From Janthinobacterium sp. 67 (GTDB taxonomy: Bacteria; Pseudomonadota; Gammaproteobacteria; Burkholderiales; Burkholderiaceae_D): a DNA stretch of 64,000 bases. The notes below the pieces were generated by a model. The model worked only from the letters and a program-made list of their open reading frames with translations. It did not search any database and was not told the DNA's origin. Location of the stretch: NCBI RefSeq assembly GCF_002797895.1, contig NZ_PGES01000001.1, positions 1,116,001-1,180,000 on the forward strand, given 5' to 3'. The translations under genes and the position numbers were made by a program. This document shows, in pieces, positions 1 through 64,000 of this stretch; position 1 is the first letter of the stretch; each line of letters opens with the position of its first letter.

Positions 1-1
1 G

Positions 2-553
2 ACGAAGGCCGATTTCGGCGTCGTGCTGGCGACCCTGGCCGTGTTCCAGGTGACCAAGCCCAGCGGCCAGTTGTATGGCAAGGTCTACAGCATGGATAGC
101 GAGCAGCGCAACCGGGGCCTGGAGCTGAACCTGTCCGGCGCCGCCAGCAAGACCGTGCGCCTGCTGGCCGGCATCACCGTGCTCGACGGGCGTCTGGTGA
201 AGACCAACAACGCCGCCACCATGGGCAAGCGCCCCGTGGGTGTGCCGACCTCGATGGCCAACCTAGGCGGCGAATGGGATCTGCCGTACTGGCCCGGGTT
301 GACGGCCACGGGCGCCGTCAGCTACACCAGCAAGCAGTTTGTGGATCAGACGAATCTGCAATCGGTGCCGTCGTGGACCAAGGTCGACCTGGGCTTGCGC
401 TACCGCACGGCCATCGCCGGCAAGGCGACGACCTTGCGCGCCGGCCTGATGAACGCCTTCGACCGCCATTACTGGGCCGGCGTGGCCTCGTATGGCACCG
501 TTTCGCAGTCGACGCCCCGCAGCATGCAACTGTCGGCGGCCGTGGATTTCTGA
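2..553 (+). CDS. TonB-dependent siderophore receptor, C-terminal end (partial)
   Basis: Only the last ~183 codons are in the window; the reading frame is open from base 2. The segment shows alternating hydrophobic/polar beta strands, a typical receptor phrase (LRAGLMNAFDRHYW) and a final aromatic residue (AVDF), as in outer-membrane beta-barrels recognised by the BAM machinery. These receptors take up ferric siderophores through the outer membrane using TonB energy. It ends 44 bp before the convergent merR gene. The ligand cannot be told because the plug domain lies outside the window. Confidence 0.85.
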   Translation, partial: TKADFGVVLATLAVFQVTKPSGQLYGKVYSMDSEQRNRGLELNLSGAASKTVRLLAGITVLDGRLVKTNNAATMGKRPVGVPTSMANLGGEWDLPYWPGLTATGAVSYTSKQFVDQTNLQSVPSWTKVDLGLRYRTAIAGKATTLRAGLMNAFDRHYWAGVASYGTVSQSTPRSMQLSAAVDF

Positions 554-596
554 TTTGTCGATGCGCTTGCCGCAGGCTTGACTGCCTTTCCTTGAT

Positions 597-1010
597 TTAA
601 TTTTTACTGCCTATGCCCATGCTTTCCATGACCCTGGCGGCATTGTCCTTGCAGTCCACATCATCGGGTTTTGCATCGATCAGTTGAATCAGGGATAAAA
701 GATGGGCCTTGTTCTGGGCCAATCGCACTTCCAGCGATTCGATATCGGCAATCTTCTTTTTCAGCGCGGCCATCAGCTCATCATGTTTCCATGATGAGCT
801 GTCCTCGGGCAAGACTTGCTTGATTTCGTCCAGGGAAAAGCCCGCCTGCTGCGCGTCGCTGATGATGGACAGCACTGCCACGGCTTCCAGAGGATAGTCG
901 CGGTAGCCATTCGATTGCCGGCTCACGGCTTTCAACAGGCCCCTGGATTCGTAGAACCGAATCGTGGAGGCCGCCAAGCCGCTGCGCTTGGCCAATTCGC
1001 CAATTTTCAT
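597..1010 (-). CDS. MerR family transcriptional regulator
   Basis: A 137-residue regulator. The N-terminus (MKIGELAKRSGLAASTIRFY) is the MerR winged helix-turn-helix, followed by the Y-E-S-R-G-L wing and a long dimerisation helix (about residues 75-115). Only one cysteine (in VDCKD, near the C-terminus) is present, so it is not SoxR, which needs a four-cysteine iron-sulfur site, nor a typical metal sensor. A single-cysteine thiol sensor of the NmlR/AdhR type is possible. A second ATG three bases upstream (1013) is also possible; 1010 gives better spacing from GGGG. It is divergent from the ene-reductase gene, and both promoters carry MerR-type 19-bp spacers with dyads. Confidence 0.9.
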   Translation of the reverse strand: MKIGELAKRSGLAASTIRFYESRGLLKAVSRQSNGYRDYPLEAVAVLSIISDAQQAGFSLDEIKQVLPEDSSSWKHDELMAALKKKIADIESLEVRLAQNKAHLLSLIQLIDAKPDDVDCKDNAARVMESMGIGSKN

Positions 1011-1067
1011 CATTTCCCCGCTGATTTTTTGTGCTTGCCTGTCCGTGTCATCGGGACGCCATGCTCA

Positions 1068-1098
1068 ACTATAAGCTTGAAGCCAGCTTCAATGTCAA
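1068..1098 (-). promoter_or_regulatory. MerR-type promoter of the merR gene, 19-bp spacer with dyad
   Basis: On the minus strand the -35 is TTGACA (1093-1098) and the -10 is TATAGT (1068-1073), separated by 19 bp, the over-long spacer typical of MerR targets. The spacer holds the palindrome TTGAAGC-CA-GCTTCAA (1077-1092). This suggests autoregulation. Confidence 0.75.
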
Positions 1099-1146
1099 GC
1101 GGCGGATGATGGCGCAAGAGAGATTGTAATTTTTCCGATTCAGGAC

Positions 1147-1177
1147 TTGACCTTCAAGTTAGCTTAAAGCTTATCGT
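1147..1177 (+). promoter_or_regulatory. MerR-type promoter of the ene-reductase gene
   Basis: A -35 TTGACC (1147-1152) and -10 TATCGT (1172-1177) are separated by 19 bp. The imperfect palindrome CTTCAAGTTAGCTTAAAG (1152-1169) fills the spacer. It shares CTTnAAG half-sites with the dyad in the divergent merR promoter, so one MerR dimer type probably binds both. Confidence 0.75.
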
Positions 1178-1204
1178 GAGGCTATCGCAACCTTGGAGAT
1201 CAGC

Positions 1205-2434
1205 ATGAAACCCTTTACCGCACTGACATTGCCGAATGGGACCGTCGTTCCGAACCGTCTTGCCAAAGCCGCCATGGAAGAGAACATGGCCGACAACGAT
1301 CACGCGCCTTCGGACGAGCTGATACGCCTGTACCAGTCGTGGGCGGACGGTGGCGTCGGCCTGATGATCACCGGAAACGTGATGATCGACCGCCGCGCCA
1401 TGACGGGGCCCGGCGGCGTGGTGCTGGAGTCCGAGCAATTTGGCGCCCGCTTCGAGCGATGGTCGCGCACTGCCCGCTCACGCGGTGCGCAGATCTGGAT
1501 GCAGATCAACCATCCGGGGCGCCAGATGCCTGCCGCCCTGGCACAGGAAACCATCGCACCGTCAGCTGTGCCCATGGACCTGGGCAACTTTTCCAGGCAA
1601 TTTTCGGCGCCGCGCGCAATGACGGAGGCCGACATTGCCGACGTGAAACAGCGCTTTGTCAACAGCGCCCGGCTGGCCGAGCGGTTTGGCTTTACGGGCG
1701 TGCAAATCCATGCCGCGCACGGCTACCTGATCAGCCAGTTCCTCTCGCCTCTGACCAACCAGCGCACCGACCGCTGGGGCGGTTCGCTGGAAAACCGGGC
1801 GCGGCTGCTTGTCGACGTCGTCAACGAGGTGCGGCAGGCCGTCGGCAAAGGCTTTGCCGTCGCCGTGAAGCTCAATTCGGCCGATTTCCAGAAAGGCGGC
1901 TTCAGTTCGGAAGATGCCAAGCAGGTCGTTTCCATGCTCAATACCCTGGGCGTGGACCTGATTGAATTGTCCGGCGGCAGTTATGAAGCCCCTGCCATGC
2001 ACGGCCAGACCCGCGACGGACGCACCCTGGCCCGCGAAGCCTATTTCCTCGAGTTCGCCAAGGATATCGCCACGGTGGCCAGCATGCCCATCATGGTGAC
2101 GGGCGGCATACGCCGCTACCAGGTGGTGCAACAGGTGCTGGACAGCGGCATTGCCATGGCGGGCATGGGAACGGCCTTGGCACTCGCCCCGCAACTGCCT
2201 GAAGCATGGCGTTCCGATCAATCGGCAAGCCCCTTGCTCCGGGCCATCACCTGGAAAAACAAGGTGCTCTCGTCCATCGCCTATATGGCGATGGTCAAGT
2301 ATCAATTGCGGCGCCTGAGCCTGGGCAAGCATACCCGGCCCAACGTCGCGCCTGCGCTGGCGCTATTGATACAGCAATGGGACACCACCATCCGCAACCG
2401 GCAGTATCGCCGGCGGATGCATAGCGGCTGTTAA
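1205..2434 (+). CDS. NADH:flavin oxidoreductase, old yellow enzyme family
   Basis: 409 residues. An FMN TIM-barrel of the OYE family that reduces activated C=C bonds or nitro groups with NAD(P)H. Visible blocks are VPNRLAKAAM near the start, QINHPGRQMP, the substrate/FMN block HAAHGYLISQFLSP with NQRTDRWGGS, and the phosphate-binding VTGGIRR segment. The ATG at 1205 is preceded by GGAG at good spacing; an in-frame TTG at 1193 lacks this. Divergent from the MerR gene, whose product likely induces it in response to an electrophile or oxidant. The true substrate is unknown. Confidence 0.9.
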   Translation: MKPFTALTLPNGTVVPNRLAKAAMEENMADNDHAPSDELIRLYQSWADGGVGLMITGNVMIDRRAMTGPGGVVLESEQFGARFERWSRTARSRGAQIWMQINHPGRQMPAALAQETIAPSAVPMDLGNFSRQFSAPRAMTEADIADVKQRFVNSARLAERFGFTGVQIHAAHGYLISQFLSPLTNQRTDRWGGSLENRARLLVDVVNEVRQAVGKGFAVAVKLNSADFQKGGFSSEDAKQVVSMLNTLGVDLIELSGGSYEAPAMHGQTRDGRTLAREAYFLEFAKDIATVASMPIMVTGGIRRYQVVQQVLDSGIAMAGMGTALALAPQLPEAWRSDQSASPLLRAITWKNKVLSSIAYMAMVKYQLRRLSLGKHTRPNVAPALALLIQQWDTTIRNRQYRRRMHSGC

Positions 2435-2471
2435 TGGAATTTTTCCCAATCAAACATGGAAGGTGCAAGCA

Positions 2472-3470
2472 ATGAACATGAAAATCGCCGCGGCGGTATC
2501 CGGACTGGTGTTGAGTATTGCCGCAAGCCCGTCCCGGGCGGAACACGCTGTCGAAAACAGGCAGCTCATCATCGATATCGCGGGCCATGCCGTCCCGGTG
2601 GCCGCCGGCGGCCTGTATGACCGCTTTCGCTCGAATCCGCCTTTGTCCGTCATCGCATCGGAAGCGCCGGAGCTTGACCTGAGCTGGTTCAAGGAGATGC
2701 AAAAAGAAAAGGTGTCCATCGGTTTTGATTCGTATTCGCCGAACTTCTATTACAAGAACCGCAAGATCACGGCCGTATTTACAGCGGACCTCGCGCGCCT
2801 GAAGGAGCTGATGCCCGAAGACATACTGAAGCAAGTCCAGCCCCTGCAAGTATGGCCAGGCCGGGGCGCGGTGGCATTGACGGCCTATGCGTATGAGTAC
2901 TGCGACAACGACAGCTACAATGAAATTTCATTGGCGATTGTGACCAACAAGCCCGGCACCACCAGTTTTGGCCCGTTCACTTTACTGGGCCAGTCGCTGT
3001 CCAGTGATTTCTGGGGCTATGTGCTCGAGCTTCCCGTCAACACGGAACTGGCCAGGGTGCGTGGCGTGGTTGGCTACAATCTGCCCAAGTGGCTGACCGG
3101 TATCGAGGTGAAGGAAACGGACGCAAACGTTTCCTTTGAAGTCATGGATAGCGTAACAGGCAAGCTCGATTTTGTTTTTGCAGGCAAAAAACTGGCCGAC
3201 CTGTCGCACACGGCCGATGTGGTGAGCAACAGCTTCACCAACAAGAATGGCACCGGGAAACTCACGTATGGCTATGCCCTTTCCCGCCAGCTGAGCCACG
3301 CGTCGAGCACGAGTGCGGAATCGGTCGACCTGAAGCTGGGCGACGGCAGCTTCTCCACCTATATCAAGTCATTGAAGCTGGGGAAGATGATGAAATATGA
3401 ATACGTGCCGGAATTTCAAAGCGCGCTGTATGCGCCGAAATCACTAAGAGACCTCGGTGTCGAAAAGTGA
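2472..3470 (+). CDS. secreted acetoacetate decarboxylase-like protein
   Basis: 332 residues. The start at 2472 has GGAAGG eight bases upstream and opens a signal peptide (MNMKIAAAVSGLVLSIAASP, cleavage near SRA-EH). The mature part resembles the acetoacetate decarboxylase fold: ITAVFTADLARLKELMPE, EYCDNDSYNEISLAIV, and GYNLPKWLTGIEV, where the lysine in LPK could correspond to the Schiff-base lysine of the family. Export is unusual for a decarboxylase, so the real reaction is uncertain; many ADC-superfamily members act on other keto acids. It lies 37 bp after the OYE gene and probably shares its transcript. Confidence 0.7.
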   Translation: MNMKIAAAVSGLVLSIAASPSRAEHAVENRQLIIDIAGHAVPVAAGGLYDRFRSNPPLSVIASEAPELDLSWFKEMQKEKVSIGFDSYSPNFYYKNRKITAVFTADLARLKELMPEDILKQVQPLQVWPGRGAVALTAYAYEYCDNDSYNEISLAIVTNKPGTTSFGPFTLLGQSLSSDFWGYVLELPVNTELARVRGVVGYNLPKWLTGIEVKETDANVSFEVMDSVTGKLDFVFAGKKLADLSHTADVVSNSFTNKNGTGKLTYGYALSRQLSHASSTSAESVDLKLGDGSFSTYIKSLKLGKMMKYEYVPEFQSALYAPKSLRDLGVEK

Positions 3471-3508
3471 TTTGTTGAAAAGCCGCCAGGTGAGCAGCAA
3501 CGTAGCGT

Positions 3509-4000
3509 TTACTCGTCCTGTAGCTGCAACTCCCAATACCCCACGTCGATCCACCGGTCGAATTTACGGCCGACCCGCTTGAACATGGCCACTTGCTCGA
3601 ATCCCAGGCGCTCATGCAAGGCGACGCTGGCGTTGTTTGGCTGTGCGATGCCGCCGATGACCACCTGCAGCTGCCGCTGACGCAAGTCATCGATGAGCAC
3701 GCTGTACAGTTGCCGGCCGACGCCTTGCCGCACGCATTCGTGCGCCACGTACACCGTCGATTCGACGGAAAAACGATAGGCACTGCGGGCGCGCCAGGGC
3801 GTGGCGTAGGCATAGCCGAGAATCCCGTCGTCGCGCTCGAAAACATACCACGGCAACTGTGCGCCGACAGCGGCGATACGCTGGGCCATCTCGTCGCTGC
3901 CAACCACCTGCTCTTCAAACGTGATGGTGGAGCTGCTGACGTAATGGTTGTAAATCGTGGCGATCGCGGCGGCATCGGCGGTAGTGGCAAGTCGTATCAT
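3509..4000 (-). CDS. GNAT N-acetyltransferase, phosphinothricin/methionine sulfone type
   Basis: 163 residues. It matches the PAT/Bar branch of GNAT enzymes: MIRLATTADAAAIATIYNHY at the start, STITFEE, the acetyl-CoA loop VRQGVGRQLYSVLID, and VIGGIAQPNNASVALHERLG. These enzymes acetylate phosphinothricin-like amino acids or methionine sulfoximine/sulfone using acetyl-CoA. The natural substrate here is not known. Convergent with the ADC-like gene and in line with the flavin reductase gene upstream of it. Confidence 0.9.
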   Translation of the reverse strand: MIRLATTADAAAIATIYNHYVSSSTITFEEQVVGSDEMAQRIAAVGAQLPWYVFERDDGILGYAYATPWRARSAYRFSVESTVYVAHECVRQGVGRQLYSVLIDDLRQRQLQVVIGGIAQPNNASVALHERLGFEQVAMFKRVGRKFDRWIDVGYWELQLQDE

Positions 4001-4103
4001 CAGTGGGATCCAAATAGACGTGAAGTGGCAGGAAGGAACTCGGCCGTAAACTGTGCACGGCGCCGCAAGGTGTCATTCTGGCAATAATTCGCCATATGCG
4101 ACC

Positions 4104-4757
4104 TCACGGCGCATTGCGTTGAGAAGGATCGCGCAGGAAAGCCGGCGAAGGCCCTGTTCCTCCCGATCGCTCCCGCTCCCGCCTAGCGGCCTCGGCCCAC
4201 CAGGTCAGCTGGGAAAAGGTGCGCTCGATATATGAAACCCAGCGCGTGCTATCGACTTCAGGCGCAAAACTGCCATCGGCAGCAAAAACAGTATGTGCGG
4301 CCGGAATATGGATCATGGCCGACACCGGCAAACAACCCAGCTCGGAGAGAAAAGCGCGCATGCCCACTGCCGCGCGCACGCCACCCCACTGCCCTGCCGA
4401 ATAAGTCACGATGGCACTGGGCTTGAAAGCAAACAGGGAACTTCCAAAATGGTTCAGTAGATGCGCCAGCGCCGGGCTCATTGAATGATTGTATTCGGGG
4501 CTGACCATCACATACCCGTCGGCGCCGGCAATCTCACTGGCCAGGTGCTCCAACGGCAAGGGTGCGCGTCCTTTCGCATAGGAAAAGTGCGGTTTGAACA
4601 CATCACCCAGGTCGTAATCGAATGGATCGATGAGCACCACGTCGTGGCCATCTTGACTGCACTGCGCCGCGCAGGCTTTGGCGACACGCTCGCCGAGACG
4701 CGCCGGCTGGGGCGGCGCGCTTGTACGTATTGAGCCAAGAAACACCAAGATTTTCAT
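4104..4757 (-). CDS. NADPH-dependent FMN reductase family protein
   Basis: 217 residues. A flavodoxin-like fold: MKILVFLGSIRTSAP is the FMN phosphate-binding loop, and MVSPEYNHSMSPALAHLLNHF is the conserved P-E-Y-N block. A proline/arginine-rich tail (about residues 185-217) extends past the usual 180-190 residues of the family. It probably reduces quinones, azo compounds or free flavin with NAD(P)H. It stands about 80 bp downstream of arsH on the same strand, so the two flavoenzymes may be cotranscribed. Confidence 0.85.
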   Translation of the reverse strand: MKILVFLGSIRTSAPPQPARLGERVAKACAAQCSQDGHDVVLIDPFDYDLGDVFKPHFSYAKGRAPLPLEHLASEIAGADGYVMVSPEYNHSMSPALAHLLNHFGSSLFAFKPSAIVTYSAGQWGGVRAAVGMRAFLSELGCLPVSAMIHIPAAHTVFAADGSFAPEVDSTRWVSYIERTFSQLTWWAEAARRERERSGGTGPSPAFLRDPSQRNAP

Positions 4758-4835
4758 GCTGTCCTTTCAAACCAGGAATTCGACTGAGTCATCGTAAAGT
4801 GGCGACCGCGGCGTGCGGGCCGCGATGAAAACAGC

Positions 4836-5567
4836 CTACTTGCCCGGCGTTTCGTGCTTCATGGCCGCCGTGGCGAGGGCGCGCGCGTCAACCGGCATGG
4901 ATTCCTTGCGCTCGCTGTAGCGGCTGGTCAGGTAATCGGAGCGGTCGCGCACCACCAGGGTGAATTTATACAGTTCTTCCATGACGTCGACCAGGCGGTC
5001 GTAGTATGGCGACGGCTTCATGCGGTCGTTGTCGTCGAACTCCTGGTATGCCTTGGCAACGGACGACTGGTTCGGGATGGTCACCATGCGCATCCAGCGG
5101 CCCAGCACGCGCAAGCCGTTGACGGCGTTGAACGATTGCGAGCCGCCCGACACTTGCATCACGGCCAGGGTGCGCCCCTGCGTGGGACGCACGCTGCCCA
5201 TTTCCAGCGGCAGCCAGTCGATCTGCGACTTGAACACGCCCGTCACGGCGCCATGGCGTTCCGGGCTGCACCAGACCTGGCCTTCCGACCACAGCGACAG
5301 TGCGCGCAGCTCCTGCACCTTGGGGTGGTCGGGGCTGACGCTGTCGACCATGGGCAAGCCTTGCGGGTCGAACACCCGCGTCTCGGCGCCGAAATGCTGG
5401 AGCAGCCGTTCCGCTTCCAGGGTCAGCAAGCGGCTGAACGAGCGTTCGCGCAGCGAACCGTACAGCAAGAGGATGCGCGGCGCATGCGTGGACACGGCCG
5501 GCGGCGCAAGTTTGTCGAGGGTCGGCGTGTCGAGGTGGGCCGCGCTGATGTTGGGCAAGTCATGCAT
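4836..5567 (-). CDS. arsH: ArsH-type NADPH-dependent FMN reductase
   Basis: 243 residues. It shows the ArsH pattern: [20 protein letters not shown] (FMN loop), [20 protein letters not shown], the [14 protein letters not shown] block and the ending [10 protein letters not shown]. ArsH proteins oxidise trivalent methylarsenicals or reduce quinones and azo dyes. No arsR, arsB or arsC is in the window, so an arsenic role is only inferred. The ATG at 5567 follows AAGGG; an upstream TTG at 5585 is less likely. The promoter is covered by a perfect 10-bp inverted repeat. Confidence 0.85.
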
Positions 5568-5587
5568 GGTGGGTTTCCCTTTCAATT

Positions 5588-5613
5588 ATTCCATAATAGT
5601 CGAATTATGGAAT
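5588..5613 (-). promoter_or_regulatory. perfect inverted repeat over the arsH promoter
   Basis: ATTCCATAAT (5588-5597) and ATTATGGAAT (5604-5613) are exact reverse complements around a 6-bp centre. On the minus strand a -10 TATTAT falls inside the repeat and a weak -35 TTACAT lies 17 bp upstream, so a bound repressor would block arsH. The matching regulator is not nearby. Confidence 0.6.
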
Positions 5614-5664
5614 TAATGTAAGTCTGTTTCATATCTCGGCCTATCTCATCCCTCCCGGCATATG

Positions 5665-5678
5665 TTGATGTGGATCAA
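5665..5678 (+). promoter_or_regulatory. FNR/ANR box upstream of the alcohol dehydrogenase gene
   Basis: TTGATGTGGATCAA is an exact match to the FNR consensus TTGAT-N4-ATCAA. Its centre (5671.5) is about 41 bp before the start point predicted from a CAGAAT -10 element (5701-5706), the class II activator position. This predicts induction of the dehydrogenase gene under low oxygen. Confidence 0.65.
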
Positions 5679-5784
5679 ACATTTTTTATATCGTGTGCAG
5701 CAGAATGTGACCGTACGCAAGCCTGTGTCGAGCACATCATGGCTTGCGCCCTGCACTACGCCTATCCACTTCATAAGGAATACC

Positions 5785-6822
5785 ATGACACCCACTACCA
5801 TGAAAGCCGCCGTTGTCGAGCAACTGGGCCAGCCGCTGGTGCTGCGCGAGGTGCCCGTGCCGGTGCCCGGCCCCGGCCAGATCCTCGTCAAGACGGAAGC
5901 GTGCGGCGTCTGCCACACGGACTTGCATGCGGCGCGCGGCGACTGGCCCGTCAAGCCGTCGCCGCCGTTCATCCCCGGCCACGAAGGCATCGGTCTGGTG
6001 GTGGCCGTGGGCACGGGCGTGACGGAAGTGCAGCTGGGCGACCGCGTCGGCGTGCCTTGGCTGTACTCGGCTTGCGGCCATTGCGAACATTGCCTGGCGG
6101 CCTGGGAAACCGTGTGCGCCGAGGCGCAGTTTGGCGGCTACACGAAGAATGGCGGCTTTGCCGAATACATCCTGGCCGATCCGCGCTACGTCGCGCATAT
6201 CCCGGCGGGTCTGTCCGCCGTGCAGGCGGCGCCCATCATCTGCGCCGGCGTGACCAGCTACAAGGGCATCAAGGAAACGGGGGCGCGGCCCGGTGAATGG
6301 CTGGCCGTGTCCGGCATCGGCGGACTGGGCCACCTGGCCATCGAATATGCGCTGGCCATGGGCTTGCGCGTGGCGGCCGTCGATATCGACGACGGCAAGC
6401 TGGAGCACGCGCGCGCCCTCGGTGCCGAAGTGACCATCAATGCGCGCCAGGGCGACCCCGTCGCGGCCCTGCGCGAAGCGACCGGGGGCGGCGCCCACGG
6501 CGTGCTGATCACGGCGCCGTCGCTCGACGCCTTCCAGCAAGGCGTGGCGATGACGCGCAAGCGCGGCACCTGCGTGCTGGTAGGCTTGCCGCCGGGCGAC
6601 TTCCCGACGCCGCTGTTCGACGTCGTCGCCAATTGCGTGACGATACGCGGCTCCTTCGTGGGCACGCGCCAGGACATGGCCGAGGCGCTCGCCTTTGCCG
6701 CCACGGGCAAGGTCAAGGCCGACGTGGAACTGCAGCCGCTGTCGGCCATCAACGACATCTTCAGCCGCCTGGAACACGGCAAGGTTGCCGCGCGCGTCGT
6801 GCTCGATTTCAGCGGCAAGTAA
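5785..6822 (+). CDS. adhP: zinc-dependent alcohol dehydrogenase, AdhP type
   Basis: 345 residues. A medium-chain dehydrogenase: catalytic zinc ligands in ACGVCHTDLHAARGDWP and GHEGIGLV, structural zinc cysteines in SACGHCEHCLAAWETVC, and the NAD loop SGIGGLGHLAIEYA. It oxidises ethanol or reduces acetaldehyde. The ATG at 5785 follows AAGGA; frames open further upstream lack an SD. A perfect FNR box lies about 110 bp upstream, which fits an enzyme that recycles NADH when oxygen is short. An 11-bp perfect stem-loop follows the gene at 6851. Confidence 0.92.
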   Translation: MTPTTMKAAVVEQLGQPLVLREVPVPVPGPGQILVKTEACGVCHTDLHAARGDWPVKPSPPFIPGHEGIGLVVAVGTGVTEVQLGDRVGVPWLYSACGHCEHCLAAWETVCAEAQFGGYTKNGGFAEYILADPRYVAHIPAGLSAVQAAPIICAGVTSYKGIKETGARPGEWLAVSGIGGLGHLAIEYALAMGLRVAAVDIDDGKLEHARALGAEVTINARQGDPVAALREATGGGAHGVLITAPSLDAFQQGVAMTRKRGTCVLVGLPPGDFPTPLFDVVANCVTIRGSFVGTRQDMAEALAFAATGKVKADVELQPLSAINDIFSRLEHGKVAARVVLDFSGK

Positions 6823-6850
6823 ACGCCACGCCAGCATTCCGGCGTGTCGT

Positions 6851-6875
6851 GCGACGGCAATGACATTGCCGTCGC
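6851..6875. terminator. 11-bp perfect stem-loop after adhP
   Basis: GCGACGGCAAT and ATTGCCGTCGC pair perfectly around a 3-nt loop. No T-run follows, so it may stabilise the 3' end or act as a weak terminator between the convergent adhP and yciI-like genes. Confidence 0.4.
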
Positions 6876-6998
6876 CAGGGGGCTGTGCGCAAAGCCTGCG
6901 TGCGGCCAGTCGCCCTGCTTCCTCCGTTCCTTTCCACGCTGCTGCGCATCTGGTCGGCAATATCGACCAGGGCACGCCGCAGGCTCAATGGCTGTCGC

Positions 6999-7286
6999 TC
7001 AGCCAAGAACAGCTTCGACACCAACACCAAACTTGTTCGGATTGAACTGAATGACTTGATAAGTCGCGATGTGCTCCCGATGGAAGGGATCTTCCGCAAG
7101 CACGCCATCCAATTCCTCACGGCTCAGGCTTTTCACGAGGATGGCACCTCCTGTTCGCGGCACCTGGGGACCGGAAGCTAAAAAATGCCCTGCGGCATAG
7201 TGACGATCAAGAAAACTGCGATGCTCCTCAATGTGAGCCTCGATGGCTGCCAGCGGTTGAACGTAATGCAGAAGGACAATGAACAT
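6999..7286 (-). CDS. YciI family protein
   Basis: 95 residues, the usual size of this dimeric alpha/beta-barrel family. Typical blocks are MFIVLLHYVQP, IEEHRSFLDRHYAAGHFLASGPQ with the conserved histidine and G-P, and EDPFHREHIATYQVIQFNP. Function is unknown in most members; some act as hydrolases or in dye/aromatic pathways. The start at 7286 has AGGAG four bases upstream; a TTG at 7298 is less likely. It is divergent from the iron permease gene. Confidence 0.88.
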   Translation of the reverse strand: MFIVLLHYVQPLAAIEAHIEEHRSFLDRHYAAGHFLASGPQVPRTGGAILVKSLSREELDGVLAEDPFHREHIATYQVIQFNPNKFGVGVEAVLG

Positions 7287-7373
7287 AAGGCTCCTCAAAA
7301 CTCATTGACAGGGTAAGCAAGCAAGTATGACAGAGATGCCCCGCTATTTACGCCCGCGAACGCCCGTGTGCCG

Positions 7374-7402
7374 TTGACACCCCGCGCGGTCTGTCCTATA
7401 GT
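7374..7402 (+). promoter_or_regulatory. sigma-70 promoter of the iron permease gene
   Basis: TTGACA (7374-7379), a 17-bp spacer and TATAGT (7397-7402) form an almost consensus promoter. The predicted start point is near 7409, upstream of the Fur-type box. Confidence 0.75.
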
Positions 7403-7420
7403 CCCCGGGTTGACGATAAA

Positions 7421-7435
7421 TGAGAATGAGAATCA
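7421..7435 (+). promoter_or_regulatory. Fur-type box overlapping the iron permease start codon
   Basis: TGAGAAT-G-AGAATCA fits the 7-1-7 Fur model (TGATAAT-n-ATTATCA) at 11 of 14 positions and sits just downstream of the predicted transcription start. Iron-loaded Fur bound there would act as a roadblock. Confidence 0.6.
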
Positions 7436-9378
7436 TGTTCAGTTCTATCAAAAAATGGCTCGTGTGCTATCCGCTCGTGGCCGCCAGCCTGTTGCTGGCC
7501 GGTGGCGCGCACGCGCAAGCGACCGACCAGGGCGCCGGCGCCAAGCAGTTGTGGCAATTGATCGACTACGTTGCCGTCGATTACAGCGGCGCCGTCGAGC
7601 ACGGCAAGGTGGTCAGCGAGGCCGAATACGCGGAAATGCTCGATTTCACGGACAACGCGACGACGCAGATCGCCGCCCTGCCCGCCCACGCCTCGCAGGC
7701 GGCCATTGCCGCCGCCATCGCCGACCTGCGCAAAGCCGTCGTCGCCAAAGCCGATGGTGTGGAAGTCAAGCGCCTGGCGCACCACGCAAACGGCTTGCTG
7801 ATTGCCGCCTACCCGATACCCGTGGCGCCGAAAGTGCTGCCCAACCTGGCGCGCGGCGCGGCCCTGTATGCGGCCCAGTGCGCGTCGTGCCACGGCGTGG
7901 CTGGTGGCGGCGACGGCCCGCTGGCGGCCAGCCTGGAACCGAAACCGATCGCCTTCACGGATGGCGAACGGGCGCAGTCGCGCAGCCTGATGGCGCTGTA
8001 CCAGGTCATCTCGCAAGGCGTGGCCGGCACCTCGATGGCCAGTTTTGGCCAATTGTCCGACAACGAGCGCTGGGACCTGGCGTTCTACATCGGCGGCATG
8101 TCGCACGATGCGGCGGCCAGCGCGCGCGGCGAAAAACTGTGGCAGGATGATCCACGGGCCAAGAAGCTGTACGCGGACCTGGCCGCCGTGACGACCCTGA
8201 CGCAGGAGGCCGTTGCCGCCAAGCTGGGCGCGGGAGAGGCGCAAGCCTTGACGGCGTATTTGCGCAGCCATGCCGACAAGGCCGAAGCGCACAAGCCGGC
8301 CGGTCTGGCGCTGTCGCGTCTGCGCCTGGCCGAAAGCCTCGCCGCCATGCACGCGGGCGACCGCACGAACGCCACGCGCCTGGGCCTGTCCGCCTACCTC
8401 GATGGCTTCGAGCCGATCGAACCGATGGTGGGCGCGCGCAACAAATCCCTGCTGCTGGCCGTGGAAAACGCCATGCTGGCCTATCGTTCCGCCGTGGCCA
8501 AGGGCACGGTGGCCGACGCCGAAGCGGCCGGTGAAAAACTGCAGCAACTGTTTACCCACGTGGAAGCGGAACTGGGCGACGCCAAGGCCGACCCGATGAC
8601 GACCTTCGTCGGCGCCCTGACGATCTTGCTGCGCGAAGGCGTGGAAGCGCTGCTGATCGTGATCGGCATCATCGCCTTCCTGCGCAAGGCCAAGCGCAAG
8701 GACGTGCTGCCCTACGTGCATGCGGGCTGGGCCAGCGCGCTGGTGGCGGGCGGCCTGACGTGGGTGGCGGCGACGTATCTGGTGACCATCAGCGGCGCCA
8801 GCCGTGAAGTGAGCGAAGGACTCGGTTCCGTATTCGCGGCCCTGGTCCTGCTCAGCGTGGGCTTGTGGATGCACCAGAAGAGCAGCGCCGGGCGCTGGCA
8901 GGAATACCTGCACGAGAAACTCACGGCCGCGATGAGCCGGCGCTCGGCCTGGGGCCTGTTCGCCCTGGCCTTCATCGCCGTCTACCGCGAAGTGTTTGAA
9001 ACCGTGCTGTTCTATTCCGCCCTGGCGGCCGACGGCAATGGCGGCGCCCTGCTGGGCGGCTTCCTGGTGGCCATCGTGCTGCTGGTCGTGATCGCCTGGG
9101 CCTTGCTGCGCACGAGCGCTCGCATGCCGATTGGCAAGTTCTTCTCGTGGACGTCCGCCTTCGTGGCCGTGCTGGCCGTGATCTTGATGGGCAAAGGCGT
9201 GGCCGCGCTGCAGGAAGCGGGCTGGATCGGCGTCACCCCCGTCGACTTCATGCGCATCGACCTGCTGGGCATCCTGCCGACCCTGGAAACCCTGCTGGCG
9301 CAGGCGGCCATCCTGGCCATCATCGTCGCCGGCTATGGCTGGAACCGCGTTTCCGCAGGCAAGCGCAAGCTGGCCTGA
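7435..9378 (+). CDS. cytochrome c domain-FTR1 family iron permease
   Basis: 647 residues in two parts. After a signal peptide (AHAQ near residue 28) comes a periplasmic domain with a single heme c site, C149-A-S-C-H153, and a helical region to about residue 385. The C-terminal half is an FTR1/EfeU permease with about seven membrane helices and both iron-ligand motifs, REGVE (400-404) and REVFE (518-522). Such proteins import iron across the inner membrane; the attached cytochrome could supply or accept electrons for Fe(II)/Fe(III) exchange. ATGs at 7420 and 7426 are alternative starts. Control by Fur is likely from the box over the start codon. Confidence 0.88.
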   Translation: MFSSIKKWLVCYPLVAASLLLAGGAHAQATDQGAGAKQLWQLIDYVAVDYSGAVEHGKVVSEAEYAEMLDFTDNATTQIAALPAHASQAAIAAAIADLRKAVVAKADGVEVKRLAHHANGLLIAAYPIPVAPKVLPNLARGAALYAAQCASCHGVAGGGDGPLAASLEPKPIAFTDGERAQSRSLMALYQVISQGVAGTSMASFGQLSDNERWDLAFYIGGMSHDAAASARGEKLWQDDPRAKKLYADLAAVTTLTQEAVAAKLGAGEAQALTAYLRSHADKAEAHKPAGLALSRLRLAESLAAMHAGDRTNATRLGLSAYLDGFEPIEPMVGARNKSLLLAVENAMLAYRSAVAKGTVADAEAAGEKLQQLFTHVEAELGDAKADPMTTFVGALTILLREGVEALLIVIGIIAFLRKAKRKDVLPYVHAGWASALVAGGLTWVAATYLVTISGASREVSEGLGSVFAALVLLSVGLWMHQKSSAGRWQEYLHEKLTAAMSRRSAWGLFALAFIAVYREVFETVLFYSALAADGNGGALLGGFLVAIVLLVVIAWALLRTSARMPIGKFFSWTSAFVAVLAVILMGKGVAALQEAGWIGVTPVDFMRIDLLGILPTLETLLAQAAILAIIVAGYGWNRVSAGKRKLA

Positions 9379-9392
9379 TCCTTCGCGGCACG

Positions 9393-9415
9393 GGCAGCGT
9401 CCAGCGGGCGCTGCC
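9393..9415. terminator. stem-loop between convergent genes
   Basis: GGCAGCG (9393-9399) pairs with CGCTGCC (9409-9415) just after the permease gene and touching the stop of the amidohydrolase gene. There is no T-run, so terminator activity is unproven. Confidence 0.35.
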
Positions 9416-10794
9416 TACGCCGGGTGGATCGGCGCGAACGACTGGGCAAACGGATCTGGCTCGTAACCGGCGGCACTGAACAGGTGGCCACAGGATTCGT
9501 CGATGGCGGCGCGCAGTTGTGCCTGATCGACGCCCAGCACGACGCCGCCGCGTTTGCGCACGCGCCCGCCAATGATGACGGTATCGATATTGCTGCGCTC
9601 AGCCGCGTGCACGACCGTACCGATGGCGTTATTGACAGGATATACATTGAGGTCGCCCGTGCGTATCAGCACCAGGTCGGCCTGCTTGCCTGGCCTCAGA
9701 CTCCCGATACGCTGTTCCAGCCCCGCCACCGCGGCACCGTCGATCGTGGCGGCCTCGAGCAAGCGGAAGGCATCGGTGGGCGCGGCCGCATGGCGATGTC
9801 CCTGGCGTCGCCCCATTACCCGTTGCAGGTAGAACGCCACGCGCATTTCCATGAACATGTCGCCGCTATACGAAGTCTCGTTGTCGACACTGAGGCCGGG
9901 ACGTATGCCGTGCAGGTGCGCCGCCTGCCAGGCGTTCATGCCATCTTCGATGCCATAGTGGGCATCCGAACGCGGGCATACGTTGACGCGCACGCCCGCC
10001 TCGCGCAATATGCGCCAGCCCGCTTCCGGCAGACAGGTGCAGTGGTTGAAGATGTTGTCGCCGCCGAGCAGCCCCTGCCGTTGCAGACCTTCGAGTTCGG
10101 CCGCCATGCCAGCGCCAAAAAACTCGGTCACGATGGGAATGCCCAGTTTACGGGCGACGGCCCACTGCTCCGGTTCCAGCTGCGCCATCATGGCCAGCGT
10201 CACCAGGCTGTCGGGATCGCTGAAATATTTTTCCTGCAGGCGCGCCAGGTTGCCAGGCCAATGCGCCTTGTCCCAGTCGCCCGAAACGGGCGCCCCTGAG
10301 GCATGCACGGCGCGGATGCCCGCATCGAGCAGCGCTTCGACCGCCGCGTCGGCGTGCGCCGCCGTGCGGCTGTTGTGGGAATTGTCGATCACGGTCGTGA
10401 TGCCGGCATCGATGCAGCCCAGGGCCGTGAGCAGGTTGCCTACGTAGATGTCGCGCGGCCGGTAGTATTTGGCAAACGAGAAATGCGTGGCGTTGCAATA
10501 GTCCTCGAGCGTTGCCGCATTCGGGTTGATGCGGCGCAGCTGGCCTTCCCAGGAGTGACGATGGGTATCGACCATGCCCGGAATGGCAATCATCTGCGTG
10601 GCATCGATCACTTCCGCACCGTCGGCTTGCAGGTTCTGGCCGATGGCGGCGATGATGCCTCCGGCGATCAGGATGTCGCCCCTGGACAAGTTGCCGACCT
10701 TGCCATCCATGCTGATGATGGTGGCGCCTTTGATCAGCATCTTGTGCGGGGGCGGAGCCAGCGGAGCCAGCAGTTGAGAGGCTTGTTCAGACAT
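9415..10794 (-). CDS. amidohydrolase family protein
   Basis: 459 residues. A metal-dependent TIM-barrel amidohydrolase of the AtzA/TrzA/SsnA group: the composite N-terminal sandwich (MLIKGATIISMDG), the first metal motif VDTHRHSWEG, a later histidine in NHCTCLPEAG, the aspartate region LSVDNETSYSGDMF, and the C-terminal GSLRPGKQADLVLI sandwich return. These enzymes deaminate or dechlorinate ring compounds or hydrolyse cyclic amides; the substrate is unknown. AGGAA precedes the ATG. It is divergent from a LysR gene with a palindrome between them, so that regulator may control it. Confidence 0.88.
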   Translation of the reverse strand: MSEQASQLLAPLAPPPHKMLIKGATIISMDGKVGNLSRGDILIAGGIIAAIGQNLQADGAEVIDATQMIAIPGMVDTHRHSWEGQLRRINPNAATLEDYCNATHFSFAKYYRPRDIYVGNLLTALGCIDAGITTVIDNSHNSRTAAHADAAVEALLDAGIRAVHASGAPVSGDWDKAHWPGNLARLQEKYFSDPDSLVTLAMMAQLEPEQWAVARKLGIPIVTEFFGAGMAAELEGLQRQGLLGGDNIFNHCTCLPEAGWRILREAGVRVNVCPRSDAHYGIEDGMNAWQAAHLHGIRPGLSVDNETSYSGDMFMEMRVAFYLQRVMGRRQGHRHAAAPTDAFRLLEAATIDGAAVAGLEQRIGSLRPGKQADLVLIRTGDLNVYPVNNAIGTVVHAAERSNIDTVIIGGRVRKRGGVVLGVDQAQLRAAIDESCGHLFSAAGYEPDPFAQSFAPIHPA

Positions 10795-10887
10795 GCTTGA
10801 TTCCTGTCGCAGTTAATGAATTGCACGCAGTCTAGTGCAGGCCAGCACAGGGAAAAAGTAGCGCCCTGCGTTTTCAGCATGCGAAAA

Positions 10888-10906
10888 AACCGAACAATGT
10901 TGGGTT
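10888..10906. promoter_or_regulatory. LysR-type operator between amidohydrolase and lysR genes
   Basis: AACC-n-AACA-n-TGTT-n-GGTT is a 19-bp interrupted palindrome with all paired positions matching. It abuts TATAGT (10906-10911), a likely -10 for the lysR gene, so it would serve autoregulation and divergent control. Confidence 0.6.
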
Positions 10907-10942
10907 ATAGTGCCGTTTCCCCTACTGCTACGAAGACAACAC

Positions 10943-11827
10943 ATGGACCGCGTACAAGCAATGCAGGTATTCCTCCGCGTGGTCGAGAGCAAGAGTTTCG
11001 TGCGCGCGGCGGAGACCCTGGGCCTGCCCGCGTCATCGGTCACGGGCATCATCAAGCGGCTGGAAAAGCATTTGCAGACGCGCCTGCTGAACCGCTCCAC
11101 CAGAAACCTCAGCCTGACACCGGAAGGCGAGCGCTACTTTCAACGTTGCCGCGAGATCCTCGACCTGATCGCCGACACCGAAGCGGGCCTGCAAGGCTCC
11201 AGCGAGCGCCCGCAGGGACGCTTGCGCGTCGATATGCCTGGCGGCATCGCCCATGCCGTGATCCTGCCCCGGCTGGCGCAATTCCAGCAGCGCTATCCGG
11301 ACATCTACCTGATGATCGGCGTCAATGACCGCCAGGTGGACTTGATACAGGAAGGCGTCGATTGCGTCATCCGCACCGGCAGCCTGGAAGACTCGACGCT
11401 GGTCGCGCGCCGCCTGGGCGAGCTGCGCTGGATCACCTGCGCGGCGCCGTCCTACCTGGCCGAACACGGCGTTCCCGCAAGCCTCGAGGATTTGCAGGGA
11501 CACCGGGCCGTCCACTACTTTTCCGGTACGCCGCGACGGGGCAGCGAGTTGCATTTCATCGACGAGGGCGTCAACGTCGCCGTGCCCCTTCCCGGCACGG
11601 TCGCCGTCAACGAGACGGGGCTGTACGTCGAGCTGGGCCTGGCCGGCCGCGGCTTGATGCAGCTGGCCGAGATCCTCGTAAGCGGCCATTTGCAGGCCGG
11701 GGAACTGGTCGAGGTGCTGGCCGACAGGCGGCCGGCGCCCGTGCCCGTATCGCTGCTCTACCCGCATCAGCGCTTTCTCTCGCCGGCGATGCGGGCGTTC
11801 ACCGACTGGACGGCCGGACTGTTCTGA
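10943..11827 (+). CDS. LysR family transcriptional regulator
   Basis: 294 residues. N-terminal helix-turn-helix (MDRVQAMQVFLRVVESKSF, RAAETLGLPASSVTGIIKRL), linker helix, then the periplasmic-binding-type effector domain starting at GRLRVDMPGGIAHAVI. It belongs to the CrgA/DsdC-like branch with LNRSTRNLSLTPEGERY. It is divergent from the amidohydrolase gene, with a 19-bp dyad between them, which suggests it controls that enzyme. The ATG at 10943 is chosen over an upstream in-frame codon at 10910, which lies on the predicted -10. Confidence 0.9.
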   Translation: MDRVQAMQVFLRVVESKSFVRAAETLGLPASSVTGIIKRLEKHLQTRLLNRSTRNLSLTPEGERYFQRCREILDLIADTEAGLQGSSERPQGRLRVDMPGGIAHAVILPRLAQFQQRYPDIYLMIGVNDRQVDLIQEGVDCVIRTGSLEDSTLVARRLGELRWITCAAPSYLAEHGVPASLEDLQGHRAVHYFSGTPRRGSELHFIDEGVNVAVPLPGTVAVNETGLYVELGLAGRGLMQLAEILVSGHLQAGELVEVLADRRPAPVPVSLLYPHQRFLSPAMRAFTDWTAGLF

Positions 11828-11869
11828 GCTGTTCCGAGCACCTCGCGTGCACGCTGTTGAAAATTGCGA

Positions 11870-11885
11870 TATGATGACCATCATG
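11870..11885. promoter_or_regulatory. TetR box 1, overlapping the tetR start
   Basis: TATGATGACCATCATG contains the dyad ATGATG-AC-CATCAT. It matches the box before the downstream dehydrogenase gene at 13 of 16 positions, so the same regulator likely binds both. Confidence 0.6.
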
Positions 11886-12476
11886 CAGAACTTATCCAAA
11901 AAAGCGTCGGCGCAAAGCCGCAAGGAAGCCACCCACGAACGCATCGTCGAAGTGGCCACGCGCGCCATCCGCCGCAGCGGCTATGCGGGCACGGGCGTGG
12001 CCGACATCATGAAGGAAGCGGGCCTGACGCACGGCGGCTTTTATGCGCACTTCGCCTCGCGCGATGCGCTGCTGGCCGAAGCGGGCGACCGCGCGGGCGC
12101 CGAAGCGGTGGCGCTGGCGGCCAGGGTGGCCGCCGCCGCCCCGCCCGGCCAGGCGCTGCAGGCCATGCTGGCCGCGTATTTGTCGCCCGAACACGTCGCC
12201 GCCATCGAGGTGGGCTGCCCCGTCTCGGCGCTGGGTTCGGAAATGCCGCGCCAGGCACCCGAGGTGCGACGCGCCGCCACCATCCATATCAAGGAAATGA
12301 TCGACCTGTTCGCGCGCCAGTTACCGAACTGGGGCCAGCCCGAAGCGCATGCGCAGGCCATGGCGACGGTGTGCGCCATGATCGGCACGACCATCCTCGC
12401 GCGCGCCGTGGACGAACCGGCCCTGTCGGAGGCGCTGTGCGCGGCCACCCTGGCGCAGTTTCAGGCAAGCAGCTAA
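11883..12476 (+). CDS. TetR/AcrR family transcriptional regulator
   Basis: 197 residues. Helix-turn-helix at HERIVEVATRAIRRSGYAGTGVADIMKEAGLTHGGFYAHF, characteristic of the YvdT/LmrA-like TetR group, followed by an alpha-helical ligand domain with GCPVSALGSEM. The start is uncertain: ATGs at 11871, 11874 and 11883 are in frame, none with a clear SD, and all sit within the operator-like dyad. It is followed by a strong terminator and then an SDR/quinone oxidoreductase pair carrying the same dyad, so it probably represses both itself and that pair. Confidence 0.88.
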   Translation: MQNLSKKASAQSRKEATHERIVEVATRAIRRSGYAGTGVADIMKEAGLTHGGFYAHFASRDALLAEAGDRAGAEAVALAARVAAAAPPGQALQAMLAAYLSPEHVAAIEVGCPVSALGSEMPRQAPEVRRAATIHIKEMIDLFARQLPNWGQPEAHAQAMATVCAMIGTTILARAVDEPALSEALCAATLAQFQASS

Positions 12477-12483
12477 TTGCCCC

Positions 12484-12516
12484 GCCCGTGGCACCGATCC
12501 GTCACGGGCTTTTTTT
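12484..12516 (+). terminator. intrinsic terminator of the tetR gene
   Basis: GCCCGTG (12484-12490) and CACGGGC (12503-12509) form a perfect 7-bp stem with a 12-nt loop, followed by seven Ts. Confidence 0.85.
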
Positions 12517-12526
12517 GAAATAACAA

Positions 12527-12542
12527 TATGATGATCGTCATA
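12527..12542. promoter_or_regulatory. TetR box 2, in the dehydrogenase promoter
   Basis: TATGATGATCGTCATA is a 16-bp palindrome with one mismatched pair. It lies between a -35 TTGAAA (12515-12520) and a -10 CATACT (12539-12544, 18-bp spacer), so binding would block transcription of the SDR gene. Confidence 0.65.
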
Positions 12543-12580
12543 CTTTGTATCCAACGCTGTCAACCACTGAAGGAACTGTC

Positions 12581-13390
12581 ATGAAAAACAAGAAGATTGC
12601 CCTCGTCACCGGCACCTCGTCCGGCATCGGCGCGGCCACGGCCCGGCGCCTGGCGCAGGCCGGCTACACGGTGTACGGCACCAGCCGCCGCGGCGCACAA
12701 GCATCCGGCTCCGGCCATGCGATGCTGGCGCTCGACGTCACCAGCGATGCGTCCGTCGCTGCCGCCGTGGCGGAGGTAATACAGCGCGAAGGCCGCATCG
12801 ACCTGCTGGTAAATAACGCCGGTTTCGGCGTGGCGCCGGGTGGCGCCGAGGAAAGCAGCGTGGCGCAGGCGCAAGCCATCTTCGACACGAATTTCTACGG
12901 CGTGCTGCGCATGACCCTGGCCGTGCTGCCGCACATGCGGGCGCAGGGAGGCGGGCGCATCCTCAATATCGGTTCCGTCCTGGGCTTTTTGCCCATGCCT
13001 TACGGCGCGCTGTATTCCGCCACCAAGCACGCGATCGAGGGTTACACTGAATCGCTCGACCATGAAGTGCGTGGCTGGGGCATCCGCGCCAGCGTCATCG
13101 AACCGGCCTACACGAAGACCACGTTCGAAGCCAATTTGCTGGCGCCCGATACCCCGCTGTCCGCCTACCGGCAAGTGAGCGCGGCCGTCACCAGCCGCCT
13201 GCAAACGCTGATGGCCGGCGCCGATGAGCCGGCCATCGTGGCCGACACCATATTGGCGGCGGCGCAGGCAAGCCAGCCGAAATTGCGCTACACGGCCGGG
13301 CCGCTGGCGGCGCGCTTGCGCCTGATGCGCCGTTTCATGCCCGCCGCGCTGATGGACGCCGGCTTGCGCAAGGACCTGCGCCTGGCTTGA
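12581..13390 (+). CDS. short-chain dehydrogenase/reductase
   Basis: 269 residues. Classical SDR: the cofactor loop TGTSSGIGAA, the NNAG motif in LLVNNAGFG, a serine in the IGSVLGF strand and the catalytic Y-x-x-x-K in YSATKHAIEGYTES. It oxidises or reduces an alcohol/ketone pair with NAD(P). AAGGAA precedes the ATG by five bases. The gene is followed after 36 bp by a quinone oxidoreductase and preceded by the matching TetR box, so the pair is likely a TetR-controlled operon against a toxic carbonyl or quinone. The substrate is unknown. Confidence 0.9.
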   Translation: MKNKKIALVTGTSSGIGAATARRLAQAGYTVYGTSRRGAQASGSGHAMLALDVTSDASVAAAVAEVIQREGRIDLLVNNAGFGVAPGGAEESSVAQAQAIFDTNFYGVLRMTLAVLPHMRAQGGGRILNIGSVLGFLPMPYGALYSATKHAIEGYTESLDHEVRGWGIRASVIEPAYTKTTFEANLLAPDTPLSAYRQVSAAVTSRLQTLMAGADEPAIVADTILAAAQASQPKLRYTAGPLAARLRLMRRFMPAALMDAGLRKDLRLA

Positions 13391-13426
13391 TCTCCTGCGC
13401 CTTTTTCAGCCTTCAGAAAGAACATC

Positions 13427-14434
13427 ATGCAAGCTTTGCAACTTAAAAAATACGGCGGCCTCGATCACGCGGCGTTTGTGGAACTGCCCCGCCCCACGCC
13501 CGGCCCCGGCGAATTGCTGGTGCGGGTGCACGCCGTGAGCCTGAACCCCATCGACAACCTGATCCCCAAGGGCGACTTCAAGCCGATCTTGAAAACGCGC
13601 TTGCCGGCCACCCTGGGCAGCGACCTGGCCGGCGTGGTCGTGGCCGTGGGCGGCGGCGTCACGCGTTTTAGAGTGGGCGACGCCGTGTATGCGAGCATTT
13701 TCGATACGCCCCATGGCAGCCTGGCCGAATTTGCCATCGTGCCGGAACAGGCGGCCGCCCTCAAACCGGCCAACCTCGATTTCGTGCAGGCGGCGTCGAT
13801 CCCCATGGTGGGCCTGACGGCGTGGCAAGCGATGCACGAACGCATGCAGCTGAAGCCGGGCCAGAAAGTGTTCATCCCGGCCGGTTCCGGCGGCATCGGC
13901 ACGTTTGCCATCCAGCTGGCAAAGTACCTGGGCGCCCGCGTGGGCACGACCACCAGCACGGCGAACGTGGAACTGGTGCGCGGCCTTGGCGCCGACGAGG
14001 TCATCGACTACAAGAAACAGCCGTTCGAGGACGTGCTGCGCGATTACGACGCCGTGCTGGGCACGGTGCGCGGCGACGGGCTGGAAAAGGCCCTGCGGAT
14101 TGTCAAGCCGGGCAGCCACGTCGTCTCGCTGATCGGCCCGCCCGACGCCGCCTTTGCCCGCGCGCGCGGCATGAACGTGGTGCTGAAACTGGTGTTTGGT
14201 CTGCTCAGCCGCAAGATCATCGGCCTGGCGCAGCGGCGCGGCGCCAGCTATGCCTTCCACTTCGTGCGCCCCGACGGCGGCCAGCTGGCGCGGATCGCCG
14301 CCTTGCTCGAAGCGGGCACCATCCGTCCCGTCATCGACGGGGTGTTTCCCTTTGCTGAGGCGAAACAGGCGCTGGACTACCTGGCGCAGGGCCGCGCGCG
14401 GGGCAAGGTTGTGGTGCAACTGCCCGTGTCTTGA
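13427..14434 (+). CDS. zinc-independent quinone oxidoreductase-like protein, MDR family
   Basis: 335 residues. A medium-chain dehydrogenase without zinc cysteines. It has the GroES-like start (ELPRPTPGPGELLVRVHAVSLN), the hinge TLGSDLAGVVV, and the nucleotide loop IPAGSGGIGTFAIQLAKYLG. Members of this QOR/enoyl-reductase group reduce quinones or alpha,beta-unsaturated carbonyls with NADPH. It shares a promoter with the preceding SDR gene. Confidence 0.9.
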   Translation: MQALQLKKYGGLDHAAFVELPRPTPGPGELLVRVHAVSLNPIDNLIPKGDFKPILKTRLPATLGSDLAGVVVAVGGGVTRFRVGDAVYASIFDTPHGSLAEFAIVPEQAAALKPANLDFVQAASIPMVGLTAWQAMHERMQLKPGQKVFIPAGSGGIGTFAIQLAKYLGARVGTTTSTANVELVRGLGADEVIDYKKQPFEDVLRDYDAVLGTVRGDGLEKALRIVKPGSHVVSLIGPPDAAFARARGMNVVLKLVFGLLSRKIIGLAQRRGASYAFHFVRPDGGQLARIAALLEAGTIRPVIDGVFPFAEAKQALDYLAQGRARGKVVVQLPVS

Positions 14435-14554
14435 GGCGTATCCGGCCTGCTTTCCGCGCTGTGACTATGTGTGAGTTTTGCGTTGGCAATTTGCTCCATA
14501 CTCGTTGTCAACCCTATACCTCTTGATATCGGTCAACCTGAACAAAGGTAGCTC

Positions 14555-15712
14555 ATGCGCTTTTTCCCGGAATGCTGCTGGCTGACTATCATCCTCGCGG
14601 CCGGCGTGGTTCATGCCGTCGAACCGGGCGTCACCGATACGCACATCCGTCTGGGCATGGTCAATGCCCAGACTGGGGCGGCGTCTGGGCTGGGGAAGGC
14701 CATGCTCGACGGCGCGACGGCCGTGTTCCAGGAAGCGAACCTGCGCGGCGGCATCCATGGCCGCAGCATCGAACTGGTGGTCGCCGACGACGGCTACGAT
14801 CCGGACCGGGCCATCAGCGAAACGCTCAGGCTGGTCGAGGAAAAACAGGTGTTCGCCCTGTTCGGCAACGTGGGCACGCCCACCACCAACGCCGTCATAC
14901 CGATCGTCCAGGAAATGAAGGTGCCGCTGGTGGGCGCGTTTACGGGCGCGATGACCTTGCGCCGTCCCGTGGTGCATGAAATCATCAATTTCCGCGCCAG
15001 CTATGACGATGAGTCCGATGCTCTGGTGCAATATTTCGCCAGCCGGGGCGTCAAGCGCTTTGGCGTCCTGTACCAGGACGACGGTTTCGGCAATGCCGTG
15101 CTCGACGGCACCGTGCAGGCCCTGCAACGGCGCGGCATGGAACTCGTCGCCAAGGGCTCGTTCCAGCGCGGCACCACGGCCGTCAAGGCGGGACTGGCGG
15201 CCCTGATCGGGCACGACCTGCAAGCGGTCATCATGGCCGGTCCCTACACCCCGGTGGCGGCGTTCGTGCGCGAAGCGGGCCAGGCCGGACTGAAGGCGGC
15301 CCTGTCCACCGTGTCCTTTGTCGGCACGGACAGCCTGCTGCAACTGCTGGGCACGGAAGGCAACAACATCGTCATTTCGCAGGTGGTGCCCCTGCCGGAA
15401 GACCGCGCGCTGCCCATCGCCGCCGACTGCGCCGCGCTGCTGGCCAAACATGTGCCGGCGGCCAGGCTGTCTTTCGTCAGTTTCGAAGGCTGCATCTCGG
15501 CCACCCTGATGGTGGCGGCGCTGCGCCAGACAGGCACCGACCTCACGCGCGAGCGGCTGATCCGGAGTTTTGAAACGTTCGACCGGCGCGACCTGGGCGG
15601 CATGCACGTGACGCTGCGGCCCGACAACCACCAGGCATCGACGGCCGTTTTCCTGACCCGCATCGCGGACGGCAAGATCGTACCGGCCGACCCGGGGCCA
15701 GGCGCGAAATGA
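14555..15712 (+). CDS. periplasmic ligand-binding protein, branched-chain amino acid (LivJ) type
   Basis: 385 residues with a signal peptide (cleavage near VVHA-VE). The fold is Peripla_BP_6: the first strand [16 protein letters not shown], the [15 protein letters not shown] loop and [14 protein letters not shown]. No ABC permease or ATPase genes adjoin. Instead a hybrid sensor kinase starts 38 bp downstream and a c-di-GMP enzyme follows. The layout recalls TorT-TorS, where a periplasmic binding protein hands its ligand state to a kinase. It is therefore read as a sensory partner rather than a transporter part; the ligand is unknown. Confidence 0.85.
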
Positions 15713-15749
15713 TGCGCGCCCAGTTTTCCAGCCCGCCCTGGAGCCCGGC

Positions 15750-18700
15750 ATGAAAATCAGGAGCAAGCTGATCATCAGTACCACCGTCCTGCTGGCCGGC
15801 GTGGCGGTCATGGCGGCGGCCAGCCTGCTGCTGGTGAAAGGCATCGAAACCCACGTGCACGGCTTGACCGACCGTACCGTGCCGCTGTACACGGACGTGC
15901 TGCGACTGCGCTATACCGTGCAGGACATGGCGTCGGATTTCTTCGAGCTGGGCAAGGCGGAAGACCTGGCGCAGCTCGAGCAGGTATCGAACAAGATCGT
16001 CGCCAATATCCAGACCGCCGAAAGCATCAGCGAGCAATTGCAAGGCCACGGCGAGTCGCGAACGCCCCGCTATCACGCGGCCTTCGAGCAGGAATTCCAG
16101 CGCATGCGCGTCGCCGTGCGCAAGCGCCTGGAAAACGAGGCCTACTACAAGGCGCAGGCGACGGAGATGCGCCAAGTACTCGATCAGATCAAGGCCGCCG
16201 CCAAGGACGCGCGCGGCAAGATCCGCCTGGTCGATAGTCAGGCCCAGGCCACGGCAGCCGAAGTGCAGCTGCAAAGCCAGCACCTGAACCAGAATTCCCG
16301 CTACCTGACGGACTTGCGCAAGAGCATACTCGACATGCAGATTTCGCTGGCGGAAACGGAGGCCGTGAAAAACCGTTTCCGCATCGCCCCCTTGCGCGAG
16401 CGCTTGGCGGCGGCCGTTGCCCATCTGGCGGGCAGTGGCGAGCGCGACATCAGCGCTGGCCAGCAGGCGTTGCGGTCGACGCTGCTGGCCACGGCGCAGC
16501 AGATGCTCGATCCCGCCGCCGGCTTGCTGGCCTTGCGCGCCGGACTGCTGGCCGAAGGCGGCGCCAGCGCGGCGCAGCAGGCGCACTATGCGGCGCTCAA
16601 GGAACAAGTCAGCACCACCCTGGCCTCCACCCTCCTGCGCCTGGCCGAGGAACTCGATCCCATCGAATTGCAGCTGGCCATCGGACGCGACCGGCTGGCG
16701 GAGGCGAACCGCTACATGCGCACCTCGTCCCGCATCGAGGATGCCAGCGGCGAAATCAACCTTGCCGTCGACGCCATCAGCATCGACGTGGGCGAAGTCA
16801 TGCTTGCGACGGCCACCGGCGACGTCCAGCGCCTGGGCGACGATATCGCGCAACGCATCAGCGCCCTGCACCGCGACATGGGCGCCATGCAGACCTTGCT
16901 GCAAAGCATAGGCCAACTGGGCTTGCTGGCCGAAACGCGCGGCGTCAACACGTACCTGGATGCGGTGGAACGGTCAGGACAGCGGCTGGTGCAGGCCAAG
17001 GGCAAGGTGCTGGACAGCCAGGCGGCGCTTGACGAGGTGATCGGCCACGTGCGCACTTTCGAGCGCGAACAGGCCGCCTATTCCGCGCAGCAAGTGGCGC
17101 GCATCACGGCGCAGCAGCAGGATGCGGTGGCCACCGTGCGCAATGGCGTGCGGCATGCCTTCGTGCTGATCCTCGGCATCGCGCTGGTGTTGCTGCTGGC
17201 CTGCGTGGCCATCACGGGGCTGATCAGCGCGTCCATCGCCAGGCCGCTGGCGCGCCTGTCGCACGCGATTGCCCATATCCGCGACGGCAAGGCGCTGTCC
17301 GTGCGCGTGGCGCAGCATGGCAGCGATGAGCTGGGGCAATTGATCAAGGGCTTCAACGGCATGCTCGAACACGTCGAACAGCGCGACCTGGCGCTCAAGC
17401 AGGCCAAGGCCGAGGCGGACGCCGCCAACCGGGCGAAATCGGAATTCCTGGCCAAGATGAGCCACGAGATCCGTACCCCCATGAATGGCGTGCTGGGCAT
17501 GACGGAGCTGCTGCAGCGCACGGAACTGAGCCCCAAGCAGCAGCGTTTCGTGCACACGGTGCACCGCTCGGGCGAAAGCCTGCTCAGCATCATCGACGAC
17601 ATCCTCGACTTTTCCAAGATCGAGGCGGGCAAGCTGGTGCTCGAACAGATTCCCTTCGACTTGCGCCAGGTGATCGACGACGTGGTGGCGCTGTTTGCCA
17701 ACGGCATCCAGCGCAAAGCCATCGAATTTACCTGCCGCATCGATTCCGACGTGCCGCAGCACGTGCGCGGCGACCCCGTGCGCCTGCGCCAGATCCTCAC
17801 CAACCTGCTCAACAACGCCACCAAATTCACCGAACGCGGTGAAATTTCCGTCGATGTCAGCTGCCCCGCTGCCGGACAGGTCCGCCTGGAAGTGAGCGAC
17901 ACGGGCATCGGCATGGCGCCGGAAGCGGCGGCGGCCGTCTTCCAGCCCTTCCGCCAGGCCGACAGCACCACCTCGCGCAAATACGGCGGCACGGGACTGG
18001 GCCTGGCCATCATCAAGCAACTGGCGGAAATGATGGGCGGCAATATTGTGCTGAAATCCGTGGCGGGCCAGGGTTCCAGCTTCGCCGTCACCGTCGCCGT
18101 GGGCAGCGTGGCGCCCGGGGATGCGCCGCCGGCACCGCCGCCGCGCGTGTCGCTGGGCGCCTTGAACGTGCTGATCGTCGACGACCACGCCACCAACCGC
18201 ACCATCCTGCTGCAGCATGCGATCGAGTGGCAGATGGCCGCCGCCAGCGCGGCCGACGGCGCCCAGGCGCTGGGCCTGCTGCAAGGCGCGCTGCGCAGCG
18301 GGCACCCGTTCGACCTGGCCATCATCGACATGCGCATGCCCGTCATGGATGGCGCCGAGCTGGTGCGCGCGATCAAGGCCGACCCCGGGATGGCGGCCCT
18401 GAAAATCATCATGCTCAGCTCGCTGGACGCCTCGGCCGATCTGCGCCAGCTGACGGCGCTGGGCGTGGAATACTGCCTGACCAAGCCCGTGCGGGCGCTG
18501 GAACTGCGCCACTGCATCGAAGCCATCGGCGGCTTCGGCACCCTGGCGCCCACGAGTGCCGCCATGCCTGCCCTGCCCGCTCCAGCGGACACCGCGGCCG
18601 CAGGCCAGGCCCCGCTGCGCATGCTGCTGGTGGAAGACAACGCGATCAACCAGGAAATTGCCCTGGCCATGCTGGAAGACAGCGGCTACGAAGCGACGCC

Positions 18701-19400
18701 GGCCGATAATGGACGGCGCGCGCTGGCCCTGTGGCAACAACAGCCGTTCGACGTGATCCTGATGGATTGCCAGATGCCGGAAATGGACGGCTTCGAGGCG
18801 ACCCGGCGCTTGCGCCGCATGGAAACGGAACAAGGCCGCGGCCGCACGCCCGTCATCGCCCTGACGGCCAATGCCATCCTCGGCGACCGCGAGCTGTGCC
18901 TGGACGCGGGCATGGACGACTATCTCGCCAAGCCGTACACGCGCGCCGCCCTGCTGGGCGTGCTGGCCCGCTGGCGCCCGTCGTCTTCAGCGCCGGCCAA
19001 AGTGGAAACGGCGGCGATGGCAGAAACGCCGGCGCCGGCGGAAACGGCCGCCATCCTTGACGCGGCCGCCCTGCAAAACCTGCGCGCCATGCGGCGTCCC
19101 GGCCGTCCCGACGTGCTGGGCCGCATCATCGACCTGTTCTACAGCGACGCCCCGCGTCTGCTGGGCCAGCTGGAAGTGGCGGCCGAGGCCAGCGATGCGG
19201 CGGCCCTGCAGCTGGCGGCGCACACGCTCAAGTCCAGCTGCGCCAACGTGGGCGCGCTGGGCTTGTCGGCCACCTGCCGTGAAATCGAACAATATGCGCG
19301 CGGCAATGACGTCGGCAGCGCACTCAACCATATCCGCGGCATCCAGCAAGAGCTCGACCGTGTCCTCGCCGCCCTGGCCATTGAGAAGGAAGCCATATGA
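15750..19400 (+). CDS. hybrid sensor histidine kinase: sensor-HAMP-HK-REC-REC-HPt
   Basis: 1216 residues. TM1 (about 8-30), a long helical periplasmic region (30-465), TM2 (about 468-495), HAMP, HisKA with the phospho-acceptor H572 in [10 protein letters not shown], HATPase ([26 protein letters not shown]), a first receiver (D860 in IIDMRMP), a second receiver (D1006 in LMDCQMP) and an HPt domain with H1158 in HTLKSS. This is the full phosphorelay of the TorS/ArcB kind. GGAG precedes the start. It lies between a periplasmic binding protein and a REC-GGDEF-EAL protein whose ATG overlaps its stop by 4 nt, so its HPt likely phosphorylates that protein. Confidence 0.92.
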
Positions 19401-21937
19401 ATACCGCACTGCCCCCGCAAGCACTGGTCCTGGTGGTCGATGACGACACCATGACGCGCATCCTCGTGACGGAAGCGCTGGAACCGGAAGGCTTCCGCAT
19501 CGAGGAAGCGGCCAGCGGCCTGGAAGCGCTGGCCGCCTTCCAGCGCGGCGTGCCCGACCTGATCCTGCTCGACGTCGCCATGCCCGGCATGAGCGGCTTC
19601 GAATGCTGCCAGCAGCTGCGCCGGCTGCCGGGCGGCGCGCACGTGCCCATCGTCGTGCTGACCGGCAACGACGACGACGATTCCATCAAGCAGGCGCTGG
19701 AAGCGGGCGCCAGCGACTTCATTTCCAAACCGATGCAGTGGCGGCTGCTGGCGCACCGGCTGCGCTACCTGCTGCGGGCCAGCAGCGCGCTGACGGAATT
19801 GAGCCGTATCCAGGAAAGCCTGAACCACGCGCAAACGCTGGCCCGCCTCGGCAACTGGGAATACCGGGCCGCCGGCGGCGACGGCTACTGGTCGCCGGAA
19901 CTGTTGCGCATCCTGGGCCTGGACGCCGATGCCGGCCCCACCAGCTTCGACCGCCTGCTGCAGTGCCTGCCCGAAGACCAGCGGCCCCTGCTGCTCGACG
20001 CCTTCATGGAATTGCATGCGAACGGCACCAGCTACGGTCTCGAGCACAAGGTAGTGCGGCCGGACGGCGGCGAATACATCGTTTTTCACCAGGCCGAAGC
20101 CGTGCGCGAAGGCCGCGAAGTGCGCTTGATGCGCGGTACCGTGCAGGACATCACGGACCGCAAGCTGCAGGAATTGCGCATCGAATACCTGGCCAACCAC
20201 GACGCGCTGACGGACTTGCCTAACCGCCAATTGCTGAACGACCGCATCGGCCAGGCCATCGCCCATGCCCGCCGCACCCGCTTGCACCTGGCCACCCTGA
20301 TGATGGACCTCGACCGCTTCAAGTTCGTCAACGACAGCTATGGCCACCCCGTGGGCGATGCGCTGCTGCAGGAAGTGGCCCGCAGGCTGAAGCTGGCCGT
20401 GCGCGAGGGCGACACCGTGGCCCGCCAGGGCGGCGACGAGTTCGTCATCCTGCTGACGGACTTGCCCGACATTGTGACGGCCGAACAGATCGTGCAAAAA
20501 GTGCTGGCGGTGTTCGCCGAACCCTTCGTGCTGGGCGAACATACCTTGCACGTCAGCACCAGCATCGGCGCCAGCGTGTTTCCATCCGACGGCGACAGCG
20601 GCGACATGCTGCTCAAGACGGCCGACGCGGCCCTCTACAGCGCCAAGGACAAGGGCCGCAACGGCTACCAGTTTTACAACCACAAGATGGGCGTGCTGGT
20701 GGAAGAACGGGCCGAAATCGAACATGCGCTGCACCAGGCGCTGGCGCTGGGCGAGCTGGAATTGCACTACCAGCCCAAGGTCGACCTCACCAGCGGCAAG
20801 ATCTATGGCATGGAAGCGCTGCTGCGCTGGCGCCGCGACGGCATCGGCCTGGTGCCGCCGGACCGCTTCATTCCCCTGGCCGAGGAAACGGGCATGATCG
20901 TGCCCATCGGCGAATGGGTGCTGCGCACGGCGTGCGCGCAACTGGGCGTCTGGCATGCCTACGGCTTTACGCACCTGACGATGGCCGTCAACGTGTCGGC
21001 GCGCCAGTTCCGCCAGGTCGACATGCCGGCACTGGTGCGCGAAGTGCTGGCCGAGAGCGGCGTGCCGGCCCACTGCCTGGAGCTGGAGCTGACGGAAAGC
21101 GTACTGATGCAAAACCGCGACCTCGTGGTGAAGGCGCTGGAAGAATTGAAGGAAATCGGCGTCACCCTGTCGCTGGACGACTTCGGCACCGGCTATTCCA
21201 GCCTGTCCTACCTCAAGCAGTTCCCCATCGACGTCGTCAAGATCGATCAATCGTTCATCCGCGACGTGACGGACAGCGTGGATGGCGCGTCGCTGACCCG
21301 CTCCATCATCGCCATGGCCAAGTCGCTGCACATGACGACGGTGGCCGAGGGCGTGGAAACGGAAGGACAATTGGGGTTTCTCAATACCAACCATTGCGAC
21401 GCCATGCAGGGCTATTATTTCAGCCGCCCGCTGCCCGGCGCCGAGATGGATCTGATGTTGCATGCCGGCACCCATTTGCCGCCCGACAGCTGCCATGCCG
21501 AAACGCCGCAGCGCGTGCTGCTGCTGGTGGACGACGAGGAGCACATCCTGTCCTCCCTGCGCCGTTCGCTGCGCAAGGAGGGTTACCAGATACTGAGCAC
21601 CAGCCAGCCGCAGGAAGCGCTGGAACTGGTGGCCGCCCATGCCGTGGGCGTGATTCTCACGGATGCGCGCATGCCGGGCATGTCCGGCAACGAACTCTTG
21701 CGCCGCATCAAGGGCATCTATCCCGAGATCGTGCGCGTGATGCTGTCCGGCTACCCCGAACTGCATTCGGTCACGGCGGCCATCAATGAAGGCTCGGTGT
21801 ACAAGTTCATCACCAAGCCCTGGGATGAAACCTTGCTGAAGGAGCATTTGCGCGAAGCCTTCGTGCGCTTCGAATCGGGTGTGCAGCGGCCTCCACTCGG
21901 TCCGCATGGTATCGAGATCGGCAACCGCGCCGCCTAG
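19397..21937 (+). CDS. REC-PAS-GGDEF-EAL-REC cyclic-di-GMP signalling protein
   Basis: 846 residues. Receiver 1 ([10 protein letters not shown], acceptor D in LLDVAMPG), PAS (about 135-260), GGDEF with intact GGDEF at 345-349, EAL with E473-A-L plus [18 protein letters not shown] and the AEGVET block, then a second receiver ([19 protein letters not shown]) ending in FITKPWDE, a form seen in HupR/RpfG receivers. Both catalytic sites look active, so it may make and break c-di-GMP according to phosphorylation. The terminal second receiver is unusual. It is translationally coupled to the kinase gene (ATGA overlap). Confidence 0.92.
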
Positions 21938-21957
21938 GCGCGCCACCAGGAGCCATC

Positions 21958-22332
21958 ATGCCGGACCAGCTGTTCTTCGAAGGCCTGCGGGCCCTGGCCG
22001 AAGCCGCCTTCCCCAAGCATTGCGCATGCTGCGGGCGCGAATTCGCCACGGCGGACGAGTTCATTTTGCAGACGCAATCGATGCGCCAGAACGTCTCGGG
22101 GCTGAAACAGAGCTTCGATGACAACAACGTGGCCATCGTCGAGGTCTACCGCAATTGCCTGTGCGGCTCGACCCTGATGGATTTCTTTTCGGACCGGCGC
22201 GACACCTCCGAGGCATCGCTGCAGCGGCGCCAGCTGTTTGAACGCCTGTTGCCGCTGCTGATGGAAAAAGGCATGGAAAGGGGCGCGGCGCGCGAATATC
22301 TGCTGCACGTCGTGCGCGGCCAGCTGCCGTGA
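21958..22332 (+). CDS. small zinc-ribbon-like protein of unknown function
   Basis: 124 residues, no signal peptide. Two cysteine knuckles are visible, CACCGREF (residues 22-29) and NCLCGSTLMDFF (about 63-74), which together suggest a Zn-ribbon or Fe site. The C-terminal half is helical and charged (RRQLFERLLPLLMEKGME). It lies 20 bp after the c-di-GMP gene with AGGAG before its ATG, so it is part of the same operon and may be an accessory of the phosphorelay. No known family could be assigned by eye. Confidence 0.75.
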   Translation: MPDQLFFEGLRALAEAAFPKHCACCGREFATADEFILQTQSMRQNVSGLKQSFDDNNVAIVEVYRNCLCGSTLMDFFSDRRDTSEASLQRRQLFERLLPLLMEKGMERGAAREYLLHVVRGQLP

Positions 22333-22353
22333 CGGGGCAGCTGGCCGCTGGCA

Positions 22354-23859
22354 TTACCAGTAGCCGAGCACCTTCCACCATGTCGTGCCGACGACGGCAA
22401 AGATCAGCAGTTCCACCACGCACATGATAAAGCCGACGCGCCACCAGTTGCCCATCGTCACGAAGCCGCTGCCGAAGATGATGGGCGAAGTGCCCGTCGC
22501 GTAGTGCGTCAGCGTCATCATGATGGCCGAGCCGGCCGTCATCATCAGCATGAAGGGCACGTGGTATTCGGCCGGGATCAGGTGCAGGCCCACGGTCAGG
22601 AAGGCCAGCAGCATGGCGCTGATGTGGGCCGTCGTGCTGGCAAAGAAATAATGCGAGAAGACGAACACCAGCACGAGCACGCCTGCAATCGGCAGCCAGT
22701 CCATGCCGCTGGCGACGATGGCCGCCTTCATGCCGGCCGAGAACCAGGCGATCACGCCCGTCTTGTTCAGCTGCTCGGCCATCATGACGAGCGCGCCGAA
22801 CCACACCAACGTATCCCAGGCGCTCTTTTCCGACAGCACGTCATCCCAGTCGATGGTGCCGGTAATGATCAGCACGAACAAGCCGACAAAGGCGACTACC
22901 GTCGCATCGAGCGAAAACGCGGGACCGAACAGCATGGCGGGCACGTTGGCCCACAACAACAGCAACAGGGCGAAGGTGCCCAGCATGACTTTTTCCGACG
23001 GCGACAGCGGGCCCATGCCTTTCAGCTCCGCCTTGGCGTAGGTGACGGCGTCGGGCGTGGCCTTGAGTTCCGGCGGCGACAGCCAATAAATAATCAGGGG
23101 CATCACCAGCAGGCAGACCAGGCCCGGCAGCAGCATGCACAGGGCCCAGGTGGTCCACGTCAGGTGGAAACTCTGGCCGCTGGCCTTGGCCACGAAGTCG
23201 ACCACCAGCGGGTTGGGCGCCGTGGCCGTCAAGAACATGGCCGAGGTGATCGGGTTGGCGTGGTAGTTGACGAGCGCCAGATAGGTGCCGACCTTCTTTT
23301 CCGTGCCCTTGGCCGGGTCCGAATCGAAGGCGTTGGCGATCGATTTCATGACGGGGTGGACGATGCCGCCGCCGCGCGCCGTGTTACTGGGCGTAAATGG
23401 CGCCAGCACCAGTTCGCAAATCGCCAGGCCATAGCCGATGCCCATGGTGCGCTTGCCCAGCAAGGAAATGAACAGCAGGCCGATGCGGCTGCCCAGCCCC
23501 GTCTTTTTCAGGCCGCGCGAAATCAGGATCGCCACGACGATCAGCCAGATCAGGGGATTCGAAAAACTGCTGAGGGCATCCGTGATGGCGCCCTTGGACG
23601 AGGTCGACGTCACTTGCGACAAGGACACGATAACGATGGCCATCATGGCCATCACGCCGATCGGCATGACTTTCAGGATGATCGCCAGAATCGTGGTGAG
23701 GAAAATCGCCACCAGGCCCCAGGCCTTGGGCGTCAAGCCGTCCGGCGCCGGCAGCAAGAGCATGCTCACCAGCAAGGCGGTGCAGATCAGGGCGGGGACG
23801 AGGCGGAATGGGACGGCTTCCTTGAAATGCAGGAACAAGTCGCGCACTGTTTTATACAT
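22354..23859 (-). CDS. DASS family anion:sodium symporter (SLC13 type)
   Basis: 501 residues with about 12 membrane helices. DASS features are the LTPKAWGLVAIFLTTI start, SSFSNPLIWLIVVAILISRG, the ligand/sodium loop LTATAPNPLVVDF and the second repeat signature HYATGTSPIIFGSGF. These carriers import di- or tricarboxylates (or sulfate) with sodium. The start at 23859 has AAGG eight bases upstream; an open frame further upstream lacks membrane character. Convergent with the zinc-ribbon gene. Confidence 0.9.
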   Translation of the reverse strand: MYKTVRDLFLHFKEAVPFRLVPALICTALLVSMLLLPAPDGLTPKAWGLVAIFLTTILAIILKVMPIGVMAMMAIVIVSLSQVTSTSSKGAITDALSSFSNPLIWLIVVAILISRGLKKTGLGSRIGLLFISLLGKRTMGIGYGLAICELVLAPFTPSNTARGGGIVHPVMKSIANAFDSDPAKGTEKKVGTYLALVNYHANPITSAMFLTATAPNPLVVDFVAKASGQSFHLTWTTWALCMLLPGLVCLLVMPLIIYWLSPPELKATPDAVTYAKAELKGMGPLSPSEKVMLGTFALLLLLWANVPAMLFGPAFSLDATVVAFVGLFVLIITGTIDWDDVLSEKSAWDTLVWFGALVMMAEQLNKTGVIAWFSAGMKAAIVASGMDWLPIAGVLVLVFVFSHYFFASTTAHISAMLLAFLTVGLHLIPAEYHVPFMLMMTAGSAIMMTLTHYATGTSPIIFGSGFVTMGNWWRVGFIMCVVELLIFAVVGTTWWKVLGYW

Positions 23860-24052
23860 CTTTATGACCTTTCGCTGTGGGTCGGGCATCCTGGCGGCAG
23901 GAATCGTGCACGCAGATTCATGGGCCGGCGGGCACAAGAAGCGCGCCCGCAAGATGACAGATGCCCAACAATTCTGTTCGGCAATATCATACACGCAAGA
24001 CTGCCTTTCCCCTGATCCATTCGGCGCGCCTTTCCAGGCAATTGCAAAATCG

Positions 24053-24082
24053 TTGACCTGCGCGCGGCATCTCTCACATAAT
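24053..24082 (+). promoter_or_regulatory. promoter of the acyltransferase gene
   Basis: TTGACC (24053-24058), an 18-bp spacer and CATAAT (24077-24082) lie about 30 bp before the start codon. Confidence 0.55.
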
Positions 24083-24114
24083 CGCCCTTCCTGCCGCCCC
24101 CCACGAGGATGCCA

Positions 24115-25260
24115 TTGCATAGCCGCAACAATCACATCGACGCCCTGCGCGGCGCCGCCATCCTGTGCGTGCTGGTGCTGCACTTCGCGCTGGCCTACGG
24201 CTTGAAGAACAGCCCGCTCGGCGTTCTGCCGACTTGGCTACTGAAAGCCGCCTACCAGGGTAATTACGGCGTGACCATGTTTTTCGTCATTTCCGGCTAT
24301 TTGATCACCTCGACCTCGCTGCGGCGCTGGGGCGACCTGGCGCGCATCGACCTGGCGGCGTTCTATGTCTACCGCATCGCCCGTCTATTGCCCGCGCTGT
24401 TGCTGGCCTTGTCCATCATCGTGCTGCTGGGCGTGCTCGACGTACCCTTCTTTGCCAACTCGGACGGCGGCAAGGATTTGCCCGCCAGCTATTTCGTCAT
24501 CGCCATCGCCTCCGTGCTGACCTTCTGGCATAACGTGCTGATGCAAAGCGCCGGCTATTTCAATTACTGCCTGAACGTGTACTGGTCGCTGTCCGTCGAG
24601 GAAATGTTCTATCTGCTGCTGCCCTTGTCCTGTCGCGTCCTGCGCCAGCGCCACCGGATCATGCTGCTGTGCGGCGCCGCCATCGTGGCCGGGCCCGTGT
24701 ACCGCAGCCTGCATGCGGACAACGAGATTTACTTCATGTACGGCTACCTTGCCTGTTTCGACGCCATCGCCATCGGCTGCCTGACGGCCCTGCTGACCCA
24801 GCACTGGCAACCGGGCGCGCGGGCCGGGCGATTCTTGCGCTGGACAGCGGGCCTGGCCCTGGCGGCCCTGTACGTGCGCGGCATCGGCGGCCACGAGGTG
24901 TTCGGTTTTACGTGGATCGCCGTGGCCGGCGCCGCCTTCATCGCGGGCGCCACGGCGAGCCCGGCGGCAGACCGGGGCCGCTCCGGCCCGCTGCAGTGGC
25001 TGGGACGGCACAGCTATGAGCTGTATTTGTTCCATATCATCGTGCTGGCCGGCATGCGCAATGTGGTCGACAAGGCGGGCCTGGGCTACGCGGAACGGCT
25101 GCCGTGGCTGGCGCTGTTCCTTGCCGCGACGGCGCTGGCGGCCGCCCTCGTGGCCCGCTACGTCTCCGACCCGGCCAATGCGGCCCTGCGCCGGCGCTTC
25201 CGCGGCGCCGCCACGGCCGCGCCGGCATGCTCTGGCGGCAGCCCTGACGCGGTGTCCTGA
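24115..25260 (+). CDS. acyltransferase family 3 membrane protein (OafA/YrhL type)
   Basis: 381 residues with about 10 membrane helices. The opening HIDALRGAAILCVLVLHFAL contains the family's conserved D-x-x-R-G and histidine, and MFFVISGYLI plus the V-Y-W-S-L-S-V-E-E block are standard. These proteins O-acetylate or acylate surface sugars such as O-antigen or exopolysaccharide. A TTG start at 24115 is chosen because GAGG ends six bases before it; the ATG at 24109 would directly abut that SD. No glycan cluster adjoins. Confidence 0.85.
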   Translation: MHSRNNHIDALRGAAILCVLVLHFALAYGLKNSPLGVLPTWLLKAAYQGNYGVTMFFVISGYLITSTSLRRWGDLARIDLAAFYVYRIARLLPALLLALSIIVLLGVLDVPFFANSDGGKDLPASYFVIAIASVLTFWHNVLMQSAGYFNYCLNVYWSLSVEEMFYLLLPLSCRVLRQRHRIMLLCGAAIVAGPVYRSLHADNEIYFMYGYLACFDAIAIGCLTALLTQHWQPGARAGRFLRWTAGLALAALYVRGIGGHEVFGFTWIAVAGAAFIAGATASPAADRGRSGPLQWLGRHSYELYLFHIIVLAGMRNVVDKAGLGYAERLPWLALFLAATALAAALVARYVSDPANAALRRRFRGAATAAPACSGGSPDAVS

Positions 25261-25493
25261 AAAACTGAGCCAGGTCAAGAGTCCGCATGTCCAGCGCCCG
25301 TTTCCGGGCCAATTCCAGCCCTGCCTTGCCATTCGCACTATAATGTCGGCACCGCGTGCGGCAGCAATGGCGGCGATAGACGGTAACAATTTCGTGCGCA
25401 GGCCAGTACAATAGCGTCTGGGCCTACACAGGGTTTCACTTTTGCCAGCAGTTGCCAGCAACTAACCATTTTTTTGACCAGCCAACACATACT

Positions 25494-26267
25494 ATGAGTT
25501 CGATGAATGAAGAGCGCGTTTTAAGCGTGCACCACTGGACGGATACCCTGTTCTCCTTTACCACCACGCGCGACCCGTCGCTGCGTTTCTCGAATGGCCA
25601 TTTCACCATGATCGGCCTGCGCGTCGATGGCAAGCCATTGCTGCGCGCCTACAGTATCGCCAGCGCCAATTACGAAGACCACCTGGAATTTTTCAGCATC
25701 AAGGTGCCGGGCGGTCCATTGACGTCGCGTTTGCAGCACTTGCAAGTGGGCGACACCGTGATCGTCGGCCGCAAGCCGACGGGCACCCTGGTGTCCGACT
25801 ACCTGCTGCCAGGCAAGCGCCTGTACATGCTGTCGACGGGCACGGGCCTGGCGCCTTTCCTCAGCATCGTGCGCGATCCGGACATCTACGAGCGTTTCGA
25901 CCAGCTGATCCTCGTGCACGGCGTGCGCCAGGTCGATGAACTGGCTTACCACGACTTGCTGGAAGAGCATCTGCCCAAGCATGAATTCCTGGGCGAAATG
26001 GTCAGCGACAAGCTGCGCTACTACCCGACCGTGACGCGCGAAGACTTCCGCAACATGGGCCGCATCACGGAACTGATCGAGAACGGCAAGCTGGCCGAAG
26101 ACCTGGGCGTGCCGGCGCTGAACCCGGCCGAAGACCGCGTGATGATCTGCGGCAGCTCGGACATGCTGCGCGACCTGAAGGAAATGCTGGAAGCGCGCGG
26201 CTTCAAGGAAGGCAATACCTCGACGCCTGGCGACTTCGTTGTCGAGCGCGCGTTCGCCGAGAAGTAA
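25494..26267 (+). CDS. fpr: ferredoxin--NADP reductase
   Basis: 257 residues, the normal bacterial FNR size. MNEERVLSVHHWTDTLFSF and FTTTRDPSLRFSNGHF match the proteobacterial Fpr start; the FAD motif is RAYSIAS and the NADP part is STGTGLAPFLSIV and ICGSSDML, with the C-terminal FVVERAFAEK. It passes electrons between NADPH and ferredoxin or flavodoxin, important in oxidative stress and Fe-S assembly. The ATG at 25494 is chosen by family alignment, as no clear SD is seen. A GC-rich terminator follows. Confidence 0.93.
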   Translation: MSSMNEERVLSVHHWTDTLFSFTTTRDPSLRFSNGHFTMIGLRVDGKPLLRAYSIASANYEDHLEFFSIKVPGGPLTSRLQHLQVGDTVIVGRKPTGTLVSDYLLPGKRLYMLSTGTGLAPFLSIVRDPDIYERFDQLILVHGVRQVDELAYHDLLEEHLPKHEFLGEMVSDKLRYYPTVTREDFRNMGRITELIENGKLAEDLGVPALNPAEDRVMICGSSDMLRDLKEMLEARGFKEGNTSTPGDFVVERAFAEK

Positions 26268-26295
26268 TCCGCGGCAAATCCGTAGCAAATACAGG

Positions 26296-26335
26296 GGCCC
26301 GGCCCCGCCGCACACCGCGGCGGCGCCGGGCCTTC
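26296..26335. terminator. GC-rich terminator hairpin after fpr
   Basis: GGCCCGGC (26296-26303) pairs with GCCGGGCC (26325-26332), with a further inner CCGCCG/CGGCGG pairing, then a T-rich TTCTTC. It lies between two convergent genes and may serve both. Confidence 0.7.
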
Positions 26336-26344
26336 TTCATTGCC

Positions 26345-27982
26345 TCATTGGCGGCCGCGCTGGTACTGCAAGCCGTTCATGAAGCGTTGCACGGGCGTAA
26401 AGGCGCTGCTGAGGATATCGTCATGCGCGGCGTAATAGCGCGTTTCGATCTTCAGCAAGCCCAGCACGGTCGCATCGAGCTTGTCCGTCTGGTAGGGCCG
26501 GCTTTCCAGCGCGGCGCGCGCGCCCGCCGATTGCGGCGCTTGCCGGTTGTCCCAGATCAGCATGGGAATTTCATAGCCGCTCTTGTCCGACGCGGAATGG
26601 CCCGCGTGGTTGCGGCTGTAGCCCACTTCCTGGCCATGGTCGGACACGAACAGCAAGGAGGCGGCGCGGTCCGTCTTGGCCTTTTCCGCCATGCCGATCA
26701 GGGTGCCCAGCACGTAATCGCCATAGCGGATGGCGTTGTCGTACTCGTCGCGCCGGTGGCGTATCCAGCTCGACCTGCCCTGGCGCTCCATCTGCGCGCT
26801 GACGGCGTCGCGCGCCCGGTCGAAATGGGCGAAGCGGCGGGGATAGCGCATGTCATAGCTGGGATGCGCGCCCAGCAAGTGCACGACGATGAGCTTTTTT
26901 GGCGCTGCGTCGCGCAGCGCGTGGGCGAACGGCTGGAACAGGTTGCCGTCAAAATTGTTTTCGCCGCGGCCAGTGCCATAGTTGATGAAGTCGCTTTCAT
27001 CGGCCTCGCCCGCCAGCAGCCCGATCCAGCCATCGTTGCGCGTCTGGTTCGACACCCAGAAGGTCTTGTAGCCGGCCGCCTCGGCCAGCATCAGCAGATT
27101 CGGCTTGGCCATCCACGCGTCCGGGTTGCCGATATCGGCGGGCGTGAGCATCGTCATCATCGATTCCACGGTGCTGGCGGCCGGCGAAATCACGTCATTG
27201 AAAACCAGCAGCTTCGAGCGCATGGCGTCGAGCCGGGGCGTGGTCGCGCGCGGGTAGCCATACAGCGACATCGAGGCGCGGTTCGTGCTCTCGCCGATCA
27301 CGAGGATGACGGTGCGGGCATCCTCGCCCGCATAGCGCACGTTCCAGTCGCGCGGCGCGGCCATGGCCGCCGTCAGCGCGTGCTGCATCGATTTCATGGC
27401 GTCGAGCTGCGCGCTGTACTGCTGGTAGCGCAGCGGCCAGAACAGGACCGGATTTTCGCGCCGCATCGTGGTGTTGACGTGCAACAGCACGAGCAGGATC
27501 GCCATGCCGGCGGCAAAGCATTGTTGCGCCAGGCCAGGTGCGGCAACGTCGCGCGCCGCTTGCCAGCGCTGCAACTGGCGGTCGGCCAGCAGTACCGCCG
27601 CCGTCACGAGCAGGAAGCCGCCGGCCGATTGCGCCAGGGCGACGCTGTTGTGCAGGAAAAACTCGCCCGTTTCGGCTTGATCTGTCGCAAACATGGCTTG
27701 CAAAACAGCATTGGGATTGGGCCGCATGCCAAAATAGCCACGCAAAAAGCCCTTGATGGCCGCGTCGAGATAAAACACGGGCACGACGACGCGCAGCAGC
27801 ACGGTAATCGCACGGGCGCTGGACCTGCCACGCCACGCCTGCAGCACGCCGCCCACGCCCAGCAGGAAGGCCGCCAGCAAGACGCCCAATTTCAGGCATT
27901 CGTTCGCGCTTAACTGATCGAAGAGGAAGAAAAGCAGCAGGCCAGCAATGCTGAGCAGGACACGGCAACACAGAATCAGCAT
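26345..27982 (-). CDS. sulfatase-fold phosphoethanolamine transferase
   Basis: About 545 residues from the ATG at 27982 (571 if a TTG at 28060 is used). Four to five N-terminal membrane helices precede a periplasmic alkaline-phosphatase/sulfatase domain: VILVIGESTNRASMSLYGYP holds the nucleophile region, VHLLGAHPSYDMRYP the substrate region and FVSDHGQEVGYS the metal site. The family moves phosphoethanolamine from phosphatidylethanolamine to lipid A, core or other glycans; the GESTNR form is nearest the CptA/OpgE branch. It could influence polymyxin susceptibility, but this is inference. Divergent from the DJ-1 gene. Confidence 0.85.
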   Translation of the reverse strand: MLILCCRVLLSIAGLLLFFLFDQLSANECLKLGVLLAAFLLGVGGVLQAWRGRSSARAITVLLRVVVPVFYLDAAIKGFLRGYFGMRPNPNAVLQAMFATDQAETGEFFLHNSVALAQSAGGFLLVTAAVLLADRQLQRWQAARDVAAPGLAQQCFAAGMAILLVLLHVNTTMRRENPVLFWPLRYQQYSAQLDAMKSMQHALTAAMAAPRDWNVRYAGEDARTVILVIGESTNRASMSLYGYPRATTPRLDAMRSKLLVFNDVISPAASTVESMMTMLTPADIGNPDAWMAKPNLLMLAEAAGYKTFWVSNQTRNDGWIGLLAGEADESDFINYGTGRGENNFDGNLFQPFAHALRDAAPKKLIVVHLLGAHPSYDMRYPRRFAHFDRARDAVSAQMERQGRSSWIRHRRDEYDNAIRYGDYVLGTLIGMAEKAKTDRAASLLFVSDHGQEVGYSRNHAGHSASDKSGYEIPMLIWDNRQAPQSAGARAALESRPYQTDKLDATVLGLLKIETRYYAAHDDILSSAFTPVQRFMNGLQYQRGRQ

Positions 27983-28084
27983 GGAGGCGACAAGTAATAG
28001 GCATTGAACAGGAAGGTGCCCGCGTGGACGGGCCAGCGATTGTAGCGCAGTCCGTTGCAACTTGTACCATCGTTTCCACGCGCT

Positions 28085-28115
28085 ACTGACAGAAACTGTC
28101 AGTGCTTTTTATTAT
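28085..28115 (+). promoter_or_regulatory. perfect 19-bp palindrome within the DJ-1 gene promoter
   Basis: ACTGACAG-AAA-CTGTCAGT (28085-28103) is perfectly symmetric. It includes a -35-like CTGACA (28086-28091), 18 bp from TATTAT (28110-28115). A repressor bound here would cover the -35 and spacer. Symmetric sites of this size are typical of TetR or MarR dimers; no such gene adjoins. Confidence 0.6.
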
Positions 28116-28180
28116 GATTTCGGCACCCGCAGGCTAGCCAGCCTGTACTATCGATATCACCACCCGCGACAGGAATTTTC

Positions 28181-28756
28181 ATGACACGTGCCATCACCAT
28201 TCTGACCGAGAACTTTGCCGACTGGGAAACCGCCCTGCTCAATTCCACGGCGCGCCTGTACTACGGCTTTTACACGCAGTTCGCCACGCCGGGCGGCGCG
28301 CCCGTCACCTCGTCCGGCGGCATGCTGGTCACGCCGCAACTGGCGCTGGAAGAGGTCAATCTCGATGAACTCGACTTGCTGATGGTGTGCGGCGGCAGCT
28401 TCTGGCAAAGCGGCAAGGCGCCCGACCTGGGCCCGCTGCTGCGCGCGGCCCGCGACAAGGGCGTGGTGCTGGCCGGCATTTGCGACGGCACGCGCGTGCT
28501 GGCGCAGGCGGGCGTGCTTGACACCGTGCGCCACACCTCCAATTCCGCCGAGAACCTGACGGCAACCGGCTATGCGGGCGCGGCCCTGTACCAGGACGTG
28601 CCGTGGGCCGTGGCCGACCGGGGCGTCATCACGGCACCCGGCACGGCGCCCGTCACCTTCACCAGAGAAGTCTTGCGCGCCCTGGGCATTGCCGATGACA
28701 ACCTGACCGCCTACCTGGCCATGCACGGCGCGGAACACGGCAAGGCTGCCGCCTAG
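28181..28756 (+). CDS. DJ-1/PfpI family protein
   Basis: 191 residues. ThiJ/PfpI fold with the nucleophile elbow GICDGTRVLAQAGVLD carrying the conserved cysteine, and MVCGGSFW earlier. Related proteins act as glyoxalase III/deglycases, chaperones or isonitrile hydratases; the exact role is unknown. AGGAA precedes the ATG. Its promoter contains a perfect 19-bp palindrome. The stop overlaps the convergent serine hydrolase stop by 4 nt. Confidence 0.88.
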   Translation: MTRAITILTENFADWETALLNSTARLYYGFYTQFATPGGAPVTSSGGMLVTPQLALEEVNLDELDLLMVCGGSFWQSGKAPDLGPLLRAARDKGVVLAGICDGTRVLAQAGVLDTVRHTSNSAENLTATGYAGAALYQDVPWAVADRGVITAPGTAPVTFTREVLRALGIADDNLTAYLAMHGAEHGKAAA

Positions 28757-30198
28757 TCGGCGCCCAGCGCGCGCAAGCGGGCCACGGCGTGCGTATTGCC
28801 CGGGTCCAGTTCCAGCGAACGGCGGTAATGCGTGGCGGCCAGGTCCTTGGCGCCGTCCGCCTCGTACGCTTCGGCCAGGCTGTCGTGGCCATTCGCCCCT
28901 TGCGGGTACAGCTGCACGCCCAGCTGGAAAACGGCCACGGCCTGTTTCGGCTGCTGCCGGCCCAGCAGGCGGTAGCCCCAGGCGTTCAAGTCGTCTTCCG
29001 CAGGGTCCGGCAAGCCGTGCTGGCGCCGGATGGCGGCCAGTTTCGTATCCAGCCCGTCGAAACCGGCGCTGGCCGCCTTGTTGCGCAGCAAGTGCGCGGC
29101 ATACGCACCGCCCCGCTGCTCGCGCAATGCCGGAAGATAAAAACCGGCAACGGTATCGATCAGCTGTTCCGGCTGGCCGCCGGCCAGGTTGCTGAGAATA
29201 ATGACGGCCAGGCCATCGTTGGGATACACATAAAAGGCCGAGCGGCCGCCGCCGATGCCGGCCACGGCGCGGTGGCCAGCGCGGCCGATGGTGGGCCAGC
29301 CCAGCGCCCACGGCGCCGGCTTGCCGTCATTCAAGCTGGTCGGCTGCCACAGCCGTTCCACGCTGGCGGGCGCCAGCAAGCGTCCCGACTGCAGCGCGAC
29401 GAGCCAGTTGGCCAGCTCACCCGCGTTGCTGTTGATGCCGGCCCCGGCGCGCATGAACACGGGAAAATCCTCGATCACGTTGCGGTAGCCCTTGCCGTCC
29501 CGGTCCAGCACGTAGGAACTGGCCTTGTTGACGACCACGTCCTTCGCGTCGCCAAAGCCGCTGTGCGGCATGCCGGCCACGTCGAATTGCCGGTGCCGGA
29601 TGAAAGAGACAAAGGGCTGGCCGCCCTGGCGCTCGATCAATTGCGCCAGCAACACGTAATTGGTCTGGTTGTAGCGGTAGCGCAGGCCTGGCGGGGCTTC
29701 CACGGGCAGCGCCTGCACGGCTTTCCACGCGGCGTCGGCGTCGTCCGGCTGAGGACCCACGAGCTTGCCGCTGCGCGGGTCCAGCACGTCGGGCAAGCCC
29801 GAGCTATGGTTGAGCAATTGCGTCACCGACACGGCTTGCCACGCGACAGGCAGCCCCGACAGGTACTGGCCGATGGGTGCGGCCAGGTCGATCTTGCCCT
29901 CCTGCACCAGTTGCATCACGGCCACGCCCGTAAACGCTTTCGTTGCCGAATTGATGGAAAACAGGCTGGCATCCGTCACGGGCACCTGGTATTGCAGGCT
30001 GGCCAGGCCGAAGTTGCGCTTCAGCACAACCTTGCCCTGCTGTATCACGGCCAGTTGCAGCCCAGGAATCTGGCGCTCCTGCATTTCGCTGCGCACGAAG
30101 GCGGCAATATCGCGTTCCGCGGGGGACGCCTGCGACTGGCTGGCGGGAACGGCGGCAAACGCCATGACGAGCAGGACGGAGGAGAGGCGTGGCTTCAC
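28753..30198 (-). CDS. serine hydrolase (class C beta-lactamase fold) with C-terminal TPR
   Basis: 481 residues with a signal peptide (cleavage near SQA-SP). The beta-lactamase/penicillin-binding domain has the catalytic S84-A-T-K87 in SINSATKAFTG. The second motif reads YNQTNY, so the usual Y-x-N is Y-N-Q, a deviation. After about residue 390 come one or two TPR-like helices (FQLGVQLYPQGANGHDSLAE, AATHYRRSLELDPGN). This fold plus TPR is common in secreted esterases/peptidases rather than true beta-lactamases. No link to antibiotic resistance can be drawn from the sequence. Confidence 0.88.
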   Translation of the reverse strand: MKPRLSSVLLVMAFAAVPASQSQASPAERDIAAFVRSEMQERQIPGLQLAVIQQGKVVLKRNFGLASLQYQVPVTDASLFSINSATKAFTGVAVMQLVQEGKIDLAAPIGQYLSGLPVAWQAVSVTQLLNHSSGLPDVLDPRSGKLVGPQPDDADAAWKAVQALPVEAPPGLRYRYNQTNYVLLAQLIERQGGQPFVSFIRHRQFDVAGMPHSGFGDAKDVVVNKASSYVLDRDGKGYRNVIEDFPVFMRAGAGINSNAGELANWLVALQSGRLLAPASVERLWQPTSLNDGKPAPWALGWPTIGRAGHRAVAGIGGGRSAFYVYPNDGLAVIILSNLAGGQPEQLIDTVAGFYLPALREQRGGAYAAHLLRNKAASAGFDGLDTKLAAIRRQHGLPDPAEDDLNAWGYRLLGRQQPKQAVAVFQLGVQLYPQGANGHDSLAEAYEADGAKDLAATHYRRSLELDPGNTHAVARLRALGAD

Positions 30199-30283
30199 GA
30201 TGCGGCTTTCGACTAGAGAAAACGGAACCGCAGCATCCCATACCTATTTGTCAACGTCAACGACAATCTTGCCAATCAGAAAC

Positions 30284-30613
30284 TTACTCTTCCACCCATA
30301 CGTCCTCGTACCCTTCCCGGTCGAGAATGAACCTGGTGCCGCTGGGCAAGGCCAGGTAATCGAGCACCTGCGGCAGCATCTCGTGCAGGTGTTCCGCATG
30401 CAGGGGCTGGTAAAAGTCCAGCGCATCGTCGTGTTCGCCGCAGTGGATGAACCAGCTGATGGTGCCGTTTTCCGGCAGTTCGATGCGCGTGCCGTAGATG
30501 GGCGATTGGTCCAGGCTGCCGATGGCCAGGGCCACCATGGGCTCGGACGCCTGAGCCGGCAAGCGGAATTTGTCGCAGATGCGCTGCTGTGCTTCGCTGA
30601 TCGGTGTGGTCAT
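30284..30613 (-). CDS. Imm33-domain (DUF2185) protein
   Basis: 109 residues, soluble. It carries the Imm33 pattern: TISWFIHCGEHDDALDFYQP, PLHAEHLHEMLPQVLDYLAL, and RFILDREGYEDVWVEE. Imm33 proteins are immunity factors in polymorphic toxin systems, though many stand alone. No toxin, Rhs or secretion gene is near. The ATG at 30613 starts the domain; the frame open further upstream lies across the next gene. It is 7 bp downstream of another small gene on the same strand. Confidence 0.8.
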   Translation of the reverse strand: MTTPISEAQQRICDKFRLPAQASEPMVALAIGSLDQSPIYGTRIELPENGTISWFIHCGEHDDALDFYQPLHAEHLHEMLPQVLDYLALPSGTRFILDREGYEDVWVEE

Positions 30614-30620
30614 ATGGTTC

Positions 30621-31001
30621 TCAGGATCCAATGTAGCGGTAATGGAGGCGCAGCGCGCCATCGTGGCCGGACATTTCCAGGTGCAAGACCGCTTCGCCCG
30701 GCTTGCCGTCGGCCAGCAACAGGCATTCCAGGCCCAGCGGCCCGGCATCGGTGGCATACACGTCAACGGTGGGACGGCCGGCCTTGCCGGGCACGCAGGC
30801 TTGCGCCAATGGCGCCAGGGACAGCACCTGGTCCGCCGCGAAATAGCTGTCGAGCATCTCGATGAGCTCATCGGCCACGGCCGGCGACAGGCCCCAGTCG
30901 CGTTGCAGCGCAACAGGATCGCGCCCGTCCAGCGTCTGCACGAAAGCGGCGGCCTGCGCGTATGCCAGCTGCCGCAGGCTGCCGCTCATTGCTGTCTCCA
31001 T
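30621..31001 (-). CDS. small protein of unknown function, partner of the Imm33 gene
   Basis: 126 residues. No clear motif: an N-terminal helical part (LRQLAYAQAAAFVQTLDGRD) and a beta-rich end (GEAVLHLEMSGHDGALRLHY) that looks like a small alpha/beta immunity-type or nutrient-sensing fold. The ATG at 31001 has GGAGA upstream; a second ATG at 30989 is possible. It is cotranscribed with the Imm33 protein, so a related protective or regulatory role is possible but unproven. Confidence 0.65.
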   Translation of the reverse strand: METAMSGSLRQLAYAQAAAFVQTLDGRDPVALQRDWGLSPAVADELIEMLDSYFAADQVLSLAPLAQACVPGKAGRPTVDVYATDAGPLGLECLLLADGKPGEAVLHLEMSGHDGALRLHYRYIGS

Positions 31002-31104
31002 GAAGGTCTCCCTGGCTGAACAAGGCGACATTATAGTGGTGGCAGGCTGCCGTTGTCATTCCAGCAGTTGCATGACAGCACGGCCCCCCTGTAAAGTGGC
31101 TTGC

Positions 31105-31506
31105 ATGAAAAAGACCTACCATGGCAGTTGCCACTGCGGCGCCGTGCGCTTCGCCGCCGAAATCGACCTGGCGGCCCCCAGCCTGCGCTGCAACTGTTCC
31201 TACTGCCTGAAAATCCGCTGCTGGGCCAGCCTGGTGCCGCCTGCGGATTTTCGCCTGCTGGCCGGTGAAGCGGACTTGAGCGAGTACCGTTTCGGCGCGC
31301 GCCGCGAACGCCACTACTTTTGCCGCCATTGCGGCGTGCGCCCGTTCGGCCACGGCGATTCTCCCCGCAGCGGTCCCTTCGTCGGCATCGGCATCAACTG
31401 CCTCGACGACGCATCGGCCGCCGAGCTGGCGCAAGTGCCCGTCACCTTTGTCGATGGCCGGCATGACGAGTGGGACACACCGCCGCAGGAAACGCGGCAT
31501 TTGTAA
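31105..31506 (+). CDS. GFA family (CENP-V/GFA domain) protein
   Basis: 133 residues. The zinc-binding cysteines of the GFA fold are all visible: GSCHCGAVRF, CNCSYCLK and FCRHCGVRPF. The founding enzyme condenses glutathione and formaldehyde, but most homologues have unknown substrates. Divergent from the small Imm33-linked operon. Confidence 0.88.
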   Translation: MKKTYHGSCHCGAVRFAAEIDLAAPSLRCNCSYCLKIRCWASLVPPADFRLLAGEADLSEYRFGARRERHYFCRHCGVRPFGHGDSPRSGPFVGIGINCLDDASAAELAQVPVTFVDGRHDEWDTPPQETRHL

Positions 31507-31538
31507 ATAGCAATGTAGAAATGGTTGTCATCCACCAC

Positions 31539-31551
31539 GGAGTTTTCCTAC
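31539..31551 (+). repeat. 13-mer GGAGTTTTCCTAC, copy 1
   Basis: Found about 120 bp before the KGG stress gene; an identical copy lies at 56948-56960 upstream of the MFS gene. It could be a shared regulatory or promoter element; chance cannot be excluded. Confidence 0.35.
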
Positions 31552-31562
31552 GTGGCGACAAG

Positions 31563-31665
31563 TCGTGTCCCTATGGTTAAGCCCGACGCAGGCAGCGAGA
31601 ATGGTCTCAACGGTGCAGCCAATGCTGAACCGGATGATTACGCAAACCAACCATAGGGGACACGA
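31563..31665 (+). promoter_or_regulatory. leader hairpin that sequesters the KGG gene SD
   Basis: TCGTGTCCCTATGGTT (31563-31578) pairs with AACCATAGGGGACACGA (31649-31665), giving 16 base pairs with one bulged G and a 70-nt loop. The right arm contains the SD AGGGGA and ends two bases before the ATG. In RNA this would hide the ribosome site, a form of translational control such as a thermometer or sRNA target. Confidence 0.6.
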
Positions 31666-31667
31666 TC

Positions 31668-31949
31668 ATGACTTCGAACAGCAACGACAAATCGGGCAGC
31701 CAATCGGACAAACAGCAATCGGGCAGCCAGCAGTCGGATAAACAGTCCGGCAGCCGTCAATCGTCGGGCGGCACCCAGGGCGGCACGCACGAGCAGCATG
31801 TCGAGGCGGGCCGCCAAAGCCACAAGAATGACGGCGACAAGCAGTCGGGCTCGCAGCAATCGGGTTCCGGCACCGGCACGCGCGGCGGCACGCATGAGCA
31901 GCACGTGGAAGCGGGACGTCAAAGCCACAAGAATGACGACAAATCCTGA
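31668..31949 (+). CDS. KGG-repeat stress protein (con-10/GsiB-like)
   Basis: 93 residues, extremely hydrophilic (Ser, Gln, Lys, Asp, Gly), no hydrophobic core. Two near-identical segments, GGTHEQHVEAGRQSHKND at about residues 38-55 and 73-90, resemble the KGG motif of desiccation and starvation stress proteins (con-10, GsiB). Such proteins are disordered and protect cells on drying or nutrient stress. AGGGGA lies eight bases upstream within a long leader hairpin, hinting at translational control. Confidence 0.75.
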   Translation: MTSNSNDKSGSQSDKQQSGSQQSDKQSGSRQSSGGTQGGTHEQHVEAGRQSHKNDGDKQSGSQQSGSGTGTRGGTHEQHVEAGRQSHKNDDKS

Positions 31950-31982
31950 TCCCGCAGGCATGGCTGGACGCGGCTTGTCGAC

Positions 31983-32753
31983 ATGAAAGCGCTGACAGCC
32001 ATGCTGTGCGCAGGGCTGGGCTTGGGCCTTGCCGCCTGCGGCGCCAGGAATACGGCATCGAACGTGGAAGCTCCCGGCGCGCCGGCCGGGGTTTCCACGC
32101 GCATGCTGGACGCTGGCGCCGATGCCTTGCAAGCGCGGCCGCCGATAGCGGCGCTGAACGCCTATCTCGACGGCTTTCATTTCTACAACGGCAACCTGCG
32201 CGGCCAGATGGAAGCGCACCACTATTGCGCCATCGTCAATGAAGAACTGATCCAGTGCGTGATCTACGACGGCAATGTCAAGGATGCCAAGCTGATGGGC
32301 GTCGAGTACATCGTCAGCGCCAGGCTGTACCAGGGTTTGCCGGCAGAGGAAAAAACGTTGTGGCACAGCCATGTGCATGAAGTCAAATCAGGCCAGCTGA
32401 TCGCGCCCGGCATTCCCGCCGTGGCGGAAAAAGCCTTGATGCAAAAACTCGTCGCCACGTATGGCAAGACCTGGCATACCTGGCACACGGACGTGCACGA
32501 GACTCTGCCGCTGGGCGTGCCGCAGCTGATGATGGGGTTTACCGCCGATGGCCAGACCGATGCCGCCATGGTGGCCGCGCGCGACCGCCGCTTCCGCATC
32601 GATTCCGCCGAAAAACGCCGCCAGCGAGCCGATATCGCCGCGCCCGCCATCATTGCCGGGGCCGATGCATGGCAGCACGGCACGGTCATCCAGCTGGCCG
32701 ACCCGACGGGAATGCCGCACGGTGCAACACCACAGCCGCCGCCCACGCGATAG
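31983..32753 (+). CDS. OBAP family (DUF1264) lipoprotein
   Basis: 256 residues. The lipobox LGLAACG gives a lipid-anchored protein. The DUF1264/oil-body-associated-protein domain follows: LNAYLDGFHFYNGNLRGQME, AHHYCAIVNEELIQCVIYD, LMGVEYIVS, and HSHVHEVKSGQLIAPG. Plant members coat oil bodies; the bacterial role is unknown, perhaps envelope stress. It begins 33 bp after the KGG gene, so both may share stress control. Confidence 0.82.
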   Translation: MKALTAMLCAGLGLGLAACGARNTASNVEAPGAPAGVSTRMLDAGADALQARPPIAALNAYLDGFHFYNGNLRGQMEAHHYCAIVNEELIQCVIYDGNVKDAKLMGVEYIVSARLYQGLPAEEKTLWHSHVHEVKSGQLIAPGIPAVAEKALMQKLVATYGKTWHTWHTDVHETLPLGVPQLMMGFTADGQTDAAMVAARDRRFRIDSAEKRRQRADIAAPAIIAGADAWQHGTVIQLADPTGMPHGATPQPPPTR

Positions 32754-32807
32754 CCGGCACGCGAAAGGCCGTTGTCTGGAACCGCATTCTGGGCGATAAT
32801 GACGCCC

Positions 32808-33056
32808 ATGAACGATACCACCACCTTACCCCCATTGCCCGATCGCCTGTCGATCGACCCTAGCAGCCCTTATCACGTTGCAGCCGTGTTCGAGAACGAC
32901 GTCGGCATCCGCTTCAACGACAAGGAACGTCTTGACGTGGAAGAATATTGCATCAGCGAACGCTGGATCAAGGTCGCTTCCACCAAGTCGCTCGACCGCC
33001 GCGGCCGTCCGCTGCAAATCAAGCTCAAGGGCAAAGTCGAAGCGTTTTACCGTTAA
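32808..33056 (+). CDS. DUF3297 family protein
   Basis: 82 residues. It matches DUF3297 throughout: LPPLPDRLSIDPSSPYHVAA, FENDVGIRFNDKER, DVEEYCISERWIKVA and the end KLKGKVEAFYR. Function unknown; a small conserved protein of beta- and gammaproteobacteria. Starts at 32799 and 32808 are both possible. A strong terminator follows. Confidence 0.85.
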   Translation: MNDTTTLPPLPDRLSIDPSSPYHVAAVFENDVGIRFNDKERLDVEEYCISERWIKVASTKSLDRRGRPLQIKLKGKVEAFYR

Positions 33057-33090
33057 GCAATACTTGCAGTTGTTCCTGCAGTGTCATCGA

Positions 33091-33114
33091 GGCCGATTTT
33101 CATCGGCCTTTTTT
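33091..33114 (+). terminator. intrinsic terminator after the DUF3297 gene
   Basis: GGCCGAT (33091-33097) and ATCGGCC (33102-33108) form a perfect stem with a 4-nt loop, followed by six Ts. Confidence 0.88.
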
Positions 33115-33132
33115 GCGTCCGTCGCTTTCCGC

Positions 33133-33999
33133 TCATGCATCGCTGGTGACCAGCCCTGCCGCGGCCGCCATGGGCAGCCACAGCATGGCGTCGGCCAGTA
33201 CCTCGTCCGGCTCCCTGCCACTGGACTGCGCCGCCTGCCGCGCGTACTGCGCCAGCGGCGCGCCACCGGCCAGCGCCTGCAGGCAGTAAAATTGCCACGG
33301 CTGCAAGTCCTGCATGGCAAGCCGGTAATGCATGCGTGAAATGGCGACAAAGGCGGGACTGACATCCGGCTGGGCCGGCACGGCGTCGTCCGGCGCAGCC
33401 TGCGCCTGTTGCCAGAAAGTACACAGTGGAAACGATAGTGCCAGCAGCCGCGTGCACGGCGCCAGGCGCCAGGCCGGCGCATTTCCCAATAGCAAATCAA
33501 GACCGGAAGGCAAGACGGGCGGCGGGCGTTTTTCCAGCCCCGGCGCCCTGCCCGCCTCGCTGCGCGCCCGCTCCAGCTGCGCCAGCTCGACGGCAAAGCG
33601 CAAGGCGTCCCCCTGTGCCCCCGCGCCACGCTGGCTGGCGGCAAGAAAATCGGCGAAGCCGCCGCCCAGGTCATACAGGGTGGGCGAAGCGGATGGGTGG
33701 CGCCAGACATAGGCGCGGGCAAAGAAGGCGAACAGCTCGTCGCCCATCACCTTGCGCAAGACGGGATAGTCGGCCTGCAGGCATTCGAGCAGGCGCTGCA
33801 CGTAGCCGTCCGCGTGGATATGCAGCGGCGCCGGCCCGCCCCGCGCCTGTTTCAGCACGTGCTCCTGCGCCAGGCCGTGGCGCTCGCTGGCCAGCTGCGC
33901 GCCGCGCACGGCGCCGCCGGGTGTTGTCATGGCCGTCAGGAACCATGCCTGCAATTGTGCCAGCGGTGTGCTGGCGTCCCCGGCGGCGTTACGGCGCAT
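33133..33999 (-). CDS. DUF2063/HvfC-BufC-type partner of the MNIO enzyme
   Basis: 288 residues. The N-terminal DUF2063 domain (about 1-120: [55 protein letters not shown]) matches HvfC/BufC/MbnC/TglI-type partners that recruit the precursor for the DUF692 enzyme. A second helical part follows. Its ATG at 33999 overlaps the end of the DUF692 gene by 11 nt, so it is translationally coupled. It is the third gene of the ferritin-MNIO operon. Confidence 0.85.
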
Positions 34000-34918
34000 G
34001 GGCCGCCTCCAGGTGCAAATCCGGCGGCGTCGAGACGGCGGCGGCAACCCTGGCTGGCGCGGCGTCCGCAAAGTCCCCCCGCACCGCCGCGCGCGTCTTG
34101 TCCAGTTCGGCCAGCAGTTGCGGATACGGGGGAATCTCCGCATCCCATTCCAGCAGGGCCGACACGCCGCCCGTCAGCTGCTGCGCCAGCGCGTACAGGC
34201 GCCAGACGGCGGCCGGCACGGGCGCATCGTGGGTATCGATCAGCATGGCGCCGCGGACGGTCGGCCCGGCCAGGTGGATCTGCACGATGTGGTCGTGCGG
34301 CAGTTGGCGGATATACGCGGCCGCATCATAGCCGTGGTTATGCGCGCTGACGTGAACATTATTGACGTCGAGCAATAGCCCGCAGCCCGTGTCCTCGGCC
34401 AGGCGTCCCAGAAATTCCCATTCCGGCATGCTGGACTGGGCAAACTCCACGTAGGTGCTGGGGTTTTCCAGGATCAGGGGGCGGCCGAGGAATTCCTGCA
34501 CCTGCCGCACGCGCGCGCCCACGTGGCGCAGGCTGGCTTCGTCCAGCGGCAGCGGCAGCAGGTCGTGGCTGTTGAGCGAGGCGGCGCCCGTCCAGCACAG
34601 GTGATCGGAAATCCACGCGGGCCGGATTTCGGCGGCCAGCTGGCGCAGCTTGCGCAGGTAAGCCAGGCTCAGGGGATCGCTGCTGCCGATCGACAGCGAT
34701 ACGCCATGCATGACGATGGGCACCTGCGCCGCCACCTGCTCGAGCACGTGGCGCGCGTAGCCGTGGTTGTCGATGAAATTCTCGCTGATGATCTCGAACC
34801 AGTCCACCTGCGGCCCATGGCGCAGGACGTGCTCATAGTGCGGCGGGCGCAGCCCCACGCCCAGGCCCAGGTTCGGCAGGCCCAGGCGCGGCCGCGTCGC
34901 GTGCAGGATGCCCCGCAT
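33989..34918 (-). CDS. DUF692 multinuclear iron oxygenase (MNIO), BufB/MbnB-like
   Basis: 309 residues, TIM barrel. All metal-ligand blocks of the family are present: [11 protein letters not shown] (H71), WISDHLCW (D105, H106), [12 protein letters not shown] (E151, N152), [16 protein letters not shown] (D184, N187, H193), IHLAG (H215), IDTHDAPV (H230) and LLEWDAEIP (E257, D259). Characterised MNIO enzymes use two or three irons and O2 to convert cysteines in peptides into oxazolone/thioamide, 5-thiooxazole or related groups. The start at 34918 overlaps the ferritin-like stop by one base (TGATG), coupling the genes. The likely substrate is that ferritin-like protein or a distant peptide. Confidence 0.92.
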
Positions 34919-36942
34919 CAGGTCGACGGCGGCAAGGCCAGGCGCAGGTCGGTGGGCGCCGGCGGCGCTCCCACCGGCGTGCCGCGCGCCGCCATCACCT
35001 TGCCGTAGGCTTCCCAGGCCTTGTCGTAGACGTTGTCGCCCAGCGCAAAGCTCATGCTCTGGCCCAGCGGCTTGCTGCGGTGCCCGGGCGCGGGGCCGAA
35101 ATCGTACAGGGTCATGGTGGCGGGCTCGGGCGGTTCCTTGCCCGTGGTGTTCGGATACAGCTGCGAGGCCGAAATCGGCACGGCGCAGCCGCCGAAGCTC
35201 GCGCATTTGTTGTCGCTGGGCGCGCTGTAGACTTTATCGTCCGCCGGTGGCGGTGGCGGCACATAGCACGGCGTGCCCGGCGACGCGGCGATCTTGACCG
35301 AGTGACCGCAGGACGAGCCGCCCGTGTCGGCCTGGGCAAAGCCGCAGCCGCCCTGGGCGTGGCAGCCATTGGAGCCGCGGCACGTATGGTAAACGGCCAG
35401 CGCGGCGCAGGTGGACGACGCTTCGCCCTCCAGGTGCATGCCCTGGCAGGCGTGGTACAGCACGCCCTTGTCGGCCAGCGGCACGCCCGTCGCCAGGTTC
35501 GGCGCCTGGCCCAGCACGGCCCAGCAGATGGCCATGCGGTCGCCCGCGCCCACCATCGACGGGTACGGGAAGTCCAGTTGCTGGTTCAGCCAGTACCGGT
35601 CCAGCACGGAAGTGATGCCGTAGATGGCGCCCGTGGCCACCGTGCTCAGCATTCCTAGGGTGCCGCTGGTATCCTTCAGGCGGTTCAGGGCGCCCGCCAC
35701 GGTGGCCGGCGCGGGGATGTTCTTCGGCGCGGTGGCCGGATTGTAGCGCTCGTTGGTCAGCATGGCCTCGCTCCAGCGCTGGCCTTCCCTGTGCCAGCCT
35801 GCCCAGGTCTTCACGGGCAGCATGGACTTGACCTGGCCGAAGCGCTCGTAGTGGTCGAACGGGGCGCTGTCGTGGCGCGCCTGCGCATCGCGCGATTCGG
35901 CGTCCTTGCCATTGTTCGTGTACGAGGGATAATCGCACTGCAAGGCGGCCAGGTCTTCGCGGTAGTCGGGCTGCACGGCCATCAGCCGCAAGCCCGCGTC
36001 GCGGCGGTAGCGCTGGATGGCCGCTTCGCTGCCCTCGCCCTGGTCCGTGATGGCCGCCATCATGTCGATGGCCTTGTTGAACGAGCCCGTCTGGCCGCCA
36101 TCCTGGTCCTGCGGTCCGAAGCAGGTGTCGAAACGGGGAAATTCCGCCCGCGCATGGCCCTGGACCTGGCTGTTGAACATGTCCTGCTGCACCGAACCGT
36201 TGACGAACAGTTTTTGCCACAGGGTCTGGCCATCCGCGTATTCGATGCTGATGTAGCGCGCGTAGCATTCGTACAGGTAGCCGATGGTGCCGAACAGGGG
36301 CAGATCGTGCACGTGCTTGCCCGGCGTCCAGCCCGGCAGCGGCACTTCCGGGAAATACTTGGTGTGGTTGTGCTTGTCGAACTCGGCCAGCTGGAAGCGC
36401 GCCTGCGCCTCGGGTTGCTCGATGGCGAGGAACAGGTCGCACTGGTTGTCGTTCAGTTCTTCCAGGTTGACGCGCACGTGGCGGTAGCCGGACGTGTCCT
36501 GCAAGTCGACGATGTGCGGGATCACCGTGCAGTGCTCGCCGTAACAGGTCCAGCCGTGGTCCTGCGATTGCAGCTCCGAGCCCGTGAAGCATGGCGCCGT
36601 GCCGATGGCCGTGGCCAGGTTGGCCGCCATCTGCAGGTGCAGCATTTCCTGGATGAAGACGCTGAAGATGATATTGAAGGCCTTCTGCTCGGCCAGCTCG
36701 GGGCGGGCCGTGGTGCCCATGCCCGGCCACTGGCGGCCTTCGTAATACGTGATGCCTTTCGAGTTGATCTGGTGCGTGCCCTGGATCGAATACATGGTGG
36801 CCATGTACAGGGGAATGGTGAACAGTTCCACGCTGACGGCCGCCTGGGCGATGGCGCGCACGGCGGCCGTATCGGTGGCCAGCATGTCGAGCGGACGATT
36901 CGTGATGGCGGGCTGCGTGCTTCCTAAAACGGGCATTTTCAT
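34918..36942 (-). CDS. VioB-like ferritin-fold protein with cysteine-rich tail
   Basis: 674 residues. The N-terminus is a Ferritin-like (PF12902, iminophenyl-pyruvate dimer synthase) domain: E39 in [16 protein letters not shown] and E99-M-L-H102 in [15 protein letters not shown] are diiron ligands. A long middle region (about 110-490) follows. The tail has nine cysteines (C499, 512, 521, 527, 533, 545, 559, 580, 586), including [15 protein letters not shown], similar to the C-x-G-x-N-x-C repeats of bufferin-type MNIO precursors. The start at 36942 has GGAGA upstream. No signal peptide is evident. First gene of the operon; enzyme, substrate, or both. Confidence 0.82.
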
Positions 36943-37212
36943 TCTGTCTCTCCACAGGAACGATGCGTTTCGGATATCGGGCCGGGTCACGCCATCTGCG
37001 AGCGCTGTTCACGGCAAGGAAATCATACGCTTGGGAAAGATACTTTTGCGGCAAGATTTATGCGCTGGCCGAGGAGTGGTGCGGCCCGCCTTGCGCCATG
37101 AAAATAGGCGTTTTCAGCCGCCATTCGATGACAATTGAATAGAATCGGCAAAAGCTGTGCGTGTATAAGCGCCGCACCGGCAGGCGCCGGCGCGTGGCTT
37201 GCATGCTGATAG
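36943..37212 (-). promoter_or_regulatory. upstream region of the ferritin-MNIO operon
   Basis: 270 bp without a convincing gene. On the minus strand a weak promoter, TTGCCG (37146-37151), 17 bp, TCGAAT (37123-37128), is possible and would give a leader of about 175 nt. No recognisable operator or riboswitch was seen. Confidence 0.3.
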
Positions 37213-37860
37213 TCAGCCGGCCGGCGGCGGCTGGAAGGCGCAGAAACCGGGCCACTGCTCGCGGCTGTCGCATACCTTCAGGCAGCCTTTGTCATCCTTG
37301 AACGTGGCGACGACCTTGATGGGAAAGCCATAGTGCGGCGTGGTGGCCAGGAAGGCGGACGGGCAGCTTTGTTCGTTGCTGAAGCGGAAAGTGATTTCTT
37401 CGCGGCGGCCCTTGCGCTCAAAGCTCAGCATGAAGGTTTCATTGCTGTTCCACTGCGCCTTGCCCGGCACGCGGAAGCGGTAGCGGGGGTTGCCCGGCTG
37501 CTGGCCGCCAAGTTTCTGGCCAAAGACGCGGCTGCTGGCCGTGGCCGTCTCGACCTTGGCAACGGGATACACGACGCCAAAGATATAGGTGCCGGCAAAC
37601 CCCTGGTCGAAGCCGAGTCCCTTCTGGTAAAACGGCACGACGATATGCGGCGCGCCCGCGTATTCCACGGTATTGCGGGCCGTCGTGCGCGACGTCAGCT
37701 TGTCATCGGGCTCTTTGCCGAAGACCACGTCCAGTTCCAGCAAGGCTTGCTGCTTGTCGATATCTTGCGCCAGATAATCCTTGGGGAACGTTTCGCCATG
37801 CACGCAGCCGGCCAGCAGGGAAGCGGCGAAGCAGCCGGCGATCAGTTTGGATATTTTCAT
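37213..37860 (-). CDS. lipoprotein of unknown function
   Basis: 215 residues. Signal peptide with lipobox SLLAGC (cysteine near residue 19). The rest is mostly beta-rich (RYRFRVPGKAQWNSNETFML, EEITFRFSNEQ) and has four cysteines near the C-terminus (SCPSAF, GCLKVCDSREQWPGFC). No family recognised. Its ATG overlaps the stop of the preceding secreted protein gene by 4 nt (ATGA), so the two are produced together. Confidence 0.75.
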   Translation of the reverse strand: MKISKLIAGCFAASLLAGCVHGETFPKDYLAQDIDKQQALLELDVVFGKEPDDKLTSRTTARNTVEYAGAPHIVVPFYQKGLGFDQGFAGTYIFGVVYPVAKVETATASSRVFGQKLGGQQPGNPRYRFRVPGKAQWNSNETFMLSFERKGRREEITFRFSNEQSCPSAFLATTPHYGFPIKVVATFKDDKGCLKVCDSREQWPGFCAFQPPPAG

Positions 37861-38711
37861 GGCTGTTTTCCTTCCGGCGGCGAGGAAGCAAGGCCCAGCC
37901 CTGACACTTGCCAACCGTCCGTGCCTTCTTTCCATTGAAATTGCTGGCCGAACCAGGCCAGTTCCAGCTCGCGCCGGATGCGGATCGAATCCGTGCGGCC
38001 CTGGCGCGCCTTGATGGCGGCGCCCGCCTGGGCGGAAGCGGCATCAGACAAGGGTTTCAGCCACCGTTGGTAGGTATCGGGCGGCAAGGCCAAGACGCCA
38101 GCGACGCCGTCATCGCGCGTGGCCACGATGATGCCCACCTTCGTCAGCGCATTCGTGAGATAAGCGCCGCGCCGCCCGTCGGGCGAGACGGAAACCAGCA
38201 TGGCCTGCGGATAGTCGCCGCTGACGTTGCCCGGCACGTCAAACCACAGCAGTTCGCCCGTGCCTGTATCGAGCGCGCGGCCGTCGCGGGGAAACAGCAG
38301 CATCTCGGGGCGGCCAGGTTGCGGCACGCCCCATTCGGGGTCGCGTTCCGTGCGCACCATGTTGTCGCGCTGCAAGGGACTGATGGGGCGCATCAGCGGT
38401 TCGCCATTCTGCACGCCGATCAGTATCGTGCCCTGGCCCGTATAGCCCTTGGTAAAGGCCAGCAGCATGGGCTGGCCGTCGCGCGTGGCCTTGATGGACC
38501 GCACTTCCACCACTTCGCGGGCGCCGCCGGGCCAGTAGCCGTGCCGGCGGAAAGACAAGGTGACGAGCGCATCGTGGCGGTTGTTCGTGACGGCAAAGTC
38601 GCCGTATTGCCTGACCACCGGCATGTTGGGCGTCTGCGCCTGTGCGGCGGGCGAGATGGCGGCAAGCAGCGAGGCGGTGGCCGCCAGGCGGCATAAAGAG
38701 AGGGACAGCAT
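37857..38711 (-). CDS. secreted protein of unknown function
   Basis: 284 residues with a signal peptide (cleavage near AQA-QT). The mature protein has beta-strand character and a predicted surface feel (PVVRQYGDFAVTNNRHDALV, LLWFDVPGNVSGDYPQAMLV). No domain recognised. It is coupled to the lipoprotein gene that follows. An IS element inserted about 70 bp upstream of its start may have changed its promoter. Confidence 0.75.
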   Translation of the reverse strand: MLSLSLCRLAATASLLAAISPAAQAQTPNMPVVRQYGDFAVTNNRHDALVTLSFRRHGYWPGGAREVVEVRSIKATRDGQPMLLAFTKGYTGQGTILIGVQNGEPLMRPISPLQRDNMVRTERDPEWGVPQPGRPEMLLFPRDGRALDTGTGELLWFDVPGNVSGDYPQAMLVSVSPDGRRGAYLTNALTKVGIIVATRDDGVAGVLALPPDTYQRWLKPLSDAASAQAGAAIKARQGRTDSIRIRRELELAWFGQQFQWKEGTDGWQVSGLGLASSPPEGKQP

Positions 38712-38790
38712 GGCATCCTGTAAAGGTCGCACCGGGCGAAGAACGAGGATGATAAACGATTCCTCGTCAACAATACTGTCCAATTGAAAA

Positions 38791-39850
38791 GGCTCTGTCA
38801 TCAGCAAGTAGGGGAAATGCCGGAATCTTCCTGTGGCCGTGCTGTCTGACTCTGCATACTCACTTTGCGGGAGCCAATCATGCGGCCAGCCGAATGGATC
38901 ACCTTGATTGCGCAGTTTGCCCGGTTGAGCCGACGCCAGCGGCAAGCAGGCATTGCCCTGCTGCGTAGTAACCAGCCACACGACACGACCGTCGCACTGC
39001 TGGAAAATGTGGCGCAGCCGCGATTGGCCTGTCCCGCCTGCCACTCAGCGCACTTGCACCGGCACGGCCATGCGCACGGCCTGCAGCGCTACCGCTGCGT
39101 TCCCTGCAGGCGCACCTTCAATGCCTTGACGGGCACGCCGCTGGCCCGCTTGCGCCACAAGGCGCTGTGGCTCGACTACGCCGATTGCCTGCTGGCATCG
39201 GATTCCGTGCGCAAGGCGGCGAGCCAACTGGGCGTACACCGCAATACCACCTTTCGCTGGCGCCACCGCTTTCTCAGCGTAGCGAAGACCGACCGGCCGC
39301 ATGGCCTGCATGGCATCGCTGAGGTCGACGAGTTATATCTGCTGGAATCGGAAAAGGGGGCCAGAACAATGACGCGTCCGGCCCGCCGCCGGGGCGGCCA
39401 TGCCCACAAGCGCGGCATTTCCAATGAACAGGTCTGCATTCTGGTGGCGCGTGACCGCACGGGCCAGACGCTCGATTTCGTCACGGGCAAAGGGGCACTG
39501 ACGCAGGCGCAGTTGCACCACTGTTTGTTGCCCGTCATCGACAAGGATGTCTTGCTGGTCACCGATGGCCATGCCGCCTACCGGGCTTTTGCGAGGGAAG
39601 CGGGCATCAGTCATCAGGCCGTCAACTTGCGCGCCGGCATCCGCGTGCAGGGCGCCGCCCACGTGCAGAACGTCAATGCTTATCACAGCCGTTTGCGGCA
39701 ATGGCTGGGGCCATTTCATGGCGTGGCGACACGCTACCTGCCGAACTACCTGGGGTGGCGCTGGATACTCGATGCCGGGCGCATCCGCTCACCGGAAACG
39801 CTGTTGAAAGCAACATTGGGCGCATTCCCACACCTGACGGTGACATAGCC
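38791..39850 (+). mobile_element. IS1595 family insertion sequence
   Basis: About 1060 bp with imperfect terminal inverted repeats: left GGCTCTGTCATC (38791-) and right, read inward, GGCTATGTCACC (from 39850), continuing with scattered matches for about 27 bp. Flanking octamers ATTGAAAA (38783-38790) and ATTGGAAA (39851-39858) are an 8-bp target duplication with one mismatch, the duplication length of this family. One intact transposase gene is inside. Confidence 0.82.
38880..39848 (+). CDS. IS1595 family transposase (ISXO2-like)
   Basis: 322 residues. Zinc ribbon CPACHSAHLHRHGHAHGLQR with RCVPCRRTF, a helix-turn-helix (KAASQLGVHRNTTFRWRHRF) and the ISXO2-like DDE domain with AEVDELYLLES, LLVTDGHAAYRAF and NVNAYHSRLRQWLG (the N/H step typical of IS1595). 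The ATG at 38880 has GGGAG seven bases upstream. The gene looks intact and runs to 2 bp before the right end. Confidence 0.9.
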   Translation: MRPAEWITLIAQFARLSRRQRQAGIALLRSNQPHDTTVALLENVAQPRLACPACHSAHLHRHGHAHGLQRYRCVPCRRTFNALTGTPLARLRHKALWLDYADCLLASDSVRKAASQLGVHRNTTFRWRHRFLSVAKTDRPHGLHGIAEVDELYLLESEKGARTMTRPARRRGGHAHKRGISNEQVCILVARDRTGQTLDFVTGKGALTQAQLHHCLLPVIDKDVLLVTDGHAAYRAFAREAGISHQAVNLRAGIRVQGAAHVQNVNAYHSRLRQWLGPFHGVATRYLPNYLGWRWILDAGRIRSPETLLKATLGAFPHLTVT

Positions 39851-39860
39851 ATTGGAAACA

Positions 39861-40679
39861 TCAACGGCGCTGGATCTCGATCAGCTCGATCTCGAACAGC
39901 TTGGGCCACAGCTTGCCCGTGACAAACAAGCGCTTGCCCCGCGCATCCCAGGCGATGCCGTTGAGCACGGCGTCGGGATTGGCCGTGCCGCGCTGTTCCG
40001 GTGGCAGCAAGCCCGTCAGGTCGATCCAGCCGACGACCTTGCCGCTGGCCGGGTCGATGCGGGCGATCACGTCCGCGCCCCACACATTGGCGTACAGCTC
40101 GCCGTCGACCATTTCCAGTTCGTTCAGGCGCTCGATGGGGCGGCCTTCCGCCTTCACCTCGAAGCGGCGCACCTCGGCCAGGGTTTTCGGGTTGAGCACG
40201 CGGATGGCGGAACTGCCGTCGCTCATGTAGACGAACTTGTCATCGCTGGCCAGGCCCCAGCCTTCGCCCTGGTAGCTGAATTTGCGTTTCAGTTTGAACG
40301 TCTTCAGATCGAAGACATAACCGGTCTTCGACACCCACGTGAGGCCCAGGATCTCATCGCCCACGTCCGTGATGCCTTCGCCGAACACATTCTTGTCGAG
40401 CATGCTTTTCTGCAAGACCTTGCCCGTCGCCAGCTCCACCTTGCGCAAGGAGGACTGGCCATTCTGGCCCGTGCTTTCATACAGATGACCATCCTTGAAC
40501 AGCAAGCCCTGGGTGAACGCCTGCGGGTCGTGCGGATAGGTATGCTTGACGAAATAGCCATACACGGGGATGGCGGCCTGGGCGTAACCCATTTCGCTCA
40601 TCAGGCCCACGGTGCACAACAATCCCAGCAGCAATGAGCCTGCCGTGCGTTTCAGACTGGTTTTACCGATATTCTTCAT
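39861..40679 (-). CDS. glutaminyl-peptide cyclotransferase (plant-type beta-propeller)
   Basis: 272 residues with an N-terminal signal (cleavage near YAQA-AI). Matches the Glu_cyclase_2 family: THPQAF-like block HDPQAFTQGLLF, LYESTGQNGQSSLRKVEL, GEGITDVGDEILGLTW, and LNELEMVDGELYANVW. It forms pyroglutamate at the N-terminus of exported proteins. It stands next to the IS element but is intact. Confidence 0.9.
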   Translation of the reverse strand: MKNIGKTSLKRTAGSLLLGLLCTVGLMSEMGYAQAAIPVYGYFVKHTYPHDPQAFTQGLLFKDGHLYESTGQNGQSSLRKVELATGKVLQKSMLDKNVFGEGITDVGDEILGLTWVSKTGYVFDLKTFKLKRKFSYQGEGWGLASDDKFVYMSDGSSAIRVLNPKTLAEVRRFEVKAEGRPIERLNELEMVDGELYANVWGADVIARIDPASGKVVGWIDLTGLLPPEQRGTANPDAVLNGIAWDARGKRLFVTGKLWPKLFEIELIEIQRR

Positions 40680-40704
40680 ATTCTTGGCGGTGGTTGGCGA
40701 GCGC

Positions 40705-41613
40705 CTATTGTAATCGCCCGGGCTGCGCCATGTGCGCCCTGACGAGCTCCAGCCAGGCGCGCGCCGCAAACGACAGCCGCCCTCCCCGGCGCCAGGCCAG
40801 CATCAGATTCCATTCCACGGGCGGACCAGCAAGGGGAAGGACGTCGAATTGCGCGGCGTCGAGCGTGTCGCAATACATCTTCGGCAACAGGCAGATACCC
40901 ACGCCCAGCCGCACCAGCGAGGCAATGAAATCCCACTGGCCGCTGCGGCCCGTGATGCGCGGGGCGAACCCGGCCCGCTGGCAGGCGTCCAGCACGATGT
41001 CGTTCAGGGCAAAGGCGGCGCCATAGAAAATGAAGGGACTGTCGGCCAGCTCGGCCAGGGCCACGGAAGCGCGCCCCTGCCACGGCGAACCGGGCGCGGC
41101 CAGCAGGCACAGCGGCGAGCGCACGAGGGGCAAGGCTTCGAAATCCTGCCAGGTGGCCGCATTGCCAGGGTAATCGAGCATGGTGCCCAGTTCCACCGCG
41201 CCCGTGCGCAAGTCGCGCTCGATCGCCTGCGTGCCGCTTTCGTACATCTTCAGCTCAATCCCGGGATAGCGCTGGTGGTACTCGGCCAGCCACGGCGCCA
41301 GGGTCGAGTGCGTCTGCGGCGATACGCCGACGCGCAATTCACCGCGTTCCAGATGTTGCAAGTCGCGCAATTCCACCTTCAGTTCCGCGTGCAGGGCCAG
41401 CAGTTCATGCGCGCGCGACAGCACCACCTTGCCCGCGTCCGTCAGGGTAAAGCGCTTGCCCGCGCGGTCGAGCAAGGCCAGGTCCAGCGACTGTTCCAGC
41501 TGGGCGACCATCTTGCTGACGGTGGGCTGCGTCACGTGCAGCCTGGCGGCCGCCCGCGTAAAACTGGCTTGCTCGACCACTTCGACGAAGTAGCGCAGGG
41601 AGCGGATATCCAT
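40705..41613 (-). CDS. LysR family regulator, CidR-like
   Basis: 302 residues. HTH at MDIRSLRYFVEVVEQASFTR with RLHVTQPTVSKMVAQLE; effector domain from GELRVGVSPQTHSTLAPW. The gene is divergent from cidA/lrgB genes, the arrangement of cidR-cidAB, so it probably activates these under overflow metabolism or acetate/low pH. An 11-bp perfect dyad lies between them. Confidence 0.88.
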   Translation of the reverse strand: MDIRSLRYFVEVVEQASFTRAAARLHVTQPTVSKMVAQLEQSLDLALLDRAGKRFTLTDAGKVVLSRAHELLALHAELKVELRDLQHLERGELRVGVSPQTHSTLAPWLAEYHQRYPGIELKMYESGTQAIERDLRTGAVELGTMLDYPGNAATWQDFEALPLVRSPLCLLAAPGSPWQGRASVALAELADSPFIFYGAAFALNDIVLDACQRAGFAPRITGRSGQWDFIASLVRLGVGICLLPKMYCDTLDAAQFDVLPLAGPPVEWNLMLAWRRGGRLSFAARAWLELVRAHMAQPGRLQ

Positions 41614-41631
41614 GATGCATTCCAATTTCGA

Positions 41632-41642
41632 ATGATAATCAT
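41632..41642. promoter_or_regulatory. dyad between the lysR and cidA genes
   Basis: ATGATAATCAT is a perfect 11-bp palindrome, placed 19 bp before the lysR start. It fits a LysR recognition site; it also resembles the core of a Fur box (13 of 19 positions). Confidence 0.45.
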
Positions 41643-41716
41643 GAGTTTAAGTCATTTTATCTTTTGATGCGGGCTCCCTACAATGCAAGCTTCCCCCTGC
41701 CGCTAGAAAGCCTGCC

Positions 41717-42175
41717 GTGAAAGCCGTCCCTTATGCCACTACCGTCCCACTTTCCGTCCCTGCTTGGCGCCAGCCCGCGCAGACCGTGTGGCAAGTAGGC
41801 ATCTTGATCGCCGCCTGGTGGCTGGCGGACGAGGCCGCCTCCTCCCTGCACTTGCCGTTTTCCGGCGGTGTGGTGGGGCTGTTCGTGCTCGTGGCCCTGC
41901 TGCTGTCGGGCTGGGTGCGGCCTGCCGCCATCGAACTGGGCGCGAACTGGCTGCTGGCCAATATGCTGCTGTTCTTTATTCCGCTGGTCGTGTCCGTGGT
42001 GCAGTTTACGCACTTGCTGAAAACCCAGGGCCTCACCCTGTTCCTCGACATCGGCCTGGGCTTTGCCAGCGTGATGCTGGCCACGGCCTTCACCGTGGAA
42101 TGGGTGTGCCGCCTTGAGCGCAAGCTGCGCCTGCAAAAACTGCTGCGCCAGCGCGCAGCCCGGGCGCAAGCATGA
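41717..42175 (+). CDS. cidA: CidA/LrgA family holin-like membrane protein
   Basis: 152 residues with four membrane helices (for example VWQVGILIAAWWLADEAAS, VGLFVLVALLLSGWV, LLANMLLFFIPLVVSVVQF). LrgA/CidA family proteins act with LrgB-type partners in pyruvate/acetate movement and programmed lysis. A GTG start at 41717 is used. The stop overlaps the lrgB ATG by 4 nt. Confidence 0.88.
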   Translation: MKAVPYATTVPLSVPAWRQPAQTVWQVGILIAAWWLADEAASSLHLPFSGGVVGLFVLVALLLSGWVRPAAIELGANWLLANMLLFFIPLVVSVVQFTHLLKTQGLTLFLDIGLGFASVMLATAFTVEWVCRLERKLRLQKLLRQRAARAQA

Positions 42176-42861
42176 ATACCGTGCTCCTGTCCCTGCTGTT
42201 TTTGCTGCTGACCCTGGTGCTGTTCTACGCCAACCAGGCGCTGCACCGCCGCCATCCGCACTTTTTGCTCACGCCCGCCATCTGCACCTCGGCGTTACTG
42301 ATCGTCATCGTGCAAGCCACTTCGACGCCGTTCGCCACGTATTTCGGCGAGACGCGCTGGCTGCCGTGGCTGCTGGGTCCCGCCACCATCGCGTTTGCGC
42401 TGCCCATCTTCCAGGAGCGCAAGCTGATCGGCAAACACTGGCTGGCCCTGTCGCTGGGCAGCTGCGCCGGCATCGCCGCGTCGGTCGCCGCCACCCTGCT
42501 GCTGGACAAGGTGCTGGGTGTGCACGGCGACATGGCGCGCAGCCTGCTGGCCCGTTCCGTGTCGACGCCGTTCGCGCTGGAAGCGTCGCGCCACATGGGC
42601 GGCTCGGCCCAACTGACGGGCATCTTCGTCATCATGACGGGCCTGTTCGGCCTGCTGCTGGGCAAACCGTTGCTGAAACTGCTGCCGCTGCGCATGCGCA
42701 TCGCCCGTGGCGCCCCGTATGGCGCGGCCGCGCACGGCTTCGGCCTGTCCGTGGCGCGCCGGGTCGGCACGGAAGAAGGCGCCGTGGCCAGCCTGACGAT
42801 GATTTTTTCCGGCATCGTCACTGTGCTGCTGGCGCCGCTACTGGGCAGATTGTTGGGCTAA
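42172..42861 (+). CDS. lrgB: LrgB/CidB family membrane protein
   Basis: 229 residues, about seven helices. Matches LrgB: TPAICTSALLIVIV, LLGPATIAFALPIFQERKLI, LARSVSTPFALEASRHMGGS, and the C-terminal GAAAHGFGLSVARRVGTEEG. It forms a membrane pair with CidA for metabolite efflux or murein hydrolase control. Translationally coupled to cidA. Confidence 0.92.
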   Translation: MNTVLLSLLFLLLTLVLFYANQALHRRHPHFLLTPAICTSALLIVIVQATSTPFATYFGETRWLPWLLGPATIAFALPIFQERKLIGKHWLALSLGSCAGIAASVAATLLLDKVLGVHGDMARSLLARSVSTPFALEASRHMGGSAQLTGIFVIMTGLFGLLLGKPLLKLLPLRMRIARGAPYGAAAHGFGLSVARRVGTEEGAVASLTMIFSGIVTVLLAPLLGRLLG

Positions 42862-42927
42862 GACGCCACGGCACGGGCGTTTATCGGGGATAATACGTCT
42901 TTCCCCATTCCAAGCAGCCGCGCCACG

Positions 42928-44019
42928 ATGAAATACCCCGCAGTCCAGCCTTTCAGCGACATCCTGCCACGCCTGCATGAATTCGATGCCATCATCGACG
43001 TGCGCAGCCCGTCCGAGTTCGCGGAAGACCATTTGCCGGGCGCCATCAATCTGCCCGTGCTGGACGACGAGCAGCGCATACGCGTCGGCACTTTATACAA
43101 ACAGACGAGCGCCTTCGAAGCGAAGAAGCTGGGCGCGGCGCTGGTGGCAAAGAATATCGCGCGGCATATCGAAGACGGTTTCCTCGGCCACCCGCAACAC
43201 TGGAAGCCGCTCGTCTACTGCTGGCGCGGCGGCAACCGCAGCGGCGCCATGGCGCACATCCTCGCGCGCATCGGCTGGCCCGTCACGCAGCTCGAAGGCG
43301 GCTACAAGGATTACCGGCGCCACGTGAACGCCGAGCTGGCCACCCTGCCCGAACGCTTCGACTTCATCAACGTGCTGTGCGGCCCCACGGGCAGCGGCAA
43401 GAGCCGCTTGCTGCAAGTACTCGACCGGCAAGGCGCCCAGGTGATCGACTTGGAAGATCTGGCGGCCCACCGCGGCTCCGTGCTGGGCGGCTTGCCCGAG
43501 GAAGACCAGCCGGCGCAAAAGGCGTTTGAAAGCGCGCTGTGGCAGCAACTGCGCACTTTCGACCCTGCGCTGCCCGTCTTCATCGAATCGGAAAGCAAGA
43601 AAGTGGGCCGTTTGCGCGTGCCCGATGCGCTGATGGACAAGATGCGCGCGGCCGCTTGCACGGACGTGCTCCTGGCCACGGACCAGCGCGTGCAATTGCT
43701 GATGCAGGACTACGAGCATTTCGTCGGCGACCCGGCCCGCCTGAACGTGCAGCTGGCCCTGTTGACGCAGCTGCACGGCAAGGAGAAAATTGCCCATTGG
43801 CAGCAGCTGGCCACTTCTGGGCGCATGGCCGAGCTGGTGGAAGAACTGCTGGTCCAGCATTACGACCCCGTCTATCGGCAATCGATCGCCCGCAACTTCA
43901 GCCGCTATGCCCAGGCGACGCCGCTGGTGCTGCCCGATATTTCAGAACATGCCTTTGAGCAAGCCGCGCGCGCATTATGTGCTATCGTCGGCGACAACCG
44001 TACCGCCAGCGCCGCGTGA
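42928..44019 (+). CDS. mnmH: tRNA 2-selenouridine synthase
   Basis: 363 residues. Rhodanese domain with catalytic C98 in VYCWRGGNRSG, then a P-loop (CGPTGSGKSRLLQVL) domain. It geranylates and then replaces sulfur with selenium at the wobble 2-thiouridine of tRNA-Lys/Glu/Gln using selenophosphate. It is followed by selD, which makes selenophosphate, so both form the selenium-tRNA unit. Confidence 0.95.
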   Translation: MKYPAVQPFSDILPRLHEFDAIIDVRSPSEFAEDHLPGAINLPVLDDEQRIRVGTLYKQTSAFEAKKLGAALVAKNIARHIEDGFLGHPQHWKPLVYCWRGGNRSGAMAHILARIGWPVTQLEGGYKDYRRHVNAELATLPERFDFINVLCGPTGSGKSRLLQVLDRQGAQVIDLEDLAAHRGSVLGGLPEEDQPAQKAFESALWQQLRTFDPALPVFIESESKKVGRLRVPDALMDKMRAAACTDVLLATDQRVQLLMQDYEHFVGDPARLNVQLALLTQLHGKEKIAHWQQLATSGRMAELVEELLVQHYDPVYRQSIARNFSRYAQATPLVLPDISEHAFEQAARALCAIVGDNRTASAA

Positions 44020-44064
44020 TGCCTGGCTTGCCATCTAATTACTTATTTCAGCAGGATGAAGACC

Positions 44065-45120
44065 ATGTCCGATAGCGTTCCAACACCGATCCGATTGACC
44101 GAATTTGCCCATGGCGGCGGCTGCGGCTGCAAAATTGCGCCGGGCGTGCTGGCCGACATTCTAAAGGGCAGCGGCGGCTTTCCCCTGCCGAAGGAATTGT
44201 TGGTCGGCATAGAAACCTCGGACGACGCGGCCGTTTATCAGCTCAACGATGAGCAAGCGCTGATCGCCACGACGGATTTCTTCATGCCCATCGTCGACGA
44301 CCCGTTCGACTTCGGCCGCATCGCCGCCACCAACGCCATTTCCGACGTGTACGCCATGGGCGGCACGCCCATCATGGCGCTGGCCCTGGTCGGCATGCCG
44401 ATCAACAAGCTGCCCGTGGAAACCATCGGTCTCATCCTGAAAGGCGGCGAAACCATCTGCGCCCAGGCCGGCATCCCCATCGCGGGCGGCCACACCATCG
44501 ATTCCGTCGAACCGATCTATGGCCTCGTCGTGCTGGGCCTCGTCCACCCGTCGCAAGTGAAACGCAATGCGGGTGCGCGCGTCGGCGACAAACTGGTACT
44601 GGGCAAGCCGATCGGCGTGGGCATCCTGTCGGCCGCGCTGAAGAAAAATGCGCTCGACGCGGACGGTTACGCTTCCCTGATCGAGAACACCACCAAATTG
44701 AATACCCCGGGCAAGAAACTGGCCCTGCTCGATGGCGTGCATGCGCTGACGGACGTGACGGGCTTCGGCTTGCTGGGCCACACCCTGGAACTGGCGCGCG
44801 GCGCCAAGCTGCAGGCGCGTATCGCCATGGCTGACGTGCCGCTGCTGCCGCAGGTGCAGCAACTGGCGACCAACGGCAACATCACGGGCGCCTCCGGCCG
44901 CAACTGGCAGGGCTACGGTGCGCAAGTGGCGCTGGCCGACAGCCTGAGCGCCATCGACAAAGCGATCCTGACGGACCCGCAAACGGCCGGCCCCCTGCTG
45001 GTGGCCTGCGCGCCGGAAGCCGTCGAGCAAGTGCTGGCGATTTTCCGCGCCGAAGGCTTTGGCGACGCCGTCGTCGTCGGCGAGATGCAGGAAGGCACGA
45101 CCGGGGTTTCCGTATTTTAA
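44065..45120 (+). CDS. selD: selenide, water dikinase
   Basis: 351 residues. The active-site loop AHGGGCGCKIAPGVL has C20 and K23, matching C17 and K20 of E. coli SelD, so this is the cysteine (not selenocysteine) form. ATP-site glycine/aspartate blocks follow (VGIETSDDAAVYQ, TTDFFMPIVDDPFDFGRIAA). It makes selenophosphate from selenide and ATP. The ATG at 44065 has AGGA upstream; the ATG at 44056 is less likely. Confidence 0.95.
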   Translation: MSDSVPTPIRLTEFAHGGGCGCKIAPGVLADILKGSGGFPLPKELLVGIETSDDAAVYQLNDEQALIATTDFFMPIVDDPFDFGRIAATNAISDVYAMGGTPIMALALVGMPINKLPVETIGLILKGGETICAQAGIPIAGGHTIDSVEPIYGLVVLGLVHPSQVKRNAGARVGDKLVLGKPIGVGILSAALKKNALDADGYASLIENTTKLNTPGKKLALLDGVHALTDVTGFGLLGHTLELARGAKLQARIAMADVPLLPQVQQLATNGNITGASGRNWQGYGAQVALADSLSAIDKAILTDPQTAGPLLVACAPEAVEQVLAIFRAEGFGDAVVVGEMQEGTTGVSVF

Positions 45121-45146
45121 TGAATATTTTTTGCAAAGGCAGTCCC

Positions 45147-46016
45147 ATGACCACGTTTTCCAACAAATTCCCCGCCATCCTGGCCACCGTCGCCGCCACC
45201 CTGGCCATCCACAGCGGCCTGGCGCAGGCGCAGCAAGTGTTGCGCGTGTCAGCCATCCCCGACGAAGCGCCGACGGAATTGCAGCGCAAGTTCAAGCCGC
45301 TGGGCAGCTACCTGGAGAAAAAGCTGGGCATGAAGGTGGAATTTACGCCTGTTACCGATTACGCGGCGTCCGTGGAAGGTTTGATCAATCACAAGCTGGA
45401 TATGGTCTGGTTCGGCGGTTTTACCTTCGTGCAAGCGAACGTGCGCAGCGGCGGCAAGATCGTCCCGCTGGTGCAGCGCGAGGAAGACACGAAGTTCCGC
45501 TCCGTGTTCGTGACCACCAGCAAGGACATCAATCAGTTGTCTGACCTGAAGGGCAAGAATTTCACATTCGGTTCGGAATCGTCGACCTCGGGTCACTTGA
45601 TGCCACGCTACTACCTGCTGGCCGCCAAGATCAACCCGGATACGGACATGAAGCGCATCGCGTTTTCCGGCGCGCATGACGCCACCGTGGCGGCAGTGGC
45701 CGGCGGCAAGGTCGATGCGGGCACCCTGAATATCTCCGTGTGGGAAAAACTGGTCGAAGGCAAGAAAGTCGATCCTAGCAAGGTGCGCGTGTTCTACACG
45801 ACACCGGGCTACTACGACTACAACTGGAGCGTGCGCGCCGACATGAACCCCGCCGTGCGCCAGAAGCTGACGGACGCCTTCCTGGCGCTGGACCCGTCCA
45901 CGGCCGAAGGCAAGGAAATCCTCGAACTGCAGCGCGCCACCAAGTTCATCCCGACCAAGGCCGAGAACTACAAGGATATCGAAGCGGCTGCGCGCGATGC
46001 GAAGCTGTTGAAGTAA
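45147..46016 (+). CDS. PhnD-type ABC substrate-binding protein, putative selenium oxyanion
   Basis: 289 residues with a signal peptide (cleavage near AQA-QQ). PhnD/SsuA-fold: LRVSAIPDEAPTELQRKFKP, LDMVWFGGFTFVQAN, FGSESSTSGHLMPRYYL. A branch of this family is found next to selD/mnmH genes and is thought to bind selenium oxyanions (selenate/selenite). The neighbours here support that reading over phosphonate. AAAGG precedes the ATG. It starts 26 bp after selD. Confidence 0.85.
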   Translation: MTTFSNKFPAILATVAATLAIHSGLAQAQQVLRVSAIPDEAPTELQRKFKPLGSYLEKKLGMKVEFTPVTDYAASVEGLINHKLDMVWFGGFTFVQANVRSGGKIVPLVQREEDTKFRSVFVTTSKDINQLSDLKGKNFTFGSESSTSGHLMPRYYLLAAKINPDTDMKRIAFSGAHDATVAAVAGGKVDAGTLNISVWEKLVEGKKVDPSKVRVFYTTPGYYDYNWSVRADMNPAVRQKLTDAFLALDPSTAEGKEILELQRATKFIPTKAENYKDIEAAARDAKLLK

Positions 46017-46036
46017 TTTACGCCGACGCGTTTGCC

Positions 46037-46130
46037 GTAGGTCGGATTAGCGGCAAAGCCGCGTAATCCGACACAGGCAATGATGCCAACAATGTTGTCG
46101 GATTACGGCCACCGGCCTAATCCGACCTAC
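46037..46130. repeat. REP pair (BIME-like) inside the selenium operon
   Basis: GTAGGTCGGATTAG (46037) ... CGTAATCCGACA forms one hairpin and TGTCGGATTACG (46096) ... CTAATCCGACCTAC (to 46130) a second, in inverted order, with the two ends also complementary. The same architecture recurs in each unit of the array at 58.4-59.1 kb. Confidence 0.8.
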
Positions 46131-46143
46131 CGATTTCACAAGC

Positions 46144-46956
46144 ATGACATTCCAACTTCACAAGGTCAGCGTCCATCACGCGGGCGCCGCCGGCAATGCG
46201 CTGGCCCTGCGCGAGCTCAGCTTGGACGTGGCCCAAGGTGAACAGATCGCCCTGATCGGCCCTTCCGGCGCCGGCAAGACCAGCTTGCTGCACACCCTGG
46301 CCTGCGCGCTGCGCCCGGAATCGGGCACATTGAACATCCTGGGCACGTCGCCCTGGCAGCTCGGCAGCGCCGCGCGCCACGCCTTGCGCGCGCGCCTGTT
46401 CCTGGCGCCGCAAACGCCGCCGCTGCCGCCGCGCCAGCGGGTCGTCAATACCGTGCTGGCGGGCCGCCTGCCGCAATGGAGCTTGTGGACGGCCATCCGC
46501 TCGCTGCTGGCGCCCGTCGACCCGCGCGCCGCGTGGGAAGCGCTCGGTAAATTCAATCTGCAAGACAAACTGTATGCGCGGGTCGACCGCCTGTCAGGCG
46601 GCGAACGCCAGCGCTGCGGCATGGCCCGCGCGCTCGTGTCGGATGCGGAAGTCTTTCTCGTCGACGAACCCTTGTCCGCGCTCGATCCCACTCTCGCCTT
46701 GCAGACGATTAACGTGCTGCAGACCGAAGCGACGGCGCGCAACGCCACGCTGATCTGCAGCCTGCACCAAGTGGAAATCGCCCGCGCCTGCTTTACGCGC
46801 ATCGTCGCCCTGCGCGACGGCCAGGTCGTCTTCGATGCACGCAGCAGCGAGGTCAGCGATGCGATGATCGCCGAGCTATACCGCAACAAGGCCGATCCTG
46901 CGCCGCAGTTCGAGGCCGTCGAAGCCAACCTGGACGCGGCGAGGCCCCTTTGCTGA
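46144..46956 (+). CDS. ABC transporter ATP-binding protein of the selenium cassette
   Basis: 270 residues. Walker A GPSGAGKTSLLHTL, signature LSGGERQRCGMARAL, Walker B VFLVDEPLSALDP, and the switch histidine in CSLHQVEIA. A PhnC-like importer ATPase. It is separated from the binding protein by a REP pair, and followed by two permeases. Confidence 0.92.
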   Translation: MTFQLHKVSVHHAGAAGNALALRELSLDVAQGEQIALIGPSGAGKTSLLHTLACALRPESGTLNILGTSPWQLGSAARHALRARLFLAPQTPPLPPRQRVVNTVLAGRLPQWSLWTAIRSLLAPVDPRAAWEALGKFNLQDKLYARVDRLSGGERQRCGMARALVSDAEVFLVDEPLSALDPTLALQTINVLQTEATARNATLICSLHQVEIARACFTRIVALRDGQVVFDARSSEVSDAMIAELYRNKADPAPQFEAVEANLDAARPLC

Positions 46957-46967
46957 AGAGCACCGCC

Positions 46968-47780
46968 ATGCCGCGCGACCCCGCCTGGCGCGGCCGCCTG
47001 ACTGGCGCCGCAATCATCCTCATCGTGCTGTGGCCGATGCTGGTGCAAGCCGAATTCAAGCCGTGGATTTTATGGGATGCGCAAAGCCTGGCCGCCACCT
47101 GGCAATTCATGGCCAGCTTCGTGCCGCCCGCGCACTCACTGGAATTTTTGCAACTGGTGGCCGTATCAAGCTGGGAAACCATCGCCATGGCCACGGCCGG
47201 CATGGCGCTGGCCATGCTGGGCGCCATTCCCTTGACCCTGCTGGTGACGGAGCGCTTGTCGATCTCGCGCATCGGCAGCGGAAGAGTGTCGCCGCTGGCC
47301 GCCGCCCTGCGCCATTGCGTGCGGGCCTTGCTGGTGCTGCTGCGCAGCGTGCCGGAACTGGTCTGGGCCTTGCTGTTGGTGCGCATCGTGGGACTGGGAC
47401 CGACGGCGGGCGTGATCGCCATTGCCCTCACCTATTGCGGCATGCTGGGCAAGGTGTATGCGGAAATCCTCGAATCGTCGGATGCGTCCGCCTGTAACGC
47501 CCTGCTCCACAACGGCAGCGGCAGATTAAAAGCCTTGCTGTACGGCGCCCTGCCCGAGTCGGCCGCCGAACTGGTGTCGTACACGATTTACCGCTGGGAA
47601 TGCGCGATCCGCGGCTCCGTCGTCATGGGCTTTGTCGGCGCCGGCGGCCTGGGCCAGCGCATGGATGAATCGATGAAGATGATGGCGGGCAGTGAGTTGG
47701 CCACCATGCTGATGGTCTTCGTGCTGCTGGTGGCGGGTGCCGACGCCGTGTCCGCCATGCTGCGCCGGAGGCTGGCATGA
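46968..47780 (+). CDS. PhnE-like ABC permease 1
   Basis: 270 residues with about six helices and the permease EAA loop (SDASACNALLHNGSGRLKAL). The ATG at 46968 has AAGAG eight bases upstream; an in-frame TTG at 46950 is less likely. It overlaps the second permease by 4 nt. Two different permeases suggest a heterodimeric channel for the oxyanion. Confidence 0.9.
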   Translation: MPRDPAWRGRLTGAAIILIVLWPMLVQAEFKPWILWDAQSLAATWQFMASFVPPAHSLEFLQLVAVSSWETIAMATAGMALAMLGAIPLTLLVTERLSISRIGSGRVSPLAAALRHCVRALLVLLRSVPELVWALLLVRIVGLGPTAGVIAIALTYCGMLGKVYAEILESSDASACNALLHNGSGRLKALLYGALPESAAELVSYTIYRWECAIRGSVVMGFVGAGGLGQRMDESMKMMAGSELATMLMVFVLLVAGADAVSAMLRRRLA

Positions 47781-48580
47781 AGCATCCGCATTTCACCGCC
47801 ATGCCCGCGCCTGCGCCCGTGCGCTGGTCGACCTGGGCCTTGCTGGCCGGTTTGCTGCTGCTGGTCATCGCCAGCTTTGCCAGCCTGCCCCTGAAATGGG
47901 GCGAGTTCTTCAGCGCGGATGCTCTGCGTACGACGGCCGACTTCCTGCACGGCTTCGCCCCGCCCGAGCTGGCGCCCAACTTCCTCATGAAAGTGGGCGT
48001 TGCCACCTTCGAGACCCTGGCCATGTCGGCCATCGGCACGGTCATCGCGGCCCTCGCGGGCGCACTGCTGGCCCTGCCCGCCAGCGGCCGTTTTGGCAAC
48101 GTGGCGCGCAATGCCACGCGCGCGATACTCAACGTGCTGCGCTCCATTCCCGAACTGGTGTGGGCGTCGATCCTGCTGATCGCCGCCGGCCTGGGCCCCT
48201 TCGCGGGCACCCTGGCGCTGGCCCTGCACACGGTGGGCGTGCTGGGACGGTTGTTTGCCGACGCCTTTGAAAACTGCCCGCCCCTGCCTGCCGCCACCTT
48301 GCGCATCAATGGCGCGCGCCCCGCCGTGGCCTTTTTGTACGCCACCTTGCCGCAATGCGGGCCGCAGATGATGTCCTACACCCTGTATCGTTGGGAAAAC
48401 AATATCCGCGCCGCCGCCATCCTCGGCATCGTCGGTGCGGGCGGCCTGGGGCAAATGCTGAAATACCATCTGTCGCTGTTCCAGATGCAGAACGCGGCCA
48501 CCGTCATCGTCGCCATGCTGCTGATGGTGGCCGCCGTCGATGGCCTCAGCTACCTGCTGCGCCGCGCCATGACCCGTTAA
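47777..48580 (+). CDS. PhnE-like ABC permease 2
   Basis: 267 residues, about six helices, with the LRSIPELVWASILLIAAGLG block shared with permease 1 and the EAA-like FENCPPLPAATLRINGARP. It forms the membrane channel with the preceding protein. Confidence 0.9.
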   Translation: MKHPHFTAMPAPAPVRWSTWALLAGLLLLVIASFASLPLKWGEFFSADALRTTADFLHGFAPPELAPNFLMKVGVATFETLAMSAIGTVIAALAGALLALPASGRFGNVARNATRAILNVLRSIPELVWASILLIAAGLGPFAGTLALALHTVGVLGRLFADAFENCPPLPAATLRINGARPAVAFLYATLPQCGPQMMSYTLYRWENNIRAAAILGIVGAGGLGQMLKYHLSLFQMQNAATVIVAMLLMVAAVDGLSYLLRRAMTR

Positions 48581-48604
48581 CCTTACTTTTTACAAGGAAA
48601 ATCC

Positions 48605-48970
48605 ATGGCAGGCTGGTGGACCATTATCTCAACGGAAACTCCGGAACAAATGGCCAATATGACGAAGGTCAACAAGGAAGCGCTTCTCGCCAGCTGGGAA
48701 GCGGGCCTGTTCGGCGCGGACTGGATCGCGCAATTGTGCCAGCAAGGCAAGGCGACGCAGCTGACGTTCAATGGCTTTCCCAACCGCTACACGGCGCTGG
48801 CGGACGTCGTCGTGCCTCTGCTGCAGGCAGGCATCGCCGATGCGCAGGAGGGCGCATTCCCCCGCGACCAACCCACGGCTTGGCCGGGCACCATCACCAT
48901 GCATGCGCAGCGCATCGCCGCCTGCGCGCCGGGACAGCTGCTGACGGTGGAAATATGGGATCAATCATGA
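48605..48970 (+). CDS. small protein of unknown function in the selenium cassette
   Basis: 121 residues, soluble. AAGGAAA precedes the ATG. Notable: MAGWWTIISTETPEQM start, TFNGFPNRYTALADVVVPLL and three cysteines. No family recognised. It follows the permeases by 24 bp and overlaps the next small gene by 4 nt, so both belong to the transporter operon. Confidence 0.75.
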   Translation: MAGWWTIISTETPEQMANMTKVNKEALLASWEAGLFGADWIAQLCQQGKATQLTFNGFPNRYTALADVVVPLLQAGIADAQEGAFPRDQPTAWPGTITMHAQRIAACAPGQLLTVEIWDQS

Positions 48971-49329
48971 CAGCTCAACATGGCAAGGTTCCCCTGCAGA
49001 CCGAGCACCTGGCCTGGTTCAGCCAGCACCTGGGCGGGCGCTTCCGCACGGCAGGATTGCGCATACAATTTCATGACAGCCAGCAAGCTGGCATCCATTG
49101 GCAGGTGGCATGTCCCGAAGAATACCAGGCGGCCATCCTGCAAGGCTTGCATGAGGGCATGAACGACGCTTTTCCCCACTATCTGGCAAGCCGCGGCATG
49201 TGGATCACGGCCGTGCTGGTGGACGACGTCAACTCCTCACCCGATGCCTTTTACCGCGCGGCCTTGCTGGCGGTCGCCCAGGCCAGGGCACTGTTGGAAC
49301 TGTCAGGACGCGCATACAACTTGGCGTGA
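48967..49329 (+). CDS. second small protein of unknown function in the selenium cassette
   Basis: 120 residues, soluble. No recognised domain; an elongated alpha/beta pattern with AGIHWQVACPEEYQAAILQG and MWITAVLVDDVNSSPDAFYR. Starts at an ATGA overlap with the previous gene. Together they may be selenium-handling accessory proteins, an inference from position only. Confidence 0.75.
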   Translation: MTAQHGKVPLQTEHLAWFSQHLGGRFRTAGLRIQFHDSQQAGIHWQVACPEEYQAAILQGLHEGMNDAFPHYLASRGMWITAVLVDDVNSSPDAFYRAALLAVAQARALLELSGRAYNLA

Positions 49330-49433
49330 GTAAATATACGGGAACGGCAACAAACCAGGCTGCGATCCTGTTAATATTATTTAATACTTTTCACCTCCAC
49401 GGCCGCGCCGACCAGTTAAGGAATGTCGCAGAA

Positions 49434-49928
49434 TTGAATCACATCGTCATCCGCCCCAGCAGCGCCGCCGACTGGCTGGCGTTGAAGTCCACGCGTCTGG
49501 CCGCCCTGCTCGACGCGCCCACGGCCTTTGGCGCCAGCCACGCCAGCGCGGCCGGTTTTTCCGATGCCGACTGGCAGCAGCGCGCCACCAGCACGCCACA
49601 GCGCACGTTTTTCCTCGCCTTTGACGGAGAACAAGCCATCGGCCTGGCCGCACAAGTGGTGGCCGGCAATGGCGAGTGTCATCTGATCGCCATGTGGGTA
49701 CAGTCCGAATATCGGGGCCTGGCCGTGGCGCAAGGCCTGGTCGATGCCGTGAAACAATGCGCCGTGGGCAATGGCCATCCTCGGCTGGTGCTCGACGTGG
49801 CGCCGGAGAATGCGCGCGCGGCGGCGTTTTACCAGAAACAGGGCTTTGTCTTTTTACCGGTATGGGAAGCGCTGGAAAGCCATCCGCATATCCGCGTGCA
49901 GAAGATGGAGTGGCGGGCGCCGGCTTGA
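49434..49928 (+). CDS. GNAT family N-acetyltransferase
   Basis: 164 residues. Acetyl-CoA loop region in SEYRGLAVAQGLVDAV and ENARAAAFYQKQGFVFLP. A TTG start at 49434 opens with NHIVIRPSSAADW; AAGGA lies 11 bases upstream. The substrate is unknown. It is monocistronic, downstream of an AT-rich region. Confidence 0.85.
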   Translation: MNHIVIRPSSAADWLALKSTRLAALLDAPTAFGASHASAAGFSDADWQQRATSTPQRTFFLAFDGEQAIGLAAQVVAGNGECHLIAMWVQSEYRGLAVAQGLVDAVKQCAVGNGHPRLVLDVAPENARAAAFYQKQGFVFLPVWEALESHPHIRVQKMEWRAPA

Positions 49929-50067
49929 ACGCCATCCATCTGTACACATAACAACAATCCCACAATGCTCGATACCGCTGCTTTCCCACAGAATGCGCGG
50001 GAGCGACGACAGTGTGCTCGAATTAGCATTCGACAACGACCAAACTGCGCAGTGACTAACGGAATGT

Positions 50068-50604
50068 CTACTTGACCCGCTGCTTTTCCAGCTTGCGCGC
50101 CAGCGTGCGCCGGTGCATGCCCAGCCTTCTCGCCGTTTCCGAGATATTGAAATCCGTCTCGGCCAGCATTTCGTGGATGCGTTCCCATTCCAGGGTCTTG
50201 ATGTTGGTGGCGCGGTTCGTCAGTTCGATGTCGGCGTTGCCGGCCACGTGGCCGAAGGCCGCTTCGATGTCGTCCGTGTTCGACGGCTTGGCCAGATACT
50301 GGCAGGCGCCCAGCTTGATCGCTTCGACGGCCGTGCCGATGCTGGCGTAGCCGGTCAGCACGACGATCAGCATGTCCGGGTCATGCTGGTGCAGCATCTG
50401 CACGCAGGCCAGGCCCGAGGTATTGCCATTGAGTTTCAGGTCGACGACGGCGTAGTCGGGGCAATGCTGCTCGAGCAGGGCGCTCGCTTCGTCGAAATTG
50501 GTGGCCAGGATGACCTGGTAGCCGCGCCGCTCGAACGAACGGCCCAGGGTGCGGGCAAACGCGGCGTCGTCTTCCACGATCAGTAACAGACGGTCATCCT
50601 GCAT
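50068..50604 (-). CDS. regA: redox response regulator, RegA/PrrA/ActR family
   Basis: 178 residues. Receiver with D55 in VVDLKLNG, a short linker and a FIS-type helix-turn-helix at the end (SETARRLGMHRRTLARKLEK). The RegA/PrrA family globally controls respiration, redox carriers and CO2/N2 metabolism. It overlaps regB by 11 nt and closes the quinol oxidase operon. Confidence 0.92.
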   Translation of the reverse strand: MQDDRLLLIVEDDAAFARTLGRSFERRGYQVILATNFDEASALLEQHCPDYAVVDLKLNGNTSGLACVQMLHQHDPDMLIVVLTGYASIGTAVEAIKLGACQYLAKPSNTDDIEAAFGHVAGNADIELTNRATNIKTLEWERIHEMLAETDFNISETARRLGMHRRTLARKLEKQRVK

Positions 50605-51943
50605 GGGGGTCGCTTTCTCTTTCCAGTTTGATGGCCGCCAGCGGCAAGGCCAGGTGCACCACCGCCCCGCCCTGCACCCGGTTGCGCGCCGTCACCGTGC
50701 CGCCCAGGGTGCGCGCGACATTGACCACTAGGAACAAACCAAGGCCGCCGCCGGGCTTGCCCTTGCTGCTTTGATACGGCTTGCCCAGGTGCGTGAGCAT
50801 CGATGGCTCGAAGCCGGGGCCCGCATCGGTAATGACCAGGTGCAAGGCGTCCGCTTCGCGCGTCGCTTCAAAACGCAGCCACTCGGGCGACGCTTCCAGC
50901 GCATTGTCGAGCACGTTGCAAATGGTTTGTTTCAGCGTCGAATCGAAGACGACGGGCACGTCGTGCTCGATGCGGTTATCGTACTCGAAATCCTGGATCG
51001 GGCGGCTGGTGCGCCACTCGTCGACCAGGTCGTTGAGGAAGGTATTGATTGTCGTTTTCACGGAAGATTCCCCGCGCGCCTCGCCCGCCGACAATAAAAT
51101 GCCGCTGACGATGCTCTTGCAGCGCTGCAGCTGCGCCTGCATTTCCGTGATTTCTTCCAGCAATTCGCTGTTCTTGCTCAATTCCGGCATGCGGCGCCAG
51201 TCGCCGAGGATGACGGAGAGTGTTGCCAGCGGCGTGCCCAGCTCGTGCGCGGCGCCCGATGCCAGCAAGCCCATGCGGATGATGTGCTCTTCTTCCGCCG
51301 CGCGCTGCCGCAAGTCCGCCACCTTGGCGTCGCCGGCGCGCTGGTTGCGGTTGATGCGCGTGATGAAGACCACCAGCAAGGCCGCGTTCAGGATGAAACA
51401 GATCAGCAAGCCTTGCACGTACAGGCTGGAAAAGCCCCGCTCGGGGTCGATCGGCAGGATCAGGGGGCCGGGCAGCAAGGCCAGGCCGGCCAGGCACAGG
51501 CTGGTGATGGCCACCATGATCCACGTCGACCACACTTCCAGCAGGACGGCGCTGAGGATGACTTGCAGTAAATACAGGAAGGCAAACGGATTGCTGATGC
51601 CGCCGCTCAGGTAAAGCTGGGCCGTCAGCACGGTGACGTCGACCAGCAAGGCGAGGAACAGGGCCGTGTTGGAGACGGGCTGGCGTTCGTGCCAGCGCAA
51701 CAGGCTGGCCAGGTTGAAGGCGATGAGGCAGGACAGCACTTCGAGCATGTAGGGCACGGGCAAGGCGATGCCCAGTCCCACGCCCACGCCGAAGATCGTG
51801 CTGATCTGGCCGATCACGGCCAGCCAGCGCAGCTGGATCAGCAGCTTCATGTTCTGGTGGCCGGCCGGATGTTCCATCTCGGCCGCCACCGCGCCGCGCT
51901 CCAGCACTTCGCGGTTGGGCAGGATCTCAATCCTGCCCGGCAT
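50594..51943 (-). CDS. regB: redox sensor histidine kinase, RegB/PrrB family
   Basis: 449 residues with about six membrane helices. The quinone-binding heptapeptide GGISNPF (114-120) is exact; H233 is the phospho-acceptor in AAHELGTPLATL; C275 (QRCKSIVSGIL) fits the position of the redox-active cysteine of RegB (C265 in Rhodobacter). The kinase activates RegA when the quinone pool is reduced. It overlaps surf1 by 17 nt and regA by 11 nt. Confidence 0.92.
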   Translation of the reverse strand: MPGRIEILPNREVLERGAVAAEMEHPAGHQNMKLLIQLRWLAVIGQISTIFGVGVGLGIALPVPYMLEVLSCLIAFNLASLLRWHERQPVSNTALFLALLVDVTVLTAQLYLSGGISNPFAFLYLLQVILSAVLLEVWSTWIMVAITSLCLAGLALLPGPLILPIDPERGFSSLYVQGLLICFILNAALLVVFITRINRNQRAGDAKVADLRQRAAEEEHIIRMGLLASGAAHELGTPLATLSVILGDWRRMPELSKNSELLEEITEMQAQLQRCKSIVSGILLSAGEARGESSVKTTINTFLNDLVDEWRTSRPIQDFEYDNRIEHDVPVVFDSTLKQTICNVLDNALEASPEWLRFEATREADALHLVITDAGPGFEPSMLTHLGKPYQSSKGKPGGGLGLFLVVNVARTLGGTVTARNRVQGGAVVHLALPLAAIKLERESDPHAG

Positions 51944-52754
51944 GGTCGCTCTCTTGCGTGCCGGCGCGGCGGCGCGCGCGGCGACGCTTGTCTTCGCGCA
52001 CGATCCACCACGTGATGCCGGCCACCATCAGGGCCAGCGCAAACCACGTCAAGGCGTACACGAGGTGGTTGTTGTGGAAGGAAACCACGGTCAGTCCGCC
52101 GACGGGAGCGTCGCTGGCCGTTTCCGATTTGGCCTTCGCGTCGACAAAATATGGCGCCACCTTGGTCAGCATGTGCGAGGCGCCGATGGCGGCCACATCG
52201 CGCGAATACCAGTGCTGCGTGGCAGGACTGTTTTCGCGCAAGAAACCACCGCCCGTCTCGCTGACGCGCAGCAAGCCGTCGACGTGGACGATGCCGGCCG
52301 GCGTGCTGGCGGCGATGCCTTCGCGTTTCGGCACAAAGCCGCGGTTGACCAGCACGGTGCTGCCATCGGCCAGGCGCAATGGCGTCATCAGCCAGTAACC
52401 GCTGCCCAGTGCCGTCGTTGCTTGCACCAGGGTATTGAAAATGGGGAGATAGGTACCGGAGAGTCGCACATGGCGGTATTCGTCCGTTTGCTGCGTGATG
52501 CTGGCCCAGGCTGCGGGTCCAGGTGCGTCCGTTGCGGGCGCATGTACGCGTTGTTCGACGCGCTCGATCAGGTCAAGCTTCCAGAACAGGCGCTTGACTT
52601 GCCAGGTGCCCAGGGCACAGAAACCGGCAAACAGGATCCCCGCCAGCACGGCCAGCGCATATCGCACGACCATGCCGCGTGGGCCTGGCGCGGCATCTTG
52701 CGATGCGGCGCCAGGGGCGCGCCCGGTACTGCCAGGGCGCGTTTGACTCATCAT
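51927..52754 (-). CDS. SURF1 family oxidase assembly protein
   Basis: 275 residues, two membrane helices near the ends with a periplasmic domain between. Matches SURF1: FAGFCALGTWQVKRLFWKLD, RHVRLSGTYLP, VLVNRGFVPKRE and HLVYALTWFALALMV. It helps insert heme a/o in the heme-copper oxidase. It overlaps cyoD by 4 nt. Confidence 0.9.
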   Translation of the reverse strand: MMSQTRPGSTGRAPGAASQDAAPGPRGMVVRYALAVLAGILFAGFCALGTWQVKRLFWKLDLIERVEQRVHAPATDAPGPAAWASITQQTDEYRHVRLSGTYLPIFNTLVQATTALGSGYWLMTPLRLADGSTVLVNRGFVPKREGIAASTPAGIVHVDGLLRVSETGGGFLRENSPATQHWYSRDVAAIGASHMLTKVAPYFVDAKAKSETASDAPVGGLTVVSFHNNHLVYALTWFALALMVAGITWWIVREDKRRRARRRAGTQESDHAGQD

Positions 52755-53137
52755 GGAGCCGTTTTCGTATGCATGTACTCAGGCATCAGATCCGGCATCA
52801 TGTTGTGGTTCATGTGGTACATGACCCACAGGGAACCGGCCATCGCAATGCCCACGATCATGACGGTGAAGATCAGCGCCATCATGTTCCAGCCGCCTTC
52901 GGACTTCGTGTTCATGTGCAGGAAGTACACCATGTGCACGACCACTTGAACAGCCGCGAACGCCAGCAGGACCAGGCCCATGGTGCCCGAGTTGGTGATG
53001 GCTTTCGTCATCACCAGCCAGAAAGGAATGGCCGTCAGGATCACCGACAGGATGAAGCCGATGGTATAGCTTTTCAGGCTGCCATGATCGTGGTTGTCAT
53101 GGTGGTGGCTATCGCCGTGTGTGTGGTGGTCGCTCAT
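52751..53137 (-). CDS. cyoD: cytochrome bo quinol oxidase subunit IV
   Basis: 128 residues with three helices; a histidine-rich N-terminus ([19 protein letters not shown]) then [20 protein letters not shown] and [13 protein letters not shown]. Subunit IV supports assembly of subunit I. The ATG overlaps the cyoC stop by 4 nt. Confidence 0.92.
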
Positions 53138-53772
53138 GGCAGCACTCCCATCAGGTAGACAAAGGTGAAGACGCCGATCCAGATGACGTCCAGGAAGTGC
53201 CAGAACAGCGACAGGCACATCATGCGGCGGCCGTTTTCCGGGGTCAGGCCATGCTTGTTCAACTGGAACATCAGGGTCACGAGCCAGATCACGCCGAACG
53301 TCACGTGCAAGCCGTGGGTGCCGACCAGGGCGAAGAACGACGACAGGAACGCGCTGCGCTGCGGACCGGCGCCTTCGTGGATCAGATGAATGAATTCATA
53401 CATTTCCAGCGACAGGAAGGCCAGGCCGAACAGGCCCGTGATGGCCAGCCAGACCAGGGTGCTGCGCAATTGCTTGCGCTGCATGGCCAGCATGGCGAAG
53501 CCGTAGGTGATCGACGACAGCAGCAGCATGGCCGTGTTGACGGCCACCAGCGGCAGGTCGAACAGCGCGGCGCCCGTCGGGCCGTCCGCGTAGCTGCGGC
53601 CCAGCACTGCATAGGTGGCGAACAGACAGGCGAAGATCAGGCAATCGCTCATCAGGTAAAGCCAGAAACCCAGCAGGCTGCCGTTTTCCGGGTGGTGCTC
53701 GCGCACAAAGTAGCTGCGCGTGCTTGGTGCGGCGCCAGCGGCGCCGGTGTTATGGGCGATGGTATCAGACAT
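53134..53772 (-). CDS. cyoC: cytochrome bo quinol oxidase subunit III
   Basis: 212 residues with five helices. [40 protein letters not shown] and [18 protein letters not shown] match subunit III of bo oxidases. It overlaps cyoB by 8 nt. Confidence 0.93.
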
Positions 53773-55768
53773 GGCTGCTCAGCAATTTAGTATAAGCGTC
53801 TTCGGTACGGATGACTTCTTCCGCAGGAATGTAGTAATCGCGCTTGTAGTTAAAGGTATGGACGATGATGGCGGCCATCATGATCACGAAGCCGACGCTG
53901 GCGACGAGCCACATTTGCCAGATCAGGCCAAAACCGACCAGTGCGGACAGTGCGGCGATCACGAAACCGGCCCAGGTGTTCTTCGGCATGTGGATCTTCG
54001 TGAAACCGGACGTCGGACGCTGGTAACCGTGTTTCTTCATGTCAGTCCATGCATCGAGTTCGTGCACTTGTGGCGTGAAGGCGAAATTATAGTCTGGCGG
54101 TGGCGACGATGTCGCCCATTCCAGCGTACGGCCGCCCCATGGGTCGCCGGTCACGTCGCGCAGGGCGTGACGGTTGCGGAAACTGACATAGAACTGCATC
54201 AGCAAGGAGCCGATACCCAGCGCGATCGAGACGGCGCCAAACCAGGCGATGATGGTCCAGATTTGCAAGGATGGATCTTCAAAGTGGTTGACACGGCGGG
54301 TCACGCCCATCAGGCCCAGCACGTACAGCGGCATGAAGGCCAGGTAGAAACCGACGAACCAGAACCAGAACGAGCACTTGCCCCAGAACGTGTCGAGCTT
54401 GTAGCCGAAGGCTTTCGGGAACCAGTAGTTAATCGCAGCGAACACACCGAAGACCACGCCGCCGATAATCACGTTATGGAAGTGGGCGATCAGGAACAGG
54501 CTGTTGTGCAGCACGAAGTCCGCCGGTGGTACGGCCAGCAGCACGCCGGTCATGCCGCCGATGGTGAAGGTGACCATGAAGCCGATCGTCCACAGCATCG
54601 GCAGTTCAAAGCGGATGCGGCCGCGGTACATGGTAAACAGCCAGTTGAAGATCTTCGCGCCCGTCGGGATCGAGATGATCATCGTCGTGATGCCGAAGAA
54701 GGAGTTGACGCTGGCGCCCGAACCCATGGTGAAGAAGTGATGCAGCCATACCAGGTACGACAAAATCATGATGACGCAGGTGGCGTACACCATCGACGCA
54801 TAGCCGAACAGGCGCTTGCTGCAGAACGTGGCAACGACTTCCGAGAACACGCCGAACAGCGGCAGGATCAGGATGTACACCTCCGGGTGGCCCCAGATCC
54901 AGATCAGGTTGACGTACATCATGGCGTTGCCGCCCAGTTCCGTCGTGAAGAAGTTAAAGCCGGCAACGCGGTCCAGAGACAGCATGGCCAGTACGGCCGT
55001 CAGCACCGGGAAGGCGGCGACGATCAGGATGTTGGTGCACAGTGCGGTCCAGGTGAAAATCGGCATGCGCATCCAGGTCATGCCCGGCGCGCGCATCTTG
55101 ACGATGGTGGCGATCAGGTTGACACCGGACAGCAGCGTCCCGACCCCGGCAATCTGCAATGACCAGATGTAATAGTCTACCCCCACGTCCGGACTGCCGA
55201 CGATGCCCGACAGCGGCGGATAGGCCAGCCAGCCCGTGCGGGCGAATTCGCCGACGAACAGGGAAGCCATCACCAGGACGGCGCCCATGGTGGTCATCCA
55301 GAAGCTGAAGTTGTTCAGGAATGGGAAAGCCACGTCGCGCGCGCCGATTTGCAGCGGCACCACGTAGTTCATCAGACCCGTCACGAAAGGCATCGCGACG
55401 AAGAAGATCATGATCACGCCGTGGGCGGTGAAGATCTGGTCGTAGTGATGCGGTGGCAGGAAGCCGGCATTGTCGCCAAAGGCGATGGCCTGCTGGGTAC
55501 GCATCATGAGCGCGTCGGCAAAGCCGCGCAGCAGCATGATCAGGCCCAGGATCATGTACATGATACCGATTTTTTTATGGTCGATACTGGTGATCCAGTC
55601 GCGCCACAGGGTACCCCAGACGCGGAAATACGTCAGTGCCGCAACGAGTGCGATACCGCCCAGGGCGACCATCGCAAAGGTCGCCAGCAGGATAGGTTCG
55701 TGAAATGGAATTGCATCCCAAGTCAGACGGCCGAATATAAGCTTCGTCAGATCAATATGGTCTAGCAT
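53765..55768 (-). CDS. cyoB: cytochrome bo quinol oxidase subunit I
   Basis: 667 residues, about 14 helices. The heme-copper site is intact: [15 protein letters not shown] (Cu ligand H and cross-linked Y), [10 protein letters not shown] (two Cu ligand histidines) and [11 protein letters not shown] (heme ligands). It reduces O2 with ubiquinol and pumps protons. The start at 55768 opens [15 protein letters not shown] with GAGAG upstream. Confidence 0.96.
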
Positions 55769-55852
55769 TGTTACTCTCAGAGAAAAAAGGGAGGCGCCAG
55801 GCAAGCGGCGCCAGTATCTGCAGCGCAATGCGCTGCGGGATTCATGCAGTCG

Positions 55853-56836
55853 TTACTTGGCTTGAACGCCCTTTTCAACTACTGCATCGCTAGCGACTAC
55901 TGCCGTTACGGCCGCTACCGGGCTATTTGCCATCGTCAATTTGTATGGCTCGACCGGCGTCACGCACAGGGCGTCGGAAACGATGGTGCGATTCAGGATT
56001 GCCTTGTACAGATCGTTAGGCACGGCGCTGTAGTGACGCACCGGATCGCGTTCGCTAGGCTGGGCCAGCGACAGGTAGTCGTCGCGGTTCAGCGCGCCGC
56101 CACCGGCGCGTGCCGATGCCACCCATTTGTCGAAGTCCGCATCATTGACACCGTGGAACTTGAAGCGCATGCCCGAGAAACCGGCACCGCTGTAGTTCGC
56201 GGAGAAACCCTTGTATTCGCCAGGCTTGTTGATGACGGCATTCAACTGCGTTTCCATGCCCGGCATGGCGTAGATCTGACCTGCCAGTGCGGGGATGAAG
56301 AACGAGTTCATGACGGACGACGCGGTGATCTTGAAGCGGATCGGACGATCGACGGGCGCATACAGTTCATTCACGGAAGCGATGCCTTGCTCCGGGTAGA
56401 TGAACAGCCATTTCCAGTCCAGGGCCACGACTTCGACGATCATCGGCTTGTGGCTGGCAGGAATGGGACGATTGGCGTCGATACGGCTCAATGGGCGGTA
56501 TGGATCGAGGGTGTGGGTGCTGATCCAGGTCAGCAGGCCCAGCACGATAATGATCAACAGGGGCGCGCCCCAGATAATCAGCTCGAGGCGAGTCGAGTGG
56601 TCCCAGTCCGGCTCGTATTTGGCCGCGGTGTTGTTTTTTCTATAGCGCCATGCGAAAAGCAGGGTCAGGGCGATTACCGGAACGATAATCAACAGCATCA
56701 GCAATGTCGAGATGACAATCAGATTGCCTTGCTGAACTGCGATGTCACCAGACGGATTCAGTACCACCGTATTGCAACCAGCCAACAATGCGAGAGGTAA
56801 AAGAAACAGTCCGCGACGAACTTTTAATGAAAACAT
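55853..56836 (-). CDS. cyoA: cytochrome bo quinol oxidase subunit II
   Basis: 327 residues. Lipobox LALLAGC, two membrane helices, then the cupredoxin domain (VVALDWKWLFIYPEQGIASV, SFFIPALAGQIYAMPGMETQ) without the CuA cysteines, as in quinol oxidases. First gene of the operon. The start at 56836 lies 36 bp downstream of the predicted -10, which rules out a GTG at 56884. Confidence 0.94.
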   Translation of the reverse strand: MFSLKVRRGLFLLPLALLAGCNTVVLNPSGDIAVQQGNLIVISTLLMLLIIVPVIALTLLFAWRYRKNNTAAKYEPDWDHSTRLELIIWGAPLLIIIVLGLLTWISTHTLDPYRPLSRIDANRPIPASHKPMIVEVVALDWKWLFIYPEQGIASVNELYAPVDRPIRFKITASSVMNSFFIPALAGQIYAMPGMETQLNAVINKPGEYKGFSANYSGAGFSGMRFKFHGVNDADFDKWVASARAGGGALNRDDYLSLAQPSERDPVRHYSAVPNDLYKAILNRTIVSDALCVTPVEPYKLTMANSPVAAVTAVVASDAVVEKGVQAK

Positions 56837-56871
56837 ACAGGAAAGTCCAGTACAGGGGATGAAGATATGGT

Positions 56872-56900
56872 ACTGTATTCTCACTGGAGCGCGTTGGCAA
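56872..56900 (-). promoter_or_regulatory. predicted promoter of the cyoABCD-surf1-regBA operon
   Basis: On the minus strand TTGCCA (56895-56900), 17 bp, TACAGT (56872-56877). The leader would be about 30 nt. Confidence 0.5.
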
Positions 56901-56947
56901 TTGGACGTTTTGTCCTACCCCTTGCTCGGACTTTTACTAGGCAATTG

Positions 56948-56960
56948 AGGAGTTTTCCTA
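56948..56960 (+). repeat. 13-mer GGAGTTTTCCTAC, copy 2
   Basis: Identical to 31539-31551. Here it lies about 95 bp before the MFS gene start. Confidence 0.35.
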
Positions 56961-56981
56961 CAGCTACCTATTGAATAGTCC

Positions 56982-57008
56982 TACTCCGGGCGTGAGACAC
57001 CCGGAGTA
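56982..57008 (+). promoter_or_regulatory. 9-bp perfect hairpin/operator before the MFS gene
   Basis: TACTCCGGG (56982-56990) pairs with CCCGGAGTA (57000-57008) around a 9-nt loop, about 45 bp before the start codon. It could be an operator or a leader hairpin; no T-run follows. Confidence 0.45.
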
Positions 57009-57053
57009 TGTTACGCGTTGGCCGAACTCGAAACTATATTGGAGACGATCATC

Positions 57054-58400
57054 ATGTCCAGCACGCGCACACACGGCGGGGACGTACCCGCCGACTTTGC
57101 CCCCCATTCCCTGCGCGACGCACGCGGGGCCGGCACGGTCGAATCGCATATCGACCCCGGTGAGATCGCCGTCGGCGTGATCATCGGCCGCGCTTCCGAA
57201 TACTTTGACTTCTTTGTCTACGCCATCGCCTCGGTGCTGGTGTTTCCGCGCGTCTTCTTCCCGTTCGAGGAACGCCTGGAGGGTACCTTATATGCATTCC
57301 TGATCTTTTCGTTCGCATTCATCGCCCGCCCCTTCGGCACCGTGATCTTCATGGAAATCCAGCGCCGCATGGGGCGCAGCGCCAAGCTGACGTTCGCCCT
57401 CTTCCTGCTGGGCGTGTCGACCGCCGGCATCGCCTTCCTGCCGACCTATGCCCACCTGGGCTTTGCCGCCATCGTCTGGCTGTCCGTGCTGCGCATCGGC
57501 CAGGGCGTGGCCCTGGGCGGTTCCTGGGATGGCTTGCCATCGCTGCTGGCCCTGAACGCGCCGCAGAACAAGCGCGGCTGGTATGCCATGCTGGGCCAGC
57601 TGGGCGCGCCCGCCGGCTTCCTCATCGCCGCCGGCCTGTTCTGGTTCATGCTCACCACCCTGACGGACGAAGAATTCCTCGACTGGGGCTGGCGCTATCC
57701 TTTCTACGTGGCGTTCGCCATCAACGTGGTGGCCCTGTTTGCCCGCCTGCGCCTGGTGTCGACGAATGAATATGCGCGCCTGCTGGACGAACGCGAACTG
57801 CAGCCCGTGAGCGTGTTTGAAATGAGCCGCGGCCAGGGCCGCAACGTGCTGATCGGCGCCCTCGCCGCGCTGGCCAGCTACGCCCTGTTCCACCTCGTGA
57901 CCGTGTTCCCGCTGTCGTGGATCTCCGTCTACCAGACCCGTTCCGCTTCGGACTTCCTGCAAATCCAGATGATGGGCGCCGTGCTGGCCGCCATCGGCGT
58001 GGTGATTTCCGGCTTGCTGGCCGATAAAGTGGGCCGCCGCACCACCTTGGGCGTGCTGGCCGTGCTGATCGCCATCTTCAGCGCCTTCGTGCCGACCCTG
58101 ATGGGTGGCGGCAATACGGGCCAGGACGTGTTCATCCTCGTGGGCTTCAGCCTGCTGGGCTTGTCCTACGGCCAGGCAGCCGGCGCCGTGACGGCCAACT
58201 TCCCTGCCCGCTTCCGCTACACGGGTGCGGCGCTGACGTCCGACCTGGCCTGGCTCGTGGGTGCCGGCTTCGCCCCGCTCGTGGCGCTGGGCCTGTCGGC
58301 CAACTTCGGTCTCGCCTACGTCAGCTTCTACCTGCTGTCGGGCGCCGTCGCCTCGCTGGCCGCCCTGAGCCTGAACCGGGCGCTGGAAATCCGCGACTGA
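57054..58400 (+). CDS. MFS transporter, metabolite:proton symporter (MHS) type
   Basis: 448 residues with 12 helices. MHS-family features: GVIIGRASEYFDFFVYAIAS at the start, GQGVALGGSWDGLPSLL, WGWRYPFYVAFAINV, and the central loop GLLADKVGRRTTLG. Substrates of the family include shikimate, proline/betaine and ketoglutarate; this one is unknown. GGAGA precedes the ATG. The TGA stop lies inside the first repeat of the array that follows. Confidence 0.9.
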   Translation: MSSTRTHGGDVPADFAPHSLRDARGAGTVESHIDPGEIAVGVIIGRASEYFDFFVYAIASVLVFPRVFFPFEERLEGTLYAFLIFSFAFIARPFGTVIFMEIQRRMGRSAKLTFALFLLGVSTAGIAFLPTYAHLGFAAIVWLSVLRIGQGVALGGSWDGLPSLLALNAPQNKRGWYAMLGQLGAPAGFLIAAGLFWFMLTTLTDEEFLDWGWRYPFYVAFAINVVALFARLRLVSTNEYARLLDERELQPVSVFEMSRGQGRNVLIGALAALASYALFHLVTVFPLSWISVYQTRSASDFLQIQMMGAVLAAIGVVISGLLADKVGRRTTLGVLAVLIAIFSAFVPTLMGGGNTGQDVFILVGFSLLGLSYGQAAGAVTANFPARFRYTGAALTSDLAWLVGAGFAPLVALGLSANFGLAYVSFYLLSGAVASLAALSLNRALEIRD

Positions 58401-58570
58401 CATATATAGAGGCAATCCGGGTGGCAGCGCCCACCCGTAACACCCCAGGAAACGCCGGCATCGTCCGGCGTTTTTTCGTAGGTCGGCTTAGCCCGCAGGG
58501 CGTATGCCGACAGGCGCCGCCACGAAGATTGTCAGATTACGCCGCGCTAATCTGACCTACGCAGCTAAAA
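58397..58570 (+). repeat. array unit 1 (174 bp)
   Basis: Includes the MFS stop codon at its start. Terminator stem 58451-58458/58465-58472, REP pair 58478-58560. The most diverged 5' part of the four (GGGTG/CACCC replaces GTGGC/GCCAC, keeping the pairing). Confidence 0.85.
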
Positions 58571-58753
58571 CTGACATATATATAGAGAGAGTCAATTGGG
58601 ATGGCAGCGCCCCGCCACCCGGAACACCCCAGGAAACGCCGGCACCGTCCGGCGTTTTTTCGTAGGTCGGCTTGGCCCGCAGGGCGTAAGCCGACAGGCG
58701 CCGCCACGAAGGTGTCAGATTACGCCGCGCTAATCTGACCTACGCAGCTAAAA
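58571..58753 (+). repeat. array unit 2 (183 bp)
   Basis: Terminator stem 58635-58642/58649-58656 with loop CACCGT and six Ts, then a REP pair. Confidence 0.85.
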
Positions 58754-58932
58754 CTGACATATTTAGAGAGTCAATTCGCGTGGCAGCGCGCCGCCACCCG
58801 GAACACCCCAGGAAACGCCGGCATCGTCCGGCGTTTTTTCGTAGGTCGGCTTAGCCCGCAGGGCGTAAGCCGACAGGCGCCGCCACGAAGGTGTCAGATT
58901 ACGCCGCGCTAATCTGACCTGCGCAGCTAAAA
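58754..58932 (+). repeat. array unit 3 (179 bp)
   Basis: Terminator stem 58814-58821/58828-58835 with loop CATCGT, then a REP pair ending GACCTGC. Confidence 0.85.
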
Positions 58933-59115
58933 CTGACATCTATATAGAGAGAGTCAATTCGCGTGGCAGCGCCCCGCCACCCGGAACACTCCAGGAAACG
59001 CCGGCACCGTCCGGCGTTTTTTCGTAGGTCGGCTTAGCCCGCAGGGTGTAAGCCGACAGGCGCCGTCACGAAGGTGTCAGATTACGCTGCGCTAATCTGA
59101 CCTGCGCAGCTAAAA
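58933..59115 (+). repeat. array unit 4 (183 bp)
   Basis: Terminator stem 58997-59004/59011-59018 with loop CACCGT, then a REP pair ending GACCTGC. It stops 16 bp before the end of hsp20. Confidence 0.85.
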
Positions 59116-59131
59116 CCCGGCCCGGCCCGAT

Positions 59132-59584
59132 TCACTGTATCGCCAGCTGCCGCCCGCCCGTGCCTTCCTTCTTCGGCAAGTCCAGCAGCAGCACGCCATT
59201 TTCATAGCGGGCCTGCGCGCCAGCCTCGTCCACCTCGTGCGGCAGCACGAAGCTGCGGTATTGCTGGCCGTACTCGCGTTCGCTGCGCACGGTCTTGCCG
59301 CCGCCGTCGCGCGTCACTCTTTCATCCTTGAGTTCGGCACTGATGGAAACGCGGTTGCCGTCGATGGAGACCTTGATATCGTCCTTGTTAACGCCGGGAA
59401 TGTCCGCCTGCACCTGATACGCTTGTTCGGTTTCGGAGATGTCGACACGCATGCGTGACGATCCCCCGTCGCGCAAGCGCAAGGCGGGGGCGAAAAAGTC
59501 GTGCATGAATTCTTCCATGTCGCTGAACGGATCGAAACGTGCCAGCGGGTTTTGCGGATCGCGACGGATCAGTTGATTAGCCAT
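59132..59584 (-). CDS. Hsp20/alpha-crystallin family small heat shock protein
   Basis: 150 residues. The alpha-crystallin domain spans about 45-140: MRVDISETEQAYQVQADIPG, VSIDGNRVSISAELK, the YRSFVLPHEVD strand and ENGVLLLDLPKKEG. It acts as an ATP-independent holdase. AGGAGG is placed five bases before the ATG at 59584. A perfect FNR box sits at the class II position of its promoter, so expression likely rises at low oxygen. Confidence 0.93.
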   Translation of the reverse strand: MANQLIRRDPQNPLARFDPFSDMEEFMHDFFAPALRLRDGGSSRMRVDISETEQAYQVQADIPGVNKDDIKVSIDGNRVSISAELKDERVTRDGGGKTVRSEREYGQQYRSFVLPHEVDEAGAQARYENGVLLLDLPKKEGTGGRQLAIQ

Positions 59585-59655
59585 GATGTCCTCCTGCATG
59601 GGCTGGTTTGGGTTCGCACACGGCGGTCATCCCCGGGGACGCCGCCACCTCCTGC

Positions 59656-59661
59656 ATCTTA
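59656..59661 (-). promoter_or_regulatory. -10 element of hsp20
   Basis: TAAGAT on the minus strand, 7 bp before a predicted start near 59649; the FNR box centre is about 41 bp upstream of that start. Confidence 0.5.
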
Positions 59662-59682
59662 GGATGTCAACAACCAATCTCT

Positions 59683-59696
59683 TTGATCTGCATCAA
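59683..59696 (-). promoter_or_regulatory. FNR/ANR box upstream of hsp20
   Basis: TTGATCTGCATCAA is an exact FNR consensus match. Its centre (59689.5) is about -41 relative to the predicted hsp20 start. Confidence 0.7.
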
Positions 59697-59873
59697 TCGT
59701 CTGCGGCTTGATTTTCCCTCTACTTTGATCTGTGCGTTGCCGCGCTTTGCACGGGCTTATGCGTCAGCAATTGAGCGCAAGGCTGTTATGCTAGCGCACG
59801 CCATGCTTCAATACCAGAAAGCTTGCATTTCAATTAAAATTGCTTTTTTTTGCGACAGCCTTACACGGACATA

Positions 59874-62800
59874 ATGAATACCAAGACCCCGATCGATTCC
59901 TTCAGCTTTCGCCGCATCCTCGCCCGCAATGTGACCTTGCCGCTGGTCATCGGGGTCGTCACGGCCCTCGTGTTCGTCGCCCTGATCGCCTACCTGCTGT
60001 CGGCCCTGCGCTCGGTCGAGCATTCGGAGCGGGTGATCGGCAATGCAAATGAAGTCATGAAGCTGTCGGTCGACCTGGAAACGGGCATGCGCGGCTACCT
60101 GCTGACGGGCGACGAAACGTTTCTGGCGCCGTACAAATCGGGCAAGGCGAAGATCGCCGTCGAAATGAGCACCCTGCTTGAACTCGTGTCCGACAGCTCC
60201 ATCCAGGTGGACCGCTTGCGCCGCATCCGCGCGCTGCAAGGCCAGTGGCTCGATTACGCCGAAGGCGTGATCGCCCAGCGCCGCAACAACCAGGAATTCC
60301 TCGCGCGCGTGCGCCAGGGCGAGGGCAAGCTGGAATTCGATGAAATCCGCCGCGAATTCCTCGCCTTCCTGTCCATGGAGCAGCGGTTGCGCCAGGAAAG
60401 GGCCGATACGGCCGAAAGCCGCACCATGCTGGCAGTCATCGTGTTCCTCGTCCTCAGCCTGGGATTGTCTGGCTTGCTCGCCTATCTGGGCCGGCGCGAA
60501 CTGCTGCGCCTGTCCGACATCTATAACGACGCACTCGACCAGCGCGGCAAGGATAACGACGTGCTGCAGGAGCAGGCATGGCTGCGCACGGGGCAGACGG
60601 AACTGGCGGCCCACACGAGCGGCCAGCTGGGCTTGCCGCAACTGGGACGGCACGTGCTGGACTTCATGGCCCACCGCCTCGACGTGGCCGTCGCCACCCT
60701 GTACGTCGTCGACGAGGATGGCAGCCTGCGCCGCACGGCCGTGTACGGCTTCAACGAACAGGGCGTGAAGGAAAAGCAGGTGTTCAAGCTGGGCGAAGGC
60801 CTGGTGGGCGAGACGGCGCGCGAAAAGCGCCTCAGGCATGTGCAGCAAGTACCCGAGAATTACCTGACCGTGACGTCGAGCCTGGGCCGCGGCAAACCGC
60901 TGGAACTGGTCCTGGCGCCCGTCAACAACGAAGGCGTCGTCAATGGTGTCATCGAGCTGGGCTTTACGCACCCCGTCAGCGCCCGCGCCAAGGAATGGCT
61001 GAACCTGGTCGCCGCGAATGTCGGCACCTCGCTGGAAGCGGCCTTGTACCGCCAGCGCCTGCAAAACATGCTGGAAGAAACCCAGCAACTGAATGAAGAA
61101 CTGGAAGTGCAGCAGGAAGAGCTGCGCACCGCCAATGAAGAGCTGGGCGAGCAGTCGCGCGTGCTGGAACAGTCGCAAGCCCACCTGGAAGAACAAAAGG
61201 CGGCGCTGGAACAGTCGAACGAGCAGCTGGCCGTGCAGGCGCTGTCGCTGGACCAGAAGAACATGGCCATCGGCGAAGCGCACGCCCAGCTGGAAGCCCG
61301 CGCGGAAGAGCTGCAGCGGGCCAGCCGCTATAAATCCGAATTCCTGGCGAATATGTCGCACGAGCTGCGCACGCCGCTGAACAGCTCGCTGATCCTGTCG
61401 AAGCTGCTGTCGGACAACACCAACGGCAACCTGACCCCGGAGCAAGTGACGTTTGCGCAAACCATTTATTCCGCCGGCAACGATCTGCTCACCCTCATCA
61501 ACGATATCCTCGACATTTCCAAGGTCGAGGCGGGCAAGCTGGAATTGACGTCGGAAGCCGTGCCCTTTGACGAGCTGCTCAGCAGCATGAAGATGCTGTT
61601 CGGCGCCCAGGCACAGCAAAAGAAACTCGTTTTTGACGTCAAGGTGGCGCCGGACACCCCGCCCTCGTTCGTCAGCGACCGCCAGCGCCTGGAACAAATC
61701 CTGAAAAACCTGCTGTCGAACGCCATCAAGTTTACCGATACGGGCACCGTGAGCTTGCACGTCAGCAGCGGTGCGGCCGGCCAGGTGCGCTTCCAGGTGC
61801 AGGATTCGGGCATCGGCATCGCCGACGACCAGCAGCACAAGATTTTCGACGCCTTCCACCAGGCCGACGGCACCACCAGCCGCCGCTATGGCGGCACGGG
61901 CCTGGGCCTGTCGATTTCGCGCGACCTGGCCGCCTTGCTCGGCGGCAGCATCGAGCTGGCCAGCACGCCGGGCCAGGGCAGCACGTTTACATTGATACTG
62001 CCGCAGAGCATGCCGGAACGCGAGGCGCAAGCCGCGCCAGCGCCGGCCGCCACGCCGCAAGCGCCCGCAGCCGTCGCCGCGCCCAAGGCGGTACCCGCCG
62101 CCAAGCCCGTGCCGCTGCCCACCTTCGACGATGACCGCGATAGCGTGCCGGCCGTCAAGACGGGCCAGCGTTCCGTGCTGGTGATCGAGGATGAACCGTC
62201 GTTTGCCGGCATCCTGTTCGACCTCGCGCATGAAATGCAATACCGCTGCCTGGTGGCGCACGGCGCCGACGAAGGCTTGCGCCTGGCCGAGGAGTTCCTG
62301 CCCGACGCCATCCTGCTCGACATGGGCTTGCCGGACCGTCCTGGCTTGCTCGTCTTGCAGCAGCTCAAGGAAAACCCGCTGACGCGCCACATTCCCGTGC
62401 ACATCGTCTCCGGCAATGACCAGGTACAGGAAGCCATGCAGCTGGGTGCCATCGGCTACGCCACCAAGCCGCGCACGCGCGAGCAGCTGAAGGAAGTGTT
62501 CCGCAAGCTCGAATCGAAGTTCACGCAGCAGATGAAGCGCATCCTGCTGGTCGAGGACGACGAACGCCAGCGCGAAAGCGTGGTGCACCTGATCAGCGAC
62601 GACGACGTGGAAATCACGGCCGTGGCGCTGGGCGAGCAGGCGCTGGAATTGCTGAAGACGCAGATTTTCGACTGCATGATCATCGACTTGAAGTTGCCCG
62701 ATATCCAGGGCAATGAATTGCTCGAACGCATGGAGCATGAAGAGCTGTGCTCGTTCCCGCCCGTCATCGTCTACACGGGCCGCAACCTGAGCCGCGAGGA

Positions 62801-63350
62801 AGAAGCGGACCTGATGAAGTATTCGCGCTCCATCATCATCAAGGGCGCCCGCTCGCCCGAACGCCTGCTCGACGAAGTCACCCTCTTCCTGCACAAGGTG
62901 GAGTCGGAACTGTCGAGCGAGCGCCAGGGCATGCTGCAGCAGGTGCGCAGCCGCGAGCGCGTGTTTGAAGGGCGCAAGATATTGCTGGTGGACGACGACG
63001 TGCGCAATATCTTTGCACTGACCAATGCGCTGGAACAGAAAGGCGTGGTGGTGGAAATCGGCCGCAACGGCTTCGAAGCCATCAGCAAGCTCAACAGTGT
63101 GGACGATATCGATCTCGTATTGATGGACGTCATGATGCCGGGCATGGATGGCCTGGAAGCGACGCGCCTCATCCGCGCCGATGGCCGCTACAACAAGCTG
63201 CCCATCATCGCAATTACCGCCAAGGCCATGAAGAATGACCAGGAAGAATGCCTGCAGGCGGGCGCGTCCGACTACCTGGCCAAGCCGATCGACCTCGACC
63301 GTTTGTATTCGCTGCTGCGCGTGTGGATGCCGAAGATGGAACGCATCTGA
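59874..63350 (+). CDS. hybrid sensor histidine kinase: CHASE3-GAF-HK-REC-REC-REC
   Basis: 1158 residues. TM1 (about 20-45), CHASE3 sensor (45-185, with METGMRGYLLTG-like VDLETGMRGYLLTGDETFLA), TM2, GAF (about 245-385), a coiled-coil, HisKA with H496 in NMSHELRTPLN, HATPase (NLLSNAIKFTD, GGTGLGLSI), then three receivers with D in LLDMGLP, IIDLKLP and LMDVMMP. The multi-receiver layout and the coupled cheR gene (1-nt overlap) fit the large CheB/CheR-associated kinases of environmental Proteobacteria. The signal is unknown. Confidence 0.92.
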   Translation: MNTKTPIDSFSFRRILARNVTLPLVIGVVTALVFVALIAYLLSALRSVEHSERVIGNANEVMKLSVDLETGMRGYLLTGDETFLAPYKSGKAKIAVEMSTLLELVSDSSIQVDRLRRIRALQGQWLDYAEGVIAQRRNNQEFLARVRQGEGKLEFDEIRREFLAFLSMEQRLRQERADTAESRTMLAVIVFLVLSLGLSGLLAYLGRRELLRLSDIYNDALDQRGKDNDVLQEQAWLRTGQTELAAHTSGQLGLPQLGRHVLDFMAHRLDVAVATLYVVDEDGSLRRTAVYGFNEQGVKEKQVFKLGEGLVGETAREKRLRHVQQVPENYLTVTSSLGRGKPLELVLAPVNNEGVVNGVIELGFTHPVSARAKEWLNLVAANVGTSLEAALYRQRLQNMLEETQQLNEELEVQQEELRTANEELGEQSRVLEQSQAHLEEQKAALEQSNEQLAVQALSLDQKNMAIGEAHAQLEARAEELQRASRYKSEFLANMSHELRTPLNSSLILSKLLSDNTNGNLTPEQVTFAQTIYSAGNDLLTLINDILDISKVEAGKLELTSEAVPFDELLSSMKMLFGAQAQQKKLVFDVKVAPDTPPSFVSDRQRLEQILKNLLSNAIKFTDTGTVSLHVSSGAAGQVRFQVQDSGIGIADDQQHKIFDAFHQADGTTSRRYGGTGLGLSISRDLAALLGGSIELASTPGQGSTFTLILPQSMPEREAQAAPAPAATPQAPAAVAAPKAVPAAKPVPLPTFDDDRDSVPAVKTGQRSVLVIEDEPSFAGILFDLAHEMQYRCLVAHGADEGLRLAEEFLPDAILLDMGLPDRPGLLVLQQLKENPLTRHIPVHIVSGNDQVQEAMQLGAIGYATKPRTREQLKEVFRKLESKFTQQMKRILLVEDDERQRESVVHLISDDDVEITAVALGEQALELLKTQIFDCMIIDLKLPDIQGNELLERMEHEELCSFPPVIVYTGRNLSREEEADLMKYSRSIIIKGARSPERLLDEVTLFLHKVESELSSERQGMLQQVRSRERVFEGRKILLVDDDVRNIFALTNALEQKGVVVEIGRNGFEAISKLNSVDDIDLVLMDVMMPGMDGLEATRLIRADGRYNKLPIIAITAKAMKNDQEECLQAGASDYLAKPIDLDRLYSLLRVWMPKMERI

Positions 63351-64000
63351 TGTCCCAGCGCAGCACCGACGCGCAACTGCAGGCGCTGATGGAAGCGCTG
63401 TACCAGCGCTACAGCTATGATTTTCGCGACTATTCCCTGCCCTCGCAGCGGCGCCGCCTCAATCACGCGCTCGAGCGTCTGCACTGCACCGACGTGCCGA
63501 CCCTGCAGCAACTGGTGCTGGACGACGCGGCCGCCTTTGGCGATCTGCTGCAGATTTTGACCGTGCCGGTCACGCAAATGTTCCGCGACCCCGCATTTTT
63601 CCTCGCCTTGCGCGAACACGTGGTGCCCGTGCTGAAAACCTACCCCTCGCCGACGATCTGGGTGGCCGGCTGCTGCACGGGCGAAGAGGCGCTGTCGCTG
63701 GCCATCGTGCTGCACGAGGAAGGCTTGCTCGAGCGCAGCACGATTTACGCCACCGACATCAATCCGCAAGCGCTGGCCACGGCCGCGCGCGGCGTGTATC
63801 CGCTGCACCGGCTCGATGAATATGGCGCCAATTACCTGGCCGCAGGCGGCCTGGGCGAACTGGCCGAGTATTACACGGTCGAACATGCCACCGCGCGTTT
63901 CCAGCAGCGCTTGCTCGACAGCATCAACTTTGCCGACCACAGCCTGTCCACGGACAGCGTGTTTATTGAAACGCAATTGATTTTGTGCCGTAACGTACTG
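63350..64000 (+). CDS. cheR: CheR family protein-glutamate methyltransferase (partial)
   Basis: The first 217 codons are in the window; it continues past the end. N-terminal helical domain (YSYDFRDYSLPSQRRRLNHA), then the SAM site VWVAGCCTGEEALSLAIVL, YATDINPQALATAARGVYPL and QLILCRNVL. It methylates glutamates of chemoreceptors, or here perhaps a partner of the hybrid kinase, using S-adenosylmethionine. Its ATG overlaps the kinase TGA by one base. Confidence 0.93.
   Translation, partial: MSQRSTDAQLQALMEALYQRYSYDFRDYSLPSQRRRLNHALERLHCTDVPTLQQLVLDDAAAFGDLLQILTVPVTQMFRDPAFFLALREHVVPVLKTYPSPTIWVAGCCTGEEALSLAIVLHEEGLLERSTIYATDINPQALATAARGVYPLHRLDEYGANYLAAGGLGELAEYYTVEHATARFQQRLLDSINFADHSLSTDSVFIETQLILCRNVL

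Follow-up and report, generated by a model that had tools for sequence, protein, structure and literature searches.

Enzymes of the MNIO (DUF692) family are otherwise known mainly for rebuilding cysteines in small copper-binding peptides, and pairs of DUF692 and DUF2063 proteins modify the cysteines of small precursors (methanobactin, bufferins, TglA); captophorins, or thiooxazole products, are marked by the conversion of cysteine to 5-thiooxazole with the loss of four hydrogen atoms. According to PMC12452194, bufferins chelate copper, DUF2063 partners accompany precursors with signal peptides, and proposed protein substrates of MNIOs comprise TIGR04222 proteins, fusions of bufferins with MerC or cytochrome c, and long precursors.

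The locus described here lies in a 64,000-nt stretch of the genome of Janthinobacterium sp. 67 (hereafter the window) and consists of three overlapping minus-strand genes (33133-36942), which encode, in this order, a 674-aa ferritin-like protein (FER, the proposed substrate), an MNIO and a DUF2063 partner. It resembles the Buf2 (BufA2) clusters in the order precursor-MNIO-DUF2063, in an MNIO of the NF050167 family and in a motif of the CxGxNxC type, but differs from them in a substrate of 674 aa with a ferritin-like body and no evident signal peptide, in that FER additionally carries a GGCAVPI motif and a conserved module at its C-terminus, and in MNIOs that form a separate clade, whose presumed selectivity site is occupied by Ala or Gly and not by Asp. 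With the Lys-Cys or EGKCG precursors (oxazolin and fontiphorin, the "captophorins" of PMC13097082) it shares the combination of MNIO and DUF2063 partner and a Cys preceding a small residue, and the Cys repeats of a form from Symploca recall repeat-type precursors; however, FER has a GCAVPI motif and no EGKCG, as well as the ferritin-like body. Like the TIGR04222 proteins and the bufferin fusions (PMC12452194), FER is a large protein with a Cys segment, encoded ahead of the MNIO gene, but the former are membrane or exported proteins, whereas FER appears soluble, and TIGR04222 proteins have partners of PME-type 2, whereas that of FER is a DUF2063 protein (PME-type 1). The initial annotation stated that this system would differ from those with small precursors, but the action of MNIOs on proteins had been proposed earlier (PMC12452194). 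In the literature searched (openly accessible main texts), we found no description of an MNIO/DUF692 enzyme paired with a PF12902 or ferritin-like protein; the word "ferritin" is absent from the main text of PMC12452194, and the unlabelled proteins of that study may include the FER family.

The operon and its three products

The FER gene (34918..36942, minus strand) overlaps the gene of the 309-aa MNIO (33989..34918, minus strand) by 1 nt (34918), and the latter overlaps the gene of the 288-aa DUF2063 partner (33133..33999, minus strand) by 11 nt (33989-33999), so the three-gene operon with overlaps of these lengths, as annotated initially, is present in the sequence. Just 3' of the operon, a pattern match identified a terminator-like hairpin (33089..33110), reported on the plus strand, whose palindrome could serve both strands; with four such sites found against 2.4 expected, it is not significant by itself. 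Among small ORFs (20-160 aa, at least four Cys) listed over the range 29000-41500, the interval that separates FER from the adjacent upstream gene (36943-37212) contains none, and those located inside the operon on its strand are only alternative frames of the FER, MNIO and DUF2063 genes, in agreement with the earlier claim that there is no small precursor in or beside the operon. Translation of the whole window in six frames contains a single CxGxNxCxxxGxC (the strict motif), located within FER. A DUF2282 precursor elsewhere in the genome had been considered as an alternative substrate; the only one (L002:1157-1459 onward, at ~5.50 Mb; PF10048, E 2.3e-23) adjoins its own MNIO in a separate bufferin locus, in which a DUF2063-like stretch follows. 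Elsewhere in the window, a small hydrophilic repetitive protein is encoded at 31668-31949 (plus strand), with GGTHEQHVEAGRQSHKND present twice, and an ORF of 327 aa that contains CxxC motifs in pairs (38865-39848, plus strand) presumably encodes an insertion-sequence transposase.

The profile analysis confidently assigned FER to PF12902 (81.4 bits, cut-off 22.3, E 1.1e-22), but no NCBIfam family, the VioB model (TIGR04492) included, matched it at E<=1; the label "VioB-like" therefore holds at the Pfam level, whereas FER is not VioB itself, a PF12902 enzyme. The ferritin-like body encompasses residues 11-484 (35491..36912, minus strand), and only over these residues does FER match the structure 3hl1 (CC_0557 of Caulobacter, PF12902). 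Residues E39, E99, H102, E175, E267, D300 and E303 do not vary in 60 alignment rows (the 62 aligned FER rows minus L063, the Symploca form, and the 5'-cut L042), and the body cysteines C133 and C226 are likewise invariant. FER is probably a diiron protein of the ferritin fold. Its N-terminus reveals no hydrophobic stretch, with the match to 3hl1 starting as early as residue 11, and judging by its sequence FER appears to be soluble and cytosolic, without a signal peptide, which would make it an exception among the precursors partnered with DUF2063 proteins. PF12902 genes are also located close to fungal lodA/lodB genes, according to PMC4417212.

The MNIO matches PF05114 with 349 bits (cut-off 25) over profile positions 2-261 of 263 and exceeds the cut-off of the NCBIfam model NF050167 (MNIO_BufB; 351.9 bits, cut-off 310), hence at the profile level it is an intact DUF692 oxygenase, as annotated. 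Its partner, annotated as an HvfC-type DUF2063 protein (PME-type 1), was recognized by PF09836 (62.8 bits, cut-off 27.2, E 3.6e-17), but its score with the NCBIfam HvfC model NF050145 is only 42.9 bits, under the cut-off of 142, and we describe it as HvfC-like.

The cysteine tail and the C-terminal module of FER

FER was initially said to end in nine cysteines; nine are indeed present, within residues 499-586, but they are followed by 88 residues without Cys, which harbor a conserved C-terminal module overlooked before. The bufferin-like motif of the CxGxNxCxxxGxC form (residues 519-535; 35338..35388, minus strand) contains C521, C527 and C533, and the second motif (residues 571-597; 35152..35232, minus strand), with its GCAVPI part, contains C580 and C586. 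These five residues, C499 and C512 never vary in the 60 rows, i.e. the tail cysteines are conserved among the MNIO-linked homologs, while C545 is less constant (57/62 FER rows). A separate set of 76 proteins again revealed invariant C499, C521, C527, C533, C580 and C586, as well as the terminal PPST. The nine cysteines differ in how likely they are to be targets of the MNIO. The strict motif is present in 60 of the 62 FER rows (exceptions: L047 and L063) and in 91 of 12,863 six-frame ORFs from loci L001-L197, all of which include the FER tail; numerous loci in this set are near-copies. The structure around the cysteines is predicted with low to middling confidence. In three homologs from Sphingomonas (L043, L048, L064) the tail is expanded by extra Cys repeats, e.g. 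CGTPTPTP/GCGAP.

The initial annotation had noted a similarity of the tail to bufferin motifs. A profile of FER residues ~494-545 matched 22 Buf2-like peptides with a score of 25.5 (probability 63%), above all 40 column shuffles (best score 20.9), a weak to moderate indication that the FER tail may be related to these peptides; the BufA2 precursor model NF050166 gave no match to FER. For comparison, 30 MNIO loci sampled from the class contain the CxGxNxC motif in 22 cases and the strict CxGxNxCxxxGxC motif in 4.

The C-terminal module (residues 598-674; 34921..35151, minus strand) is predicted with pLDDT mostly of 75-93. PPST forms the very end of the protein in 60/60 products of FER cassettes (61 loci minus L039, cut by a contig end). 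The codons used for PPST differ among loci, and the MNIO gene has its first in-frame start candidate anywhere between -35 and +99 nt, so that the constraint acts on the protein. Because the module is invariant and retained in L063, which has no body, it probably serves as a recognition element, as far as can be judged from sequence conservation. This element is not uniform, since a shorter type of PF12902 protein (L147-L149) ends with PPS and another type (L136 and L143) has no PPST.

L063, found on a single contig of a metagenome-assembled genome (MAG) of Symploca sp. SIO2C1, comprises a gene for a 164-aa protein followed by the MNIO and DUF2063 genes. This protein contains six copies of GCAVPI and a FER-like C-terminal module ending with LHLAFPPST, but it lacks the first motif and an equivalent of C580. 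Searches of this MAG revealed neither a PF12902 match nor a second copy of the tail. The MNIO of L063 is nested in the clade of FER-linked MNIOs, so the simplest reading is that this putative natural small precursor lost its body secondarily. In the phylum (292 genomes) and the order (243 genomes) to which the Symploca MAG belongs, the tail profile matched only this MAG itself. We inspected 30 of 120 proteins listed (178 passed) and 14 from another listing. The small proteins P0123, P0130, P0221, P0222, P0224, P0225 and P0229 initially resembled additional stand-alone precursors, but were treated as gene-call fragments, because in P0142 a sequence of this kind is part of a longer FER protein. 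With the fragments set aside, L063 (P0121) remains the sole stand-alone candidate.

Distribution of the cassette and the MNIO clade

Searches of genome contigs with six FER peptides, in which the MNIO was not used as a query, retrieved 61 loci. In 60 of them FER is directly followed by two genes on the same strand, the first for a relative of the MNIO and the second for one of the DUF2063 partner, in the bufferin-type order also met in the window; the remaining locus (L039) stops at the contig end. The hosts include Janthinobacterium, Massilia, Undibacterium, Chromobacterium, Ralstonia, Caulobacter, Sphingomonas and Vibrio, as well as a Chitinophagales MAG and the Symploca MAG. Protein identities of 91-96% to named relatives agree with the assignment of the genome studied here to Janthinobacterium. 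Analysis of 38 loci chosen across genera revealed no additional real gene family widely common to them, the widest clusters after the three cassette genes being antisense or shadow frames. The cassette is rare: of the 369 genomes from the class, 3 are matched by the tail profile (the Janthinobacterium genome counted). At the family level, 62 among 294 genomes contain PF12902. Two Pseudoalteromonas plasmid records carry relatives with ~35% identity. Matches in Streptomyces (at a position without a listed gene) and Citrobacter (within a ParB gene) were judged unrelated.

The expectation that PF12902 proteins with Cys-rich tails would be found beside DUF692 genes was borne out by 97 PF12902 places outside the Janthinobacterium genome: both tail motifs, defined after the family was known, occur in 29/29 places adjacent to an MNIO and neither in the 68 places without one (0/68), with MNIOs detected by a custom profile built from the loci and some stretches cut by contig ends. 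The 29 places are related to each other and comprise 24 of the main type, three of the shorter type (L147-L149) and two of the distinct type (L136:4843-7023 and L143:4843-6954, both minus strand), whose tail is longer and more bufferin-like and whose C-terminus is different. The L136 protein reached 15.6 bits with the BufA2 model NF050166 (cut-off 60), with two weak stretches (E 0.014). In the PF12902 tree L136 and L143 are separate from the main FER group, on long branches, which leave a single origin possible, and we do not claim a second recruitment. Near two of these variant cassettes, related genes of unknown function are found (L136:1483-2973 and L147:4502-5860, plus strand).

The 34 FER-type MNIOs form one clade with support of 95/99 in a tree of 66 rows, in which the bootstrap had not settled and the MNIOs of L002 and L003, both from the Janthinobacterium genome, are on very long branches. 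According to PMC13097082, selectivity around the target Cys depends on residues surrounding the active site; the residue that follows the catalytic Asp, itself one of these, is Asp in enzymes acting on Cys-Lys (BufA2) substrates. From the alignment of MNIOs we infer that the EWDA sequence (34139..34150, minus strand), with a presumed catalytic Asp and selectivity residue, corresponds to Asp249/Phe250 of FonB in that work. All 34 enzymes of the FER clade have W-D-[A/G] at this site, whereas other MNIOs have R-D-D in 25 of 30 cases (RDA in 3, RDS in 1 and WDA in 1). Ala or Gly at the presumed site would fit targets followed by a small residue, namely C533-Gly and C586-Ala, both within GGC[G/A], and the GCA repeats of the Symploca protein agree with this.

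Proposed maturation of FER and alternative explanations

We consider it probable (about 80%), based on the sequence comparisons, that the operon encodes a FER substrate together with a dedicated maturation pair, that cysteines of the tail are oxidised, and that the product binds metal or has a redox role. The DUF2063 partner would capture the C-terminal module (ending with LRLALPPST) and present the nearby cysteines to the MNIO, which would oxidise at least one of them, with C533 and C586 in the GGC[G/A] motifs as the likeliest targets. These could become metal ligands of the thiooxazole type (or oxazolone-thioamide type), thiooxazole formation being the chemistry that would be expected by analogy to the bufferin class. 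The product would be a cytosolic ferritin-fold protein whose tail provides ligands for soft metals of the Cu(I) type and which is engaged in metal binding or redox work.

That FER itself is the substrate of the MNIO, as inferred in the initial annotation, whose own genomic checks came out in its favor, appears most likely, but VioB and other enzymes belong to PF12902, the ferritin residues do not vary, and in some MNIO clusters the upstream gene has been judged likelier to encode an enzyme than a precursor (PMC12452194). FER could thus be a second tailoring enzyme (a diiron oxygenase) or a helper of the MNIO, the real substrate being a small peptide encoded elsewhere. We regard this as unlikely, given the operon without a small precursor, the single DUF2282 peptide provided with its own MNIO, the tail motifs that track the MNIO, and L063, which has the tail without an enzyme-like body. 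It is also conceivable that the tail cysteines are unmodified and have a structural or metal-binding role (e.g. zinc, disulfide), with the MNIO acting on something else: C133 and C226 of the body are equally invariant, and the tail modification is a prediction. However, in the 97 PF12902 places the tail motifs are found always and only beside an MNIO, and the genes have the substrate-MNIO-partner order, as in bufferin clusters (PMC12452194), both of which make this very improbable.

If FER is indeed modified by the MNIO, its tail might be a mere metal sponge, i.e. a cytosolic copper (or gold) buffer, with the body acting as a scaffold or in iron storage. The copper chelation by bufferins (PMC12452194), the expanded Cys tails of several Sphingomonas homologs and the Symploca form, which suggests that the tail can act alone, are consistent with such a buffer; on the other hand, most homologs keep a constant number of cysteines at constant distances in the tail, as well as constant acidic residues in the body, which implies more constraint than a loose sponge requires, and we give this explanation somewhat less than an even chance. 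More speculatively, and with considerable doubt, the MNIO may build a protein-derived cofactor, in which copper, or a different soft metal, is bound beside the diiron site by heterocycles that derive from cysteines of the tail, to yield a mixed-metal oxidase or oxygenase. The invariant ferritin residues favor the cofactor role, while the body-less Symploca form is evidence against it and favors metal buffering. A cofactor role would mean that an MNIO makes an enzyme cofactor rather than a metallophore, the active site being built by a RiPP-type enzyme.

PMC12452194 raised the question of whether bona fide proteins are modified by MNIOs, and the FER cassette renders it directly testable. In this conserved set of three genes, an oxidative enzyme of the RiPP type is predicted to act on a large folded protein, whose C-terminus probably contains a recognition element; the enzyme shows a corresponding shift at the position that we equate with a reported selectivity site, and L063 would provide a natural minimal substrate. 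The cassette could thereby lead to a metal site of a new kind within a ferritin fold. The Janthinobacterium genome encodes a third MNIO (L003:561-1478, at ~1.61 Mb), located after a membrane-like protein; the Gly/Cys tail of this protein ends with GGCGGGGGCGS, and we presume the protein to be similar to the TIGR04222 proteins.
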